From positions 62,001-126,000 of the forward strand of contig JACPIU010000017.1 of assembly GCA_016187935.1 (NCBI GenBank): a stretch of 64,000 nt of DNA. Reading direction: 5' to 3'. The stretch comes from Bdellovibrio sp. GTDB taxonomy: Bacteria > Bdellovibrionota > Bacteriovoracia > Bacteriovoracales > Bacteriovoracaceae. Each line of letters opens with the position of its first letter. The first letter of the stretch is position 1. Below the pieces are notes generated by a model, which saw only the letters and a program-made list of their open reading frames with translations, was not told where the DNA came from and made no database searches. Of this stretch, positions 1-64,000 are shown in pieces. The position numbers and the translations under genes are program-made.

Positions 1-1423
1 GGATTTTTCCACCTGGAACCATAAACTCAAAAAGGCCGAATAAATTCAGGGTTAAGACAAAAAGAAGAATGCACATAATGGCCACAAATCTTGGGGATTG
101 TAGTTGCAATCCCCAACCCACCGTTTGACCGCTGAATTTCAATAAGATCGCCAAGAGTCCCAGAACGACGAAGGAGATGAGAATTCCAAAGACATAGGCC
201 ATATTGTGTCGCCATAATTTGGTGGGAGAGTCAGCGCTATGTTTTATAAGTCCAAATAATTTGAGTGAAATAACCGGCAGGACACAAGGCATGAAGTTTA
301 AAATAAATCCGCCAAAGATGGCGAGTAGGATAATCCATAAAATGCTTTGCTCGCTTTCAGCGCTCGCTCCTGCTTCACTTGGAGTGGACTCGATTGCTTC
401 TTTTTGCACATCTGCGCTGGCGGTATGCTGGACTTGGGGTATTTTGTGCAGAAGAGCATAGAACGAATCCATCTCTTTTAATTGCCCTCTTTGAAAATGT
501 TCAATTTTTTTTTCAATAATAACTGGTGCTTCCCCTGTTGGTGGATAAAAAAGAAACTTAAAATTTAGAGCTTTGGCGAACTGTCCGTTACTGGGAAGAG
601 TAACCGGAGGTTCTTGATAGTGGCCATTCCACTCGATAGGGGTTTTGCCAAAGAGATCAGGCCCTTTGCCTCGGTACCATTCGGAATGTCCCATACTAAA
701 GAGAGGATTGGGAAAGGGAATCAGGAGTGTTTCCCCGGCATAGTTTGGAGCGATTTCATACACTCGTGGAAAATTTAAAAACAAAATTAATTCTTTATCT
801 TTTGCCCCTTCGTGCAATGTGAGATCGAGATAAGGAGGCCAGGGCGCGTCTTTTGGCAGTAAAGCAAACCGTGATTGCATTTCCTTCTGGGGGAGATCAA
901 TTTGTGGAATATTGTCAGGCGTGGATTTTACAATCCTAAATTGGTTATTTACAAATTGGAGATCGGCTTCCCAATGTCCCGGAATACAAATATTTTTACA
1001 GGCCAACCATGAGACCTTGATAACAAAAGGGGCTTCTAACGTAGCTAAAATTTCTGACGGAATTTTGAAAAAAAAGGAGTAAGCCCCTTCGTGACCGTAG
1101 GCCCACAAATCACCTTCCTCGACATATTTTTTGGGAGCAAGCCGTTCTTGCTCGATGAGTGAAAGTTCCTTGCCTTGTTGAAAAAATGAAACTTTTGTTG
1201 GTAGACCGGCATCACCCGGATTATGCCAGTAGGTGTGCCAGCCGGGAAAATTTTCAAAGTGGGTGACGAGGAAACGATCTGGGCCTGTTTGAAAAAAACC
1301 AACCCCAACTTTGACGGGAAATTCTGGTGCTCCATTTTGGCCTTGAGCAAAGGCTTCCTGGGTACAAAAGAGGAAATTCAACGCATAGAAAACGACAAAG
1401 CTCATCACTCGTATTTTCATCAT
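1..1423 (-). CDS. dsbD: Thiol:disulfide interchange protein DsbD-like, 3' end outside the window
   Basis: The reading frame on the minus strand runs from an ATG at 1423 to the window edge without a stop (about 474 codons). Residues 1-26 form a signal peptide ending AFAQG. The next part resembles the periplasmic N-terminal domain of DsbD and carries the pair C142/C146 in the context WLACKNICIPGHW, typical of that domain. From about residue 365 the membrane domain starts, with the hallmark segment FMPCVLP (C380) in its first helix. DsbD passes electrons from cytoplasmic thioredoxin through the inner membrane to periplasmic thiol proteins. The C-terminal thioredoxin domain would lie beyond the window, so full-length DsbD rather than a shorter ScsB or CcdA relative is an inference. 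An AGCAGG stretch directly precedes the start codon. Confidence 0.85.
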   Translation of the reverse strand, partial: MMKIRVMSFVVFYALNFLFCTQEAFAQGQNGAPEFPVKVGVGFFQTGPDRFLVTHFENFPGWHTYWHNPGDAGLPTKVSFFQQGKELSLIEQERLAPKKYVEEGDLWAYGHEGAYSFFFKIPSEILATLEAPFVIKVSWLACKNICIPGHWEADLQFVNNQFRIVKSTPDNIPQIDLPQKEMQSRFALLPKDAPWPPYLDLTLHEGAKDKELILFLNFPRVYEIAPNYAGETLLIPFPNPLFSMGHSEWYRGKGPDLFGKTPIEWNGHYQEPPVTLPSNGQFAKALNFKFLFYPPTGEAPVIIEKKIEHFQRGQLKEMDSFYALLHKIPQVQHTASADVQKEAIESTPSEAGASAESEQSILWIILLAIFGGFILNFMPCVLPVISLKLFGLIKHSADSPTKLWRHNMAYVFGILISFVVLGLLAILLKFSGQTVGWGLQLQSPRFVAIMCILLFVLTLNLFGLFEFMVPGGKI

Positions 1424-1513
1424 CCTGCTGACTCCAATGAAATTATTTTGGCGCAAAAAAAATCGTTGCATATGCAGGAACAATTTTACGTGAGAGATGA
1501 ATAAAGGGCGAAC

Positions 1514-1744
1514 CTAAACTTTGTAAGTGGAACGACGAAATTTAGAAGCCTCTTTGGCCTTGCGCTTTTGCGCCGATTCAGTTTTTTCTTTTTTACGCAC
1601 AGAAGGTTTTTTGAACTCTTTTCTTTTCCGGTATTCTTTTAATACACCTGCTGATTCGCACAGACGTTTGAATTTTTTTAGTGAACCTTCGACACCATAC
1701 TTTGAACCATCGATGTCGATTTTTACAGACGAATCATTGGGCAT
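1514..1744 (-). CDS. rpsU: 30S ribosomal protein S21
   Basis: A 76-aa basic protein. It contains the S21 core SLKKFKRLCESAGVLKEYRK followed by a lysine/arginine-rich tail (KKPSVRKKEKTESAQKRKAKE), as in bacterial RpsU, which binds the 30S platform near the anti-Shine-Dalgarno end of 16S rRNA. The family is usually about 70 aa. An in-frame TTG lies 15 bases upstream, but GGAG placed six bases before the ATG at 1744 decides for the shorter start (MPNDSS). The N-terminal extension before SLKKFKR is longer than in the E. coli protein. A strong sigma-70-like promoter lies 45 bases upstream, so the gene is probably transcribed alone or with the dsbD-like gene behind it. Confidence 0.9.
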   Translation of the reverse strand: MPNDSSVKIDIDGSKYGVEGSLKKFKRLCESAGVLKEYRKRKEFKKPSVRKKEKTESAQKRKAKEASKFRRSTYKV

Positions 1745-1789
1745 GAAATACTCCAGCAAAAAAGGCCGTTAATAATGTGAAAACGCGCC

Positions 1790-1818
1790 ATTATATAACT
1801 CATGGAAAAGTCATGCAA
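1790..1818 (-). promoter_or_regulatory. Sigma-70-type promoter of rpsU
   Basis: On the minus strand TTGCAT (1818-1813) is followed after exactly 17 bases by a perfect TATAAT (1795-1790). The predicted start point is about 35-40 bases before the rpsU start codon. This is the best-matching promoter I found in the window, which fits a highly expressed ribosomal protein gene. Confidence 0.7.
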
Positions 1819-1951
1819 GGGGGGTGATTAGTCCTTACAGGGGCACTATTTCCAGATACCTAGACGAATTCAAAACTGTGTTAAACTAATAGAAAGGCGC
1901 GAAACCATCGAGCACAAGCGCTTTTCGAGCGATCTGAAGGAAGTTATTGTT

Positions 1952-2467
1952 ATGCGCACTCTTCTACTGGACTGTACCTATTTCCCCATTAAAGTGGTTA
2001 GCTGGCAAAGGGCCATGATCCTATGGTTGACAGGTCGAGCTGAGGTTGTGGATGTCTACCAAGAGATTGATATTCGCTCTCCAAGAATGCAGTTTAAGTT
2101 GCCGAAAATATTACGCTTATTAGCGAGACATAAATCCAGTATGAAGGTTCGTTTAACCCGCTTTCATGTTTTTACCAGAGATGATTTTACCTGCCAGTAC
2201 TGCGCTCGTCAGTTTTCCATGAAGGAATTAACCTTGGATCATTTGGTCCCCTTGAGCCGTGGTGGAAAGACGTCATGGGAGAATGTTGTTACAGCGTGTC
2301 AGAAATGCAATGGTAAGAAAGGCAACTTATTGCCGGCCGAGGCCCACATGCAACCCAAGAATCGGCCTGGAGTACCGAGATGGACCCCTCAGCTTGTTTT
2401 GCGACTAACCGACCAAGATCCTCTGGAATGGCGAGATTATCTGATCTGGGATGCTGATGCGGCCTAA
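1952..2467 (+). CDS. HNH endonuclease family protein
   Basis: A 171-aa protein. The C-terminal half holds an HNH nuclease fold: a CQYC pair near residue 89, LTLDHLVPLSRGG (catalytic His), the Asn of WENVV, and a second zinc pair CQKCN. These residues bind a structural zinc and a catalytic metal. The first 65 residues (LLLDCTYFPIKVVSWQRAMILWLTGRAEVV) match the N-terminal region usual in small stand-alone bacterial HNH proteins. No restriction or homing partner is adjacent, so the biological substrate is unknown. AAGGAAG eight bases before the ATG is a good ribosome-binding site. Confidence 0.85.
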   Translation: MRTLLLDCTYFPIKVVSWQRAMILWLTGRAEVVDVYQEIDIRSPRMQFKLPKILRLLARHKSSMKVRLTRFHVFTRDDFTCQYCARQFSMKELTLDHLVPLSRGGKTSWENVVTACQKCNGKKGNLLPAEAHMQPKNRPGVPRWTPQLVLRLTDQDPLEWRDYLIWDADAA

Positions 2468-2552
2468 ATTCCCGTCGATTTTTACGAACAATTAAAGTTT
2501 TTTCTATTTATTCCGATGACATTCCAAGCATACGCCCAAACAAGGAAGGGCC

Positions 2553-3260
2553 ATGGTTAGAAGCATAATTATTTTGATGTGTTGCTTATTCACCGCCTGT
2601 GACATGGTGAAGCGTTTCGAACAGCGAGCGGCACAGGTCAATAATTACGAAGCGCGATCTTTGGAATTGGCGCGAGAAAATCGTCTTCTTAACGCACAAA
2701 TCAGTGATCTTAAATATGAACTTGAAGGCCACAAATCAAAAAATGCCTATTTGCAATTACAATTGGGGGCGGGAAAGACTGGCACTGATAGGTCTCCGGC
2801 CAGCGTCCCAACTGTGCGTTCTGTGTATCCAGAAAATGATTTGGTGAATCAGGCGACTTTCAAATGGGGCGCGAAAGAATTAATGGCCACAGCACAAAAA
2901 GAATTTGAGCAGAAAAATTATGAGAAGTCGGCGCAATTTTTCCAGACTTTCATCGAACAATATCCCGGTCATGAAGCTTTAAATGATAGCGTACTCTTTC
3001 AGGCCGGTGTGGCCTCCTATGAAAGTGGGAAACATATAGATTGGGTGTTAAAGAACTTAGACACTTTGTTGGTGAAGTATCCTACATCCAAACATTATCG
3101 CGGGGCCAAGTTATGGATGGCCCTGGCCCATTTAAAGCAGGGAGACTCAAAGGCGTTCTTTGGAACGGTAGAGGAATTTCGTAAAAAATATCGCAATACT
3201 ACGGAATGGCAAATATTGAGCGCCCATTATGAAAGAATTTTACAAAAATATAAAGAGTAA
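2553..3260 (+). CDS. Lipoprotein with coiled coil and TPR repeats, CpoB/YbgF-like
   Basis: A 235-aa protein beginning with a lipoprotein signal (lipobox LFTAC, Cys16). Residues 20-70 are a predicted coiled coil rich in Leu, Glu and Asn (ELARENRLLNAQISDLKYEL). Residues 115-230 hold TPR-type helices, including ATAQKEFEQKNYEKSAQFFQ. This order of coiled coil then TPR is that of CpoB/YbgF, which links the Tol-Pal system with peptidoglycan synthesis in the periplasm. No tol or pal gene is in the window, so the role is inferred from architecture only. The next gene starts inside its last codons (32-base overlap), suggesting translational coupling. AAGGAAGG precedes the ATG. Confidence 0.7.
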   Translation: MVRSIIILMCCLFTACDMVKRFEQRAAQVNNYEARSLELARENRLLNAQISDLKYELEGHKSKNAYLQLQLGAGKTGTDRSPASVPTVRSVYPENDLVNQATFKWGAKELMATAQKEFEQKNYEKSAQFFQTFIEQYPGHEALNDSVLFQAGVASYESGKHIDWVLKNLDTLLVKYPTSKHYRGAKLWMALAHLKQGDSKAFFGTVEEFRKKYRNTTEWQILSAHYERILQKYKE

Positions 3261-4401
3261 CAAAGCATCAACAAAGTTTTTCGTGTTGGCCAGTTGCATG
3301 GCCTTCTTATTTTTATGTGGCCCTGATCAAGTTGTGGCCTCACCTGTCGCCATTGTTAAAGAACTGTCTGGTAATGCCTTTGGCCTCAGCGAGGGAAAGG
3401 CCCATTCACTCAAAGTTGGTGATCTGATCGAAGATATGAGTGAGATTGTGACAGAGGTTGGGAGCCAAATTACATTTAATGATTACTACAATCATGTCTA
3501 TCATCTGGCCAGTGCGGGGCACGTGCAGATTATGCGGCGTCTTATAGATCTTCGTGCGGGACATTTGTGGGTTCAAACCAAAGGCGATGGTGGTGTGTCG
3601 CTGATTCAAACTGCCAATGCTAAAGTGACCTACAGTTTGGGTGAATCGATTGTTTCTTACGATAGTGAAAGCGGAAAGACACAAGTATTATCAATCCGTG
3701 GTCAGTTTGATATGTGCAATCAACTTCTGGAAGATGTAGTTGTTGCCATATCTGAAGGATATTTTTCTTTTATCCAAAAAGATGTGGATAATGGGGTTCC
3801 TCGAAATCCCACCCCAATAGGAAGCTCCAGTTTTAAGCAGGTCACCGGACTTTTTAGAGGAATCGATCCAATTTCACGATCGATGAATTCTCCTCTTGTT
3901 GTGAAGGATCGTGCGCCGGCCTCTTTACCAGTTGAAGTCGCGCCAAAAGTGAGTGTTCCAACGACACCACCGGACGTAAATAACGGCGGCGATATTGTTT
4001 ATTTGAAAAAAGAGGAACGTGTTACAGCTCGAGAATTGAATATAGCTCCGCTCTTGTCTGAGAAATTGGTTGAGGCAAAAAAAATCCGACCTAAGAAAAT
4101 TTGGAAGCGTGAAAACGATTACAAGCAGACATCCAATGTCAAAATAACAGTCTACGGAGTTTCGAGAGACAAAGTTGTGCATCATGAAAGTCGTCCTATT
4201 GCCGCCCGTCCGACACGTGCGCCCGCGTCGATCATGCCCGAGACGGTATCGACCGCTCCAGCGAGCGTGCCTCCCGTGCCTAATTCCTTTGAAAGTACCT
4301 TGACCGATAAGTATAAGCAGCAAATGCGTCATAATGAGGAAGTCAATCGCTTGATCGATCAACTCAAGAATTACAATCAAGACTACAAAAAAGATTATTA
4401 G
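3229..4401 (+). CDS. Exported FecR-domain protein
   Basis: A 390-aa protein with an N-terminal hydrophobic segment (residues 16-37, ending QVVASP) that looks like a signal peptide or anchor. Residues 40-190 follow the FecR beta-sandwich pattern: VAIVKELSGNAFGLSEGKAHSLKVGDLIEDM, then alternating strands through ITFND, GHLWVQT and LSIRGQFDM. FecR domains occur in periplasmic regulators and in envelope proteins of unknown role; here no sigma factor or TonB receptor is adjacent. The C-terminal 180 residues are Pro/Ala/Lys rich and low in complexity, ending with a short helix. It overlaps the upstream CpoB-like gene by 32 bases, so the two are probably made together. Confidence 0.65.
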   Translation: MKEFYKNIKSNKASTKFFVLASCMAFLFLCGPDQVVASPVAIVKELSGNAFGLSEGKAHSLKVGDLIEDMSEIVTEVGSQITFNDYYNHVYHLASAGHVQIMRRLIDLRAGHLWVQTKGDGGVSLIQTANAKVTYSLGESIVSYDSESGKTQVLSIRGQFDMCNQLLEDVVVAISEGYFSFIQKDVDNGVPRNPTPIGSSSFKQVTGLFRGIDPISRSMNSPLVVKDRAPASLPVEVAPKVSVPTTPPDVNNGGDIVYLKKEERVTARELNIAPLLSEKLVEAKKIRPKKIWKRENDYKQTSNVKITVYGVSRDKVVHHESRPIAARPTRAPASIMPETVSTAPASVPPVPNSFESTLTDKYKQQMRHNEEVNRLIDQLKNYNQDYKKDY

Positions 4402-4499
4402 TCGTTTCTAATCCCTTTTTCGGCCCTGTCCGCCGCTTTTTTATTTCTATATACTACTGCTATTCCCTTGTCCTTTATCTTCTAGAAAGGTGGTGTTCA

Positions 4500-5966
4500 A
4501 TGTCACAGATAGAACTCAGGCAGTCCTTTACGTATGATGATGTCCTTCTACGGCCGGGCCATTCCGAAGTACTTCCCAGTGAAGTCAATGTGAGAGGTCG
4601 TTTTAGTCGCAACATTATTGTCAATGTCCCTATTATTTCCGCCGCCATGGACACTGTCACGGAATTCACCACCGCCATCGTTCTGGCCCAGTTAGGGGGC
4701 ATCGGTGTCATTCATAAAAACATGTCGCCATCCGATCAAGCTAGGGAAGTGGGGAAGGTAAAAAAGTATGAGGCCGGAATGATTTTTGATCCCATTACCG
4801 TTCATCCGGAATTATCTCTGAAGGCCTTTTTAGAATTGTCTCGGAAACATAAAATAACCGGATTTCCCGTTGTGTCCGATGACAATGTCCTCGTGGGGAT
4901 TTTGACTGGAAGGGATATTCAATTTGAAACTAATTTGGAACAAAAAGTAAAAGACATCATGACCCCGAGAGATAAGCTGGTAACTACGAAGAGCAATGAT
5001 TTGGACGAAGCCAAACATCTTTTGCATAAACATCGTATTGAGAAATTACCGGTCGTCGATGAACAAGGCCGTTTGAAGGGATTGATTACCATTAAGGATA
5101 TTAAAAAGAGTATCGATCATCCCTTGGCGAACAAAGACAATTTGGGAAGGTTGCGCGTCTCTGCCGCGATAGGTGTTGGCGATCGCGAATTTGAGAGGGC
5201 CCAGGAGTTGGTTCGCGCCCAGGTGGATGCGTTGGTGGTGGATACGGCCCATGGTCATTCAAGGGGCGTGCTTGAGATGGTTCGTCGCTTGAAGAAAGCT
5301 TTTACCCAAGTTGATGTCGTGGCAGGCAACGTGGCCACGGCGGAAGGCACCAATGCATTGATTGATGCGGGAGTCGATGGGGTCAAAGTTGGAATCGGTC
5401 CAGGTTCAATCTGCACGACTCGGGTGGTTGCTGGGATTGGTATCCCCCAAATGAGTGCCGTGATGGAATGTTCTCAGGCCGCCAAGAAAGCTGGCATTCC
5501 TATCATTGCCGATGGAGGTATTAAATTTTCTGGTGATATCGTCAAAGCATTGGCGGGCGGCGCTGGTTCCGTCATGATCGGTTCACTTTTTGCCGGAACG
5601 GATGAAGCACCCGGTGAAACGGTTCTTTACCAAGGGCGTTCTTATAAAATTTACCGAGGCATGGGATCTCTAGGGGCCATGGTGAAGGGTTCTAAAGACC
5701 GCTATGGTCAAGGTAATATTGATGAAATCGGAAAACTCGTTCCTGAAGGTATCGAGGGGCAGGTGCCGTATCGTGGCTCCCTAAGTAGTAATATTCATCA
5801 GCTCGTGGGTGGTCTACGCGCGGGGATGGGATATGTTGGAGCACGGACCATTCTCGAATTGCAAGAGAAGGCAGAATTTATTTTGATTACCAATGCTTCT
5901 TTGCGCGAAGGTCATCCCCATGACGTCATCATTACCAAAGAGGCGCCCAATTACTCAGCTAATTAA
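4500..5966 (+). CDS. guaB: Inosine-5'-monophosphate dehydrogenase
   Basis: A 488-aa protein, the normal size for GuaB, which oxidises IMP to XMP with NAD+ in guanine nucleotide synthesis. The barrel starts with [19 protein letters not shown] pair (Bateman module) occupies about residues 95-205 (KITGFPVV..., [23 protein letters not shown]). The catalytic loop GPGSICTTR places the active-site cysteine at C305, and the mobile flap carries [15 protein letters not shown] seven bases before the ATG is the ribosome-binding site. It lies 22 bases before guaA in the classical guaBA arrangement. Confidence 0.98.
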
Positions 5967-5988
5967 TTTGTAAGTTAAGGACTAGTTC

Positions 5989-7536
5989 ATGCATCAGATT
6001 TGGATCGTTGATTTTGGTTCGCAATATACTCAACTCATAACCAGGAAAACTCGTGAATTAGGCTTTAGGAGCGAAATTCTTACCGTGGATGAGGCCAGTG
6101 ATCGTTTGAAAAAAGATGATTGGCCAAGTGCTTTAGTCCTGTCTGGTGGGCCACAGTCAGTGTTTGAGGATAACACCGATTTTTCTCTCTTCTTCAAGCG
6201 GCCGGAACTGCCTATCTTAGGGATTTGTTATGGTATGCAAATTATGGCCCATGTTCTGGGGGGCCAAGTTGCTCGCGGGCATTTAGGAGAGTATGGCAAT
6301 GCGCGAGTGACTTTTGAGAAAGACCAGGTTCTTAACGGATTTCCTTCCAGCTTTTCCGTATGGATGAGTCACTTTGATCATGTTACCGGATTGCCTTCCA
6401 ATTTCGAAGTTGTATTGAAAAGTGACAATGGTTTATTGGCGATGATGCGAGATAAAAAATTACCGCGGGTAGGGTTACAGTTCCATCCGGAGGTAGAACA
6501 TACTCAACATGGGAAAGATCTTTTAAGATTCTTTTATCACGAGATTGCTCATTTGAGAGAAGACTGGTCTCCCAAGGCCATGCTATTTGAAGGTATTCAA
6601 CTGATCACGCAGGCCAAGGCCACGAATGTGCTGTGTGCCTTTTCAGGTGGGGTTGATTCCTTAGTCGCCGCCACTTTGGCCCACCGGGTATTGGGTGAGC
6701 GCCTCTATTGTTTTTTTGTGGATCACGGCCTATTGCGACCCCAAGATTATGCCCATATTGAAATTTTACAAAAACATACGTCACTGTCCATTGAGATTAT
6801 TGATGCCAAAACTATTTTTGCAGAACGAACCAGGGGGCTTGCCGATCCCGAGGACAAACGAAAGGCCATAGGGAAAACTTTTATTGAAGTCTTTGAAACG
6901 CAAGTTCATCATTTTGAAAAGACTCACGATATTCACTTCACTCATTTGCTCCAAGGAACCCTTTATCCCGATGTGATTGAGTCCACTGGCCCTCATCAAA
7001 AGGGTGGCAAATCGGCAGTTATTAAATCACACCATAATGTGGGTGGTCTGCCAGAACGGATGAAATTAAAATTGTTGGAACCACTTCGTTTTTTGTTTAA
7101 GGATGAAGTGCGCGCCTTGGGGCTTGAGCTGGGGCTTAAACCCCAATGGGTTTATCGCCACCCATTTCCCGGCCCAGGAATTGGCATTCGAGTTTTAGGT
7201 GAGTTAAACGACAAGGCCATCCAAAAAGTTCAACAGTCGGATCAAATATTATTTGAAGAACTTCAAAATTTTCATTTGTATCAGGCCATTTGGCAGGCCT
7301 TTACAGTGCTTTTGCCTATTCGAACTGTTGGTGTAAAAGGGGATGCTCGGGCCTATGAAGAAGTTATTGCGGTGCGACTCGTTAACTCCAGTGATGGTAT
7401 GACCGCCCACTGGTCTGATGTTCCGAGAAATTTTTTAGAAACAGTTTCTTCTCGTATTACCAATGAAGTTCTCGGAATTACAAGAGTTGTCTACGACATT
7501 ACCTCGAAACCACCCGGTACTATAGAATGGGAGTGA
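5989..7536 (+). CDS. guaA: GMP synthase (glutamine-hydrolysing)
   Basis: A 515-aa protein that aminates XMP to GMP. The N-terminal class I glutamine amidotransferase domain has the nucleophile C80 in GICYGMQ and the His-Glu pair in FHPEVEHT. The ATP pyrophosphatase domain follows, with the P-loop FSGGVDS, and the C-terminal dimerisation domain ends with the usual KPPGTIEWE. Length and order match bacterial GuaA. With guaB immediately upstream it completes the IMP to GMP branch in a single operon. Confidence 0.98.
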   Translation: MHQIWIVDFGSQYTQLITRKTRELGFRSEILTVDEASDRLKKDDWPSALVLSGGPQSVFEDNTDFSLFFKRPELPILGICYGMQIMAHVLGGQVARGHLGEYGNARVTFEKDQVLNGFPSSFSVWMSHFDHVTGLPSNFEVVLKSDNGLLAMMRDKKLPRVGLQFHPEVEHTQHGKDLLRFFYHEIAHLREDWSPKAMLFEGIQLITQAKATNVLCAFSGGVDSLVAATLAHRVLGERLYCFFVDHGLLRPQDYAHIEILQKHTSLSIEIIDAKTIFAERTRGLADPEDKRKAIGKTFIEVFETQVHHFEKTHDIHFTHLLQGTLYPDVIESTGPHQKGGKSAVIKSHHNVGGLPERMKLKLLEPLRFLFKDEVRALGLELGLKPQWVYRHPFPGPGIGIRVLGELNDKAIQKVQQSDQILFEELQNFHLYQAIWQAFTVLLPIRTVGVKGDARAYEEVIAVRLVNSSDGMTAHWSDVPRNFLETVSSRITNEVLGITRVVYDITSKPPGTIEWE

Positions 7537-7642
7537 AGATCGCATAAATTTTTCACCGAATTAGTTGTGACATCTCTCTGGTGACTTTTGTAACATCTGG
7601 TTAAAACTATAGCATTTTAATACCATCTATGAGGTTCGCCGC

Positions 7643-10600
7643 GTGGAAAAAATAGATCAAATGGGTCAAAAATTGGGCCTTGTTGTTTCCCATCCGGGCA
7701 GCTTTATTCATCTGCACTTGCATACCCAGTATTCTTTACTTGATGGGGCCATTCGTATTCAGGACCTGATGAGCAAGGCGCGGGAATTTGGGGTTCCTGC
7801 CGTGGCCCAGACTGATCATGGCAACATGTTCGGCTGTATTGATTTTTACAATCAATGCAAAAAGGCGGGCATCAAACCTATTATCGGTTCGGAGGTTTAT
7901 TATACTCCAGGGACGCGGCATGACCGCATCTCGCCTAAAAAGTCCAAAAATTTGGGATCTCAAGATGAGAATGAATCGAGCTATCAGATTCATCATTTGA
8001 TTTTGCTCTGTAAGAATTTTCAAGGGTATCAGAATTTGTGCAAGCTGATTTCAGCCGCCTACCTTGAAGGGTTTTACTATCGGCCACGCATCGATATGGA
8101 GATTTTGCGGCAGTATAGGGAAGGTTTGATTTGTACTACCGCCTGTCTCAAAGGTGAGGTGGGATATAATTTTTTTACCGGTCAAGATGAAAAGGCCATT
8201 CGTGCCATTGATCGGTTACGTGAACTTTTTGGCGAAGACTTTTATCTTGAAATTCAAAGTAACGGCATCAGCGAGCAAGAGATCGCCAATAAAAAAATTA
8301 TCGAATATGCGCGCAAAAATAATGTGCGATTGGTGGCCACCAATGACTGTCATTACATGACGGCGGAAGATGCCATGGCCCAAGAAGTTCTTATGTGTAT
8401 CCAGACAGGTAAAACCTTGAATGATGAGGGGCGAATGAAACTCACTACCAATGAGTTTTACTACAAATCCCCCGAGGCCATGCGACAGTTGTTCAAGGAT
8501 GTGCCCGATGCCTGCGATGCTACGTTAGAGATTGCTGACAAGTGTAATGTTGAGTTCTCATGGAAAGATGAAAAGGGTAAACAGATATATCATCTTCCCG
8601 ATTATCCAATTGAAACCGGGGAATCACTTGTCGCATTTTTTCGACGAGTTGCAACTGAAGGACTCGAAGAGCGCTTCGGGGGACCGCATTTTCGCAATTT
8701 AGTTATTTTGCAGAATTGGGAGAGCGAGCTTAGACCCAAGTATATTGCCCGTTTGCAAGATGAAATGCGCATGATCGGTGAAATGGGCTTTATTGGATAC
8801 TTTCTCATTGTGTCCGACTTTATCAAGTGGGCAAAAAAACAGAATATTCCTGTCGGTCCTGGAAGAGGATCAGGGGCAGGCAGCTTGGTTGCCTATGCTC
8901 TCTCTATCACCAATATTGATCCCTTGCCTTACAATCTGCTGTTTGAGCGTTTTATCAATCCCGAGCGGGTCTCCCTCCCTGATTTTGACGTGGACTTTTG
9001 TCAAAATCGTCGTGGTGAGGTGATTGATTATGTCACCAAAAAATATGGGACCGAAAGAGTCGGTCAAATCATTACCTTTGGAAAATTACAGGCCAAGGCG
9101 GTCCTGCGTGATGTGAGTAGGGTCTTTGCTCTGCCATACAATGAGGCCGATATTCTGGCCAAGCTGGTTCCAGAAGAATTAGGAATTACCCTGACTGAGG
9201 CGGTTGAAAAAGAGCCGAAGTTGAAGGATCTGATTGAACACGATCCTAAAGTGAGGCAGATCTTTAACATTGCCAAACGTCTTGAAGGTCTTTTGCGCCA
9301 TGCCTCGATTCACGCTGCTGGTGTGATTATTACCAACCGGCCTTTGGTGGAATATTGCCCGCTTTTTAGAGGCCGTGAGGGTGAGCAAGTCATTCAATTT
9401 GATAAGGATTTTGCGGAGAGTATCGGATTGGTAAAATTCGATTTCCTTGGTTTAAAAACTTTGACGGTAATTGAGTATGCGACGCAATTTATACGACGCG
9501 ATTCCTCTGCGGATTTTGAGATTGATGCGATACCTCTAGATGATAAGAAAGTGTATGAATTTATTTCTGAAGGGGACACTATTGGCGTATTTCAGCTTGA
9601 ATCATCAGGAATGATCGATCTCTGTCGCCGAATTCGCCCAGATAATCTGGAAGATATCACCGCCATCAATGCGCTCTATCGCCCAGGTCCCTTAGGTTCT
9701 GGCATGGTTGATGATTTTGTTAAACGGAAGCATGGCGATGAAGCCATTCAATATACCTTTCCCAGCTTAGAGCCTATTTTGAAGGATACATACGGCGTTA
9801 TTGTTTACCAAGAGCAGGTTATGAATATTGCCCGAGCCGTTGCGGGCTATTCGCTTGGGCAAGCCGATATGCTTCGACGGGCCATGGGTAAAAAGAAGGC
9901 CGAGGAAATGGCCAAGCATCAGGCCATCTTCAGGGAAGGTGCCAAGAAGCAAGGACAAGATGAGCAAAAAGCGGTCTTTCTTTTTGAGTTGATGAGCAAA
10001 TTTGCAGAATACGGGTTTAATAAATCACATGCCGTTGCCTATGCGCTTATTGCCTATCAAACTGCTTATCTCAAGTGTTATTACCCAGCACCTTTTTTTG
10101 CCGGCCTTTTATCAACTGAATTATCCAATACCGACAAGGTTACTCAATACATTCAAGATGCTCTTCGACATAATGTTCTCGTCCTTCCGCCAGATGCCAA
10201 TGAGTCGACCTGGTTTTTTAATGTGGTGGGAAATAATTTACGTTTTGGCCTTGGTGCGATTAAAAATGTTGGAGAAACCGCCGTTGCTGAATTAGTTAGA
10301 ATAAGGACGTCCAGCGGACCATTTACAAGTTTCATCGATTTTTGTACTCGGGTTGATTTACGAATTTGTGGTAAACGTGCTTTGGAATCCATGATTTTAG
10401 TTGGGGCCTTCGATACCATTGAAAAGAATTATAATCGCAAAACTCTTCACGAAAATTTAGAGTTGTTCATGGTCTATGGACAAAAAAGGCAAGATGAGTT
10501 GTCCTTAGGACAAGGCAACTTGTTCGATTTTGGAGTCGTCAGTACGAAAAATGAAGGTGACAGCATATCGAGCACGAATGTCACTCTTGATGTCAAAGAA

Positions 10601-11296
10601 GTGGCCGATTTGGATTATCAAGAAAAGTTAAATTATGAGTATCAACTCTTGGGAATTTATGTTTCCGGCCACCCACTCGATCGCTATCGTGGTATGATGA
10701 AAGAAATGTGCTCTATGGAAATTGCCAAAATCCATGAATTGACTGGAACGGATAAACGTGAAGTGGTTTTGGCCGGCCTATTGACCGGCCGAAAAAATAT
10801 TTTAACAAAAAAGGGTGAGCGCATGGGATTTTCCACCCTGGAAGATTTATCAGGAAAGATTGAGTGTGTTATTTTCCCAAAAACTTTCGCCGAGTTTGAA
10901 AGTGTGCTCGCCGGAGATTCGCCTGTGGCGATTACGGGACAGGTTAATCTGGCCGAAAGTCCTCGTAAATTCTTTCCTTCCAAGGTGAAAAAAATTGATG
11001 AAGAAGCATCCCAGCGTGTAATGGGAGTGACAGTCAATGTTGAGATGAAAGATCTTGAAACCAATTGGCTCAATAAGTTGGAGAAATTCCGGCAAGTCCT
11101 GCTTAGCTATCGTGGAACGGTTCCTCTTCATGTCACTTTGTTACATCAAGGCGTTCAGGCTGAAATATCTTTGGGGCAGGAATATTTAATTAATCCCACA
11201 CCTCAGTTTGCAGCTATGGTAAATGAGCTATTTGAAAAAAATGCCGTTCAGTATCAGCTGGGGGCAGAGGAAGGAGAATCATGGGCGCGTCAGTGA
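7643..11296 (+). CDS. dnaE: DNA polymerase III alpha subunit
   Basis: A 1217-aa replicative polymerase of the DnaE type. The PHP domain begins at HLHLHTQYSLLDGA (residue 23 onward). The palm carries GPGRGSGAGSLVAYAL and PDFDVDF (residues 446-452) with catalytic aspartates. The fingers region includes YGVIVYQEQVM, and helix-hairpin-helix and OB-fold regions follow (VVLAGLLTGRKNI near 1040). It is slightly longer than E. coli DnaE (1160 aa). The start is GTG with GAGG eight bases upstream. An eight-codon frame (ATG at 7629) overlaps this start and may be fortuitous. The next gene starts 16 bases before the stop. Confidence 0.97.
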   Translation: MEKIDQMGQKLGLVVSHPGSFIHLHLHTQYSLLDGAIRIQDLMSKAREFGVPAVAQTDHGNMFGCIDFYNQCKKAGIKPIIGSEVYYTPGTRHDRISPKKSKNLGSQDENESSYQIHHLILLCKNFQGYQNLCKLISAAYLEGFYYRPRIDMEILRQYREGLICTTACLKGEVGYNFFTGQDEKAIRAIDRLRELFGEDFYLEIQSNGISEQEIANKKIIEYARKNNVRLVATNDCHYMTAEDAMAQEVLMCIQTGKTLNDEGRMKLTTNEFYYKSPEAMRQLFKDVPDACDATLEIADKCNVEFSWKDEKGKQIYHLPDYPIETGESLVAFFRRVATEGLEERFGGPHFRNLVILQNWESELRPKYIARLQDEMRMIGEMGFIGYFLIVSDFIKWAKKQNIPVGPGRGSGAGSLVAYALSITNIDPLPYNLLFERFINPERVSLPDFDVDFCQNRRGEVIDYVTKKYGTERVGQIITFGKLQAKAVLRDVSRVFALPYNEADILAKLVPEELGITLTEAVEKEPKLKDLIEHDPKVRQIFNIAKRLEGLLRHASIHAAGVIITNRPLVEYCPLFRGREGEQVIQFDKDFAESIGLVKFDFLGLKTLTVIEYATQFIRRDSSADFEIDAIPLDDKKVYEFISEGDTIGVFQLESSGMIDLCRRIRPDNLEDITAINALYRPGPLGSGMVDDFVKRKHGDEAIQYTFPSLEPILKDTYGVIVYQEQVMNIARAVAGYSLGQADMLRRAMGKKKAEEMAKHQAIFREGAKKQGQDEQKAVFLFELMSKFAEYGFNKSHAVAYALIAYQTAYLKCYYPAPFFAGLLSTELSNTDKVTQYIQDALRHNVLVLPPDANESTWFFNVVGNNLRFGLGAIKNVGETAVAELVRIRTSSGPFTSFIDFCTRVDLRICGKRALESMILVGAFDTIEKNYNRKTLHENLELFMVYGQKRQDELSLGQGNLFDFGVVSTKNEGDSISSTNVTLDVKEVADLDYQEKLNYEYQLLGIYVSGHPLDRYRGMMKEMCSMEIAKIHELTGTDKREVVLAGLLTGRKNILTKKGERMGFSTLEDLSGKIECVIFPKTFAEFESVLAGDSPVAITGQVNLAESPRKFFPSKVKKIDEEASQRVMGVTVNVEMKDLETNWLNKLEKFRQVLLSYRGTVPLHVTLLHQGVQAEISLGQEYLINPTPQFAAMVNELFEKNAVQYQLGAEEGESWARQ

Positions 11297-12675
11297 TAAG
11301 CTTGATCTGTTTTCTATTGCTTGTGTTGGCACCATTTTCTCAGGGGGGAGCGGAAGAGAAAAGCATGATGGTGGAAGGGGAAGGGCAATTTCTTTCTCGC
11401 CCAAGTGATGATGCGCAATTCATCAAGCGTCAGCTTTATGCCAGTGCGACTGCCGATATTTATTCAAAAGTTCTTGGAGAGATGGGATTAGATAATGAGT
11501 TATTTTGGAAAAAATATAATGCCAGATTCGAGGAAACTTTCAGTGCTACGGTTAGCGAATTGAAGCAAAAATATCTGTTGCAAGATGAAAAGAACATTGA
11601 GAAGCATCCCAAATACGCCCAATATGAAAGTGAATTACGTGAGTCCCGATTAAATCAACGGGCCAAATTCGGTGGGTTGGCACGCTCCATTCTTTCCTAT
11701 TCGGAGAAAAGACAATCTCGCTCGACCACCAATCCTCTTCAACGTTTCCTTACTCTTGGGGCCAAGGTAGACAAAAAAGCGATAAATGCTTGTTTCTATA
11801 GGTTTACCAGCGAAAGTAAAACAAGAAATTTTACCACTCTTTTTGTATCAGTGAATCTTACTTTGAAAGGGATGGAATGGAAAAATTTAGGTGTTGAGCA
11901 GGCCGGTGATTTTACCACCGTTATCGATGATCATTGGCGGAAATGGCTCAGTGAAGCCCTTAAGTCCCAAATTACAGAGATTAAAGTTTTAGGCCCGGGA
12001 CAAGTCGAAGAATTTCAGGCCGCACTTAAAAACGATGATGTATTTTCTGAACAACTCGGCCCCAAAACGAACAAAAGATTACCTATGGAGCTTGAAGACG
12101 CTCTATGGTTGAAAGTACAGGTACATTTAGAGGCCCAAGCAGTTGATGAATCGGCCGGTGGATTCAATTTAAAGATCGAAGGAGATCATGTTTTGATCGA
12201 TTTAAAAACACGCGATGTGGTGCACTCACAAGACTTTCCGGTTACGGTACAAAAAATTGATGCTACCGCTTCGCAAGCATTAAGCTCGAATATCGCTAGC
12301 ACTATTTACAGAATTCCTTTAGTTTCATGGGAGGGGCTGGCCAAATCGCTAACTAATCTTCCAGAGGTTAATGGATTTTTTATTCTTGAAGTACAAAAAG
12401 TAGGATCGATTTCCCATATTTACACTCTTCTGGATTTGTTATCGCAAAAAGGAGCTGGGCAAGGTTTTCAGGGAAGGTTAGAGACTTATGATGGTCAGCA
12501 GGCCCGAATTCTTCTACGATATCAAGGGGAGACAATGAAGGCCTTGGACATTTTGAAGAAATTACAAGATTGTGATGTAAATAAAGAATTATCTTTGCAT
12601 TTTAATGATATCGGCCAACCATTTGTAATGTCGTTTAAGCAGAGAATTTATAAAGATGGAGAAAGATCACAATGA
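11281..12675 (+). CDS. Exported protein with FlgT N-domain-like start
   Basis: A 464-aa protein with a signal peptide (residues 1-25). The segment MVEGEGQFLSRPSDDAQFIKRQ and the following helix resemble the start of FlgT-N or LPP20-type domains, where a VxGxG strand precedes an A-rich helix. The rest is mixed alpha/beta and unrecognised; only one further landmark is visible, a duplicated strand pattern in the last 130 residues. The start codon overlaps dnaE by 16 bases with GGAAGGAG as ribosome-binding site. The next gene starts in its stop codon (ATGA). The pairing with the downstream FlgT-C-like gene suggests a shared envelope role. Function is not known. Confidence 0.6.
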   Translation: MGASVISLICFLLLVLAPFSQGGAEEKSMMVEGEGQFLSRPSDDAQFIKRQLYASATADIYSKVLGEMGLDNELFWKKYNARFEETFSATVSELKQKYLLQDEKNIEKHPKYAQYESELRESRLNQRAKFGGLARSILSYSEKRQSRSTTNPLQRFLTLGAKVDKKAINACFYRFTSESKTRNFTTLFVSVNLTLKGMEWKNLGVEQAGDFTTVIDDHWRKWLSEALKSQITEIKVLGPGQVEEFQAALKNDDVFSEQLGPKTNKRLPMELEDALWLKVQVHLEAQAVDESAGGFNLKIEGDHVLIDLKTRDVVHSQDFPVTVQKIDATASQALSSNIASTIYRIPLVSWEGLAKSLTNLPEVNGFFILEVQKVGSISHIYTLLDLLSQKGAGQGFQGRLETYDGQQARILLRYQGETMKALDILKKLQDCDVNKELSLHFNDIGQPFVMSFKQRIYKDGERSQ

Positions 12676-13619
12676 CTTTCACCGCTAAGACGAATCACCG
12701 TTTTGTTTTTTTTATTGTCATTGTTTTGTTTACTATTGCGGCATGCTCGACTCCCTTTATTCGACGCGACTCTAAAGGGAAAAGAGTCGCACCTAAAGGC
12801 ACAACAAAGCAATTTACCGCAATAAAAAAGAAATTGGCACTTCTTCGCTTTTTTAACGAAGCACCTTACGGTGGAGATGATTTGGCCATCACCGTGACTG
12901 AAGAATTTCGCAAAGAAATTGGTAAAACAGGTGAGTTTATTATTGATGATGAGGCCCAGGCGCTTTTTGGTTCTTCCAAGGAAATCTATGCCGGTGGTGG
13001 AGTCAAATTGGTGCAATTATCGCGAAGAGCAAAACAGGCCGGCATTAACATGGTTCTTTTTGGCCGTGTTGTTGAAGCCAGAGTGCGTGAGCGTCCAGAT
13101 GAAATTGGCATCATAAGAGAAACGAAATCACACACCGAGGTCAAACTCGAAATCAAGGTTTTTGATGTCAATGCCAATAAAGAAATCCTAAGTGAAAATT
13201 TGGATGGTTTTGTAGATGATAATGCTTACAGGATGTTTGCCACTGATCCTGAAGAACTTTTGGCCTATCGCCGAGACCTGCTTCGGTATTCTGGACAAGT
13301 TGCAGCTCGCATGGCAATTCCCAAAATTTTATCTATTACTTCGAAATTAGATTGGGTTGGCCGTGTGGCGAAAATTATTGGTAGTAAAATTTATATTAAT
13401 GCCGGACGTAACAGCGGCCTTCAAATTAGTGATATATTAAAAGTGATTACGGAAGGTCAGGAAGTCTATGATCCAGAAACAGGTGCCTTAATCGGAGTCT
13501 CCAAGGGTGAAATTAAGGGAACCGTGGAGATTATAGATTATTTCGGCCAGGATGGAGCGATTGCCGTGCTTCATTCCGGTGGACAAGTGAATGAAGGCGA
13601 TTACGTGCAACTCTATTAG
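12672..13619 (+). CDS. Lipoprotein with CsgG-like and FlgT C-terminal-like domains
   Basis: A 315-aa protein with a lipoprotein signal (TIAACSTPF, Cys25). Residues 50-200 resemble the CsgG/LpoB alpha/beta fold: a strand LALLRFFNEAP, a helix ending EFRKEIGKTGEF, then AKQAGINMVLFGRVVEA. The last 90 residues (GRVAKIIGSKIYINAGRNSG, DPETGALIG) match the FlgT C-terminal domain pattern in which a glycine turn is followed by VYDPETG. In Vibrio FlgT supports the flagellar H ring; whether this protein does so is unknown, since no flagellar gene is in the window. It is coupled to the preceding gene by an ATGA overlap. Confidence 0.65.
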   Translation: MTFTAKTNHRFVFFIVIVLFTIAACSTPFIRRDSKGKRVAPKGTTKQFTAIKKKLALLRFFNEAPYGGDDLAITVTEEFRKEIGKTGEFIIDDEAQALFGSSKEIYAGGGVKLVQLSRRAKQAGINMVLFGRVVEARVRERPDEIGIIRETKSHTEVKLEIKVFDVNANKEILSENLDGFVDDNAYRMFATDPEELLAYRRDLLRYSGQVAARMAIPKILSITSKLDWVGRVAKIIGSKIYINAGRNSGLQISDILKVITEGQEVYDPETGALIGVSKGEIKGTVEIIDYFGQDGAIAVLHSGGQVNEGDYVQLY

Positions 13620-13627
13620 GGTCAAGG

Positions 13628-14749
13628 GTGGAACGAGTGTCTAGTCCCTACCAATTCTTCAAAAAGGTTGCTTTTAAAATCGATCCGGAAACGGTTCATA
13701 ATATTACTATTGAGGGACTGCACCATTTTCCGGCCTTGGCGAGTCGTGCTTTTCATTTTTTGGGGAAGCATCAAGAGTTTAATTTTAACAATCGTTTTGC
13801 CCTGGAAACTAATATGGGTATCTGGCCTTTTCCCATTGGCTTGGCCGCAGGCCTGGATAAAGATGCCAAGTGTGTTGATTTTTTTACCTCCCTCCCTTTT
13901 GGTGCAGTTGAAATTGGAACGTTGACATGGCGTCCACAGCCTGGCAATCCTCGACCTCGTCTCTTTCGTTTGGAAGCGGAGGAATCCTTATTGAATAGAA
14001 TGGGTTTTAATAATGCCGGTGCCGAGGTGGCGCTTAAACATTTGATGAAGCTCAAGATTGCCCAGAAGCACGGAAAACCAGTTGGGGCCAACATTGGAAA
14101 AAATAAGGATACATCATTGGATCAGGCGCCTTTGGATTATCAGAATCTCTACCGTTTGCTGGCACCGAATGTTGATTACCTAACCATCAATGTTTCTTCA
14201 CCCAATACCCCCAACTTGCGACAACTTGAGAGTTGTGAGGGGATGAAACACATCCTGGATGCCTTGAGTGATATTCGTTGCCAATGCCCACGTCCTCTTT
14301 ATGTGAAAATTTCTCCTGATTTACCTCACGCCGAGTTAGATGCAGTGATTGAACTGGCCATGAAGCATAAATTGGCGGGGATAGTTGGGACCAATACCAC
14401 CATCATGCCAGAGTATGGTGTGGGAGGAATTTCAGGAAAGTTGCTGGCGCATAAGTCTTTTGAAATGCGAAAGCGGATTCTTGAGATCATAAAAGGCGTG
14501 CAAGGTTTTGAACTTATTGCGGTAGGTGGAATTTCTAATGTCGGTGATCTTTGGCGACTTTGGAAGCAAGGTGGAAAAGTGGCCCAGATTTACACCGCCT
14601 TTATTTATAATGGACCAAAATTACTTTATGATTTGGCCATTCATCTAGATTTTTTATTGCAGGCCTTTCATTTTAAATCATTGGAGGAACTTATTAAAAA
14701 TATGGAATCCTTACCTGATGAAACACCTGCACTTCCGATTATCTCGTGA
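13628..14749 (+). CDS. pyrD: Dihydroorotate dehydrogenase (quinone), class 2
   Basis: A 373-aa protein that oxidises dihydroorotate to orotate at the inner membrane, feeding electrons to quinone. The N-terminal helix region (FKKVAFKIDPETVHNITIEG) is the membrane-associated part of class 2 enzymes. The FMN barrel shows GLAAGLDKDAKCVDFF, the substrate loop NVSSPNTPNLRQLE with catalytic Ser, and NTTIMPEYGVGGISG. Start choice: GTG at 13628 has no spaced ribosome-binding site, while a GTG at 13637 has AGGGTGG five bases upstream, so the protein may be three residues shorter. The stop overlaps the next start (GTGA). Confidence 0.95.
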   Translation: MERVSSPYQFFKKVAFKIDPETVHNITIEGLHHFPALASRAFHFLGKHQEFNFNNRFALETNMGIWPFPIGLAAGLDKDAKCVDFFTSLPFGAVEIGTLTWRPQPGNPRPRLFRLEAEESLLNRMGFNNAGAEVALKHLMKLKIAQKHGKPVGANIGKNKDTSLDQAPLDYQNLYRLLAPNVDYLTINVSSPNTPNLRQLESCEGMKHILDALSDIRCQCPRPLYVKISPDLPHAELDAVIELAMKHKLAGIVGTNTTIMPEYGVGGISGKLLAHKSFEMRKRILEIIKGVQGFELIAVGGISNVGDLWRLWKQGGKVAQIYTAFIYNGPKLLYDLAIHLDFLLQAFHFKSLEELIKNMESLPDETPALPIIS

Positions 14750-16920
14750 TTCCCATCAATTCTATTATCGGCTTGCTTTTATTTTATTTATTGCCTTGGG
14801 TTTCATCGCTTTATATCTGCAATCTTTTCCGCGGTCCCGCTCAAATAACTTTTTTCCAATATTGGCAAGCACGCTTTCTTGGGAGTGCATTTTTAGGACT
14901 TTTTTTGCACTTTCTGATTGTTTATGGGGGGCCATTTCATAGCGCTGTGTTTTTTTATGGGGTAAATGCCGTATTTCTCGGCCTGTCATATTATTTGAAA
15001 AGAGGCGATCGATCCCCGGTATATCCATGGCGTGAAATATTGAAATGGGAAAGTCCTTTCCTTGTGATTTACGGACTTGCCCTCCTGTCATTTGCTTTTC
15101 ATTCTCATTTAATCTACGGCGAAAAGGCCCCGGATTTTCAAAGCCTCAATTTTTTCTATCGCTATGTGGGAGGAGCTATTACCAATCCTATCGCTGGCGG
15201 CAGTCTTTTGCGCTATTATTATCTCGGACATTTTTTAATCGCCTTATGGGGTGAAGCATCGTTTCTCCCTCCTGATGTTGCCTATTTTGCCGCTTTGTCT
15301 TTGCTGGTATCTTTTTTTGTCGCCGCCGTAAGTTTGTTATTCGTGGCCTTTGAATGGTCTTGGAAAATGGCCATCGCAGCTGCAGGGGCGCTTCTCTTTA
15401 GTTCCAATCTGGCCTTTGTATCCAAAATGGTTTCCGGAACGATAAATTTTACGTTGTATTGGGATTCAACTCGAATTTTTGAATTTGGTCATTTTGCTGA
15501 ATATCCTTTTTTCACTTACACCTTTGGTGATCTCCATCCTCATCTGATGAGCTGGCCTTTTTCTCTGGCGGCACTGGCCATCTGGTTTGATCGGACACAC
15601 CGTCCGGTGGGGTGGAAAAATTTAGTGGCAAGATTGTTAGATCTTAAATTATTAGTTCTTATTTTTTTTCTTTTTGCGGCCAATGTATGGGATGTAATCG
15701 TGGTGGTTTTTTTCATGGCCGTAAGTGTCCCTTGGTTTCTTTGGAAGGAATCCGAGGCGTCTGAAAAAAGGGTAACTCGTTATTCGGTGCTCTATTTCTT
15801 TAAGAGAGGATTGCTTTTTATTTTATGCATTCCCTTTATTCTCAATTTTCTTGGCCGACCAAAAAATCTCTATTTGGAAAAGCTTATCGGTTTCAATTCC
15901 GCTCCCTTTCATTCATTTTTGCCGACATTTCTTCATCAAGGCCATTTTTGGGGAGTTACATTATTTTTGTTACCTCCCATAATGATCTCACTGTTTAGGC
16001 GCAAGCTGCGAATCAATATGATCATTCCGTTTGTTTTGATTTTATTCACGATTTGCTTTATGCCGGGATGGCGACTTCATGGCGTTTCTCTTCTCATTTT
16101 TAGTATCGGGAGCGCGGCCATTCTTTTCATATCACTTCTCTGGTGGGGGGGGCGAGAACATCCACGGCCGCAGTATCGTGATCTTTTGATGTTTGTTTTT
16201 GCAACGGCTTGCCTTTTATTATTCTCTGAGCTTTGTGTAATTATGGATCACATGAATACGGTCTTTAAATTTAGAACGTGGACATTTTTACTATCAGGGA
16301 TTTCCATGATGCTCATGGCGAAATGGTGGGAATGCTTCGAGGCCTCTTTATGGCAGCGACGATGGCGACGTATTTTGCTGGCTTCCGTGGTGAGCTTTTT
16401 TTCCATCATGGCCATTCCCACCATGATGGGGCTTATGTCCCTCAAAATTGGTGAAAGACCAAATTTAAAAGGATTGGCCTTTTTAAAACAACACTCGCGT
16501 TATATCGAACAAGCGGTGAAATGGGCACAGGAGCATGTCGGTGGTATTCCAACGTTGGTTGAGGCCCCAGGCCAATCTTTTACTGCTAGTGATAACTTAG
16601 TTTCCCTGTATTCAGGACTTCCAACCTATCTTGGCTGGCGTTATCACGCTGTTGTGCGTGGATTATCCGAGAGGGAAATCTCCGAGCGCACCGCCGATCT
16701 CCATTTTATTTATGAAAGTACAGATGCTCTCAAAGTTTATGAATTTCTGGTGAAAAAAAATTTGGGATTAATTGTCGTAGGCCCGGCGGAAAAGGCCCAT
16801 TACTCTAAAAATGGACTGGCAAAATTCAGAATATTTGCAGAGTTATTTCCAGTTTTAATGGAGTCTCCTGAAATTTCCATTTATGGCGTATCAGGACGCT
16901 ATTCCCTCAAGGATAATTAG
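14746..16920 (+). CDS. DUF2298 (YYY-domain) polytopic membrane protein
   Basis: A 724-aa inner-membrane protein with about a dozen hydrophobic segments. It shows the signature of the DUF2298/YYY family: LLRYYYLGHFL near residue 165 and FGDLHPHLMSWPF near 260. The family is related in layout to GT-C type membrane glycosyltransferases, but no reaction has been assigned to it that I can state. A long last loop (residues 575-720) holds VGGIPTLVEAPGQSF and LGLIVVGPAEKAHY and is probably outside the membrane. The GTG start overlaps the pyrD stop by four bases. The end overlaps the convergent queC gene by 14 bases. Confidence 0.75.
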   Translation: MIPINSIIGLLLFYLLPWVSSLYICNLFRGPAQITFFQYWQARFLGSAFLGLFLHFLIVYGGPFHSAVFFYGVNAVFLGLSYYLKRGDRSPVYPWREILKWESPFLVIYGLALLSFAFHSHLIYGEKAPDFQSLNFFYRYVGGAITNPIAGGSLLRYYYLGHFLIALWGEASFLPPDVAYFAALSLLVSFFVAAVSLLFVAFEWSWKMAIAAAGALLFSSNLAFVSKMVSGTINFTLYWDSTRIFEFGHFAEYPFFTYTFGDLHPHLMSWPFSLAALAIWFDRTHRPVGWKNLVARLLDLKLLVLIFFLFAANVWDVIVVVFFMAVSVPWFLWKESEASEKRVTRYSVLYFFKRGLLFILCIPFILNFLGRPKNLYLEKLIGFNSAPFHSFLPTFLHQGHFWGVTLFLLPPIMISLFRRKLRINMIIPFVLILFTICFMPGWRLHGVSLLIFSIGSAAILFISLLWWGGREHPRPQYRDLLMFVFATACLLLFSELCVIMDHMNTVFKFRTWTFLLSGISMMLMAKWWECFEASLWQRRWRRILLASVVSFFSIMAIPTMMGLMSLKIGERPNLKGLAFLKQHSRYIEQAVKWAQEHVGGIPTLVEAPGQSFTASDNLVSLYSGLPTYLGWRYHAVVRGLSEREISERTADLHFIYESTDALKVYEFLVKKNLGLIVVGPAEKAHYSKNGLAKFRIFAELFPVLMESPEISIYGVSGRYSLKDN

Positions 16921-17620
16921 GACGTACTTTGTAGGGGAGTGGGTCTGATACACCGGCTTGCTGGAAACCCCTTAAGCGAAGAGCGCAAGAGTCACAAATT
17001 CCGCATGCCATGTCGTTATTGGCGTAACACGACCAGGAGAATTGTAAGGGAGCTTTGAGTTCAATGGCCTTAAGAACAATCTCCTTTTTTTTCATGTTGA
17101 TTACAGGTGTAATGACTTCGATATCCCCATTTTTTGTACCTTCCTTAATAAGTTTATTCAAGGCCGTGTAATAAGAAGGGCGACAATCCGGATATCCGGA
17201 AGAGTCTTCGTAAACAGCTCCAATGTATATCTTTTTGGCCCCAATCACTTCAGACCAAGATACCGCCATAGCGCAAAGGTGAGTGTTTCGAAAGGGTACG
17301 TATGAATCTGGAATCTCATGACTTTCTCCTTTGAACTCTTTAACTTTGATCGTTGTATCAGTGAGTGAGCTTCCGCCAATTTGTTTAAGAAATGTGACAT
17401 CGATTACTTTTCGAAAGGGATGAGGAATTTGATAAAAGTCGGCGATATTATGAAAAGCTTCAAGTTCTTTTCGTTCCGTGTTTTGGCCATAATTCAAATG
17501 AAGAAAGGCCACGCGGGTATGGGATTCGCAAGCTATTGCTGCCGTAACCAGAGAATCCATACCGCCACTTACCAAGGCCACGGCCAGGTCTGAAGATTTT
17601 TTATGTTTCATTTCGTTCAC
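16907..17620 (-). CDS. queC: 7-cyano-7-deazaguanine synthase
   Basis: A 237-aa protein of the QueC family, which converts 7-carboxy-7-deazaguanine to preQ0 with ATP in queuosine synthesis. The PP-loop SGGMDS lies near residue 18. LNYGQNTERKELEA and YVPFRNTHL are family landmarks. The C-terminal zinc site is complete (C in WSCY, then CGICDSC). Other queuosine genes are not in the window. It overlaps the phosphohexomutase gene upstream by four bases, so both are probably on one transcript. Confidence 0.96.
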   Translation of the reverse strand: MNEMKHKKSSDLAVALVSGGMDSLVTAAIACESHTRVAFLHLNYGQNTERKELEAFHNIADFYQIPHPFRKVIDVTFLKQIGGSSLTDTTIKVKEFKGESHEIPDSYVPFRNTHLCAMAVSWSEVIGAKKIYIGAVYEDSSGYPDCRPSYYTALNKLIKEGTKNGDIEVITPVINMKKKEIVLKAIELKAPLQFSWSCYANNDMACGICDSCALRLRGFQQAGVSDPLPYKVRPNYP

Positions 17621-19374
17621 GCCAACTCCGATTCCTTTTTCACAAAACTAAGGAAAGCATCAATTTTTTCTCCGGCCTTTTTCTTCTTGGTGGCCAAATC
17701 ACCACGACGTTCTTGCACCATAATGTAAAATTTAATTTTGGGTTCCGTGCCCGACGGCCGCAGATAAAGACGGTCTCCCGATGGGAAGGCATAACCTAGA
17801 ACATCGCTTTGAGGTAAATCGATCCGTTGAACTTGACCATTGGTATAATCAGTTTTTTCTTGTGCCTTGTAGTCTTCTGCCTGTGAGATGGTCTGACCGC
17901 ACATAGTGCGGTGATTTTGTGACCGAAAGCGTTCCATGATGCGTTTGATTTTTTCCGCCCCCGATTTTCCTTCATAGTCGAGAGTTAAAAGCGCTTCACT
18001 GGAAAAACCATAGGTCTCATAGATTTCATCCAAGGCCTGCATGAGATTCAGACCTTTCAGTTTGTACCATAGGGCCAACTCCGCCATGAGGGCCACTGAA
18101 CAAATGCCATCTTTATCACGCACGTAATTATGGTTCATGTAGCCGAATGATTCTTCTGTGGCAAAAATAAAATTGCACTCAGGGTGTTCTCTTTCCATTT
18201 CTCCCATGCGTCGACAAATCCATTTGAAACCCGTCAAGGTATTTTCGACCTTGACACCAAATTTGGCGGCAATCGTATCTTGCAATGGGGTGGTTACAAT
18301 TGTTTTAACAAAATACGGATTCGATGGAAGACGTTTTTGTTCTTTAAGATTTGTAAGGATGTAATTAAGCATTAATATACCAATTTGGTTGCCGCTTAAA
18401 TAGTGAGTTCCCCCATTATGAATCAGGGCGACCCCCAAGCGATCACAATCAGGGTCTGTGGCAAAGGCGACATCGGCTTTGCTTTTGAGCATCAAATCTA
18501 CCGCAAGCTTCATGGCCTCGGGATTTTCAGGATTGGGGCTCTTAACCGTGGGAAAGGTGCCATCGGGTTCAATCTGTTCAGGCACTGTGATCACCTGACT
18601 TATGTTTAACCTGGCCAAGGCCCGCAGGCATGGCACTTTACCTGCACCGTGAATAGGAGTGTAAACCAACTTTAGCTCTTGACCATGCTTTTCGCAAACG
18701 GACGGATTTATGAATTTTGTTTGCAGTAATCTAAAATATTCGTCCTCCACTTGATTTGAAATCCATTTGATTAGGCCGCGTTTTTGGCCTTCTTCAAAAC
18801 TGATTGTGGGTATATGGGCAAACCCTCTCTGGGCATTATAGCGCTCAATGATCATTTGATCATGCGGAGGGGTCACTTGGGCACCATCACTCCAATAGAC
18901 TTTGTAACCATTATACTTTGGGGGATTGTGGCTGGCGGTCACCATAATTCCGGCATGGGCCTTTAAATATCTTACAGCAAAAGACAGCAGTGCCACTGGA
19001 TTGAGATGGGGATAAATATAGGCCTCAATGCCCATGGCGGCGAGGACCTGGGCACATTCTTTGGAAAACTCGTAGGAGTTCTTTCGACTGTCATAGCAAA
19101 TGGACACTCGCCATGGAGCTTTACTGCTTTTTTTGACCACTTCACCCAAGGCATAGGTGGCCTTACGAATGTTATACTTGTTCATGCGGTTAGCACCGAT
19201 TCCCATAATGCCTCGAATGCCACCTGTCCCAAATTCCATTTCGCGGTAAAATCTGTCGGTAAGTTCTTCTTCGTTAGAGGTGTTCAGCAAATTTTCTACT
19301 TCTTGCCGATCAACGGCTTCAATACTGGAATCTTTTAGCCAATTACGAGCAGTATCCTGAATTGTTTCTGTCAT
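17617..19374 (-). CDS. Phosphoglucomutase/phosphomannomutase, alpha-D-phosphohexomutase family
   Basis: A 585-aa protein with the four phosphohexomutase motifs in order: the phosphoserine loop TASHNPPKYNGYK, the metal loop DPDCDRLGVA, the sugar-binding loop EESFGYMNHNYVRDKDG and the phosphate loop RPSGTEPKIKFY. The size and the EESFGY loop match the PgcA type (glucose-1-phosphate/glucose-6-phosphate interconversion) more than the 450-aa ManB/GlmM types. An open frame extends 15 codons further upstream, but GAGGTG five bases before the ATG at 19374 decides for MTETIQ. The stop overlaps queC. Confidence 0.92.
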   Translation of the reverse strand: MTETIQDTARNWLKDSSIEAVDRQEVENLLNTSNEEELTDRFYREMEFGTGGIRGIMGIGANRMNKYNIRKATYALGEVVKKSSKAPWRVSICYDSRKNSYEFSKECAQVLAAMGIEAYIYPHLNPVALLSFAVRYLKAHAGIMVTASHNPPKYNGYKVYWSDGAQVTPPHDQMIIERYNAQRGFAHIPTISFEEGQKRGLIKWISNQVEDEYFRLLQTKFINPSVCEKHGQELKLVYTPIHGAGKVPCLRALARLNISQVITVPEQIEPDGTFPTVKSPNPENPEAMKLAVDLMLKSKADVAFATDPDCDRLGVALIHNGGTHYLSGNQIGILMLNYILTNLKEQKRLPSNPYFVKTIVTTPLQDTIAAKFGVKVENTLTGFKWICRRMGEMEREHPECNFIFATEESFGYMNHNYVRDKDGICSVALMAELALWYKLKGLNLMQALDEIYETYGFSSEALLTLDYEGKSGAEKIKRIMERFRSQNHRTMCGQTISQAEDYKAQEKTDYTNGQVQRIDLPQSDVLGYAFPSGDRLYLRPSGTEPKIKFYIMVQERRGDLATKKKKAGEKIDAFLSFVKKESELA

Positions 19375-19598
19375 AGTCACCTCTAAAGGAGTTTGAAGGC
19401 TGATTTTATTTCCTTCCAATGACTTTGCAAAATTTATTTATCACTGTCATTTCTCATCGGAGGACGCGCTGCGTTCTTTGCGCCCAGAATTTATTACTCA
19501 ATAAATGATAAAAATTTTAATAGTTTTCCGTAGAGTTTTTGGCCTGAATCATTTATAAAATCAAAAAACATTAATTATTTTCGCGTGAAGGAGTTGTT

Positions 19599-19847
19599 AT
19601 GGCGAATCCAGCTAAAAAGCATAAATCAAATGTTCCCGGCCCATGGTATTGCACTGATCCTGATGATGAGAACGGTGAGGGCTGTATTGCTTGTAACGTT
19701 TGCTATACTGGAGCGCCAGATTTTTTTGGTGAAGATGAAGATGGCAATGCTTATGTGAAAAAACAACCCAAAACCCCTGAAGAGTTGGCCCTTTGCCAAG
19801 AGCAGTTAGAGGCCTGTCCAGTCTCGTCCATTGGGTCTAATGGTTGA
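19599..19847 (+). CDS. Small ferredoxin with one Fe-S cluster
   Basis: An 82-aa acidic protein. Cysteines are arranged C-x2-C-x2-C (CIACNVC, residues 29-35) with a distant CP (C74-P in EACPVSSIG), the pattern of single-cluster ferredoxins of the Fer4_13 type. The acidic stretch GEDEDGNAYV between them is also typical. Two further cysteines (C18, C67) are not part of the core pattern. It has a clear GAAGGAG ribosome-binding site and is followed by an intrinsic terminator, so it is probably monocistronic. Its redox partner is not evident here. Confidence 0.85.
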   Translation: MANPAKKHKSNVPGPWYCTDPDDENGEGCIACNVCYTGAPDFFGEDEDGNAYVKKQPKTPEELALCQEQLEACPVSSIGSNG

Positions 19848-19873
19848 TTTTAGTCGGATATTATTTCTTCCTG

Positions 19874-19900
19874 GGCCTCTTTCACAGAGGCCTTTTTTTT
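19874..19900 (+). terminator. Rho-independent terminator after the ferredoxin gene
   Basis: A perfect seven-base-pair stem GGCCTCT/AGAGGCC with loop TTCAC is followed by eight T residues. It lies 27 bases after the ferredoxin stop codon. Confidence 0.85.
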
Positions 19901-19949
19901 GTGTTGTGCTACCATAAATTACATTATCCCTTTGAAATGAGAGGTAGAG

Positions 19950-20042
19950 ATGAAGCGCAATTTTTTGCAGAAAAATGACCGTAGAGTTGCGCCCAGGAGG
20001 GGCGCGTTCAAAAGAACTCTTTTGAAAGGGAGGTCAAAATGA
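19950..20042 (+). CDS. Putative 30-aa basic leader peptide upstream of the antiporter
   Basis: An ATG at 19950 with AGAGG six bases upstream opens a 30-codon frame beginning MKRNFLQKND and ending LLKGRSK. About a third of the residues are Arg or Lys. The stop TGA (20040-20042) overlaps the antiporter start ATG (20039-20041) as ATGA, the classical layout for translational coupling. Two hairpins lie within the second half of the frame. The coincidence of ribosome-binding site, exact coupling and structure supports a regulatory leader peptide, but no homologue is known to me and expression is inferred. Confidence 0.5.
   Translation: MKRNFLQKNDRRVAPRRGAFKRTLLKGRSK
19955..20033 (+). promoter_or_regulatory. 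Structured leader with mutually exclusive stems before the antiporter
   Basis: Hairpin 1 pairs GCGCCC (19989-19994) with GGGCGC (20000-20005). Hairpin 2 pairs TTCAAAAG (20007-20014) with CTTTTGAA (20019-20026), loop AACT, and ends one base before the ribosome-binding site AGGGAGG (20027-20033). An alternative stem joins GCGCAA (19955-19960) with TTGCGC (19987-19992), using bases of hairpin 1. Ribosomes translating the leader peptide would disrupt the alternative stem, so an attenuation-like or translation-control switch is plausible. Confidence 0.45.
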
Positions 20043-21349
20043 ATCCGACGAACGTTGAGTTGGCAGGCACGATAATTTTTGGCATTGCTGTTCTACATAC
20101 TTTTATGGTGAAAAAATTTGAGCATATGGCGCATCATTACCCTGAAGGCTCGATTGGAGAAAATATTTTTCACTTTTTGGCCGAGGTTGAAGCGGTCTTT
20201 GGGATGTGGGCCGCTATTTTTTTAACCTACTACTCTTTCGACAAAGGCTTTGCCATTTATGACGAGCATCATACCCTTATAGGTGGCGCCATACATTATT
20301 TGGAAACTCAAAACTATACTGAACCAGCTTTCGTCTTTGTCATTATGTGTATGGCCGCTACTCGACCAGTCATTCACCTGGCCGAAATGCTCATCAAAAC
20401 TTTTGCCAAATTGATTCCTTTGAATGAAAAAATGAGTTTTTATATCTCGGCCTTGTTTATCGGCCCGCTTTTAGGCTCGTTTATCACTGAACCTGCTGCC
20501 ATGACTGTCACATCAATGATTTTACTGAGCAATTTCTATAAGCATGAGATGAGTTCCAAATTCAAATTTGCCACTATTGGTTTACTCTTTGTGAACGTTT
20601 CTGTGGGAGGAACTCTCTCGCATTTTGCTGCACCTCCAGTTCTCATGGTCGCGGGCAAGTATCACTGGGGCTTTTCCCATATGATTTTGAATTTTGGCTG
20701 GAAGGCCGCTATCGCAGTTGCCATATCCACCATCGCCTATGCCATACTTTTTAAGAAGGAGTTAACAGGTAAACTTCAAACTGTGCACGATTCCAAACAA
20801 TTGGCGACACCTTGGTGGATGATTGCAATTCATGTGATTTTTATCGGCATGGTGGTTTACACCGCTCATCATATGGTCTTTTTTCTCGGTCTCTTTTTAT
20901 TTTTTCTTGGAATTGTTAAGGTTACTCAAGAATACCAGGATATTCCTAAGGTGCGCGAATCCCTCATGGTAGGTTTTTTTCTTGCAGGTCTGGTTACTTT
21001 AGGCGGAGTGCAGGCCTGGTGGTTGCAAGTGGTCTTGAGCAAGATGAGTGACATCGTTTTATATTTTGGAGCCACGGCCTTGACGGCAGTTACTGATAAT
21101 GCCGCCTTAACCTATTTAGGTTCTCTGGTGGATCTCTCTGACTCGGCCAAGTATAACTTGGTGGCCGGTGCCGTTTCCGGTGGGGGTCTTACTGTTATCG
21201 CCAATGCTCCCAACCCTGCTGGCTATGGTATTTTGAAAGATAGTTTTGGAGAGGAAGGCATTTCGCCGCTCTGGCTTTTGGTGGGAGCGCTCTTTCCAAC
21301 TTTCATCGTAATTTTGTGTTTTCAGCTTTTACCCAGTTTGGGCAGCTAA
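20039..21349 (+). CDS. Putative Na+/H+ antiporter
   Basis: A 436-aa polytopic membrane protein with ten or more hydrophobic helices. It matches the pattern of the putative Na+/H+ antiporter family related to NhaD-type ion transporters: GPLLGSFITEPAAMTVTSMIL (residues 142-162), SVGGTLSHFAAPPVLMVA, and a second inverted-repeat half with TALTAVTDNAALTYLGSL and GGLTVIANAPNPAGYG. The charged Asp/Glu residues in the broken helices are those expected to bind cations. The ribosome-binding site AGGGAGG is strong but sits just after a hairpin. The ion specificity is inferred only from the family. Confidence 0.8.
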   Translation: MNPTNVELAGTIIFGIAVLHTFMVKKFEHMAHHYPEGSIGENIFHFLAEVEAVFGMWAAIFLTYYSFDKGFAIYDEHHTLIGGAIHYLETQNYTEPAFVFVIMCMAATRPVIHLAEMLIKTFAKLIPLNEKMSFYISALFIGPLLGSFITEPAAMTVTSMILLSNFYKHEMSSKFKFATIGLLFVNVSVGGTLSHFAAPPVLMVAGKYHWGFSHMILNFGWKAAIAVAISTIAYAILFKKELTGKLQTVHDSKQLATPWWMIAIHVIFIGMVVYTAHHMVFFLGLFLFFLGIVKVTQEYQDIPKVRESLMVGFFLAGLVTLGGVQAWWLQVVLSKMSDIVLYFGATALTAVTDNAALTYLGSLVDLSDSAKYNLVAGAVSGGGLTVIANAPNPAGYGILKDSFGEEGISPLWLLVGALFPTFIVILCFQLLPSLGS

Positions 21350-21363
21350 CAACCTGCTAATCT

Positions 21364-22437
21364 TTAATTACAATTATCAACCAGAACGCGCCAATTTGGA
21401 GGCGCGTTCTTTCTTCCTTCCTGACGATCAAGTAATTCTTGGCGCAGCTTCATGGCAATTTTCGATTCGGCCGATTTGAAGGCCAGTTCACTTCCATCAC
21501 CTTCGATAAAACCACGGATAGGAGTAATGATCGCTGCTGTACCGCAGGCAAAAGCTTCAGTGCAATTTCCTTTGGCCACAAGTTCAAGCAGCCTGTTGAT
21601 ATCCATTTTTTCTTCTAAGACACGAATGCCGAATTCCTGAGCGAGTTGGATAATTGATTTACGTGTGATGCCATCCAAGATGGTGTCGGTCATTGCGGGA
21701 GTATGGATGGCACCGTCAATCACAGACATGAAATTCATTCCTGACATTTCTTCGATGTAAGTTTTATGGACTGCATCTAACCATAATGTTTGACCACAGC
21801 CCAGTTCCTGGGCGCGTTTGCCTGACACCAGACTAGCGGCATAGTTTCCACCAGTTTTGGCCGCGCCGATACCACCGGGACAGGCCCTTGCCCGTTGGCG
21901 TTCGATATAAACTTTAATCGAATCACCGGTAAAGTAGGGGCCGGAAGGTGAGGCAATGACAAAATATTTATAGGTTAGGCCAGGTTTGATTCCTAGGCTT
22001 TCTTCCGTGGCAATCATGCACGGCCGTATATAGAGTGATTCGCCACTTTTGGTTGGAATTATTTCTTTGCAGTAATAGGCCATGGCGGTGACGCTTTCCA
22101 AGAAATCGTTAACCGGTAATTCGGGCATGCCCAAGCGCATGGCGGATAAATTAAAGCGCTTGGCATTTTGATCAGGTCGGAAGAGAAAGGGACCTTTGCG
22201 GTCGACATAATATCCTTTGAGTCCTTCAAAAATTTCTTGGCCATAGTGGAAAACTTTGGCCTCTGGACCTAAGTGCAATGGTGAGTAAGGGATCAGTTTC
22301 AATTCACCCCACTTTCCATCTTTGTAATCGCATTCGACAAAAGCGGGAGCAATAATTTTACCGAAGCCGAGTTCTCTCGGTAGTTTACATTCAGCAATCT
22401 TCTCAAGCGCACCGGACATGATTTTTAATCGTCCCAC
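21364..22437 (-). CDS. ilvE: Branched-chain amino acid aminotransferase, class II type
   Basis: A 357-aa PLP enzyme of fold type IV that transfers the amino group between glutamate and Leu, Ile or Val. The length and segments FHYGQEIFEGLKGY, YIRPCMIATEE, GIGAAKTGGNYAASL (the Lys region) and WLDAVHKTYIEEMSGMNFM match the larger BCAT form. EAFACGTAAIITPI near the C-terminus is also conserved. Start choice: GTG at 22437 has GGAGG four bases upstream, while an in-frame ATG at 22419 lacks a ribosome-binding site, so GTG is preferred. Confidence 0.95.
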   Translation of the reverse strand: MGRLKIMSGALEKIAECKLPRELGFGKIIAPAFVECDYKDGKWGELKLIPYSPLHLGPEAKVFHYGQEIFEGLKGYYVDRKGPFLFRPDQNAKRFNLSAMRLGMPELPVNDFLESVTAMAYYCKEIIPTKSGESLYIRPCMIATEESLGIKPGLTYKYFVIASPSGPYFTGDSIKVYIERQRARACPGGIGAAKTGGNYAASLVSGKRAQELGCGQTLWLDAVHKTYIEEMSGMNFMSVIDGAIHTPAMTDTILDGITRKSIIQLAQEFGIRVLEEKMDINRLLELVAKGNCTEAFACGTAAIITPIRGFIEGDGSELAFKSAESKIAMKLRQELLDRQEGRKNAPPNWRVLVDNCN

Positions 22438-22623
22438 AGGCCCTCCAAAAAAAGGCGAAAATCAATTATCAAAATGGAGCAATTTTTGTGCTTGAAAAGA
22501 TAACGGCCATCACCTTAATTGCCACCATGCACCGTGGCGCTCACCATCCCCACTGTAAGAAAATGTGAGTCGACGATTATTTTGGCCCTATGCAAGACTT
22601 TATTTTTTTCCTAAGGAGGCCCT

Positions 22624-23619
22624 ATGGTCGGAAAAGTCATCGCGATTCTCGCGTTAATTTTTTCACTCACGTTTATCGGCAAGAGTTGGGCCGACGATGT
22701 TTATAGTCCACTTAAACCTTACATTGTTTTGATTCCCGGCGCGGGTTCAAATGGCGGAAGCATTTATGTCAAAAATCTTACCAAACAAATAAAAATTACC
22801 GGACATGGTGAATATTTTGGCCGTTATCAAGAAATTTTGAACGAAATCGGTCTGCCCTCAATGCTATGCCCGAAAACCAAGGATAAAGATCGTCGTCCTC
22901 TCCTCACCCGTGCTTTAGAATGTGTGGTGGCGATTCAGGCGGCGATTGTCCAAGGGACATTGCAAAACAGGCGTCCCATGATCAGACGTAATATAATTTT
23001 ATTAGGCCACAGTATGGGTGGCAACATCGCCCGTATGGTTGCCAATGATCCTAGACTGGCCCCCTTTATTCACTCGGTTGTGACCATCGCCACGCCTCAT
23101 CACGGGACTCCCATCGCGGATTTTATTTTTGATCAGTATTCGAAAGGTTGGGAAAGCGAAATTTACCGCACCGTGATCGAGGGTATCGGATTTACTCCCG
23201 TCGAAAAAGAATACCTGGCAGAACTTAGAACTGAACGTTTACCCGATTCTCCCAATGTCTATTATGCCCAAGATGTTCGTGCCTTGCCTTTTATCAATTA
23301 CTATAGCTTGACCAACTCCATGGAACATACCCTCATGCCTCCATTGGAAGTTACAAATCTGGTTTTAAAAGATGAAATAAGAAAACGCGGACTTGATCAG
23401 ACATCCTACGGTGTTGCCAATGATGGTTTGGCACCGGAATACAGTATGGTTTATGGCAAAGTCATTGGATCGGTTCAGGCCGATCACTGGGAAACCCTGT
23501 GCATTGGCATTTTGAAATTTACCAAAGGCTGCGAGCAAACCAAACAAGTGCTTTTTCCTTTTCTAAAAAGTTTAAATCAAGAGATTGTCGACAACTTGCT
23601 AACGAAAGAAGAAATTTAG
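22624..23619 (+). CDS. Exported alpha/beta hydrolase, lipase/PGAP1-like
   Basis: A 331-aa protein with a signal peptide (residues 1-23, ending KSWA). The nucleophile elbow GHSMGG holds S130. The oxyanion segment PYIVLIPGAGSNGG lies near residue 35, and the late histidine is probably H in VQADHWETL. TIATPHHGTPIADFIFD after the elbow is characteristic of triacylglycerol lipases and PGAP1-like esterases. It is most likely a periplasmic or secreted esterase; the substrate cannot be read from sequence. AAGGAGG is the ribosome-binding site. The 3' end overlaps the convergent beta-barrel gene by 21 bases. Confidence 0.75.
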   Translation: MVGKVIAILALIFSLTFIGKSWADDVYSPLKPYIVLIPGAGSNGGSIYVKNLTKQIKITGHGEYFGRYQEILNEIGLPSMLCPKTKDKDRRPLLTRALECVVAIQAAIVQGTLQNRRPMIRRNIILLGHSMGGNIARMVANDPRLAPFIHSVVTIATPHHGTPIADFIFDQYSKGWESEIYRTVIEGIGFTPVEKEYLAELRTERLPDSPNVYYAQDVRALPFINYYSLTNSMEHTLMPPLEVTNLVLKDEIRKRGLDQTSYGVANDGLAPEYSMVYGKVIGSVQADHWETLCIGILKFTKGCEQTKQVLFPFLKSLNQEIVDNLLTKEEI

Positions 23620-24231
23620 ATTAATCATGGGCACGATGGCCGTATAGGATTCGGAAACGTCAGTGGCCGTGGTATCAACTTTGGATTCACTGATATTGAA
23701 GGCGTGATAATTCATGGTAGCGCCTAGCCATACACTGCGGCTAAGGGGGAGTTGAAAACCAATCCCGGCCTCATATCCGGAACCTTCGATGTCTTCATTG
23801 GTACCGTCCACGGTGCGAGTTCCGCTTAAGGCCAGATCATAAGTCAGTTGCACTTTCCAGCGGAATTCTTTGTCGATGAAATAGAGAACCGAGGCCCCGA
23901 AAGCAGTCAGCGAGACTTCACTCTCGGTACTTCCGCTGCCTGCTTGATGAGTTTTGGCAATCATATGATAGCTCGGCCCAATGTAAAGTTTGTTGTTGCG
24001 GTCAAAACTTGCGCCAACAAAAAATGCGTTGTTCATGCGTGAGTAACTGAATTGATCCACGTCATCTTCCCAAGTGTGATAGAGCAGAGAGTATTGCAGA
24101 CAGAAGGCCGCAAAGGCCCCTGGGATGGGTAAAAGTAAAAATGCAATCAGGCCTGGTACAATCATGGCCATCGAATTTTTTAATCTAGGCCATTTTAAAA
24201 TTAGTAATGATTCCTTCATGAATTCACACAT
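23599..24231 (-). CDS. Predicted outer-membrane beta-barrel protein
   Basis: A 210-aa protein with a hydrophobic N-terminal export signal (IVPGLIAFLLLPIPGAFA). The remainder consists of alternating amphipathic strands with aromatic girdles (YIGPSYHMIAK, VQLTYDLALSG, GATMNYHAF) and ends in phenylalanine (LNFFFR, penultimate position), as in eight-stranded small barrels such as OmpW/OmpX types. The exact family is not recognised. The start is uncertain: no ribosome-binding site is visible at 24231 and internal ATG codons at 24219 or 24174 also leave a signal peptide. Confidence 0.6.
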   Translation of the reverse strand: MCEFMKESLLILKWPRLKNSMAMIVPGLIAFLLLPIPGAFAAFCLQYSLLYHTWEDDVDQFSYSRMNNAFFVGASFDRNNKLYIGPSYHMIAKTHQAGSGSTESEVSLTAFGASVLYFIDKEFRWKVQLTYDLALSGTRTVDGTNEDIEGSGYEAGIGFQLPLSRSVWLGATMNYHAFNISESKVDTTATDVSESYTAIVPMINLNFFFR

Positions 24232-24253
24232 TGATCATAAGTCTCACATAGTT

Positions 24254-24318
24254 ATGCCATTTAGGTCAAAGCGGCAAAAGTCCACACATAGACATGTGTC
24301 AAAGAATTCGGCCTGACA
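24254..24318. promoter_or_regulatory. Inverted repeat between divergent exported-protein genes
   Basis: ACACAT and ATGTGT (24284-24299) form a six-base dyad with a four-base spacer in the 144-base gap between the minus-strand beta-barrel gene and the plus-strand caspase-like gene. A looser TGACA/TGTCG pair follows downstream. It could be an operator serving both genes; the evidence is only symmetry and location. Confidence 0.25.
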
Positions 24319-24375
24319 AAGCTTGTGTGTCGGTTTAGAGGGCACAATAAATACTTTAGTAAAACAGAGGGGTAT

Positions 24376-25683
24376 ATGAGAAGTTTTGTAAAAACATCAG
24401 CATTTATTTCACTTTTTTTATTACAGACTGCGTTTGGGCGATCAATTCCAAAATTTGCTTCGGCCCATTCTGTGCTGTTAGATGGAACTATTCAAGAAGG
24501 TGTCATTCTATCTCGTTCACAAAATCCTAGCATCCTGATCGAGGAAATTAATGAGCAATTGATGTATTCCATCGGTCAGTTGAATGGATTGGATGGCGGT
24601 GCTCCCGATATGGCAAAGACCAAAATCGGCCTGGGGAAAGTTCAATCTGCTCAAGATGGGCTGTATAAGGTTTCTTATCGTGCCTCCATGAAAATTGCCT
24701 GGCCGGTCGAGCGGGAATTTCCTAAAAGCTATAACTTGATTTTGCCTTCCCAAGGGGACGCGTACTTTCTGGAGCGATTTTTCAAACGTTATGGCAGTGA
24801 TGAACGTACGAGTAAAAAATGTTTGGCTGCGGAAGTACACGATGTGGAGTTAGGGAACTTTTGGTATTACTACCGCCCACAAAAGCGTGGCTGCGCTCTT
24901 AATTATTTTCCCGAAGGCGTAATCAAGGTTCCTGTGAATTTAAGCTATGGTCGTGACAACACCCAGGGACAAGCGCCTGAGTATGATAAGGTTTGGGAAG
25001 ATGGCAAGTTGACTGCAACTCTGATCTTTGGCATGGCCGATGCGGAAGAAAATTCACCTTATGATGCAGGGATTTCTGCCTTTCAACAAACTGTGCAAGA
25101 AGTTTTAGAGGCGTTTGGAATTCCGACTTGGTCAAATGTAATAAATGTAACGCCAGATTTTATTCCTGGGCAAAAAGAACCCGTTCTTCACATTAAATTC
25201 GCCTTAGAGCAAGGAGAGTTGGATCTCATGCTTATTTTAGTTGAAGACATCAAAGATGTTTATCCAGGTTCAGAGATTGAAAAGTTATACAATGAGCGAA
25301 CCGCCTATTCCGATTTTGTAAGTTATAGCGGTCACTCGGGTCTTGGCGCCAATATTCGCGCTTTGGCCGAAATGGGCCGATTTGTGCGTGGGCAGTATCA
25401 AATTTTCTTGATCAATGGTTGCGATACCTTTGCCTATGTCGACGAGGCACTGGCCATGGCCCATGAGAGGGTTAATCCAGGTGAAGGGCGGTACAAATAT
25501 TTCGATATACTGACAAATGCCATGCCGAGCTTTTTTCATATGAATGCCCGTTCCAATATGGCAGTTCTCACGGCGTTAGTGGAAAAAAACAAAAACTATG
25601 AAGAAATTTTGGCGGGATTTGATAAAAGACAACGGGCCGTTGTTATCGGTGAAGAGGACAACAACTGGCCTGAACCTTTCTGA
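24376..25683 (+). CDS. Exported protein with caspase/gingipain-like (clan CD) catalytic dyad
   Basis: A 435-aa protein with a signal peptide (MRSFVKTSAFISLFLL, cleavage near FGRS). The C-terminal third shows the clan CD cysteine peptidase layout: a strand ending in YSGHSG with H320, a helix, then a strand IFLINGC with C349 followed by DTF. In caspases, gingipains and clostripains the His-Gly and Cys of the dyad occur after two consecutive beta strands in this way. The first 300 residues are unrecognised. Start choice: AGAGGGG five bases before the ATG at 24376 decides over an ATG at 24325. A peptidase function is inferred from this pattern. Confidence 0.55.
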   Translation: MRSFVKTSAFISLFLLQTAFGRSIPKFASAHSVLLDGTIQEGVILSRSQNPSILIEEINEQLMYSIGQLNGLDGGAPDMAKTKIGLGKVQSAQDGLYKVSYRASMKIAWPVEREFPKSYNLILPSQGDAYFLERFFKRYGSDERTSKKCLAAEVHDVELGNFWYYYRPQKRGCALNYFPEGVIKVPVNLSYGRDNTQGQAPEYDKVWEDGKLTATLIFGMADAEENSPYDAGISAFQQTVQEVLEAFGIPTWSNVINVTPDFIPGQKEPVLHIKFALEQGELDLMLILVEDIKDVYPGSEIEKLYNERTAYSDFVSYSGHSGLGANIRALAEMGRFVRGQYQIFLINGCDTFAYVDEALAMAHERVNPGEGRYKYFDILTNAMPSFFHMNARSNMAVLTALVEKNKNYEEILAGFDKRQRAVVIGEEDNNWPEPF

Positions 25684-25688
25684 TTTCC

Positions 25689-25703
25689 ATGTAATAATTA
25701 CAT
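25689..25703. promoter_or_regulatory. 15-bp perfect dyad ATGTAAT-A-ATTACAT
   Basis: A perfect palindrome with a single central base lies 55 bases before the start of the endonuclease/phosphatase-like gene. The size and symmetry fit a repressor or activator operator. A related TGTAATATC/GATATTACA dyad lies before the hydrolase at 30839. Confidence 0.35.
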
Positions 25704-25758
25704 TAAATATAAGAAGAATCTCTCCTTGATACATCCCCGTTTATAATGCCAAATAGGT

Positions 25759-26805
25759 ATGGGGTGTTTGAAAACGATAATATTCAAGACTTTGTTGATG
25801 GTCGTGACCATGGGGATTGGTCTTTGCCAGGCCAATGTTCAAAATTTAATCTTTGATGGCAACCGCACGTTAAATTTGCGACACTTACAAAAAGTAACGG
25901 ATGCGCAAGGATTGAAAATTTTTTGGTGGAACGTGGCCTGGGGCAATTTCAATGCCGATGGGCACGTGAATCATAATCTTGTCAACTTGGTCGAGTCACC
26001 ATCACGTCCAAATTTGCTAATTTTGGGAGAGTTCAAATACTCAGCCATTTCTTCTTATGCTTTGACGATCTTGCAGCGGTACTATCCATATTCTGATTTT
26101 GTTCCCTATACACCGACTTCTGATGTTGGTGTCATGACCTTCTCTCTTGCGCCATTCAATCGCGAAGGGCTGCGCCATTTGGATTGGGTCCCTCCAGATA
26201 TGAATAAAGCGGCCCGCGATGGTTATAAACAGTATTGGTTGCACAAAAATTATAACGAGGTCAAGCATTGGGATCGCACCTACGTTCTGTATTCATCCGA
26301 AATCATGGGGAAAAAATATTATTTTTCTCCAGTTCATTTGCTTGAACCATGGGCGGCCATAAACCACAGTGAGGGCAAACTAACGCTGATTCATGACATG
26401 TTCTTTGGAGGTGATAATCCTTTGGATTATCAAATTGAACGATACCGAAATTTTTTGACCCATGATCTGGGAGGAGGATCATTGCAAAATGCCGAACCGC
26501 TCATTGCTCTCGGTGATTTCAATGCTCCCAAAGAAATTTTTCTCATGACTCCTAAATCATACACGGCCTTGAGTCAGGGGTTGATCGAAGCTTTCTGGGG
26601 TAATCAATCCACTTTCCCGACCCGCTATGCAGAAGGAAAATCCGGCCGCTCGCTGCTTCCCATGAGTGTTAAGATTGATCACGTATTTTTTAACAAGAAA
26701 TTCGCAAAAGTCGGAGGAACGGCACTAGAATTTACCGGATCAGATCACTATCCCATTTATGTCGTGGTTAAACCGGCAACTTCTTCGAGCTGGTGGCCAT
26801 TTTAA
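25759..26805 (+). CDS. Exported endonuclease/exonuclease/phosphatase-family protein
   Basis: A 348-aa protein with a signal peptide (residues 1-25, ending LCQA). It follows the EEP (DNase I-like) fold: FWWNVAWGNF near residue 52 (Asn of the first metal site), LLILGEFKYS (Glu), YFSPVHLLEP (catalytic His region), LGDFNAPKE (Asp-Asn pair), KIDHVFF, and FTGSDHYPIYV (terminal Asp-His). All landmark residues are present, so an active metal-dependent phosphodiesterase is likely. Nuclease, sphingomyelinase or phosphatase activity cannot be separated by eye. Export and its position next to other exported hydrolases suggest degradation of macromolecules outside the cytoplasm. Confidence 0.75.
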   Translation: MGCLKTIIFKTLLMVVTMGIGLCQANVQNLIFDGNRTLNLRHLQKVTDAQGLKIFWWNVAWGNFNADGHVNHNLVNLVESPSRPNLLILGEFKYSAISSYALTILQRYYPYSDFVPYTPTSDVGVMTFSLAPFNREGLRHLDWVPPDMNKAARDGYKQYWLHKNYNEVKHWDRTYVLYSSEIMGKKYYFSPVHLLEPWAAINHSEGKLTLIHDMFFGGDNPLDYQIERYRNFLTHDLGGGSLQNAEPLIALGDFNAPKEIFLMTPKSYTALSQGLIEAFWGNQSTFPTRYAEGKSGRSLLPMSVKIDHVFFNKKFAKVGGTALEFTGSDHYPIYVVVKPATSSSWWPF

Positions 26806-26812
26806 GCACCAG

Positions 26813-26870
26813 ACTTAATTTCCATGGCATTATGAAATTTGTCTTTTTCAAATGGTTAAGTGCATTTTTT
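26813..26870. repeat. Left copy of paired short motifs flanking the NIT/CheA-like/PilZ cassette
   Basis: Motif 1 (14 bases, 26813-26826, ACTTAATTTCCATG) and motif 2 (26846-26870, beginning TTTCAAATGGTTAAGTGC) both recur in inverted orientation near 30650. Motif 1 matches perfectly. Motif 2 matches apart from two single-base indels. Confidence 0.4.
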
Positions 26871-26999
26871 AATAGCAACAATTCTTAATATCTACCCTAG
26901 ATAGTCCAGTATCTTTTTGAACACTATTTTTCCCAACAAAGGCCTTCAGTCTAAGCATGAAAAGTTCGATGAGTACTGGGATTGGCAGGAGTGTGACGG

Positions 27000-28352
27000 T
27001 TGAAAAAATTGGCCTTCGAGTGGAAAGTTCTGATCTTTGCAAAACTGGCGTTTGTACCTTGTCTGATAGGTGTTGCCTGGTTTTTAGGGTATCAATATGT
27101 GGAATTTGTCCATGCCAGACACCACTTGGCCGCTGGCAAGGAACTTCATCAGCTCTCTCAGTTATACCGTGAGATTGTGCAGGAACGGGGAACGGCCATG
27201 CTGTTTTTACGCGGACGTACCTCAATTTTTGAATTTAAGGATGTGGTAAAAAAAAGTGAGGAAGTTGAAAGGAAGCTCAACTTATTGAGCAAAAACTCTG
27301 AGAGCTTAGTTTCTAATAATATGGCCGTTCTTCATTCTTTGCGGGAAGAAATTTATACCCAAGGAATGACTCCGGATCAGGCCTTTGATGGATACCAGAA
27401 CGTCCTTCTGCAAATTCAAAAGTCCCTTTCTTGGACTATTGATTTGCGTGAGGCCACAGTCGCGACGACTTCCAATTTAATGTTTGAAGATGTGGCAAGT
27501 TTACGTGATTTGCTCATTCAGCAGGCCATTGTGAATATGCCACTTTCTTCCCAGGATTTTAACCGGCTTCTTGTTACCGCCACTCTGCCGTCGTTGCATG
27601 AAAATGTTTTAATAGGAAATACCCATGGACCACTCTGGGCGGCACTTCAAGGTTGGCAGGAGCTAGATGGGCAGAAAGCAATTAAGAAAAAATTGGATTT
27701 CATGATCAAAACTTCAGATCAGGGAAATTTTAAAATTTCACCTGAGGAAGTCTATGCGGACTCAATTCCAGTCTTAAGAAAAATTGATAGTGCAGCCAAA
27801 ATAGCTTTTGAAATTTTTCTGGATAAATTAAAGGATGAGGAAAAGGGCAAGCGTCTCAATTTTGTGTATTACTTTGTTGTCATATTTGTTCTCATGATCA
27901 GTTTCGGAAAATGTATGCTGGTGATGTATAGGCATGCCATCTATCATCACAAGCAGCATATTTGGAGTGAAAGAAAACGGTTGGCCGCTCTTAAAGGCCC
28001 TTCTCAACTCAATTTTTCTAGTGAGCAAGGGCGATTGTTGGGAGAGAAAATCACTGCTTTGCAGGTGTATCCTTTGCGCTATAAAGTCGCGTTTTACAAT
28101 AAGTCTGTGGATCAGAGCAATTCCAATCAAGAACTTGAAGCGGTCAACTTCGATTTCACGACAGATATTGAAGCGCTGTGTTTGGCGATAAAAAATAGTG
28201 AGTATAGAAAGGATCCCTCTGACTCACATGGCAGGGTTTTTACGCGACATCAAGCAAACGTTGACGTCAAAAGAGTTGTTAACCATGTCGCAAACCATGA
28301 ACCGGCAATTTCAGGGTTGAGTGCAATCTCTTCAGAAAAAAAGGCGGTTTAA
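27000..28352 (+). CDS. Membrane sensor with NIT-like periplasmic domain
   Basis: A 450-aa protein with a first transmembrane helix at residues 10-32, a periplasmic helical region to about 285, and a second helix near 288-310. The segment YREIVQERGTAMLFLRG (61-64 QERG) matches the opening motif of nitrate/nitrite-sensing NIT domains, and a second helical bundle half follows. The cytoplasmic tail of 140 residues has no HAMP, kinase or methyl-accepting domain, so the output must go through a partner. The start is TTG with AGGAG nine bases upstream. The CheA-like gene starts three bases after its stop. Ligand specificity is not implied by the domain match alone. Confidence 0.55.
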   Translation: MKKLAFEWKVLIFAKLAFVPCLIGVAWFLGYQYVEFVHARHHLAAGKELHQLSQLYREIVQERGTAMLFLRGRTSIFEFKDVVKKSEEVERKLNLLSKNSESLVSNNMAVLHSLREEIYTQGMTPDQAFDGYQNVLLQIQKSLSWTIDLREATVATTSNLMFEDVASLRDLLIQQAIVNMPLSSQDFNRLLVTATLPSLHENVLIGNTHGPLWAALQGWQELDGQKAIKKKLDFMIKTSDQGNFKISPEEVYADSIPVLRKIDSAAKIAFEIFLDKLKDEEKGKRLNFVYYFVVIFVLMISFGKCMLVMYRHAIYHHKQHIWSERKRLAALKGPSQLNFSSEQGRLLGEKITALQVYPLRYKVAFYNKSVDQSNSNQELEAVNFDFTTDIEALCLAIKNSEYRKDPSDSHGRVFTRHQANVDVKRVVNHVANHEPAISGLSAISSEKKAV

Positions 28353-28355
28353 AAA

Positions 28356-29807
28356 GTGAATATTGGCCCTTTTTCAAAATACTTTAATGATGAATTTAAC
28401 TTTGCCTGGCGCAAGTTGGAAGAGCACTTAAGTTCTTTTGGAGATGAAAATCGCGCATGGTGTGAAGCCGATGTTCTGCTTCAAAAGCGCGGCCTTCATT
28501 ATTTACGATGTATGGCCCGCCATCTTCCGGCTCCGGTGGTATCTGAAATGCTGGCAATGTTGGCAGAGTACGAGGCCCTACTGCCTGAGGCCTTTGATAT
28601 TTCCACCAACAACTTGAAGAGTTGTCTGGAAATTCTTCACTTGCTCCATCAGCATTTTCTCAAGGCCTTGGATGAAATGGTGGCCTCTGAAGAGAGGGCA
28701 ATTGTCAAAGAACCTCCGAGACATGATGCAAAGGTGCTGAAATTTATAGTTGGTGATCGATTAGTTGATTGGAGCGTGGCCTCCAATGGACCACAAAAAT
28801 TTGATTCTTCTGCACCAGAAAATTTGGAGCAGACCCAGGATGATAAGAATATTGTAGAAAATACCATTCTCCCTGATTTACGCGTGCAAGGGATCGAGTT
28901 TATGGCCAAAATTTTTGAGCAAACTGAAATTTGGCCAATCAACGGTACCTCACTCATGGCAGTGAAGCAGAAATTACTCCATTTAAAAGAAATTGAGGGA
29001 GATAAGAAATTAGCTCACTCCGTACTGGATGAAGTCGTGAGAGATTTTACACGTCTTGAGCAACGCTTGGCCTGTCAGACTGTTTTAAAACCATTCCAAG
29101 AAAATGGACCGAATTCTCTTTATGTCTTAGGGGCTTTACATTTCTCTTTGATTGATGAATCGTGCTCTCTTCCTAAGCAAGCTGTTTCAAATTTACTTAG
29201 GGGACTCATCGCAGTTGCCTCGTACCTGCCACCCAGCATGAGTAAATGCATATTTCAACTCTCGCCCCATCTTGGCAAGCGTGGTTATGTTGCCGATTTA
29301 TTTTGTGATGAGGTTGGCTTTTTTCATTGGAAACAGGCCAGTAAAAATCTCGATAACTCCAAATTTGGCTGGGAAATTGTTGTTCTGGAGGAGAAATGTT
29401 TCTTTCGAATATATCTTGATGACTCAACCGCCAAGCGTTCTGCCTTTTTAATTAAAAGTAACGATTCACATTTCAACGGCTTCTGGGCCATACCCAGTAT
29501 GGCGGTGAAACGTTTCACCGTAATGGGTAAAAAAACGCAAGAAAAAATACAAGATGTTAAGGAGATAAGAAAATTACCCGGACATATCCCCGGATGTTCG
29601 ACGATTTCTCTCTCAATCCTGTGGCATGGCGTGGAATTCTATCTTGAAACCCAAGACCTGGTAGGTGAGGAATTGGTCACACTCGGAACAGAAAGTAGCC
29701 TTTATGCTCCCTACCCTTGGGCAATATCTGAAAGTGGTCATCAAGTCATCTGGTTAGATCTCGATCTATTTTTGAATGATTCTTCCCCGGTAAGCAAGGT
29801 CGCTTGA
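28356..29807 (+). CDS. Degenerate CheA-like protein lacking a kinase ATP site
   Basis: A 483-aa cytoplasmic protein. Residues 1-105 are helical and could be an HPt-like bundle. Residues 215-235 (VVRDFTRLEQRLACQTV) resemble a dimerisation helix. LLRGLIAVASYLP near 285 resembles a broken N-box. The last 110 residues resemble a CheW-like domain: FWAIPSMAVKRF, FYLETQDLVGEELVTLG, then YPWAISESGHQVIWLDLDLF, where CheA has its terminal ATILGDG-VALILD strand pair. No GxG ATP-lid motif and no HPt histidine context is visible, so phosphotransfer is unlikely. The GTG start follows AAGGCGG. The assignment is by pattern and could be wrong. Confidence 0.4.
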   Translation: MNIGPFSKYFNDEFNFAWRKLEEHLSSFGDENRAWCEADVLLQKRGLHYLRCMARHLPAPVVSEMLAMLAEYEALLPEAFDISTNNLKSCLEILHLLHQHFLKALDEMVASEERAIVKEPPRHDAKVLKFIVGDRLVDWSVASNGPQKFDSSAPENLEQTQDDKNIVENTILPDLRVQGIEFMAKIFEQTEIWPINGTSLMAVKQKLLHLKEIEGDKKLAHSVLDEVVRDFTRLEQRLACQTVLKPFQENGPNSLYVLGALHFSLIDESCSLPKQAVSNLLRGLIAVASYLPPSMSKCIFQLSPHLGKRGYVADLFCDEVGFFHWKQASKNLDNSKFGWEIVVLEEKCFFRIYLDDSTAKRSAFLIKSNDSHFNGFWAIPSMAVKRFTVMGKKTQEKIQDVKEIRKLPGHIPGCSTISLSILWHGVEFYLETQDLVGEELVTLGTESSLYAPYPWAISESGHQVIWLDLDLFLNDSSPVSKVA

Positions 29808-29820
29808 TGTATTAACAAGT

Positions 29821-30594
29821 TTATGCTGCTAATTTTGGGTAATCAGTGGAAAGAGAATTCTGGAAAGTTAAGCTTAATTTCTTTATAAATTTCTTAAGTG
29901 CCCGACGTTCACTCCAACTGGTAAAGACGAATTGTATACCGATGCCTTCCACACCATTAACAATATGGTGATTGATAACTCGGGCGGTGAGAGAAAATTT
30001 TTGGCCATACCCTTCAAAGTTAGCTCGCATGTTGCAATTGATATGCAGACCGGGTCGCATTTCCAGGAAGGCACCCGATTCAGATATGTTTAGAATTTTA
30101 GTTCTGAGAATTCCCGAGTGTTCTAAACTTGGAATAAGCAGTGAAACGAAACACGGAATGTCTGAACCATAGCGTGGTCTGGCTTCCCACCACCTCATGC
30201 GCCGATCAAAAAATGGCCGTCTGACATGGGGTAGAGAAAAGTAGATGATGATTGCCAGATTTATGGCCATCAAAAAGAGCGGGCCGACAAAGGGTCGTTC
30301 GCTGACATAGGGCCAAGTGAATTTCTCATAAAATATGTGATTATAAAAAGCGTACATCTGCACGCCCACAAAAAAGGGATAGGCCCAGGCCTTGACGGAA
30401 AGAAGCGCAATTCCCGCCAGCGGGAAGATAAACCAAAAATCCACGATGTTTTTGACGCCTTGGATGTTGAGAACATTATCAAGCACCACCGCCCATTCCA
30501 TGCCGGTTTTGATTTTTAATACCAATAAGTTAAAAATCGGCACTAACAAGTGCAGTATGCCTAACAACACAAAGACCAGAGGGCGTTTCTTCAT
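29821..30594 (-). CDS. Membrane protein with C-terminal PilZ-like domain
   Basis: A 257-aa protein with four or five hydrophobic helices in residues 1-125, then a cytoplasmic PilZ-type beta barrel. The second c-di-GMP motif is present (NISESG, residues 169-174, in the pattern N-x-S-x2-G). The first motif (R-x3-R) is not clear: the basic stretch RRMRWWEARPRYGS has arginines but not the exact spacing, so nucleotide binding is uncertain. It converges on the CheA-like gene with only 13 bases between stops. It may couple c-di-GMP to the neighbouring sensor proteins; that link is inferred from position. Confidence 0.65.
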   Translation of the reverse strand: MKKRPLVFVLLGILHLLVPIFNLLVLKIKTGMEWAVVLDNVLNIQGVKNIVDFWFIFPLAGIALLSVKAWAYPFFVGVQMYAFYNHIFYEKFTWPYVSERPFVGPLFLMAINLAIIIYFSLPHVRRPFFDRRMRWWEARPRYGSDIPCFVSLLIPSLEHSGILRTKILNISESGAFLEMRPGLHINCNMRANFEGYGQKFSLTARVINHHIVNGVEGIGIQFVFTSWSERRALKKFIKKLSLTFQNSLSTDYPKLAA

Positions 30595-30647
30595 ACAAAA
30601 ATTATCGGTTTAGAGATGAGGAAAGTTGAGTGATTTAATCTATTTTA

Positions 30648-30693
30648 CATGGAAATTAAGTCACGAGCAAAAAAGCACTGTAACCATTTGAAA
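30648..30693. repeat. Right copy of paired short motifs flanking the NIT/CheA-like/PilZ cassette
   Basis: Inverted copies of motif 1 (30648-30661) and motif 2 (30669-30693) relative to the left copy at 26813-26870. Each motif is inverted, but their order along the strand is kept, so this is not one simple inverted block. Confidence 0.4.
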
Positions 30694-30715
30694 CCACGTA
30701 ATCTCTAGCTTGTAT

Positions 30716-30751
30716 TGTAATATCAATTGGTTAGGCAATGTAGATATTACA
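30716..30751. promoter_or_regulatory. Nine-base dyad TGTAATATC/GATATTACA
   Basis: Two perfect nine-base arms are separated by 18 bases, 88 bases before the hydrolase start at 30839. The core TGTAAT/ATTACA is shared with the 15-bp dyad before the gene at 25759. An operator is plausible; a terminator is unlikely because the loop is long and the arms AT-rich. Confidence 0.3.
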
Positions 30752-30838
30752 TTTTTGGGTTAGCTTGATGCGCTGCATTTAATGATCGCGTATAACTTGA
30801 TTATACTAGATGGGTCATACATTTTGGGAGTCGTTTGT

Positions 30839-32575
30839 ATGCAGCTTGCCCATGCCATTATTTTAACAGGATTGTTCAGCTGGACTGCAAAGCTAAATGC
30901 TTCGCAAAGTGCGATCGAGACGTCCATCTCACACAATATAAATTTGATAACACCTGCGAGTGAAGAGAGTTGCGAACATCCTTACTTCTATCAGGCACCT
31001 CCATTTATTTTGCATCGAGATGGGCGACTCAATAAAGATCTGCGCCAGGCGGCCTTACGGGCCGATCCCATTTTCAATTTACACAAGGCCGCCTTACGTT
31101 ATTTGGAAGGTTCTCAAGAGTCTGATAATTTCGCAAATGCGTATGCTGATTTAAGTGTCACCGGCAAGCGATCCAAATCCAATTTCCATGTGCTTCATTA
31201 TACTGGAAAAATGAATGAAGAGAGAGTGTTGGAGAGTTTGTTGCAAGATCCTTTATCCGCGAAATATTCCAGACAACAGCTCTTGGATGCCAGCACGCGA
31301 GCGATCAATCGTGCTTATAAAGTTGCCAACGTGTTACCCTATGGAAATACGCTTGAACGCCGGGATTTAGGCTGGATCGCTGTCTCTGGTGAAGATGATC
31401 TTCCCTATAGGCCGGTCAATGTTCCGTCTGCCGAATATCCTCAATATGACTTGGATGTGATGGTCGGCCCTCATAAAGTTCGAACACGATACATGATTGC
31501 CGAATCTTTTAAAGTTTCTCAAATTCCTCCGCAGGTGAACGAAAGGACTCTGCCACGTCCGATGACTCCCCGATTATCCCAGGATGCAAAGGTTTTGATT
31601 TTTGTCCATGGCATGGATTCGCGCCTAGAAGAAGCTGTTGATCTTTTTAAGGCACTTCAAAAAATTGCATATGACAGAGGAGAAAATTGGACCATCATCG
31701 CCATGGATTTGCCTAGCAGTGGCTACGCGACCATGCTTGACCACAGGGATATTTCCCCCTTAAGTGCTTTGGGGAATCCACGACCACTCTTTTTTGGATT
31801 TGATGCCCATGGGAAACACACTGTTCCTGTTTTAGATTTCATGGAAAATTTCATCGTCAGTTTTGTCGATACCTTGGACCAAAAGTTGAATTTCAAAAAT
31901 CAGATCATGGCCGTTATAGGCGGGAGTTTGGGCGGTAATTTAACTTTCCGATTGGGCCGAAGACACGATTTACCCTGGCTAAAAAATGTGGTGACTTGGT
32001 CACCGGCCTCGATTTGGAGAGGTTTGGCGGATGGAAGTGACCTGTTTAAACAGATCGGAGTGGCAACCGCCTGGAAACGCGCAGGAGGGGATCTCAAAAA
32101 TTTGGAAGAAAGGCCTCATCGCCGCTATGAATTTTTTGATCAGGCCTTTGGTGGTGCCATCAATATCGGTCTCGTCAATATCGTACCAGCTCAACCGGAC
32201 CAGTGGTGGCGCACGGATTGGGCGTGTTACAAAAGTTCACGTAAACTTTCCCGTATCGACCGTCAGGAAATTTATAATACAAAATTTCGTTTATGGCACT
32301 GGCGTTTGGGGGCAGAGCAGTTGATCTTCAGTCAGCAAACCCCTCCCGACCGTGCGACTCCACGATATATGGATAATCATATTCGGATGCTTCTGGCCTG
32401 TGGCACGCGCGATGATTTTAATTTTACCAACATCTGTTCATCGACCAAAAAAACCGCAGAGAAAATGAGCGCAACTCCGGGGCGTGCCCTTATTATCAAG
32501 GATACTGGGCATTCGATTCATAACGAACGGCCCAATTATTTCGCCGGCGAGATTGTAGATTTCCTTTCTCGCTAA
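30839..32575 (+). CDS. Exported alpha/beta hydrolase
   Basis: A 578-aa protein with a signal peptide (MQLAHAIILTGLFSW..., cleavage near LNASQ). The hydrolase core starts near residue 255: KVLIFVHGMDSRLEEAV (oxyanion region), IIAMDLPSSG, the nucleophile elbow GGSLGG with S363, TWSPASIW, and a late His in TGHSIHNERP. Start choice: GGGAG eight bases before the ATG at 30839 and the signal peptide favour it over an ATG at 30782, which has no ribosome-binding site. The 240 residues before the core are unrecognised. A periplasmic or secreted esterase is the likely role; substrate unknown. Confidence 0.7.
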   Translation: MQLAHAIILTGLFSWTAKLNASQSAIETSISHNINLITPASEESCEHPYFYQAPPFILHRDGRLNKDLRQAALRADPIFNLHKAALRYLEGSQESDNFANAYADLSVTGKRSKSNFHVLHYTGKMNEERVLESLLQDPLSAKYSRQQLLDASTRAINRAYKVANVLPYGNTLERRDLGWIAVSGEDDLPYRPVNVPSAEYPQYDLDVMVGPHKVRTRYMIAESFKVSQIPPQVNERTLPRPMTPRLSQDAKVLIFVHGMDSRLEEAVDLFKALQKIAYDRGENWTIIAMDLPSSGYATMLDHRDISPLSALGNPRPLFFGFDAHGKHTVPVLDFMENFIVSFVDTLDQKLNFKNQIMAVIGGSLGGNLTFRLGRRHDLPWLKNVVTWSPASIWRGLADGSDLFKQIGVATAWKRAGGDLKNLEERPHRRYEFFDQAFGGAINIGLVNIVPAQPDQWWRTDWACYKSSRKLSRIDRQEIYNTKFRLWHWRLGAEQLIFSQQTPPDRATPRYMDNHIRMLLACGTRDDFNFTNICSSTKKTAEKMSATPGRALIIKDTGHSIHNERPNYFAGEIVDFLSR

Positions 32576-32581
32576 TCTTGA

Positions 32582-32609
32582 AAACAAAAGGCCTCCACTT
32601 GGGAGGCCT
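32582..32609 (-). terminator. Intrinsic terminator of the minus-strand lipoprotein gene
   Basis: A perfect stem GGCCTCC/GGAGGCC (32591-32597 with 32603-32609) with a five-base loop is followed on the minus strand by TTTTGTTTTC. It is 30 bases beyond the minus-strand stop and also lies just after the plus-strand hydrolase stop, where it may act in both directions. Confidence 0.7.
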
Positions 32610-32638
32610 CGGCTCATTATCAAAGTTGAACTAGGTAA

Positions 32639-33328
32639 TTATTGAATCAGTACTCCTGTACCATAGACATAACAAGGGCCATAACCTGTAACGATGCGAT
32701 CACTATCGTAATCATAACCATTGAATCGACCCACAACTTCCTGTGAAGAAGGATCGAGCAGGGTGAAATTGAATTCTGTAGTTTCTCCACGATATTCGAA
32801 AGTCACCTGGCGCTGGCCATACACGTTGACCCATTCATTACGACAAACTCGACGACTTGTAGGGGGAGGTGTGTGGCAAATGCGACGGCCATAGTGATCG
32901 GTATGACATACCGGAGGCATGGTCACTGTTACATAAGAGCAAACTGGGCGCATAACAGAGCGTGAACAAGATTCGGTGGTGGTTCTTGGGCCGGAATTGC
33001 TAACTGTGGTATTGGCGGCGGCATTAACATCATAAGGTTGACCGACTTCCATGGAACTCAAACGGACTTGGCCGGAGTTGACAGGTAGTCTTACACCTTT
33101 TGGAAGATTAAACTTAACCTTTGATTTGCGACCATTGGCCTCAACCAAAATGGTGGCAGATTTTTTCTGCCTTACTTTAAGTACGGCAGAGTGAACACCT
33201 TCAGTTAGAGTAATGCTGCCATCCTTACCGCGCAAAGTGAGGGGGCGTTTTGCTTCGAAAGTTCCACGCACTTTTTCAACACATGAAGTAAGCAATACAA
33301 CAGACAAAAGTAATACGATTTTTTTCAT
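32639..33328 (-). CDS. Lipoprotein of unknown function with cysteine/histidine-rich middle
   Basis: A 229-aa protein with a lipoprotein signal (VVLLTSC, Cys16). Residues 20-115 are predicted beta strands (GSITLTEGVHSAVLKV). Residues 118-160 hold five of the cysteines after the lipobox plus several His and Arg (TESCSRSVMRPVCSYV, VCHTDHYGRRICHTPPP), which may form disulfides or a metal site. No family is recognised. AGGGAGA is the ribosome-binding site. The gene stands alone with its own terminator. Confidence 0.6.
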   Translation of the reverse strand: MKKIVLLLSVVLLTSCVEKVRGTFEAKRPLTLRGKDGSITLTEGVHSAVLKVRQKKSATILVEANGRKSKVKFNLPKGVRLPVNSGQVRLSSMEVGQPYDVNAAANTTVSNSGPRTTTESCSRSVMRPVCSYVTVTMPPVCHTDHYGRRICHTPPPTSRRVCRNEWVNVYGQRQVTFEYRGETTEFNFTLLDPSSQEVVGRFNGYDYDSDRIVTGYGPCYVYGTGVLIQ

Positions 33329-33380
33329 AGATTCTCCCTGATCTTATTTGTAAAGGCCTTGTAGCATAGGCCTTTTAATT

Positions 33381-33548
33381 ATGCTGGCCGACCGGGTAAT
33401 TTCTACAAAAAGCCCTGTAAAAGTAAGGATTTCGGCCATTCTCAAACGGATTCTTGGGGTCACTTTGACTCCGCAGGAATACAAAATGGCCTTAATTATT
33501 GTCAGTTCTATGGCCGAAAATCGGGCGGTGGAAATTGGAATAACTTAG
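33381..33548 (+). CDS. Possible small protein of 55 aa
   Basis: ATG at 33381 opens a frame encoding MLADRVISTKSPVKVRISAI... and ending AENRAVEIGIT. The composition looks protein-like: an amphipathic helix TPQEYKMALIIVSSMA and few rare residues. There is no clear ribosome-binding site, and the upstream hairpin would occlude the start. No homologue is recognised. It may be a real small gene or chance. Confidence 0.3.
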   Translation: MLADRVISTKSPVKVRISAILKRILGVTLTPQEYKMALIIVSSMAENRAVEIGIT

Positions 33549-33574
33549 TTTTTTTCAGGAGTTGGCACGCAAAG

Positions 33575-33606
33575 TTTCAATAAACTGCCCAAAAAAGGGT
33601 TATAAT
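33575..33606 (+). promoter_or_regulatory. Putative promoter of the giant membrane protein pair
   Basis: A perfect TATAAT at 33601-33606 lies 27 bases before the ATG. A -35 box is poor (TTTCAA at 33575-33580 with a 20-base spacer), so an activator may be needed. Confidence 0.35.
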
Positions 33607-33632
33607 GCCATAGAATTAGTATTGGGGGAATT

Positions 33633-36083
33633 ATGCTGAACAGGAATGATCACTTGTGGGAGAGATTATTAAGACAAGCTATTGCCTTATTCTTGTGTTC
33701 CCTTTTGATCATGCAAAATGACTATTTTATTGGCCGTACCTTTGCTCAAGATGTTGACGGAACACCCCGCCCGGATGCCCACAGGTTGAGCGGATGTGAG
33801 GACACATCTCACGTTTCTGGTGACGAGTGTACAATCCAAACAGTCAATTACGACCATCAAGATATCATCATCACCGAAGGCTATTATTCCATGTTGGTGT
33901 TGTGGGCGGCAGCTATGATGGCCCTCTTTCAGATTCGGCGATGTACAAAGAAGGGGATTACTTGTGGCTGGTCTACGCTTTTCTCCTCTGTTGCCGGTTT
34001 GGCTTTGCTGGCCGGCGAAGTTGTTCAAATTGCCATGTATTCTGAGGCCCAAGATAAAATTGAGTATCGCCCTGATATGCTAGCAAAATATAAGCAGCAG
34101 TGCGCGGGTTCAGGCTCTGGTGCAGGTACCGCGCCAGCAGAAGAGGGAGCGATTGACGGTAAGAGTATTTGTGATCAATATGCCGCTCTGGTTGCTCAGA
34201 GAAAAAGTTATGAAAAGGCCAAGGAGGCGGCTGAAATTAAGTTTATGTTACAGACCGGCGCCGCTGTGGCCTATGCTCTCGCTGCAATTATCGAATACTA
34301 TGCGGCGGTTAAAGAAAATATAACTGATGATGCTCAACTGGCAAAATTATCAGCTGGCGAGGCCTCTATGGTTGCGGCAATCGCAGAATGTACGGTAGGT
34401 GCCGGAGCATGTGAGGGATTATGTGCCCCCTGTCAGGCGGCGGTTGGTACTTGTATCGGGATTTTAACCAACCTCATAGCTCAATTTGCAAATCCATCTC
34501 CCATGCCCTCAACGGCCCATAGCAAACTGATAATGACTCCCCTTCAGACCTGTGTGCAGGCCATTAAGCCTGCTTGTGCCGCTGCCGGGGTCTGTGCCGA
34601 AGCTGGTGCTCCACTCTCGGCCGATCTTGAGGTCCGCTATCAAGAACTGGAATGCCACAACATGCTTCCGTGTGATGTTGGAAATCAAGATGTAGCTGGA
34701 GAGGTGGCGGTTTTTTTTAAGCGACCTTATTATTACACCTGGCAAAATTTTTATTTCCGTCCGAGTAATGAAAACTCATTTAACACGACTGATGATAAGA
34801 TCGTGACGGAACAGATGCGAGGGATGGAGACTGAAGTCTTCTTGCGTGGAGGGAATCAGTCCCCTCTCCTTGCAGATTACCATTTTTTACGACATCTCGA
34901 CGATAATCAAATGTTTACTCAAAGTGAGATTAATTTTTTCCAACAAACTTTTAATCATATAATTCCTATCGCCAGTGCAGGCCAATCCCCGAGTGCTTCA
35001 AACATTAATAATATTATTACTAAGGTGATTGGGTTATCTGGAGCAGCGGTAATTATTATTGTGGCCCTCTTTGGCGTGCTCAAAACGGTATCGGACAATT
35101 TGTTTGCGACTCCGCTGAAACGCGGATTGTGGAATACATTACTAGCTGCTCTGGCCGGTGGAGGAGCGGCTTATACCAAGGCCGGAGTTATTGCCAAGTT
35201 GGAAGAAAATATTGCAAATATCAACAAGATTCTTGATGCCGTTGACCCCAGTACAAATAAAATTACCATTCCTGATGCCCAGCCAATTCCGCTCAACACT
35301 GTGGTTATTGACTCTGATAGCTTGGATGGAGCACCCGTGATTTCAAATGACAACCCTCCTCTTCCCTGTGCCAGTGGTGGTGATGGCAAAGGCAAATGCA
35401 ATGAGATTGCTCCGGGTATGGCCGCAGCTCTCCAAACGCTTGAATTAGGTTCGTTGGCAGGCATGTCGAAGTCCTTGGCGACGTTAGGAAAAGAGTTGGG
35501 TGGATCGCGCGATGTCAGCCCCAGTGCTATGCGCTCGGCCAGCAGCTTGGCCAATAATGCGATTCGCGCAAACAGGCTATTGAAGAATGCCAAAAAATTG
35601 TACAACCAAACACGAGGCAGACGGGGTATGGCCCCAATTCCTTTTGAGAAAGTTGAACGCGACCTATTGAAGAATGTGTTTGCTCAGACTCATGCGACAC
35701 TCAAGGCCCAGAAAACTGATGCCAAAACACTTTTGGGGGCAATGCAATCTCAAGGCGAACTTTCTGAACAAGATAAGAAAAGATTCGCAGAAAAGGTACA
35801 GGCCTCTGAGGCACAAAAGAAACTGGCAGGAGGAACCGTGGCGGGAGTTGCTGCCGATCCTTTTGCTTCCTTTATGTTACAAAATGGTGAATCAAACCCC
35901 GCCCTATCACTTGAATCGGAAAGCGAAATCAATCCCGGTACGGAGGGAGAGGTGGCGATTGATTCCTCCCTGGTAATTCGATCGAATGACATTGAAACAA
36001 ATCCCGCCATCTCATTATTTGAAATGTTGACGTCGCGATATATGAAATCGGCGTACCCCATTCTCTTCGAGGAGCAGAAATGA
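33633..36083 (+). CDS. Giant membrane protein A with C-terminal RY-x-K-SAYP motif
   Basis: An 816-aa protein not matching any family I recognise. It has an N-terminal export signal or helix (residues 15-38), a cysteine-flanked segment, and two transmembrane helices near 85-130 (YYSMLVLWAAAMMALFQI; GLALLAGEVVQIAMY). A Gly/Ser/Ala linker (GSGSGAGT, near 158) and Cys-rich stretches (CTVGAGACEGLCAPCQA) follow. A second membrane pair lies near 460-520 (AAVIIIVALFGVLKTV). The tail is helical and Ala-rich and ends with SLFEMLTSRYMKSAYPILF. The second half is collinear with the next gene (ATPLKRGLWNTLLA; PCASGGDGKGKC). The gene overlaps its paralogue by four bases (ATGA). Confidence 0.6.
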   Translation: MLNRNDHLWERLLRQAIALFLCSLLIMQNDYFIGRTFAQDVDGTPRPDAHRLSGCEDTSHVSGDECTIQTVNYDHQDIIITEGYYSMLVLWAAAMMALFQIRRCTKKGITCGWSTLFSSVAGLALLAGEVVQIAMYSEAQDKIEYRPDMLAKYKQQCAGSGSGAGTAPAEEGAIDGKSICDQYAALVAQRKSYEKAKEAAEIKFMLQTGAAVAYALAAIIEYYAAVKENITDDAQLAKLSAGEASMVAAIAECTVGAGACEGLCAPCQAAVGTCIGILTNLIAQFANPSPMPSTAHSKLIMTPLQTCVQAIKPACAAAGVCAEAGAPLSADLEVRYQELECHNMLPCDVGNQDVAGEVAVFFKRPYYYTWQNFYFRPSNENSFNTTDDKIVTEQMRGMETEVFLRGGNQSPLLADYHFLRHLDDNQMFTQSEINFFQQTFNHIIPIASAGQSPSASNINNIITKVIGLSGAAVIIIVALFGVLKTVSDNLFATPLKRGLWNTLLAALAGGGAAYTKAGVIAKLEENIANINKILDAVDPSTNKITIPDAQPIPLNTVVIDSDSLDGAPVISNDNPPLPCASGGDGKGKCNEIAPGMAAALQTLELGSLAGMSKSLATLGKELGGSRDVSPSAMRSASSLANNAIRANRLLKNAKKLYNQTRGRRGMAPIPFEKVERDLLKNVFAQTHATLKAQKTDAKTLLGAMQSQGELSEQDKKRFAEKVQASEAQKKLAGGTVAGVAADPFASFMLQNGESNPALSLESESEINPGTEGEVAIDSSLVIRSNDIETNPAISLFEMLTSRYMKSAYPILFEEQK

Positions 36084-38704
36084 AAACCTACCAGACGTTA
36101 CGACAATTGTGCGCTCTTTTTCTCGTTTGGATGTTGACGCAGATTGGGCCGGTTCAAGAGCTTAGAAAATATACTGGCGGGTGGATTTCAACGGCTCATG
36201 CTGCAGCTGTTGATAGCCGCTTGCCTGAATGTCAAAACTTAAACAGTGAGGAAAAGCAAGAAGCCGAAAGTTCTGGCCGTTGTACTGTCCAGAGTATGGA
36301 ATTGGAAAACGATGGGTGGATAATTTCCGAAGGTTATGTGAGCACTTTGCTCACTTGGGCCGTGGCCATGGTTTTCATGTACCAAATTCTCCGTTGTCGT
36401 ATGCCTAGTGTGAGTTGCGGCTATTCCACTATTTTTTCAGCGCTTGGTGCTGTGGCGCTCTTCGCAGGTGAAATTGCTTCGGTTGTAGGTTTTGCCATTC
36501 ATATTGGAAAAATTAAGAAAAAAGTTGAATATCGATTAGGTTCCGTGATGGGTATGCAGGGAAAATGTGATTCCAATACGGCACCGACTGCCGGAAGTGG
36601 TAGTAGTGGGTCAGGATTTATTGGGGATGTTTCGCCCTGTGATCAATTCAACTATTTGAAAGATCAGAAAGAGGCCATGGAAGGAGCAAAGACTGCTGCA
36701 ACCTGGAAGTTCGGCTTGGCCATTGCTGCAGCTGCAGCATTTGCGATTGCTGCTATTATCGAACTCGTGGGATGGATACAAGGGAATATGCACGATGCAG
36801 TGCTTTTTGCGATGGGAAATACATCAACAGCGGCGGTTGAGGGTGCTTCTTCGAGTTGTACTGCTTTTACTGCTCCCCCTGCGGTTCTTGCATGTCAGAC
36901 AGCATGTCAGGCCTGTGTCGCAGGTATTGCAACAGCTCAAGAACAACTAAGTGAACTGATTGCCCAGAGCAATAATGTTATTACTCCAACTACATCCGTT
37001 GCCGATTGCACAAAATACAGAGTGCATAGAACGACGGCACAGACAACCGCAGAAACGGCATGTATGGCCGCTTCCGCTACGGCACCTGCATGTAGAGCGG
37101 CTGCGCTGGCCTATACCTCTGCACTTGCAGAAGCCGTGGCAGTATCTCTTTGTCCTCAGAATCAAACGTGCCATTTGGGATGTGCTGTTCCTGGAACATT
37201 GCTCATGGGAAAATACTCGCCGGATGAATTTTATAACAGCTCACGCAAGACCTGTGGGCTTGAGCGGACATACGAACTAGATATTTCCCAAGCGCGAACA
37301 GAGTATGGTTACGATAAACTGGCATTAAACCCTTTTCTTGAGGTTGTCGAACTTCCAGATATATTTTTCAAGCGTTCTGTATCTGGTTCTGACCTCTTAC
37401 TTATTAATGATGAAGAAGTCCAGCGTGAGTTGGCCCGATCTCAAATGGTAATTGAACTTCAACGTGATCAAGAAAAAATATCATTGAATGATTATTACAA
37501 AATACGCCAATTCTATGGGGATGATTTATTTGACAACAATCAATTTAATTTTTTAAAAATTATTATCGATAGTGCCGCAGCGGAAAATAAGACAAAGACC
37601 AGTGAAGATTCAGGAATGCCGGTGCATCAGGTGATTGGTAGCGGTCTGGGAATTGTGGCCATGGCCATTCCCATTTTTATTGGTCTTCTGAAGACTGCGG
37701 ATCTTCAGGCCGATAATGCCTTCTCAACACCAGCACGACGTTTTGGTTGGAATAGTCTGGCTACGATTTTGGCAACCGGTCAAGCCATTTACACAAAACT
37801 TGCGGTTATTGATGTCCTGGATGGTAACATTACAAAGCTTCAAAAGATCTTAGACCTGGTGGCCAACGATCCTCGCTCGGTTGAAGTGCCGCCACCGGCA
37901 AGCCAAATACCCTATAATGCTGTCGTTATTGATGATGATTTTGTCGATACCCCACCGCCACAACTTCCCCCAGGTCAAACATTACCTTGTCCCGCAGGAG
38001 GAGATGGCAAGGGCGGGTGTAAAGAAGTTGGAAATATCGTGGATGCTTCACTCGGGTCTGTAGATTTATCTTCGCTTGCCGGCTTGACCGGAAGCTTAAA
38101 AAGTTTGAATAGTAATGTGTCCGGCAAAAATAGTTTTGGGCAAGGAACCTTCAATAATGTGGCGACGCTTGGATCGGCGGCACGCGGATTAAAAAAGAAA
38201 ATTGGGGAAATGCAAAAGAAGATTAATAAAAATCGAGAGAAAATGAAACTTCCCCCTGTAGATTTTGCGAGTATGCAAACTCAGCAATTGAAAGGGATGT
38301 TTAAAAAGGCCAAAGATTATCTGGCCGCCAAAGGTATGACGGCGGATCAGTTGATGCCAGTTTCACCTGTTGATCCTACCAACACAAAAGAGTTAGAAAA
38401 GAAAGTGGCCGATGGTGCGGTTGGAGCAGCCAAAATCGATGCCAAGAAAGGGTCAGCGGTACCTGATCTGAGTGGTCTGGTGGGTGATTTCAAATTTGAT
38501 GAAGGTGAAGGCGCGGGTGCGGCCATCGAATCTCATCCAGAAACTTCGGCCAGCAAAGAACTGGATGACACTTTTCAAGTGCCTAATAATGATATCGCAT
38601 CTGACGCGAATGCCGATATCTTTCAGATGCTTTCGTCACGTTATTTAAAAACGGCATACCCTATTTTCTTTGAAGAAGAAACTGCTCCTGCCAAAGCACC
38701 TTAA
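36080..38704 (+). CDS. Giant membrane protein B, paralogue of protein A
   Basis: An 874-aa paralogue of the preceding protein. Shared landmarks in the same order are: an N-terminal signal ending STAHAA; IISEGYVSTLLTWAVAMVFMYQILRC; a GSGSSGSG linker; a Cys-rich central part (ACQTACQACVAG); a membrane pair around IPIFIGLLKTADL; TPARRFGWNSLATILATGQAIYTK; PCPAGGDGKGGCKEV; an Ala/Lys helical tail; and the end IFQMLSSRYLKTAYPIFF. The many paired cysteines suggest the loops face an oxidising compartment. Translational coupling to protein A suggests the two act as a hetero-oligomer. Function unknown. Confidence 0.6.
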   Translation: MKTYQTLRQLCALFLVWMLTQIGPVQELRKYTGGWISTAHAAAVDSRLPECQNLNSEEKQEAESSGRCTVQSMELENDGWIISEGYVSTLLTWAVAMVFMYQILRCRMPSVSCGYSTIFSALGAVALFAGEIASVVGFAIHIGKIKKKVEYRLGSVMGMQGKCDSNTAPTAGSGSSGSGFIGDVSPCDQFNYLKDQKEAMEGAKTAATWKFGLAIAAAAAFAIAAIIELVGWIQGNMHDAVLFAMGNTSTAAVEGASSSCTAFTAPPAVLACQTACQACVAGIATAQEQLSELIAQSNNVITPTTSVADCTKYRVHRTTAQTTAETACMAASATAPACRAAALAYTSALAEAVAVSLCPQNQTCHLGCAVPGTLLMGKYSPDEFYNSSRKTCGLERTYELDISQARTEYGYDKLALNPFLEVVELPDIFFKRSVSGSDLLLINDEEVQRELARSQMVIELQRDQEKISLNDYYKIRQFYGDDLFDNNQFNFLKIIIDSAAAENKTKTSEDSGMPVHQVIGSGLGIVAMAIPIFIGLLKTADLQADNAFSTPARRFGWNSLATILATGQAIYTKLAVIDVLDGNITKLQKILDLVANDPRSVEVPPPASQIPYNAVVIDDDFVDTPPPQLPPGQTLPCPAGGDGKGGCKEVGNIVDASLGSVDLSSLAGLTGSLKSLNSNVSGKNSFGQGTFNNVATLGSAARGLKKKIGEMQKKINKNREKMKLPPVDFASMQTQQLKGMFKKAKDYLAAKGMTADQLMPVSPVDPTNTKELEKKVADGAVGAAKIDAKKGSAVPDLSGLVGDFKFDEGEGAGAAIESHPETSASKELDDTFQVPNNDIASDANADIFQMLSSRYLKTAYPIFFEEETAPAKAP

Positions 38705-38736
38705 GTCAGCTTGGCCAGGTCGGTACTCTATGTCCA

Positions 38737-38772
38737 TTGTCTAGAAATCAGTTAGACAACTCTTGATTTCTA
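38737..38772. promoter_or_regulatory. Two overlapping dyads upstream of sodB
   Basis: TTGTCTA (38737-38743) pairs with TAGACAA (38753-38759). TAGAAATCA (38742-38750) pairs with TGATTTCTA (38764-38772). The two dyads overlap, so only one stem can form at a time in RNA. As DNA the first is a 23-bp operator-like palindrome placed about 40 bases before the -10 box. Redox or metal control of sodB is plausible. Confidence 0.4.
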
Positions 38773-38795
38773 CCGGGGAGACGCCTACTTTCTTG

Positions 38796-38828
38796 TATAA
38801 TATATCTCTATAGATTCCCTATAGATTT
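38796..38828 (+). promoter_or_regulatory. -10 box and tandem 11-bp repeat before sodB
   Basis: A perfect TATAAT (38796-38801) is followed by two tandem copies of CTATAGATT (38808 and 38819, period 11 bases), which lie where the transcript would begin. No good -35 box is visible 17 bases upstream. Confidence 0.4.
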
Positions 38829-38844
38829 CTAGGAGGATTTAATC

Positions 38845-39420
38845 ATGGAACATAAACTACCGGCACTCCCATGGCCAAAAGATTCCCTTGCCCCTCATAT
38901 TTCCCCAGAAACGATCGATTTTCATTACGGTAAACATCACGCTGCTTATGTTGCGAAATTGAATGAGTTGATCAAAGGTACGGCACTGGCGGAGTTGCCA
39001 CTTGAGGAAATTATCAAGAAGGCCCAAGGCCCTACTTTTAATAATGCCGCTCAGGTTTGGAATCATTCATTCTATTGGAATTGTATGACACCAAGAGGAG
39101 GCGGTGCTCCCACGGAAAAAGTGGCAGAATTGATTAAGAAAAAGTGGGGCGGTTTTGAAAAGTTTAAAGAAGTATGGAGCAATTCAGCTGTGAGTAATTT
39201 TGGTTCGGGATGGACATGGTTGGTAAAAACCGCCACAGGAGATCTTGAGATTGTGAATACTTCTAATGCTGGCTGTCCATTAACGGAAGGACAAAAACCT
39301 ATTCTTACTATTGATGTATGGGAACATGCTTATTATATCGATTATCGTAATGCTCGGGCCAATTATGTCGCGGCTTTTTGGAATGTAGTCAATTGGGATT
39401 TTGTCGCTAAAAACCTGTAA
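38845..39420 (+). CDS. sodB: Superoxide dismutase, iron type
   Basis: A 191-aa enzyme that disproportionates superoxide. Metal ligands are visible in order: H27 (FHYGKHHAAYV), the His of VWNHSFYWN, and Asp and His of DVWEHAYYIDYRN. The Gln in FNNAAQVWNH... precedes the second His as in Fe-type enzymes, and SGWTWLV is conserved. Length matches SodB (about 192). There is no signal peptide, so it is cytoplasmic. AGGAGG eight bases before the ATG is strong. It is inserted between the giant membrane proteins and the lipoprotein operon but has its own promoter and operator-like dyads. Confidence 0.97.
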   Translation: MEHKLPALPWPKDSLAPHISPETIDFHYGKHHAAYVAKLNELIKGTALAELPLEEIIKKAQGPTFNNAAQVWNHSFYWNCMTPRGGGAPTEKVAELIKKKWGGFEKFKEVWSNSAVSNFGSGWTWLVKTATGDLEIVNTSNAGCPLTEGQKPILTIDVWEHAYYIDYRNARANYVAAFWNVVNWDFVAKNL

Positions 39421-39453
39421 TATGTTGCAGAGTTAAAAACTCAGGTATTTGTT

Positions 39454-39499
39454 TTTTTCGTCCGTCACTTTGTACCAGTAAAAAAGTGCGGACGAAAAA
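39454..39499. promoter_or_regulatory. Long hairpin between sodB and the lipoprotein operon
   Basis: TTTTTCGTCCG (39454-39464) pairs with CGGACGAAAAA (39489-39499), and inside it CACTTT (39466-39471) pairs with AAAGTG (39483-39488). This gives 17 base pairs with one bulged T. No T-run directly follows on either strand, so it is not a standard terminator; it may be a bidirectional end, an RNA stabiliser or part of a leader. Confidence 0.45.
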
Positions 39500-39548
39500 C
39501 TCTTTTCGAGTTACGATTTCTAAAATCATTTTTAGGAGTCGGGCAATC

Positions 39549-40568
39549 ATGAAAGTTGGAAACGTCGTTGTTTTATATCTCGTTTTGTCCCTACTTAGCT
39601 CATGTTCGACTTCATCGGTGTCAAGCTCCCAGAGCAAGGCCAAAGAAGGTGGGCGTGAACGTCCGGCATGGATTGATTCTCCCGATGAAGGTTGTAGTGA
39701 GCAGGAATTGTGTGCTGTCGGTGAGGGGCCGGGCAAAATGGTGGCCGAGGCCAATGCTCGCAACAGCATTGCCCAAGTTTTTGAAACGCGTGTGAAGGGT
39801 TCGAGTACAGTCACCACAACTTCTGAAACAAAATCCAACAACAATGGTCTTCAAAGTGGCAAGGTTAATGAAACTACCGCCAAGCAAATTGAGGAACTCA
39901 CCGACGAAGTTTTAAAAGGTGTTGAGATTAAGAAGACTTATGATGATAGAAAATTGAAAACGGTTTTTGCCTTGGCTTCACTTAATAAGGAAGAGGCCCT
40001 GGGACGTTTTCGAGACGAAATGAAGCCTCTTGATACCCAGATAGAAGAATTGGTGAAGGACGGACGTAGGTCTTCTTTGAATAAGGCCTTAAAGTTGAAT
40101 GATAAGCGTGAGGCGCTAAATCAGCGTTATGCTATTTTGGCCGGGGGACCCTTTCCTGCCAAGGTGAGTTTGAAAGAACTCTTGGGTAAGAAACGTGAAA
40201 AAGGAAAGGAAAATGTAATCGTGTTCGTGGAATTTGAAGCGCCAAAAGAGGCCCAGGATTTGAAGAACTTGGTTTCGGGTGTTCTAACCGAAAATGATTA
40301 CAAAGTTGTTGTGGATGATGGTGCTCCTCATCTCTATAGTGTGCAAGGTGAGCTTGTGCATGAACAAGAGCATATGCAAGTTGCTGGTTTTGAACAGCAT
40401 AAATTTATTTTGACGGTCCGATCAATGGACAAGTCGGGAGCCAAACTAGGCGGGCTTGACCACACCAGCGTACAAAATGGTCGAAGTTTTAATCAATGCC
40501 TGGCCAAGGCATTGCCAGAATTAAAACAATTTTTGAAAGACAACTTAGTTCTTTTGAATATGGATTAA
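39549..40568 (+). CDS. LPP20-family-like lipoprotein
   Basis: A 339-aa protein with a lipoprotein signal (LLSSCSTSS, Cys18). The segment RERPAWIDSPDEGCSEQELCAVGEG, followed by an A-rich helix (AEANARNSIAQVFE), is the LPP20 pattern: a PxWI start, a G-x-G-E strand and a helix beginning with A-x-A-N-A. The second half (residues 215-335) holds a further alpha/beta domain with ENVIVFVEFEAP. Start choice: the lipobox and AGGAG favour the ATG at 39549 over a GTG at 39486. It is first in a run of four lipoprotein genes. Confidence 0.65.
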   Translation: MKVGNVVVLYLVLSLLSSCSTSSVSSSQSKAKEGGRERPAWIDSPDEGCSEQELCAVGEGPGKMVAEANARNSIAQVFETRVKGSSTVTTTSETKSNNNGLQSGKVNETTAKQIEELTDEVLKGVEIKKTYDDRKLKTVFALASLNKEEALGRFRDEMKPLDTQIEELVKDGRRSSLNKALKLNDKREALNQRYAILAGGPFPAKVSLKELLGKKREKGKENVIVFVEFEAPKEAQDLKNLVSGVLTENDYKVVVDDGAPHLYSVQGELVHEQEHMQVAGFEQHKFILTVRSMDKSGAKLGGLDHTSVQNGRSFNQCLAKALPELKQFLKDNLVLLNMD

Positions 40569-40589
40569 TGAATTAAAGGAGAACGGACA

Positions 40590-41288
40590 ATGAAAAAGAC
40601 AGTGATGCTTTTGGCTTTTGCTTTGGTTTTTACTTCATGCAGTAGTACGAAGAAGGAAAAGGAATTGGTTGAAGTTGAGCATGAGACAATTAAAAAGGAC
40701 TATGATGTTCGTGATGCCAGCTCGAACATTCGTCCAGGATGGGTTGAAGACGCAACCGTATGGGCCGAAGAGTATGGCAAAACCGCTAAGGATGGTGCTG
40801 ATTTCCGTTTCTTCTCTTTTGAGACCGAACCAAAGGTCAGCCGTGAAATCGCCTGTAACTTGGCCAAGGCCAATGCCAAGGCCGATATTGCGGGTGAAAT
40901 CGCCACCTTTATCGACAAACAATTGGGTGCCAGTGTTGAAGGGGCTCCAAGCATTGATCCCAACAATCCAAAAACACAACCCTTGCGTGAATTTGTATCC
41001 AATACTTTAGCAGAAAAAATTATGGCGCTTATTCATGGTGCCAGTATCATGAAGACCTACTGGGAAAAACGCGATTATCAGGTGACCAAAGGGGCCAAAA
41101 AAGACTACATCGGCTTTACCTGCGCCTCATTGGTGAGGATGCCTGTAAAAGAATTACAGAAGGCCATTGATGAAGCCGCTAATCATGTCGTCAATGCTGT
41201 TGATGATCCAGGCACAAAAGAAAATGTGAAGAAAGCTTTGAATGATGCTTCAGAAAACTTTGTGAAAGCAAAACAGGGACAACTCTAA
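40590..41288 (+). CDS. Lipoprotein of the LPP20/LpoB cluster
   Basis: A 232-aa protein with a lipoprotein signal (LVFTSCSSTK, Cys17). RPGWVEDATVWAEEYG, then ACNLAKANAKADIAGEIATF resembles the same PxWV-strand-helix arrangement as the preceding protein, so a divergent LPP20-like domain is likely. KTYWEKRDYQVTKG and a C-terminal amphipathic helix follow. AAAGGAG is the ribosome-binding site. It is separated from both neighbours by fewer than 30 bases, so it is in one operon with them. Confidence 0.6.
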   Translation: MKKTVMLLAFALVFTSCSSTKKEKELVEVEHETIKKDYDVRDASSNIRPGWVEDATVWAEEYGKTAKDGADFRFFSFETEPKVSREIACNLAKANAKADIAGEIATFIDKQLGASVEGAPSIDPNNPKTQPLREFVSNTLAEKIMALIHGASIMKTYWEKRDYQVTKGAKKDYIGFTCASLVRMPVKELQKAIDEAANHVVNAVDDPGTKENVKKALNDASENFVKAKQGQL

Positions 41289-41317
41289 TCGATCTTTAAT
41301 AATTAAGGAGTAGTTAT

Positions 41318-41929
41318 ATGAAGTTACTTTTGGCATTACTTTTAGCAATGATGATGTTGAGTGCAGGTTGTGGTGGTTTTAAGGCAAAACGTGTTGATGC
41401 CGCTGAGTCGGATGAAAAGGCCTTGGAAATTACTGATCAGTGGGTTTCGGGTGATACTGAAAAAGTGGTTCGTGATATCTTAAAACAAATTCAAGACCAC
41501 AAAGGTTTTCAAGCTTTTTTGCGCAAGAAAGGCTCTGCACCGAAAATTTTCATTGCCGATGTTCAGAACATGACCTCGGAAGCCTATTTCCCCATCAATG
41601 ATATTAATGACGAGATGTTGAATGAGTTTTCTTCATCTGGGGATTTTACTTTGATCGACGCTGCCGCTCGCGAAGCGGTTCTCAAAGAAATTACCTATCA
41701 AAATGATGGGATGGTTGATCCTGCCGATGTTAAAAAAGTGGGCAAGCAAACCGGAGCCGAACTCATGGTCTTTGGTAATGTTTACATGAAACCAGAGTCG
41801 CGCGATGGGAAAACCATTAAGCAATATAATGTCAACATTCGGATGACTGAAATTGAAAAGGCGGTTGAGGTTCTTCGTGTTCGTACAAAACTATCCAAGT
41901 TTTCCGAGCAGAAGAAAACAGGCTGGTAG
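41318..41929 (+). CDS. Penicillin-binding protein activator LpoB-like lipoprotein
   Basis: A 203-aa protein with a lipoprotein signal (MLSAGCGG, Cys18). The domain starts with APKIFIADVQNMTSEAYF, where LpoB has a strand followed by N-x-T, then GDFTLIDAAAREAVLKE and GAELMVFGNVYM. This is the alpha/beta fold of LpoB, the outer-membrane lipoprotein that activates the bifunctional synthase PBP1b through the peptidoglycan layer. No PBP gene is in the window. The surrounding lipoproteins are frequent companions of LpoB-type genes in other genomes as far as I know. It precedes a 56-bp palindrome. Confidence 0.8.
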   Translation: MKLLLALLLAMMMLSAGCGGFKAKRVDAAESDEKALEITDQWVSGDTEKVVRDILKQIQDHKGFQAFLRKKGSAPKIFIADVQNMTSEAYFPINDINDEMLNEFSSSGDFTLIDAAAREAVLKEITYQNDGMVDPADVKKVGKQTGAELMVFGNVYMKPESRDGKTIKQYNVNIRMTEIEKAVEVLRVRTKLSKFSEQKKTGW

Positions 41930-41951
41930 GAGAAAAAGACAAATCAAAGCT

Positions 41952-42007
41952 AGGTGCCATGTACCCGGAGCTATGCAGTACTGCATAGCTCCGGGTACAT
42001 GGCACCT
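41952..42007. repeat. Perfect 56-bp palindrome
   Basis: Twenty-eight bases from 41952 (AGGTGCCATGTACCCGGAGC...) are followed without spacer by their exact reverse complement, ending at 42007. The centre is GCAGTACTGC. The flanking bases (T/T) end the symmetry. It lies between the LpoB-like and COG3014-like genes, 22 bases after one stop and 26 before the next start. It is not a normal terminator since no T-run follows. REP-type element, cruciform, RNA processing site or protein-binding site are all possible. Confidence 0.9.
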
Positions 42008-42033
42008 TCTTTCTACTAAACAAGGTAATTGAT

Positions 42034-43788
42034 ATGAGAGCGCGGGTGAGTTGTTTGTTCGTTGTAGTGCTGTTGCTTCTAGCTTCTGTTGGATGTTCCA
42101 CCGGTGGTCTAAAAGAACGGGCGGAATTGCGATCGCTAATCTCTGCTTCCAATTGGGATGCGGCCATTGATTATGTAGCTAAATCAGATTTCTACAAGAC
42201 TGAAAACGTCGCTTTACTTCGGGCCATGGAACTTGGACTTCTCTACAACTCGAAAGGCGCATACTACCAATCTACCCAAATGCTGAATAAGGCCAAAGAG
42301 ATTCATCAGAAACTTTATACTGTAAGTATTTCCAGTGCCGCCAAGGGTGTCTTGGCCAATGAAAATTATGATGTTTACTCCGGTGCTTCTTATGAACGTT
42401 CACTCATACATTTTTATCTTGCGCTTAATCACTATCTGCTGTTTCTCAGGGGTGAATATGAAGGATATAAGATAGCTGAGAAAGATAGCTTGAAGGATGT
42501 TCCACCTAAGAAATTAAATGCAAATGAGCGCCGTTTGGAGCTTCAAGGCGCGCGTGCCGAGCTTCTCGATTGGGACTCATACTTGAAGTCTATTCAAGGT
42601 GATCGCGCGGGGCGAAGTGTTTTCAAAAATGATCTGCTGGCAAAAGTTTTTGGCGGCATGATTCATGAAGCATTTGAACGTCCTGAAGATGATCAAATTG
42701 CACTCCAGCTTTACAAAGATGCCAAGCTGGTACTTTTTAGAAACTATAACGCCTACAAAACCTACAATACCATTGCGCCAAAATTTAAAGGTGATTTCAG
42801 TAAACTTGCCTTGATGGGGGAGCAAGAAGTTAGCAGCAATTATACTAAACCAACCGAATATGCTCGTAATTTGGAGTTGTTCTTAGATACAAAAATATTA
42901 TATTTAACTAAGCGCATGCGTCCTGGTGATTTGCAAACAATCGCTAAGCAAATTCATGCCACTGAAAAGGCCATGGGAGAAGCCGCCAAGTGCGTTAATC
43001 GCGCTAATGTTGGAATTATCCTACAGACAGGTATTATTCCCAAAAAAGTTCCCGAGAAACATTATTACAGCTTAGAGAGCGCCCTGACGCCGGATAACCC
43101 CACCGAAGGCCAGAAAGCTGTGGCCAAGTTTGGTTCTCAAGTTATTATGCTGTTTGCCGGTGCACAACTTGGTTTGTTGCCTCCGCCCAACACTTATTCT
43201 CCTGCGGGAACACAGTTAGGAGTGGCCACAGCACAGATTGCCGCTAATGCTCTGGCCATTAGTTTTGAACTTCCCGTTATGGAAAATCAGATCATCGAAG
43301 ATCTAACCACCTTGCAAGTTTATAACGGTGCCGGAAAAATGGTGCAAGAATTTGACATCCCTCTGATCAATCCTCTGCTGGATGTTGCGAGTGAAGCCAT
43401 TGCAGAAGATTCGGCCTCTCGCTATACCAAACTGGGTATCCGACTGGCCTCCAAGCATCTCACGGCCATCGCGGCATCTTATGGTACCTATAGTCTAAGT
43501 AAACAGAAGCTTGGTGAGTTTTTTGCCAAGCAGGCCGCCGTTCTCCAATATATTGGTGCCAGCAAGGCCATTGAGGCCTCGGAAAAGGCCGATACCCGCT
43601 ATTGGAGTACCTTGCCGGCGGATTTTCGTATTCGCGATTTTTATTTGGAAAAAGGTAATTATACTTTCAAAATAGTGGTTAAAAAGATTTCCACTCCTGA
43701 CGTTCCCAAGAAGATCATTGATCTTGGAGCGGTCAATGTGGCCGATGGAAAGCAGAAGATTTTGTTAAATTACCGCATTCAATTATAG
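42034..43788 (+). CDS. COG3014-like lipoprotein with helical repeats
   Basis: A 584-aa protein with a lipoprotein signal (LASVGCSTGG, Cys21). Residues 28-260 are helical, with TPR-like pairs (NWDAAIDYVAKSDFYKTENVALLRAMELGLLYNSKGAYYQS). FYLALNHYLLFLRGEYEGY is typical of the COG3014 family, lipoproteins often found next to LPP20 and LpoB genes. The C-terminal 150 residues contain beta strands. It may form the scaffold of a lipoprotein complex at the outer membrane; that role is inferred from context. The palindrome upstream may separate its expression from the three genes before it. Confidence 0.65.
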   Translation: MRARVSCLFVVVLLLLASVGCSTGGLKERAELRSLISASNWDAAIDYVAKSDFYKTENVALLRAMELGLLYNSKGAYYQSTQMLNKAKEIHQKLYTVSISSAAKGVLANENYDVYSGASYERSLIHFYLALNHYLLFLRGEYEGYKIAEKDSLKDVPPKKLNANERRLELQGARAELLDWDSYLKSIQGDRAGRSVFKNDLLAKVFGGMIHEAFERPEDDQIALQLYKDAKLVLFRNYNAYKTYNTIAPKFKGDFSKLALMGEQEVSSNYTKPTEYARNLELFLDTKILYLTKRMRPGDLQTIAKQIHATEKAMGEAAKCVNRANVGIILQTGIIPKKVPEKHYYSLESALTPDNPTEGQKAVAKFGSQVIMLFAGAQLGLLPPPNTYSPAGTQLGVATAQIAANALAISFELPVMENQIIEDLTTLQVYNGAGKMVQEFDIPLINPLLDVASEAIAEDSASRYTKLGIRLASKHLTAIAASYGTYSLSKQKLGEFFAKQAAVLQYIGASKAIEASEKADTRYWSTLPADFRIRDFYLEKGNYTFKIVVKKISTPDVPKKIIDLGAVNVADGKQKILLNYRIQL

Positions 43789-43831
43789 TGTTTAAGCGTT
43801 TGTTCAATGTCATTTATTTTTCGTCAAGTAA

Positions 43832-43849
43832 GCCGCCTCCTAAGGCGGC
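43832..43849 (+). terminator. Weak hairpin after the lipoprotein operon
   Basis: A perfect seven-base-pair GC-rich stem GCCGCCT/AGGCGGC with loop CCTA lies 44 bases after the stop. The following sequence (ATCTATTCCC) has few T residues, so termination may be partial. Confidence 0.4.
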
Positions 43850-43926
43850 ATCTATTCCCTAGCTTTTATTAATAAGCACCGGATTTTACAATTAGAATAT
43901 TAATTTATTTGTCAGAGAGGTTGTTT

Positions 43927-46734
43927 GTGAAAAGAAACCTATTTTCTAAAATGATGACCGTCATTCTTTGTTATTTGCTCGCGGTCAATCAAGTGATGGC
44001 ACAGACCCTCAAACATCAGGACAAAGAGCTGGAAATTTTGAAATCGGAAAATACCACTGGGCAGGCCAGCTACAAGCAAAAAAAATTAGAGAAATCTAAA
44101 AATGAATTCGGCTTTGGCAATCAGCTCGGTGATTTCAGCCTGAATTATTTACTCTTTATCTCGCACTATATTCCTGGCTCCCTCATGCCCGTAGTTTGTC
44201 GTAATCCCATGACGGCGTATCTGACGGGTGGTGTTGGCGGAGTTTTGCCCCTTATTTGGCTGGATAATTTAGTTTTTTCTCTGGGAAGTATTGTCTCCCT
44301 TTATACAGAGTTAATGATTTTTGATCATCTGCAAAGTTACTATCGGAAGATGGAAGCGGATATGAAAGGCGGCGATAAATGCAACGAATCCGTAAGTGAG
44401 AATGATAGCGATGCCACCAATGTGACTAGGAACGGTAGTGGTAGTGGTAGTGGTAGTGAGACAGCGAATGGAAATGGGAGTGGCGCAAAGAGTTTGTTAT
44501 TGAAACGGAATGCGCTCAAAGGAGGGATCGTAACACAGAGAAAGTTACGTGCTGATTTGTCGTTAAATGATGGTAGTGGAAGTGGCAGTGGTAGTGGGAC
44601 GGCAAACACTGCATGTACTCCTGGCCCTGAAGAAAATTTGCAGCTCAAGGGATTGGAACTCCAATACGATGCTCTTGCGCATGAGATTGAACTTCTTACC
44701 ATGAAGGCCGATGCCATTCGTGCCACCAAGGCCGCTTGGCTTTTATCTGCTGCCCTTAGCGCGGTGATTGGTGTTGTCATGGTTACTACAGGAGCAGCGG
44801 CCGTGACTGCAGGTGCTGCTGCAGGTACCATAATTGGGGGAGAGCTTGGATATTTCACAGTGTCGCGACCTGTTGGTCAAGCCTATGGTGCAGCTATGGG
44901 TGCCCTATATGGTGCTGGAGTGGTCGAACCTATGCATTCCCAGACAGGAGATGTCTGTTCCCCAATGTTTTTGGTTACCGGTGCCTATCTGGGTGCCGTC
45001 GGCATCAATGAAGCAATCATTAAGTACAAGGCCGATGGGGAACCCCATCCCGACATTAAATTTCCCGGTGCGCCTAAATCGAGCTTCAATGCTCCGGCTC
45101 GAGGCAAAGAAATTTTGCCAGTCTTAAATCGCGCCAAATCATTTGAAGAGTTGGTTTATGGTTTATTAGAAATGCTGGCAGGGAAGGGTGTGACATTGGC
45201 CCAGCACCGCCGGATACAGGACGAATTGAAAAAAAATGGCGGATTTAAGGTCGATACAGAAGACTTCTTGGCATTAAAAAAATATATAGGCTTGGCATTA
45301 AAGGAAGATTTTTGGAAAAAATCTTCTGAGCTGATGCAAAAATTATCCTTGATGGATAAGGCCCAGGCCACCACAGTCAATACAAAAGATGATCAAGAGG
45401 AAGCCGCGGACATTGCGTCGGAGGCAGCGGAGGCCGAGAGTCTTGGCGACGGATTTAATATTTTTAAGGATGCCACGGCGGTTTTTAATACCGGCACGAA
45501 TGCCGTCAATTTGACGAACGAAAGTGAAATCGGCGCGGATCTTAGAAAGGTCAAGGAGAATCCCGTGGCCAATGGCCCAGAGGTCATTAGCAAATATTTA
45601 AGCTGGGATTTCTTTGTTAAATTTGCCAACTATCTTGGATTCAGTAATGGAGGTGAATTGGCCTTCCTTCTCTATATTACCATGGTAGGTGATCTGGTGG
45701 TTTTGAAATCCAGAAGTTGGATTATTCATCCTCTCATGTCCTATTTCTATGGGATTGACGGGACTTGGGAGGCCAAGCTCGTTTCTTCCTTGGTTGCGGC
45801 CTACTTTGCAAATGCCTATCGAAAAGAGGTGATCGAGGCAAAGAAGAAGGCCATTGATTTTAAAATTCGGGTGGGGGAAATTATCACGGCCATGAATCGT
45901 CCTGGCGGAGGTGTCCCCAATCCCTCAGGAGGGCAAACTTCGTCGGCAAAAGGAGAATCGGCCCAACTATCATCTTCTGCGGAACTAAAAGAATGTATTA
46001 ATAGCAGCGATTTAATCGGTCCCCAAGCAGTGGGACCATGCCAGGGACAGCAGAATCAAAATGTCACGGCCTTCTCTCTTGATAGTGAAGGATTTACTTC
46101 TGCCTTCGGCAATATTGGCGCGATTGCCGCTGGCGCTGCGGGCAATCTAGGGCAAGCTTTAAATCGCATGTCTGCGGGAAATGAGAAGGGGGCCCAGGGT
46201 GAGTTGCGTAATTTAGGCAGCGCCGGTCCCAGCTTGGCGGCGGCGATCAAGAGCAATCTTGATTTATTAAGCAAGAAATTCCCCAAGAAAAAGATAAATG
46301 ACCGTTTGAGCAATCTGGAAAAACTCTACGCGGGTCGTATTCAAAATGCGCTGCGATCTGCGGGTCTCAAGGCCCCAACTTTGGCGGCATCGCCTTTGTC
46401 TTTTGCGACTTTGGCCTCTATTGCTCCACCGAAGGAGCAAAAAGGTAATGAGTCCGATGGTGGGAAAGATAATGCTGTCCTCAACAAAGGTACCAAACCT
46501 TTGCTGGCAGATTACGGAGGTTTCAAAATGGATTTTGCCAAAGGTAAACCGCTACCGATGGCAGGAGGGCAAATCAGTTCTTATACCAAGCAGGATTATC
46601 AGGATGCCGTTAAAGGGAACTTTGAATACAAAGATGATGATATTGGCCAGAACACACAGGAAGATATTTTTAAAACGATCACACTTCGCTATTTTAAAAC
46701 CGCTTATCCTCTCATTTTCAAAAAGAAGGATTGA
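43927..46734 (+). CDS. Giant membrane protein C, distant relative of proteins A and B
   Basis: A 935-aa protein. GTG at 43927 with GAGAGG six bases upstream gives MKRNLFSKMMTVILCYLLAVNQVMAQ, a good signal peptide; a TTG at 43909 is less likely. Hydrophobic segments lie near residues 85-140, 270-330 and 570-600. Two Gly-Ser repeat linkers occur near 170-180 and 216-224. The Ala-rich tail leads to EDIFKTITLRYFKTAYPLIF, which aligns with the ends of A and B. The central Ala/Gly membrane part (TAGAAAGTIIGGELGYF) differs from A and B. Family unknown. Confidence 0.6.
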   Translation: MKRNLFSKMMTVILCYLLAVNQVMAQTLKHQDKELEILKSENTTGQASYKQKKLEKSKNEFGFGNQLGDFSLNYLLFISHYIPGSLMPVVCRNPMTAYLTGGVGGVLPLIWLDNLVFSLGSIVSLYTELMIFDHLQSYYRKMEADMKGGDKCNESVSENDSDATNVTRNGSGSGSGSETANGNGSGAKSLLLKRNALKGGIVTQRKLRADLSLNDGSGSGSGSGTANTACTPGPEENLQLKGLELQYDALAHEIELLTMKADAIRATKAAWLLSAALSAVIGVVMVTTGAAAVTAGAAAGTIIGGELGYFTVSRPVGQAYGAAMGALYGAGVVEPMHSQTGDVCSPMFLVTGAYLGAVGINEAIIKYKADGEPHPDIKFPGAPKSSFNAPARGKEILPVLNRAKSFEELVYGLLEMLAGKGVTLAQHRRIQDELKKNGGFKVDTEDFLALKKYIGLALKEDFWKKSSELMQKLSLMDKAQATTVNTKDDQEEAADIASEAAEAESLGDGFNIFKDATAVFNTGTNAVNLTNESEIGADLRKVKENPVANGPEVISKYLSWDFFVKFANYLGFSNGGELAFLLYITMVGDLVVLKSRSWIIHPLMSYFYGIDGTWEAKLVSSLVAAYFANAYRKEVIEAKKKAIDFKIRVGEIITAMNRPGGGVPNPSGGQTSSAKGESAQLSSSAELKECINSSDLIGPQAVGPCQGQQNQNVTAFSLDSEGFTSAFGNIGAIAAGAAGNLGQALNRMSAGNEKGAQGELRNLGSAGPSLAAAIKSNLDLLSKKFPKKKINDRLSNLEKLYAGRIQNALRSAGLKAPTLAASPLSFATLASIAPPKEQKGNESDGGKDNAVLNKGTKPLLADYGGFKMDFAKGKPLPMAGGQISSYTKQDYQDAVKGNFEYKDDDIGQNTQEDIFKTITLRYFKTAYPLIFKKKD
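44431..44600 (+). repeat. Gly-Ser codon repeats inside giant membrane protein C
   Basis: Near 44434-44457 GGTAGT is repeated four times, and near 44572-44599 a similar Gly-Ser run occurs with mixed codons (GGTAGTGGAAGTGGCAGT). Both encode flexible linkers and are possible slippage sites. Confidence 0.7.
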
Positions 46735-46915
46735 GCGGGAGAGTTATTTTAAAGCAGGTGTTGGGATTATCCTGAACGATTTCGAGAGTGCACAAAGAAA
46801 GATCTTCATCAAAAAATGTTCCCTGCTATAAAACCGAGTGCAAACGTCAGGTATGCTATGAAGGCGCTTGATTTTTTCTATGAAAAAATGCTCACACGGT
46901 GAATAATAAATTAAT

Positions 46916-46978
46916 ATGAACAAAAATATTTTAGATGTCATGAGCAGTGAGGAAATCATGACTTATTGGCCGAATTAA
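46916..46978 (+). CDS. Possible 20-aa upstream peptide
   Basis: ATG at 46916 encodes MNKNILDVMSSEEIMTYWPN, and its TAA directly abuts the ATG at 46979. The ribosome-binding site is weak. The contact with the downstream frame suggests coupling, but chance is possible. Confidence 0.25.
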   Translation: MNKNILDVMSSEEIMTYWPN

Positions 46979-46993
46979 ATGGTGGAAATGGTG

Positions 46994-48106
46994 ATGAAAA
47001 ATAGGAGCTATTTTCTTCTGCTTCTGAGCATAATCCTACTTCCACTTCCTGCATGGTCTGCGTCTTTCTTGGTCAAAAATGTTAAAAAAGAAAAAAATCT
47101 ATTGATCGTAACCGGACTATCTGAAGCGGAAGGTTCGAAATTAACCGTATCGGTTGGAGGACAAGATTGCGTCGCCCAAGTGAACAAGGTCAAAGGTCCG
47201 AATACTCTTCTTCAATTAGATTTTAATTGTAACTTGGCGAGCGTTGAAAAAGGGAATTCCCTCTCATATACCAAGGAACTTAATCCCGACTCCAAACTGG
47301 ATAATCTGGTTATCTCTCGGGTGGAAGCAAAAAAACATCTTATTTACGCCAATATTCCGCCAAGTTTAACTGTTAACGTCGGCTCCGAGTTCACCATTTT
47401 CTCTCCTGACAGAAATTATTGTATTATCGCTGTCGTTTCAATCTCGAAAAACATTGCCGCTCTTAATACGCGCAAATGTTCTTTTGAATATGAGATTCGC
47501 GTGGGGATGCCATTGGAAGCACGTTCGAATATAAGCAAGCGAGGTCGGACAGGGCAAGGAAGTGTTGGCCTTGATTCCATGTATTTTCTTTTTGGTGCCG
47601 GTTATCCGACCATCACATATAGCAACGCTCAGGACAAGAGTACCACTGATACGCTGAAATCAGATTCATCCGTTTCCAATTTTAGATTTGCACTCGATTT
47701 GTTGGGGGTATACTTTCCAATCTCAAACGGTCTCATCTTATGTGGTGGTCTGGCCCATGTGGTTCGTGATGGATATTCCGGTGGAAGTACAAAATATGAA
47801 ATCTATCAAATTCAAGCTGGAACTTCTTTTTTGTTCTTTTTCAATAAGCAACGTTTTGGCAAAGGGCTCTTTTTAAGGGCCGATGCAGGGATGGCACGCT
47901 ATACGGCCACTGCCGTGACTAATAGTGAAGAGGGTGGAGTGAGCAATACTCCGGCCAAAAATGGCTGGGGTGCCATGGCCGGTGGAGGATGGTCCTTTAA
48001 TGCCACGGATAGCGTGATGATGATGGGGCAGGTCCTTTATGCTTATCGTTCTATGGGTGATTCCAAAATCTCCACCATAACCGCGGTGTTGGGGTTGATG
48101 TTCTGA
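46994..48106 (+). CDS. Exported protein with N-terminal domain and beta-barrel-like C-terminus
   Basis: A 370-aa protein (an ATG at 46979 would add five residues). The signal peptide ends PAWSA. Residues 22-170 contain a beta-rich domain with three Cys in two places (GGQDCVAQV; DFNCNLAS) and a repeat-like strand pattern. Residues 180-370 show amphipathic strands with glycine/aromatic pattern (YFLFGAGYPTITYSNA, GKGLFLRADAGMARYTA) and end in phenylalanine (AVLGLMF), as in outer-membrane barrels. The next gene appears to start inside its last codon. No family recognised. Confidence 0.55.
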   Translation: MKNRSYFLLLLSIILLPLPAWSASFLVKNVKKEKNLLIVTGLSEAEGSKLTVSVGGQDCVAQVNKVKGPNTLLQLDFNCNLASVEKGNSLSYTKELNPDSKLDNLVISRVEAKKHLIYANIPPSLTVNVGSEFTIFSPDRNYCIIAVVSISKNIAALNTRKCSFEYEIRVGMPLEARSNISKRGRTGQGSVGLDSMYFLFGAGYPTITYSNAQDKSTTDTLKSDSSVSNFRFALDLLGVYFPISNGLILCGGLAHVVRDGYSGGSTKYEIYQIQAGTSFLFFFNKQRFGKGLFLRADAGMARYTATAVTNSEEGGVSNTPAKNGWGAMAGGGWSFNATDSVMMMGQVLYAYRSMGDSKISTITAVLGLMF

Positions 48107-50400
48107 AAAAAATATTTCCATGGACGGCATCAAATTTCGCTCAACATCTGGTTAAGTATCCTAAATATTACCTTGGCGCTTCAATTTTAACCGTTCTAAT
48201 TTTATCGGCACCTATTATTTGGCTCAAAACCAATTATGGTGCACGTATTTGGTTTCGCACCACTGACCCTCTGATTAAAGAAATGGATGCGTTAGAGAGA
48301 ATGTTCGGCAGTGATGAAAAAGTCATTATTGGTATCCATCTTAAAAATGGAATTTTCACCAACGAATCGATCAAGCTGTTGCATGAAATCACGGAGAAAC
48401 TTTGGACCATGCCGGACATTGTACGGGTGGATTCCCTTTCCAATTATAATCACTCCATTGCTAAATCTGACGACATTATTACCACGCCTTTTTTAGATAA
48501 GGGGAAGCATTACACTCATGCGGAGTTAGAAGAGCGCAAGACCATTGCCATGGACGACGCTATTTTAAGCGATCGTTTTGTGGATAAGCGCGGTACGACC
48601 TTCCTGGTTGTAGGTACTTTGGTCGCCGAGGTGGTGCGACAGCCTGATTATAAGAATCTCAATCGTGCCCTGCGGGACATGATGGGGCCTATCGAGAGCA
48701 ATCCGCTCTACAAAAACTATTCGTTTCATTACGCCGGTTCGGGAGTCATTAACGATGCCTATCGCGATGTCTCTGACCGCGATATCGCTGTCATGATTCC
48801 TTTAAACATCCTGATGATGGCGCTTTTCCTCTATGCCGTGTTTCGCTCTTGGAAGGGAATTCTTCTTCCCATCGGTTTGGTGGGAGTGACGGTCATTTGT
48901 ACTTTGGGTATTTCAGCAGCAGTTGGTTTCGAGTTCGATAATTTAAGTGCCGCCATTCCCGGGATTCTGATTGCTGTGTGCCTGGCAGATTCGGTCCATC
49001 TCCTATCCACATATTATCGTGCCGTTCGGATGGGGCAAGATCAGAAAAGTGCCATGATTGAGACGATTGAAAAAAATCTCATGGCCACTTTCTTGACTAG
49101 CCTTACTACTTTTTTGGGCTTTATCAGCTTGGCCAACACTGAACTTATTCCGGTGCAGAAAATGGGGATTCTGGCCGGCACGGGCACCATGCTGGCATGG
49201 TTTTTCACGATTGGTGGGGTATGTCCTTTTTTGTATCTCACTTCAAATTTCAAGCTGCGTGAAAAGACCACTTTGAATCCGCAATTTGCTTATCGTGTCG
49301 TCGATTGGATTGAGAAACATCGACGAAGTATTTTATGGATTTCAAATCTTTCCATGCTTCTGATGTTTTATCTTGGAATCCAAAACAGGGTGAATTCTGA
49401 CCCATTGGAGCATTTTGATAAGCGACTCAAGGTGAGTCGTGATGCCTACTTCCTATTGGATATTTTTAATGGGGTCGGTGGCCCACAAGTATTGATTGAT
49501 TCCGGTCAGGAAGATGGAGCTAAGGATCCGGCATTCTTGGCAAAAGTTGAACATTTTATTACCGAAGTTGATAAGGAACCAGTGGTCAACAAGGTTAGCT
49601 CAATTCTCGATATTATTAAACAACTCAATCAACGCTTGCACGGTGATGATAGGGCCTTTTACCGTATTCCCGATTCACGCGAACAGGTGGCGGAAATTTT
49701 GCTTATGTACTCCATGGGATTACCACAAGGAATGGATTTAAATAACCAAATTAGTTTAGATGGACGTTTTATTCGGCTGGAAATTAACTGGTCTCTGCAT
49801 GATTCGCAACGCTCTTTAAAAATGATTGCCGGTTTTGAAGAATTGGCCAAGCAACTGGGTCTTACCCTTTCGATTACCGGCAAGTTGACCATGTACCATC
49901 GCATGACGGGATATATAGTTCGAACCTTTTTCTATTCCATGTTGGCTTCGTTTATTGGCATCGGATTAATTATGATGATTTCCATGGGATCGTGGAAATT
50001 TGGACTACTGTCTCTTCCGCCTAATATTGTTCCCATGGCCTTTAGCATTGGACTCATGACCCTTTTAAAACGTCCCATTGATATCGGCACCAGTTTGGTG
50101 ATCAGCGTATGTTTTGGCATCGCTGTGGATGATACCATTCATTTTCTCATCCATTATCGCCAAAGCATGGATAAAGGCATGGATATCAAAGATGCCATTC
50201 GGGATATTTATGTGCATACCGCCCCTTCCTTGGTTTTTACCACGGTTATTCTGGTTACTTGTTTTGGCGCTTTTATTTTTGCTAATTTCATTCCCAATGT
50301 GAATTTTGGTATTTTGTGCGCTTTTACTCTTTCCGTGGCGTTGGCGATGGATTTGCTTTATCTTCCCGCTCTTCTATTTACTTTCAAACTTCGAAAATAG
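48103..50400 (+). CDS. RND/MMPL-family transporter, apparently starting at CTG
   Basis: A 765-aa inner-membrane protein. The frame is open upstream of the first ATG (48283), and the extra 60 codons encode a normal RND start: LKKIFPWTASNFAQHLVKYP, then the first helix (LGASILTVLILSAPIIWL) and TNYGARIWFRTTDPL. No ATG, GTG or TTG exists in this extension after the preceding in-frame stop; CTG at 48103, overlapping the TGA of the previous gene, is the best candidate. The sterol-sensing-like helix cluster shows AVCLADSVHLLSTYYRA and its second-half counterpart GIAVDDTIHFLIHYRQS, both with the conserved Asp. Substrate unknown; lipids are common for MMPL types. Confidence 0.85.
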   Translation: MKKIFPWTASNFAQHLVKYPKYYLGASILTVLILSAPIIWLKTNYGARIWFRTTDPLIKEMDALERMFGSDEKVIIGIHLKNGIFTNESIKLLHEITEKLWTMPDIVRVDSLSNYNHSIAKSDDIITTPFLDKGKHYTHAELEERKTIAMDDAILSDRFVDKRGTTFLVVGTLVAEVVRQPDYKNLNRALRDMMGPIESNPLYKNYSFHYAGSGVINDAYRDVSDRDIAVMIPLNILMMALFLYAVFRSWKGILLPIGLVGVTVICTLGISAAVGFEFDNLSAAIPGILIAVCLADSVHLLSTYYRAVRMGQDQKSAMIETIEKNLMATFLTSLTTFLGFISLANTELIPVQKMGILAGTGTMLAWFFTIGGVCPFLYLTSNFKLREKTTLNPQFAYRVVDWIEKHRRSILWISNLSMLLMFYLGIQNRVNSDPLEHFDKRLKVSRDAYFLLDIFNGVGGPQVLIDSGQEDGAKDPAFLAKVEHFITEVDKEPVVNKVSSILDIIKQLNQRLHGDDRAFYRIPDSREQVAEILLMYSMGLPQGMDLNNQISLDGRFIRLEINWSLHDSQRSLKMIAGFEELAKQLGLTLSITGKLTMYHRMTGYIVRTFFYSMLASFIGIGLIMMISMGSWKFGLLSLPPNIVPMAFSIGLMTLLKRPIDIGTSLVISVCFGIAVDDTIHFLIHYRQSMDKGMDIKDAIRDIYVHTAPSLVFTTVILVTCFGAFIFANFIPNVNFGILCAFTLSVALAMDLLYLPALLFTFKLRK

Positions 50401-50450
50401 GTCTTAAGGGCCTTCTTTGCCCAGCAATTCTATACAGTATTGCCTTCTGA

Positions 50451-50456
50451 TATAAT
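50451..50456 (+). promoter_or_regulatory. -10 box close to the lytic transglycosylase start
   Basis: TATAAT lies only 10 bases before the ATG at 50467 and there is no ribosome-binding site, so a leaderless transcript is possible. The -35 region is poor. Confidence 0.3.
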
Positions 50457-50466
50457 CATTCTCATT

Positions 50467-51534
50467 ATGTGGAAAAAGCTCGTTCTATCCATGTCTATTT
50501 TCTTAATCTCATTGTCGCTGTGGGCCCAGGGCCAGTTCACATTTTTTACCAAGAGCGAGATTGAAGAAGGGCGAGCGCGCTTCTGGTTTAAATACTATAC
50601 CCAAGAGGGACGGCAAAATTTTTTACGCCATCTCCAGAACGGTGAAAATTATCGTGGTTTGGTAGAGTTCACTCTTGCCTCATATGGTCTTCCCTCTGAA
50701 CTTTATTATCTGGGTCTGATTGAAAGTGGCTTCATTCCGCAGAGTGTGTCGAGCGCCAAGGCCCGCGGCCCATGGCAATTCATGCCGGCCACAGGGATGA
50801 AATATGGGCTGCGTATTGATGATTATGTCGATGAAAGAATGAGTGTGCCAAAAAGCACCAAAGCTGCGTCTCATTATTTGCTGGATTTATATAACATTTT
50901 CAATGATTGGGCATTGGCCGCGGCGGCCTACAATGCTGGTGAGTACAAAGTGTTGGATGCCGTGAGGAAAGGCAATACACGCAATTTGCGAATATTGTGC
51001 GAACAAAAACTGCTGGTCGTCGAAACCTGCGATTATGTGGCAAAAATTTGGGTGGCCAGTCAATTAGATCGACGACGCTCGGAATTTGGTATCATTGTGC
51101 CGGAAGCATCACCGGAGATGGGCCTAGACAAGGTTGAAACACCTGACTTTTTTTGGCGAGCAATACCAATAAAAAGAATGAGCGAGATAAGCGAACTTAG
51201 CTTTACCTTAGGACAGAGGGAGAGTGATCTGAGATATTTCAATCCTGATTTGCTGACCGCCGCGATTCCAGGAGACCCAAATCAACCCTATTATGTTTAT
51301 TTGCCCAATCGTTACTTTCTTAAGGCCAAAAAAACGTTAGAAGAAGAGGGGCGAAGGGCCTTTAAAATAAAAGACCCGCTTCCACTTAAAAAATTGGGGT
51401 TGGAGTTAAAGGCGGGCGATGCACTTTGGGTGCGTAAAATATCCGAGGATGGACTGAAGCTCGAGGCTCCTTCTTCAGGCAAACATATCGTTCTGAGTAT
51501 GCAAGAATTTGCAAAGTTACAGGGAAAGCTTTAA
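50467..51534 (+). CDS. Periplasmic lytic transglycosylase, MltD-like SLT domain
   Basis: A 355-aa protein with a signal peptide (MWKKLVLSMSIFLISLSLWAQ). The SLT domain shows the catalytic Glu E86 in YLGLIESGF, then SAKARGPWQFMPATGMKYGL and AAAAYNAGEYKV, the ES, GLMQ-type and AYNxG motifs of family 1 transglycosylases. It cleaves peptidoglycan between MurNAc and GlcNAc, forming anhydro ends. The C-terminal part (FTLGQRESDLRYFNPDLL) resembles a LysM-like segment. A TTG nine codons upstream is less likely than the ATG chosen. It overlaps the convergent gene by 18 bases. Confidence 0.88.
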   Translation: MWKKLVLSMSIFLISLSLWAQGQFTFFTKSEIEEGRARFWFKYYTQEGRQNFLRHLQNGENYRGLVEFTLASYGLPSELYYLGLIESGFIPQSVSSAKARGPWQFMPATGMKYGLRIDDYVDERMSVPKSTKAASHYLLDLYNIFNDWALAAAAYNAGEYKVLDAVRKGNTRNLRILCEQKLLVVETCDYVAKIWVASQLDRRRSEFGIIVPEASPEMGLDKVETPDFFWRAIPIKRMSEISELSFTLGQRESDLRYFNPDLLTAAIPGDPNQPYYVYLPNRYFLKAKKTLEEEGRRAFKIKDPLPLKKLGLELKAGDALWVRKISEDGLKLEAPSSGKHIVLSMQEFAKLQGKL

Positions 51535-51915
51535 ATCGTAATCTTCTGCCAGTTCTTTAAGAACTTGATCAACCACCGCCCTCGGAATAATCAGATCAAC
51601 CACTGAAGCCTTGTAGTTGAGATCCAGGTGGCATTTTCTTTCACAGGTGAAATCACCGGAAACTATCTCCACCATTTTAATAGGAAGTTTATTTTGAAAT
51701 CCCCCATACCAAGCAAAAAATTCTTCCAGCTTGTCTTTAAAGGCATTTAAAATGTCATCTTTAGAATCTTTGGATAAATTATAAATAAAATGGCCGGCGT
51801 CCATTTTTTTTCCGTTAATAATAATTTCTATCATTCCACGTGAGTTTATGGATAAGGTATCATTGAGACATACAGGGCAGTAATTGGTAAGTTGGGTTTT
51901 GCTAATGATTGACAT
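51517..51915 (-). CDS. Hypothetical protein with N-terminal CPVC motif
   Basis: A 132-aa protein without signal peptide. NYCPVCLNDT near residue 12 and a later CERKCHLDLN near 93 give two Cys pairs that could bind zinc. The rest has a regular mix of helices and strands (IEIIINGKKMDAGHFIYNLSK). No family recognised. It is divergent from the hydrolase gene at 52034, with a shared 118-base regulatory gap. Confidence 0.6.
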   Translation of the reverse strand: MSIISKTQLTNYCPVCLNDTLSINSRGMIEIIINGKKMDAGHFIYNLSKDSKDDILNAFKDKLEEFFAWYGGFQNKLPIKMVEIVSGDFTCERKCHLDLNYKASVVDLIIPRAVVDQVLKELAEDYDLKLSL

Positions 51916-51973
51916 TACAAAGGATTCCTTGCTGAAAATACCTTACAAATACAACGCCTCATTCTGAGACAAC

Positions 51974-51992
51974 CAGGTATAGAATATACCAG
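51974..51992. promoter_or_regulatory. Operator-like dyad GGTATA-GAA-TATACC
   Basis: A six-base perfect dyad with three central bases (51976-51990) lies in the gap between divergent genes. It could be an operator for either gene. Confidence 0.3.
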
Positions 51993-52033
51993 TTCCTTAT
52001 AGAATTTTTCAAAAATAAAAAAAAGGAATTTTT

Positions 52034-52888
52034 ATGGTCGATATTAGAGCTATCAAAATGCGCGACGGAGTTGAAATTTCTTGTAAGATCAAAGAAATGG
52101 GAGGACCTATCTGGCTTGTGGCCACTCATGGCATTGGTGAGCATCTGGAACGCCATCAGTATTTATCCGATATTTTTGGTCAATATTTTAACATCTTTCG
52201 TTATGACCTGAGAGGTCATGGCAGAAGTGGAGGCCCTCGGGGAGATATTGATGCTTTTAGTCAGTATATGGAGGATTTGAGTGAACTAATCCAATTTCTC
52301 CATCAGGAATATCGCATGAAGCGATATGTTTTGTTTGGCCATTCCATGGGGGCCCTCATTACTGCCAGTTACCTGCAAAATTTTCATAAGACCGAGTATT
52401 ACCCTGAACGTGTTTTTTTAAGTGCTCCGCCTGCAGCCTATGTAGGGCTTCTGGGTAAGTTTATTGAATATGCGCCTCCCGGCCTTTTTAGAAAAATTGA
52501 GCAGTCTGCGCTGGGTCTCAAACTTAGAGGATTGGTGGATTTACAGTATTTATCCCATGATCCTCGGGTAAGGGAGGCCTATCTGGCAGACCCTTTAAAT
52601 GAGTTGGCGTTGCACACCCGTTTGCTTTTTGGGATGGCCGCCGCGGCCAAGGATGTTTTCGCCCGTCCCATCAGACCAAAGTGTCCTGCCATGTGCGTGG
52701 TGGGGAGTGAGGATCAAATTGTAAATCCTCATTTTTTAAAAAAATATTTCGCCAATGTAGATCGTTCTTTTGACTTTCAGATCATTAAGGGAGGTTATCA
52801 CGAACTTCACAATGAAATAGAAAAATACAGGCGTGTCTATTTTGAGTTATTGAGAAATTTTCTGATGGATTGCTTATACCGAGAGTAG
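52034..52888 (+). CDS. Alpha/beta hydrolase, monoacylglycerol lipase-like
   Basis: A 284-aa cytoplasmic protein. Landmarks of the serine aminopeptidase/monoglyceride lipase (hydrolase_4) family are ATHGIGEHLERHQYL, FRYDLRGHGRSGGPRG, the elbow GHSMGA with S104, and the late Asp and His in VVGSEDQIVNPHF and GGYHELHNE. It lacks a signal peptide. AAAAGGAA is the ribosome-binding site. The stop region overlaps the convergent glutamine amidotransferase by 15 bases. Confidence 0.85.
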   Translation: MVDIRAIKMRDGVEISCKIKEMGGPIWLVATHGIGEHLERHQYLSDIFGQYFNIFRYDLRGHGRSGGPRGDIDAFSQYMEDLSELIQFLHQEYRMKRYVLFGHSMGALITASYLQNFHKTEYYPERVFLSAPPAAYVGLLGKFIEYAPPGLFRKIEQSALGLKLRGLVDLQYLSHDPRVREAYLADPLNELALHTRLLFGMAAAAKDVFARPIRPKCPAMCVVGSEDQIVNPHFLKKYFANVDRSFDFQIIKGGYHELHNEIEKYRRVYFELLRNFLMDCLYRE

Positions 52889-53566
52889 TTTTTGCGCCAT
52901 CATTAGGAAACGATGAATAATCGAAAGACCATCGTTGCTGGCCTCTTCAATTTCCGCTCCAACGGGTGGAGGTGTGAGTGTTTCATAAAAGTCCCAGCTT
53001 GCTTCAGGATGGCCCTGAACTCCAAGATAGGGAAGATGTTTATGGCGAACTAATTCATGGCTGCATTCGGAAGAAGAGCCAAGATTTTCAAAAGAATCTG
53101 GCAGATTTTTTACTTCATAGCGGTGACATTTAAAAATTCTCAAAACTTCTCCCTGCCTGAATCCCCATTGGTTTTGTAAAACAGAAAATTGGCGCGTCCC
53201 TTCGTATGATTTGCCATCTTTGGTTACTAAGTCGACAGTGCCCCCAAAATAATCGGCCATGAGCTGATGGCCGAAGCAAATTCCAAGGACGGGGATTTTT
53301 TCTTCCAGTTTTTCTTTGGCGAATCGGGCAAGGTCTGTCTGCCAATCAAATCGATCACAAATATTTGAGGAACTTCCGAATAAGAGGTAGGCATCGGCCT
53401 TCTGGTTACGATGCAAAGACTGAACCCCATTGATCGGGATGAGATGATATTCCATAGGAAGGTTAAAGGTTTGAACTAATTTGTTAAAACATTGATAAGC
53501 AGGGGAGGTGATGGCACAATCTACCACGCAAATTCGCATAGGCTTTTCAAAATGGAATTTTAACAT
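52874..53566 (-). CDS. Class I glutamine amidotransferase-like protein
   Basis: A 230-aa protein made of a single amidotransferase domain: LGICFGHQLMADYFGG with the nucleophile Cys, and VQGHPEASWDF with the catalytic His and Glu. Stand-alone proteins of this type act on various amides (for example gamma-glutamyl compounds) or as unattached GMP synthase-like domains; the substrate is not readable. GAGG eight bases before the ATG at 53566 supports this start. The ATG overlaps the start codon of the divergent alkyltransferase gene (CATG). Confidence 0.8.
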   Translation of the reverse strand: MLKFHFEKPMRICVVDCAITSPAYQCFNKLVQTFNLPMEYHLIPINGVQSLHRNQKADAYLLFGSSSNICDRFDWQTDLARFAKEKLEEKIPVLGICFGHQLMADYFGGTVDLVTKDGKSYEGTRQFSVLQNQWGFRQGEVLRIFKCHRYEVKNLPDSFENLGSSSECSHELVRHKHLPYLGVQGHPEASWDFYETLTPPPVGAEIEEASNDGLSIIHRFLMMAQKLLSV

Positions 53567-54098
53567 GCTACAAACCTCAAAATTCTACCAAACTTTTACG
53601 ACTCCTCTTGGTATCATGGAAGTCTGCGCCGATCAAGCGCATCTGCTGCAAGTTAATTTAGTTTTACCGGGAAATAAAGGCCAAGCTATTTGTGAAAATA
53701 AAGTAACAAGAGAAGCCGTTCGACAGCTCCGCGAATACTTTGCCGGCAAACGAAAATCTTTTGATTTGCCATTGCATTTTCACGGAACAAACTTTCAGGA
53801 AAAAGTTTGGCACGCCTTAAGCCAAATACCCTATGGTGAATCTCGTTCTTACGGGGAAATGGCCATCTCAATCAAGCATCCCAAGGCCTATCGCGCGGTG
53901 GGAATGGCCAATCATCGCAATCCTTTTATGATTATCATTCCCTGCCATCGTGTGATCGGTGCAGCTAAACAACTGGTTGGTTTTGCTCCCGGTCTTCAGT
54001 ATCAGAAGTGGCTGCTAGATTTTGAAGCAGGGCTTGGGCCCGCTCGACTGCCGGTGGATGTGAATAATAAAAAGCTGAATAAGCGGGATCGGGAGTGA
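53565..54098 (+). CDS. Methylated-DNA-protein cysteine methyltransferase
   Basis: A 177-aa single-turnover repair protein (MGMT/Ogt family) that removes methyl groups from O6-methylguanine. The active site is IPCHRV with C127, followed by the GFAPGLQYQKWLLDFE substrate-binding region. FQEKVWHALSQIPYGESRSYGEMA contains the DNA-recognition helix and arginine finger region. An upstream in-frame GTG at 53508 would add 19 residues, but the family normally begins near FYQTFTTPLG, so ATG at 53565 is preferred. The 3' end overlaps the M48 protease gene by 134 bases. Confidence 0.9.
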   Translation: MLQTSKFYQTFTTPLGIMEVCADQAHLLQVNLVLPGNKGQAICENKVTREAVRQLREYFAGKRKSFDLPLHFHGTNFQEKVWHALSQIPYGESRSYGEMAISIKHPKAYRAVGMANHRNPFMIIIPCHRVIGAAKQLVGFAPGLQYQKWLLDFEAGLGPARLPVDVNNKKLNKRDRE

Positions 54099-55290
54099 GA
54101 GTACTGGCATTTTCGCGATAGAGTTTGATCAAACCATTCACTAAATCCTGGGGATCAGCATATGTGGCCGCAAATTTATCAGCTTCGTATTCATGTCTGC
54201 GCGAAATAAGATTGCTTAGGGGCATGAAAAAGAAAGTGTAGATGGGTGCGACCAGGGTAAATAGGAGTAATGTTCCTCCCAGAGTAATAGTTTTTACACC
54301 GTGTGCGATAAAGAAAGTTGGCGATTCGGCCAATAGGCCCAGCAGGTAAAAACCGATAAAAGTACTGAATAGGGTGATGATTAAACCCTTGATGAGATGG
54401 TGCTTTTTATAATGACCAATTTCGTGCGCCAAAATGGCCCGTATTTCCATGGGGGTGAGGGTTTTTAAAAGAGTGTCAAAAAAAACAATGCGCCTGGCCT
54501 TCCCGAAACCGGTGAAGTAGGCGTTGCCATGGGCGGTTCTTTTGGAAGCATCCATCACAAAAAGCCCGTTAAAGGGAAGCTCGGTCTTTTTCAGTACATC
54601 TTCAATTTGCTCCTTTGTTTCACCTTCTTCCAGAGGAGTGAATTTGTTAAAAAGAGGAGCAATGAGAGTTGGATAGGCCCAAATCATAAGAATTTGAAAA
54701 AAGGTGGTGCAAATAAATCCGATCCACCACCAACTTCCAACAAAAGTCATCATGATCCATAGTAATAAGCTGGCAAACGGGAGACCAATGATGATGCTAA
54801 CGACAACGCCTTTAACAATATCAATGATAAATATTTTTGGTGTCGTTCGATTAAATCCAAACTTTGCTTCAATGACAAAAGTGTAATAGGCCGATTCGGG
54901 AAGGCCTAAAATCAATTCAACAAAGGAAAATAAAGCAAACAGACACAATCCTTCAAGGATAGGGGAAGTCAAGCTAGGAAAGGCCAGGTTGATTTGACTT
55001 GCCCATTGGGTGAAGAGTTCTATTCCACCACCCAGTGTCCATGCCAGAAGCACAATGAGGTGAACTGTGCGAAAAACTTTTCCTGTTTTTATTTTTTCCA
55101 TGGAATAGGTCACCGCCTTTTGATGATCCTCTAAACTGATGCCACCACTTTGATCAAAAGGGGGCGGAACCTGTTTGCGGTGGACCCAGATGTAGCGCTG
55201 ATGGCGCAAATCCAAATAGGCCTGGAGAAGAGTTCGAGTAAAAAGAAAGGCGAGAAAAATTTTTGTGGCCCAAATAACGTTAAGTTCCAT
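53965..55290 (-). CDS. M48 family zinc metalloprotease, Ste24/CAAX-type
   Basis: A 441-aa integral membrane protease. The zinc motif HEIGH lies in AILAHEIGHYKKHHL, and the third ligand is in RRHEYEADKFAATYA. Several hydrophobic helices before and after the motif match Ste24-type proteins, which have the active site inside a membrane chamber. The N-terminal family region is complete (LRHQRYIWVHRKQVPPPFD). FYYSHPPAVERAQALL near the C-terminus is conserved, so the tail that overlaps the alkyltransferase gene is real. AGGAGG four bases before the ATG. Confidence 0.92.
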   Translation of the reverse strand: MELNVIWATKIFLAFLFTRTLLQAYLDLRHQRYIWVHRKQVPPPFDQSGGISLEDHQKAVTYSMEKIKTGKVFRTVHLIVLLAWTLGGGIELFTQWASQINLAFPSLTSPILEGLCLFALFSFVELILGLPESAYYTFVIEAKFGFNRTTPKIFIIDIVKGVVVSIIIGLPFASLLLWIMMTFVGSWWWIGFICTTFFQILMIWAYPTLIAPLFNKFTPLEEGETKEQIEDVLKKTELPFNGLFVMDASKRTAHGNAYFTGFGKARRIVFFDTLLKTLTPMEIRAILAHEIGHYKKHHLIKGLIITLFSTFIGFYLLGLLAESPTFFIAHGVKTITLGGTLLLFTLVAPIYTFFFMPLSNLISRRHEYEADKFAATYADPQDLVNGLIKLYRENASTLTPDPAYSAFYYSHPPAVERAQALLQNLAATSDTEDREQNQPVV

Positions 55291-55396
55291 CTGCCCTCCT
55301 AGGCAACCGACTTGAAAGAAAGATCAATGTTAGACCCTTTTGCTAGTGATATTCAATGACTTTGCCAAGGACAGTGCACTGATGTAATTTATAACA

Positions 55397-56077
55397 ATGG
55401 TTAAAAGAATGAAGTTAGATCAGATACCAACGCTTGAGCAAATTTATGCTGCCTATCCCAATACACTAGCGCTGTTGTTTGATATGGATGGCACTCTTTT
55501 TGATTCAGAAGGGCAGCATGCGGTGGCCTTACATCACACCTTTAAAGCTATTGCGTTAGGTGAGATTCTCAAATTATCACCGATAGAAATTAGAAAGCAG
55601 TATATCGGAATGCCTGATCCCCATGTCTTCGATGAGTTGGTAAGAAATAATTGGCTGAAGAGCAATATTTCTTTGGATCATTTTTTAGATTTAAAGAAGT
55701 CTTTTTTGCACAAGACCGTGAATGAATTGGGGCCCAAAGATCTCATTGTTGCACCTATGGAAATTCTTTTGGGGCAAGTTAAAAAAGCCGTTCAGACCGG
55801 GGCCCTCAAGGTCGGCTTGGTTTCGGCCAGCGAGAGACATACTATTCATTCTTACTTGAAACAGGCCGAGTTGAGTGACTTTTTCCAAGTGACTATTTCC
55901 CGTGATGATTGTCTGCGCTCCAAACCTGATCCTATGCCCTATGTTCAGGCAATGCAGGCCCTGGGGGTGCGTCCCAATGAAACATTGATCATGGAGGATT
56001 CACCGACAGGATTGAAGTCGGCCCGTGCTACGGGTGCGCATATGATTCACGCAGGATGGTTTAGCAATCACTCATAG
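55397..56077 (+). CDS. HAD-family phosphatase, beta-phosphoglucomutase-like
   Basis: A 226-aa protein with HAD motifs in order: FDMDGTLFDSEG (motif I, nucleophile Asp), LVSASERHT (motif II), Lys in RSKPDPMPY (motif III) and IMEDSPTGLKSA (motif IV). A helical cap lies between motif I and II. This is the CbbY/Gph-type subfamily; its substrate is a small sugar or organophosphate. No ribosome-binding site is evident at 55397, and an ATG at 55409 is an alternative. The stop overlaps the convergent gene by ten bases. Confidence 0.85.
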   Translation: MVKRMKLDQIPTLEQIYAAYPNTLALLFDMDGTLFDSEGQHAVALHHTFKAIALGEILKLSPIEIRKQYIGMPDPHVFDELVRNNWLKSNISLDHFLDLKKSFLHKTVNELGPKDLIVAPMEILLGQVKKAVQTGALKVGLVSASERHTIHSYLKQAELSDFFQVTISRDDCLRSKPDPMPYVQAMQALGVRPNETLIMEDSPTGLKSARATGAHMIHAGWFSNHS

Positions 56078-56736
56078 ACGCGGAAGTGATCAAGATATTC
56101 TGTGATAGAATTCACGATTTGCATAAAATGTTTGCGCGAGAGAATGCGAGTCGGGCGATAGGTTCTATTAAATTGCAAGTCATTGAGTCGAACCAAGAGG
56201 CGCTCTTGCTGAATTTGTCGATGGCCGTATGAGCTGAGAGTGTAGACCAGAGCGAGAGGGAATTTGGCCAAATCCAGTGTGAACCCCACCACGCCACCGG
56301 CGATAGCTCCCGGAAGACCGCCATAAAATCCTCCCCCAAGGAAACCATAAAGAGTGAGAATGGCCAGGGGGCCAACACGATACTTAGGATTATACGCGCC
56401 ACCAAGATGGGCCAGGAAATCGGCAAAATAGACTTTTTCGAATTGGCCTAGGACGATTTCCGTTTTTTTAGCGTTGGCGTCACTTCGCTCGATCACTTGA
56501 AAGACAGGGCAACTAGAGAGCAGCGAGGATTGAGCATTATCACGATCAGCACAACGAAGGATGATTACTTTAGCATCATTGCGTTTTAGCAGTTTATCGT
56601 GGTGAATGAGTGGGACTTCAACTTGATCGAGGGGTTTACGGTAAGATTTGGCATGTGCATTTGTTCCTCCTAAAATCATGAATAATGATGTCAGTAGGAT
56701 AAAGACCAAGGATAATCGCCGTAAATTTGTACTCAT
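56068..56736 (-). CDS. Exported hypothetical protein with glycine-rich membrane segment
   Basis: A 222-aa protein with a signal peptide (residues 1-29, ending NAHAKS). A glycine-rich hydrophobic part lies at residues 128-165 (AILTLYGFLGGGFYGGLPGAIAGGVVGF), like a glycine-zipper or membrane-associated segment. Two cysteines (LRCADRD, SSCPVF) are present. AAGGAAG three bases before the ATG at 56736 decides the start; the frame is open 11 codons further. No family recognised. Confidence 0.55.
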   Translation of the reverse strand: MSTNLRRLSLVFILLTSLFMILGGTNAHAKSYRKPLDQVEVPLIHHDKLLKRNDAKVIILRCADRDNAQSSLLSSCPVFQVIERSDANAKKTEIVLGQFEKVYFADFLAHLGGAYNPKYRVGPLAILTLYGFLGGGFYGGLPGAIAGGVVGFTLDLAKFPLALVYTLSSYGHRQIQQERLLVRLNDLQFNRTYRPTRILSRKHFMQIVNSITEYLDHFRVYE

Positions 56737-56833
56737 ACGCTTCCTTTTAATTAGACCATTCTTGACCATCTACCAAAGGAATCAGTGGGTTGAAAAGGGG
56801 TGTGAAATTATTATCTTAATCAAATACAGTCTA

Positions 56834-57745
56834 TTACCGTGAAATTGTGTTCGAAGGGACTTCTTTATCCTTTAACAGGGCACAGGCGGACTGGTCAGAA
56901 TGCAGACAACGGATGGCCAGGATATCAATTTGAGAAGGATGATTGGAACTGGTGAGTGGGACATCTTGATCAGTTTTAGATTGGAGAGTGACATAACGAT
57001 TAAGGCTGAAAGCTCCACGCGGATAATGCATCACCGACTTATAATCGTAGTCCCCAAAATCAAGAGAGTCGTTCCCGACTATCATAAAATTGTGGCGATG
57101 TTTTTCCTCTATGTTACACCACTTAACATCGACAAATTTATCTCTATCGTGGCGAGCTTGCTCATGCCAAAGGCCTAGGGCGTGACCAATTTCGTGAACG
57201 ACGGCACCTTGATCACAATTTTTGGCCAAACCAATTTCCTGTCGGCCTCCCGACATGCCAACGTATGACCAGCAGCCATCAGCTGTAACAAACTCAATAT
57301 AATTGTCAGCATTATCAACTTCGATGAATTGGATTAGACCTCCCAGTGCCTTACGCCATTCACTAATCGCATCGTTAACCCGGTCTTTCTTGGCAAGATC
57401 GGCATGAATTTTGTAGTTTACAATGTTGTCTTTCCATTTACGGCCAAGAACACCTACCGCCTTGTGTTTAAATTCTTCCTTCGTGCCTAAAGCTATGTCA
57501 CCTTCGGCCAGGGCCATCCCATACTGGATTTTATAATAAACTTGCAATGGGATTGCCGAGCGTTCCATCTCCATAGTGGCCAATTGATATCCGAATTTCA
57601 CGGCGCTGTTCGATCCTACGCCTTCTTCTTCGATGACTTGGCCGGGAGCGCACTGGGAGTGATCACGGTTATCGGGCAAGCAGCCGCTTAAGCCGATCAT
57701 AGACATAAGAGATATAAGAGATAAGATGCCTAGGCCAATTTGCAT
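56834..57745 (-). CDS. Astacin-type (M12A) zinc metalloprotease lipoprotein
   Basis: A 303-aa protein with a lipoprotein signal (MIGLSGCLPD, Cys22). The catalytic helix reads VVHEIGHALGLWHEQARHDRD, containing the zinc motif HExxHxxGxxH and the ExxRxDRD extension unique to astacins. The Met-turn is SVMHYPRG with a Tyr after the His. Domain start features (RKWKDNIVNYKIH) are present, and a propeptide is expected before about residue 90. It would act at the cell surface or periplasm as an endopeptidase. It lies downstream of two exported-protein genes on the same strand. Confidence 0.9.
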   Translation of the reverse strand: MQIGLGILSLISLMSMIGLSGCLPDNRDHSQCAPGQVIEEEGVGSNSAVKFGYQLATMEMERSAIPLQVYYKIQYGMALAEGDIALGTKEEFKHKAVGVLGRKWKDNIVNYKIHADLAKKDRVNDAISEWRKALGGLIQFIEVDNADNYIEFVTADGCWSYVGMSGGRQEIGLAKNCDQGAVVHEIGHALGLWHEQARHDRDKFVDVKWCNIEEKHRHNFMIVGNDSLDFGDYDYKSVMHYPRGAFSLNRYVTLQSKTDQDVPLTSSNHPSQIDILAIRCLHSDQSACALLKDKEVPSNTISR

Positions 57746-57840
57746 TTAAGATCCTCAAGAAAGGTAGTCTGCCTCTAAACTGAATTGGAGTCAATTCAAG
57801 AGTAAAATCTACCGGAAGAGGATAAATGTGACACTCATCT

Positions 57841-58695
57841 CTATTTCTTGCTCGCCAGGTCACGCACGACTTGTTCTAAATACAGATTTTCGGGGTAATC
57901 CGATTTAAGTAAATTTTTTAAGGCGCTAAAATCTTTTTCATCTATTTTGCTGCCGGCCTTGATTCCCAGGAGTACACCACAGAGTTTCATTGAGTATGAG
58001 GTCTCATGGGATTCAGGGAACTTGTCATAACTTTTTTGGCAGTAAAGAGACTCACGCGATTTTTTTGCACCTGTGTAGATGACATCGGCCAGGATTTGTT
58101 TATTAACATCACTGCGACTAAAATCCGCTCCTTCAATTAATTTGAAGGCCTCTTCGTAATTTTTATTCATGAGGTATTGTTTGAGGTCATGGGAGTAAAC
58201 CATTTGGTTGTTGTGGGGTCTTTGAATGTTCTCTCTTTCCCTTTCAGTCAGGGCCACCTTCGATGGTTTTTGGGATATCTGTAATTTAAAAATAGTCATG
58301 CGTTCTTGTGTCTGCTGATTGCTGAAAGAAGGATTGGCCTTAAGATAAGCTTCTGCATCGTTGTAAAATTTTTTCGCATCCTTAACATCATCTCCTTGCA
58401 GATACATTTCTATGATGGGGAAATAGGCCACAAGTCTGTTTTCAATATCTTTGCGCTGGAGTGCTTTTTTATAGAGTACTTTGGCGATGCTATTTTGATG
58501 GAGCATGTAGGCCTGTTCAGCAGCGTTGAGATAGTATGTCGTGATTTGAGCAGGGCTTTTACCTTCTTTTTTAAGCCAGGCCAAGAGTTGCGATTCCGAT
58601 TTGGTGACAAAAGCATTGATCTCCTTCTCAGAAAATTGGGTGGCATGTAAAATTGTGGAAGAAACTAATAAGCTAATCAGGATTAAATATTTCAT
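57841..58695 (-). CDS. Exported helical-repeat protein
   Basis: A 284-aa protein with a signal peptide (MKYLILISLLVSSTILHAT). The remainder is helical with TPR-like pairs (YYLNAAEQAYMLHQNSIAKVLYKKALQ; YFPIIEMYLQGDDVKDAKKFYNDAEAYL). It contains two cysteines near the C-terminal region (LYCQKSY, LCGVL). GGAGG seven bases before the ATG at 58695. The start overlaps the stop of the upstream lipoprotein (ATGA), so the two are translationally coupled. Function unknown. Confidence 0.6.
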   Translation of the reverse strand: MKYLILISLLVSSTILHATQFSEKEINAFVTKSESQLLAWLKKEGKSPAQITTYYLNAAEQAYMLHQNSIAKVLYKKALQRKDIENRLVAYFPIIEMYLQGDDVKDAKKFYNDAEAYLKANPSFSNQQTQERMTIFKLQISQKPSKVALTERERENIQRPHNNQMVYSHDLKQYLMNKNYEEAFKLIEGADFSRSDVNKQILADVIYTGAKKSRESLYCQKSYDKFPESHETSYSMKLCGVLLGIKAGSKIDEKDFSALKNLLKSDYPENLYLEQVVRDLASKK

Positions 58696-60338
58696 GGCGT
58701 GCCTCCACAATCCTCTACATTGAATTTACCACGATTAATGGTACGACAATATTCGACCATTCTCGTGGTCATCAACCCTTGGTAACGGTCAGATGATGGC
58801 TGTATTCCCACTTTACCAAGTACCCGTGGGACAAAACCTGGGCTATTATAGGCCATACCGGCACGCTGTCCGCCACTTCCTTTGGCGGGAATAGTCATAT
58901 AATTTACACAATTATTACTTGTATTGTTTCGGTAACTTTCACCATGGTTGGGATCGGCAATACAGACTCGCACATCACCATTTGATTGAGGTGAAAGCGC
59001 ATAGGCTTCGACTGAATGGTAGAATGATGAGTTACCCGAACCTGTTCCCAGCGCCGGATTAGTGGAGCCTTTAAACTCCAAGGAGACACTCTGCCAAGGA
59101 CCACTTCCGTTCCAGGGACCTGTACCTGAACCCGGATAGGTGGGAAGTCGTTCTTCGAGTCCTTCAAGCAAGGTATCGGATTCGGAGGTGGTCATCGGTT
59201 GATAAGAGCGAGTCGGCCAATCATTGCTACGAAAAGGAGGGGCATTAGGGGCATATCGGTCATCTAAACCATTCATATGCTGCCAATCAATGGCCGCATA
59301 TCGGCCCATAATTCCTTGATAGGCCGGAAATTCACTTAAAGAAAAGAGGTCAGCATATCCGGGAATGACCGCCGGAAAACCCTGGCATACCCGCTCCACT
59401 TTCTTTTTCATATAGTTTACGTAATCAACTGTCCCTGGAACAGGGATAGTTCCATAGGGTGCGTTGGTAGTTGGATCAATATCAGTATCCTGGGCATTGA
59501 AGGCCGGGATATTGGTGGCGGTAGGCTGGGCAAAATGGACGCGTACTCGTCCTACGCCAAGGGGAGGGGTATAGTCATCACCGTCACTTGGGGCACCTGT
59601 GGCGGAGTCGCTGAGAGCGGCTGCTCCTGTTTTCGTCATAAAATAATTATCGATATCAGGGGCCTTGCGTCTGAGTTCATTAAGATTGGCAGCACCTAAG
59701 AAGTTTGGTTCTTGGCCCTCCATCATGCGATCAATTTCACGTTTGATATAAGCGACATATTCGCCGCCAGGGGAGAATTTTCTTCGTTGGAGTTGCATGC
59801 CGGTACAAAATCCATTCTTATTTGGGTAAGTATCAAAGGGGGCACCACTACCGACATAGTTTCCATAGGCCAGTTGATTTCCTGCTGTTGGCATTATTTG
59901 AGAAGCCTGGCTTCTGAAGATGCCATGATCATTAGGGCAAATTTCAGAACAGTTGCAAATATTAGGTAAACATAATTCACCCATGGGAACGCACTGACAC
60001 CCAGGACCGCCCAAGCTTTCACGATAACGCTGTGATTTGCTCATAAACTCCTGCGCTAGTTGAGTGGCGGAAAATCCGGCATTGGGGCGAATGCAAGGTC
60101 CTGCTGGGTAAGGTTCACGCGCAGAACTGACAGGAGCATTGGTCACTCGATCTCGCCAGCGAGACATAGCACCATTGTAGACTGCCTGGGTTCCCTCCAT
60201 GGCCTCGACCGTGTCTGTGGTTGAATAGGGAATGTTTGTTTCTGGGTTGATGCCGCTCAGACTTGGGAGATTCTGACTGTTACATGAAAGAATGGTGATG
60301 CATACAAGTGCAAACGCAAAAATAAAAATTTGTTTCAT
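58692..60338 (-). CDS. Large lipoprotein with cysteine cluster, function unknown
   Basis: A 548-aa protein with a lipoprotein signal (ITILSCNSQ, Cys19). Residues 128-150 hold a cysteine cluster (GCQCVPMGELCLPNICNCSE), followed by several Pro/Gly/Asn/Tyr-rich regions without clear domains. Low-complexity stretches with GTGSGNSS, GSGPWNGSGPW and many aromatic residues suggest an extended surface structure. The frame is open 20 codons further upstream, but the lipobox and the ribosome-binding site before the ATG at 60338 fix the start. It is coupled to the helical-repeat protein and followed by the astacin gene, so a joint exported system is possible. Confidence 0.6.
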   Translation of the reverse strand: MKQIFIFAFALVCITILSCNSQNLPSLSGINPETNIPYSTTDTVEAMEGTQAVYNGAMSRWRDRVTNAPVSSAREPYPAGPCIRPNAGFSATQLAQEFMSKSQRYRESLGGPGCQCVPMGELCLPNICNCSEICPNDHGIFRSQASQIMPTAGNQLAYGNYVGSGAPFDTYPNKNGFCTGMQLQRRKFSPGGEYVAYIKREIDRMMEGQEPNFLGAANLNELRRKAPDIDNYFMTKTGAAALSDSATGAPSDGDDYTPPLGVGRVRVHFAQPTATNIPAFNAQDTDIDPTTNAPYGTIPVPGTVDYVNYMKKKVERVCQGFPAVIPGYADLFSLSEFPAYQGIMGRYAAIDWQHMNGLDDRYAPNAPPFRSNDWPTRSYQPMTTSESDTLLEGLEERLPTYPGSGTGPWNGSGPWQSVSLEFKGSTNPALGTGSGNSSFYHSVEAYALSPQSNGDVRVCIADPNHGESYRNNTSNNCVNYMTIPAKGSGGQRAGMAYNSPGFVPRVLGKVGIQPSSDRYQGLMTTRMVEYCRTINRGKFNVEDCGGTP

Positions 60339-60432
60339 ACCCTCACCTTGATTAATGAACGGCAATTCCCCAGATACTTTTCGGCATCGTAAAGGCAATT
60401 GTTAAAAAAGGGAAAAAGGCTAATGAAATCAG

Positions 60433-61788
60433 CTATATAGACTGACTAAATCGGGGACCTGTCGTGCCCACTTGACGCTCGCGTAAATGATGATCAAAGA
60501 GCGCTGCTATGTTGCGCATGAAAGGTCGCCCTTTATCAGTTAAAATCATCTGATCACCAGAAAATTGAAGCAGACCATCCTTGATAAATTCCTGCAAATC
60601 CTCTTTGAGGAGAGTTTGGATATCGTTCTTTTGACTGTCCGATAATATCACATCTCCGTGGCACATAAGATCTTGAATCAGGGCCTCAGCTTCCTTGTCT
60701 TGAGATGATAGGACATGACCGACGGTATGGGGGAGATTTCCTTGCAAGCATGTGGCCTCATAGATTTTTACATCCTTTTCATTTTGCACATAGGCAACTG
60801 GACTGGCAGATATAGAGGAAGCTCCAAGGCCAATTAAAATATTGGATTTTTGTACCGTGTATCCCATAAAAGAACGCTTTAAACGTCGTTCTGAAAAGGC
60901 CTGACTTAAAGGGGAGCCAGGTCGAGCAAAATGGTCCATTCCAATGTCAATATAGGAAGAAGCATTCAAGATGGATCGCGCCAGCATGAAAAGTCTGAAT
61001 TTGTCCACACCTCTTGGAAGCAATTGCTCTTTGATCAGAAGTTGATTTTTCAACTTACCAGGGAGATGCGCGTAGCTATAGAAGGCGATATGATCCGGTC
61101 CCAAGGAAAGAACTTTGTCAAAAGTATCTTTAATCGTTGCTTCAGTTTGTGCTGGAAGCCCATAGATGAGATCGAAATTAATGGACTCAAAATTTGAGGC
61201 CCTCAGAGTTTTAAACAGGGCCTCAATCAAAGAAAAGGGTTGTATTCTTTTGATTTCGCTTTGAACACGAGCATCGAAATCTTGAATGCCCAATGAGACT
61301 CGTGAAAGATCTAATTTTTTGAAGATGGCAAGATGTTCTTCTTTGATGGTACGTGGATCAATTTCTACAGCGCCGATAAAATGAGGACTCTTGCCTCCTT
61401 GGGTCAAGTGATTGATTAATTTTTCAAAATTGTCTGATGATAGAAAATTGGGAGTACCGCCACCAAAGTGAATGGAATTAACACAAGGAAATTGTCCGTT
61501 AAACGGGCCTTGAATTTTGGCAGACCATTCTTTTATTAACGCTTCGACGTAAGAATCTTGGCGCGATAAGTTTTTAGTGATGACGCGATGGCAACCGCAA
61601 TAACTGCACAGTTCTTGGCAAAATGGAATGTGCACGTATAAATCGACTCCGCGTTTTGGATCATAGTGTTCTGTTATTCCTTGAGACCAAGCTGCAGCAC
61701 TTGGGGCACCGGTCCAAAAAGGCACTGGGGGGTAACTTGTGTACCGGGGAATAGGTCGATCATATTTAGCAATAAGACTGAGGTCCAT
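60433..61788 (-). CDS. hemN: Oxygen-independent coproporphyrinogen III oxidase
   Basis: A 451-aa radical SAM enzyme that decarboxylates coproporphyrinogen III to protoporphyrinogen IX without oxygen. The Fe-S motif is C-x3-C-x2-C in HIPFCQELCSYCGC, and HFGGGTPNFL follows as in HemN. YDRPIPRYTSYPP at the N-terminus is the HemN trip-wire, which separates it from HemW. Length matches E. coli HemN (457). It implies capacity for heme synthesis at low oxygen. Confidence 0.95.
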   Translation of the reverse strand: MDLSLIAKYDRPIPRYTSYPPVPFWTGAPSAAAWSQGITEHYDPKRGVDLYVHIPFCQELCSYCGCHRVITKNLSRQDSYVEALIKEWSAKIQGPFNGQFPCVNSIHFGGGTPNFLSSDNFEKLINHLTQGGKSPHFIGAVEIDPRTIKEEHLAIFKKLDLSRVSLGIQDFDARVQSEIKRIQPFSLIEALFKTLRASNFESINFDLIYGLPAQTEATIKDTFDKVLSLGPDHIAFYSYAHLPGKLKNQLLIKEQLLPRGVDKFRLFMLARSILNASSYIDIGMDHFARPGSPLSQAFSERRLKRSFMGYTVQKSNILIGLGASSISASPVAYVQNEKDVKIYEATCLQGNLPHTVGHVLSSQDKEAEALIQDLMCHGDVILSDSQKNDIQTLLKEDLQEFIKDGLLQFSGDQMILTDKGRPFMRNIAALFDHHLRERQVGTTGPRFSQSI

Positions 61789-61846
61789 GGCCCATAATAG
61801 ACGAAATTTATGTTTTCGTTAACTGATTATTGTATGGACAACAAAT

Positions 61847-62509
61847 TTAGTAGCCTCGGTATTCTTGGTAGGTTTCCGGGATATCAATACCCCACGAAAG
61901 ACTGGCAGAAGCTGGAAAAGGCCACTGCACGAAGCTAGGTATTGCTTCAATTTTAAAACCTTTGGTTCTATCGATGGCCACGTTGGAACAAATACGACCT
62001 TGATTATACCACTTTTTTTCTAACCCATAGAGACCACTAAAGTAGGTTACTACGGGACCATTAATATTCTCTGGATCAACCCAGCGCAGATTATAATGTT
62101 CGCCAAAGGTATCAACCAGTTCCATTTTCCATTGATCTAAGTCAGCGACCTGACCAAATTTGACAATGGAAATTTGAACATCTGCACAGAAACGCTCGTC
62201 ATAGTAAGTGAATCGGTTGTGATCAATGACACGATGTAATTCTTCCTCCGTAAGACCACGCTCGCGTTGTAATTCTCGCGCTTCTCTTTCTAACAAGGGC
62301 AAAGTGATCGGGGTGGCCTGGATTTCATACTGTCCTCCGGCCATATAAATTGTTTGAGTTAAAAAACTGCGAATCTCCAGACTATCAAGTTCCGTTAGGT
62401 CTTCACCCGTGAGATAGGGGAGTAGGGCATTTTTTGTTTGAGGTTGGGGAGAGCCGCATCTTACGGCCAGCATCCCTAGGGCCAAAAAAAAGAAAATCAA
62501 GCGCACCAC
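61847..62509 (-). CDS. Hypothetical lipoprotein
   Basis: A 220-aa protein with a lipoprotein-type signal (LAVRCGSPQ, Cys19; Arg before Cys is unusual). The middle has an acidic helix (EREARELQRERGLTEEELHR), then a predicted alpha/beta domain with two cysteines (ERFCADVQISIV; GRICSNVAIDRT). No family recognised. A stand-alone gene between hemN and a repeat-protein gene on the same strand. Confidence 0.55.
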   Translation of the reverse strand: MVRLIFFFLALGMLAVRCGSPQPQTKNALLPYLTGEDLTELDSLEIRSFLTQTIYMAGGQYEIQATPITLPLLEREARELQRERGLTEEELHRVIDHNRFTYYDERFCADVQISIVKFGQVADLDQWKMELVDTFGEHYNLRWVDPENINGPVVTYFSGLYGLEKKWYNQGRICSNVAIDRTKGFKIEAIPSFVQWPFPASASLSWGIDIPETYQEYRGY

Positions 62510-62595
62510 ATTTCCTCCACAGAAAGCTTCGCAAGCCAGAGATATCTTCTATTGTACTGAAGATACTGCCAAATGTGCAAAATTATTCTGTGGCA

Positions 62596-63198
62596 CTAGC
62601 CTACAGTCTTGAGGTTTGGATTAGGTCCATCCTGTGCCGCCTTGGCGATGTCGATTAATTTCTGATGGGACGTGATGGACTGTGTATCACCCGAGATGAG
62701 TTTAAGCTCTAAGGCCTCAACCAGTTTTTTCACGCAGGCCTGATACTGGCGTCGCTCAAAAAATAACTTGGCATAATTTGTCAGGGCATATTCGAGTAGT
62801 TGACTCTTGTGATCGACTGAGGATGATTGAATTTTCTTAAGGCATTCCAAGTAGAGATTCTCTGATAAAACATGCTGCCCCTGATACAGGTAGGTCGTGG
62901 CCAAACGTAAATCGGCCGCGATGATGAATTCGTGGTTTCCCAACTTGCGAAAAATTTCTCGTGCCGCCTGGATATGTTTTTCTGCTTTTTCCAGTTCTCC
63001 AATGGTTCTCTGATAGGAACCAATACGTAGAAGGAGCGTCCCTTGTTCTTGTGATGGTTCTTTGGCCGAGACGGCCTGCAGTTTCTGCATCAGCCACTCT
63101 ACGCCTTTTTTCATCTGCTCAAGGTTATTGGCCTTGTCCCGCATATTTTCTGGAATAATGGTTACCGACATATCGAAGGGGATTACTTCTGGTGCCAT
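62596..63198 (-). CDS. TPR-like helical-repeat protein
   Basis: A 200-aa cytoplasmic protein made of helical pairs that fit TPR repeats (GTLLLRIGSYQRTIGELEKAEKHIQAAREIFRKLG; LATTYLYQGQHVLSENLYLECLKKI; ALTNYAKLFFERRQYQACVKKLVEALE). There is no signal peptide. GAGG six bases before the ATG at 63198 decides over a GTG five codons upstream. It is probably a protein-interaction scaffold; partner unknown. Confidence 0.65.
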   Translation of the reverse strand: MAPEVIPFDMSVTIIPENMRDKANNLEQMKKGVEWLMQKLQAVSAKEPSQEQGTLLLRIGSYQRTIGELEKAEKHIQAAREIFRKLGNHEFIIAADLRLATTYLYQGQHVLSENLYLECLKKIQSSSVDHKSQLLEYALTNYAKLFFERRQYQACVKKLVEALELKLISGDTQSITSHQKLIDIAKAAQDGPNPNLKTVG

Positions 63199-63533
63199 AT
63201 CTGTCCTCACCACTTAACAAGTTGGTCTTTGAATCTACAGTATAATCAAATTTAGTGTCGTCGGCCGGAAATAAACATAGATCGCAATAACCAACAAAAT
63301 AACTTGGATAGTTATAAGGATCAGTCCTGGAATGGGGATTCTGCAATCTGCACGCCGCATGCAGGGCGACCTTTCGGGCCATGACAAGGAACTCTTAACC
63401 TAAAAAATAATTTGTCCATAAAAAAATTAAAAAAAATACTCTGGTCAGGAAATATAATCCATCTTCTTTCTGCTGGATAGTTGAAATTATAATAATCTAT
63501 ACTATCAAGCTACCAACCGCGAAGGCCTGACCA
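63199..63533. other. Intergenic region of 335 bases between divergent genes
   Basis: The region is AT-rich, with an A-tract near 63418-63440 that could bend DNA. TATAAT occurs at 63241 and 63488 on the plus strand, and TATACT at 63498, but none pairs with a good -35 box. I see no convincing gene, tRNA or repeat; an open frame on the minus strand (63125-63382) is listed as rejected. Confidence 0.5.
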
Positions 63534-64000
63534 ATGAAAATAGTTTTATCGATTGTTCTTTTTCTCTTCCTGTTCTCTTGTGCCCATAAAGATAGGTCCA
63601 ACCCGCAAGAGCGAAATGTTAGCGAAAGCATTCCAGGGGTTATCAATAATTTTCTCACTGAAAAAGAGAATCGCGTTCAAAAACAGGATGCTGCTAGTTC
63701 AACCGAAGTATCCCAGGTTGAAATGAAGGCCGAACTGCAATTGGATGTTGATAAGACGATACAGAAAATAGATGTTGGCTCCAATGCGCAGGTGGAAGAT
63801 TGGATTGATTTTTTTGCTCGTCGTGATCGTGAACGTTTTATACGGATGCTAGAGCGCGGCTCTGCCTACAAGGAAGTTGTGCAAAATATACTCATAGAGA
63901 ATGGTCTGCCGAAGGAACTTTTTTATTTGGCCTTAATTGAGAGTGGATTTGTAACTCACGCTAAGTCGCGGGCCAGGGCCGTAGGGGTTTGGCAATTCAT
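63534..64000 (+). CDS. Lytic transglycosylase lipoprotein, 3' end outside the window
   Basis: The first 155 codons of a second MltD-like protein. A lipoprotein signal (LFLFSCAHKD, Cys16) is followed by a linker and then FFARRDRERFIRMLERG, KELFYLALIESGF (catalytic Glu) and SRARAVGVWQF. This is the same arrangement as in the protein at 50467, including the helix that precedes the SLT domain. It cleaves peptidoglycan from the outer-membrane side. GAAGG eight bases before the ATG. Confidence 0.85.
   Translation, partial: MKIVLSIVLFLFLFSCAHKDRSNPQERNVSESIPGVINNFLTEKENRVQKQDAASSTEVSQVEMKAELQLDVDKTIQKIDVGSNAQVEDWIDFFARRDRERFIRMLERGSAYKEVVQNILIENGLPKELFYLALIESGFVTHAKSRARAVGVWQF

Follow-up and report, generated by a model that had tools for sequence, protein, structure and literature searches.

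REPINs have been described in Pseudomonas fluorescens SBW25 as spacer-containing doublets, about 71 or 110 bp long and present in hundreds of copies (PMC3116915). Some TnpA-Y1 subclasses (2.6 and class 3) have atypical REPs devoid of GT[AG]G, and "double-foot" REPs, whose feet face each other, are suggested to be able to arise when an inverted dimer loses its central part (PMC6006769). Bdellovibrio is not mentioned in that work (PMC6006769), and the literature we searched holds no earlier description of REPIN/RAYT systems in this Bdellovibrionales lineage. Here, we analyse a palindrome found in a 4.40-Mb metagenome-assembled genome of 48 contigs, whose congeners are the Bdellovibrionales metagenome genomes GWA2_49_15 and nzgw164. 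We consider it very likely that this palindrome is a mobile hairpin of the REPIN type, i.e. two identical REP units placed tail to tail without spacer, and that the small dispersed family to which it belongs is mobilised in trans by the single RAYT of the genome.

The palindrome and its setting

The palindrome lies in the window, i.e. the whole 64-kb stretch of DNA that was analysed, between two genes for lipoprotein-like products (Table 1). Written as its two arms it reads AGGTGCCATGTACCCGGAGCTATGCAGT/ACTGCATAGCTCCGGGTACATGGCACCT. The arms have 28 nt each, are 100% complementary and are separated by 0 nt. The second-best perfect arm within the window has 10 nt (spacer up to 15), and simple arithmetic gives about 1e-12 spacerless arms of 28 nt expected by chance in 64 kb (64000 x 4^-28). 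Hence, the original prediction of a perfect spacerless palindrome with a negligible chance origin holds. As single-stranded DNA the 56-mer folds at -34.3 kcal/mol (z = -13 relative to shuffles). As RNA it forms a hairpin of -54 kcal/mol with a 26-bp stem, after which comes an interrupted T tract. A lone 28-nt arm has no stable fold (-1.0 kcal/mol, z = +1.0), and a single unit is thus not the imperfect hairpin typical of GTAG-tagged REPs. The search of Rfam with the palindrome returned just sub-threshold matches of the microRNA type, because the hairpin is long. The identity of the arms may reflect a young insertion, or hairpin-templated repair in which one arm serves to correct the other.

Table 1. 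Coordinates of the palindrome, its parts and the flanking genes in the window.
Feature	Position	Strand	Basis or remark
Perfect spacerless palindrome, REP doublet (REPIN-like)	41952..42007	.	Arm comparison and folding
Left REP unit, AGGTGCCATGTACCCGGAGCTATGCAGT	41952..41979	+	Match to 28-nt family model R1; alignment A1
Right REP unit, identical to left, inverted	41980..42007	-	Family model and alignment
T-rich tail TCTTTCT immediately 3' of the hairpin, terminator-like in + direction	42008..42014	+	Putative function
LpoB-family lipoprotein gene	41318..41929	+	PF13036, E 4.5e-20; TIGR02722 under its cut-off
Large lipoprotein-like gene	42034..43788	+	Adjoins the LpoB-family gene across the family

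The intergenic gap that contains the palindrome has 104 bases (41930-42033). The palindrome starts 22 nt past the stop codon of the upstream gene and ends 26 nt ahead of the start of the downstream one. The upstream gene had been described as LpoB-like, with which the PF13036 match agrees. The label given to the downstream gene, COG3014-like, could not be confirmed, its protein having no match in Pfam or NCBIfam. Two large membrane-protein-like ORFs (36080-38704 and 43909-46734) bracket a set of SOD, LPP20, LpoB-family and lipoprotein genes. The C-termini of these ORFs are related (E 2e-11, 26% identity over 202 aa) and both close with DIFxxxxxRYxKTAYPxxF.

A dispersed repeat family and a RAYT-like gene

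We searched for copies with a model of the 28-nt arm based on sequence alone (R1, E < 0.003), built from 16 of the units found. This model identifies 25 units in the genome, distributed over 16 loci; the two congeners (G001, G002) and one further genus (G079) have none. A 13-nt core of the arm recurs in the genome and the 16-nt pattern GGTGCCAKGTACYCGG has 12 exact copies in it; this pattern has 0 copies in 58 relatives, and the reversed-pattern control also gives 0. It had been proposed that many genome-wide copies would point to a REP-type element, and this is what we found. Five loci are inverted doublets (the window, C34, C39, C48 and C6:308), two are direct tandems (C1 and C40), and the others are single units or ends of a cassette. 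Simple ORF calling places most units outside genes, several of them 5-25 nt from an ORF end; the exceptions include the 5' copy beside the RAYT, which lies within a neighbouring ORF. Such low copy numbers were counted against the REPIN reading. The units have no GTAG or GGAG foot, and the bases preceding GTGCC vary (CTAG, GAAG, TCTG, ATTG). Since this foot is absent and a lone arm remains unfolded, the element is not a canonical GTAG REP, and both points were counted against the REPIN reading.

The ca. 25 units dispersed over 16 loci rule out a single-copy regulatory site. The perfect dyad symmetry and the intergenic position would suit the operator of a dimeric transcription factor, or some other selected single-copy regulatory site, yet the element has many copies at unrelated loci, is missing from the orthologous gap of GWA2_49_15, and most other relatives in which both genes were read have no comparable gap. 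We regard such a site as extremely improbable.

At 8 of the 25 REP ends (C1:168562, C40:28039, C48:164941, C24, C34:313, C39:554, C39:2430 and C6:322878), 8-14 nt of the preceding flank are duplicated in tandem and run into the element, compared with 0.5% at random positions. This is possibly a signature of insertion or slippage.

The genome has one Y1_Tnp gene (C18:36048-36620, 190 aa), in line with the earlier suggestion to look for a RAYT. The protein scores 37.7 bits with PF01797 (cut-off 23) and 76.5 bits with NCBIfam NF047646 (REP_Tyr_transpos, REP-associated tyrosine transposase; cut-off 80), and just 18.4 bits with the IS200 model. The NF047646 score, slightly below the cut-off, was counted against the REPIN reading. 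It resembles the solved TnpA-REP chain 4er8 (E = 2.5e-4), and its HUH motif (H61-Y-H63) and candidate catalytic tyrosine (Y120) are kept among relatives. Inverted copies of the motif bracket the gene, at 35953 (+) and 36649 (-) of C18. The 5' copy falls within a divergent ORF (L099:911-1534, -), in its N-terminal region, which resembles a signal peptide. RAYT-like proteins were found in 88 of the 143 genomes searched. All 12 loci with verified gene orientation have an inverted repeat common to both flanks of the RAYT, scoring 13-29 against at most 10 for direct and reversed controls; 14 of the 26 loci were lost to an over-strict motif filter. Cross-locus pairs make a poor control in this test because related RAYTs share REPs. 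Many of the flank repeats in relatives read GGTKCCATG..., which is related to the motif described here. By analogy with known REP/TnpA-REP systems, the RAYT would cleave and rejoin the single-stranded hairpin.

A 1.25-kb cassette (C27:131170-132420, L270:571-1821), with an ORF inside that resembles HNH endonucleases (221 aa), is also bounded by inverted copies of the REP motif. Its flanks are common to C24:23345, C34:313, C39:554, C40:526, C40:28067 and C6:322878, several of which are truncated at contig ends. Around seven copies with long shared 3' flanks are ends of HNH-gene cassettes and hence not independent, which was counted against the REPIN reading. The palindrome might then be a pair of terminal inverted repeats left by the collapse of a larger IS or cassette, such as the RAYT unit or the HNH cassette, instead of a self-replicating REPIN. 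The motif does end both the RAYT unit on C18 and one HNH cassette (C27:131170-132420), and RAYT relatives flanked by terminal inverted repeats ("TIRYTs") are known (PMC3733652). But solitary inverted doublets occur at several loci and recur in the related family of other genera, and we find such a collapse unlikely. One might also speculate that one RAYT-like transposase moves its own gene, the HNH-endonuclease cassette and the spacerless doublets, all sharing an end motif, with arms kept identical by hairpin-templated repair and perfect palindromes as the active form. We regard this proposal as unlikely. The HNH genes of congeners have no inverted ends, and the link between REP and HNH is thus not general.

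Spacerless doublets in other genera

A related REP, GTGCCATGCWCYTTTKGTTTCGCA, is found in 2-17 copies in each of nine other genomes (reversed controls 0). In these other genera of the family it adjoins the RAYTs and also forms spacerless inverted doublets. Of the doublets fetched from three genomes (G014, G026 and G100), seven are almost spacerless palindromes that measure 50-68 bp and are 80-97% paired. Hence, the palindrome of the window is the symmetric extreme of a habit of the family, not a unique object. The original claim that such palindromes are usually unstable seems overstated, since near-perfect ones of this size persist in other genomes. The related doublets show little covariation: two pairs have changed at both partners, a count that 400 of 500 shuffles also reach, and we place no weight on it. 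One doublet of G026 (C14:49629-49678, L261) has CTAATTAG, its own reverse complement, on both sides, which may stem from duplication of the target or from a palindrome that extends further.

The end of contig C37 and the start of contig C8 fall inside the same 32-nt arm, and joining them head to head would give a perfect 64-bp palindrome. Contig C46 likewise begins inside a related unit. C37 and C8 are probably adjacent, split by a palindrome of the same family of 64 bp or more. Assembly from short reads is expected to break off at such a structure, and the assembler may have forced both ends to be identical. The window palindrome might accordingly be put down to assembly, as a chimeric join or an arm mirrored by the assembler, the more so as the genome is metagenome-assembled and a similar palindrome occurs at these two contig ends. 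Yet the flanking genes are also neighbours in GWA2_49_15, which makes a chimeric join unlikely, and independent assemblies show related spacerless doublets with imperfect arms, not expected from mirroring. We thus hold an artefact to be highly improbable.

The orthologous site and a possible local role

In the sister species GWA2_49_15 (G002) the gene pair is adjacent and the palindrome is absent. The 63-nt spacer has instead an unrelated terminator-like hairpin of 11 bp followed by T6 (-20.7 kcal/mol). Where both genes of another relative were read, they mostly overlap or are at most about 20 nt apart, which fits the original reading of the gene pair as part of an operon. These spacers suggest that only this genus has a hairpin between the genes, and that the palindrome is confined to this species. 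Insertion and replacement look alike here because the spacers are too diverged to reveal a clean empty site. The palindrome is best read as a REPIN that was recently inserted, or that replaced an earlier sequence, and now supplies the intergenic hairpin. A recent insertion had been thought likely from the start, and the dispersed copies, the RAYT-like gene carrying the motif and the GWA2_49_15 site free of the palindrome all support it.

The doublet may have inserted into an ancestral terminator between the genes, or next to one. The hairpin formed by its RNA, together with the TCTTTCT tail, would now terminate, attenuate or protect the LpoB transcript. The hairpin and its U-rich tail probably either terminate or attenuate transcription or stabilise the upstream LpoB mRNA, and we put the chances of such a role at about even. 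A terminator scan has a hit at 41956-42003 (+), in a search that found 7 sites versus 6.6 in shuffles and is not separable from background. Could a terminator or attenuator have evolved in place, with no mobile origin? The RNA hairpin is strong (-54 kcal/mol) and has a T-rich tail, and at this position GWA2_49_15 also carries a hairpin that resembles a terminator, with T6 but another sequence. But the sequence is one of a family scattered over the genome, whose members adjoin unrelated genes as well as the RAYT, and the arms far exceed the length that a terminator needs. As a full account an in-place terminator is very unlikely and largely refuted by the dispersed copies; as a local function it is compatible with the REPIN reading.

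Comparison with known systems

REPIN/RAYT systems thus appear to extend to an uncultured Bdellovibrionales lineage, and the spacerless layout of the doublets recurs across genera. Such palindromes can apparently hide at contig breaks, and short-read assemblies may therefore undercount them. A close parallel is with the REPINs and RAYT of SBW25 (PMC3116915), which also consist of inverted extragenic pairs of REPs forming hairpins and of a family-specific RAYT with the motif of its REPs on both sides, whereas the doublets here have little or no spacer and the family has about 25 units. As with GTAG-tagged REPs and the E. coli TnpA-REP and BIMEs (PMC3733652, PMC8266576), a Y1 HUH transposase lies between short repeats that are also dispersed near gene ends; unlike them, the family has no GTAG/GGAG foot, and one unit by itself does not form a stable hairpin. 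The lack of GT[AG]G and the two facing feet recall the REPs of TnpA-Y1 subclass 2.6 and class 3 and the double-foot REPs (PMC6006769). The element shares with the putative Rho-independent terminator of GWA2_49_15 at the same position a stable hairpin in the RNA and a T-rich stretch behind it, but it differs in belonging to a repeat family, in its 26-bp stem and in its interrupted T tract. The palindrome is a known kind of element, a REPIN-type one of unusual symmetry.
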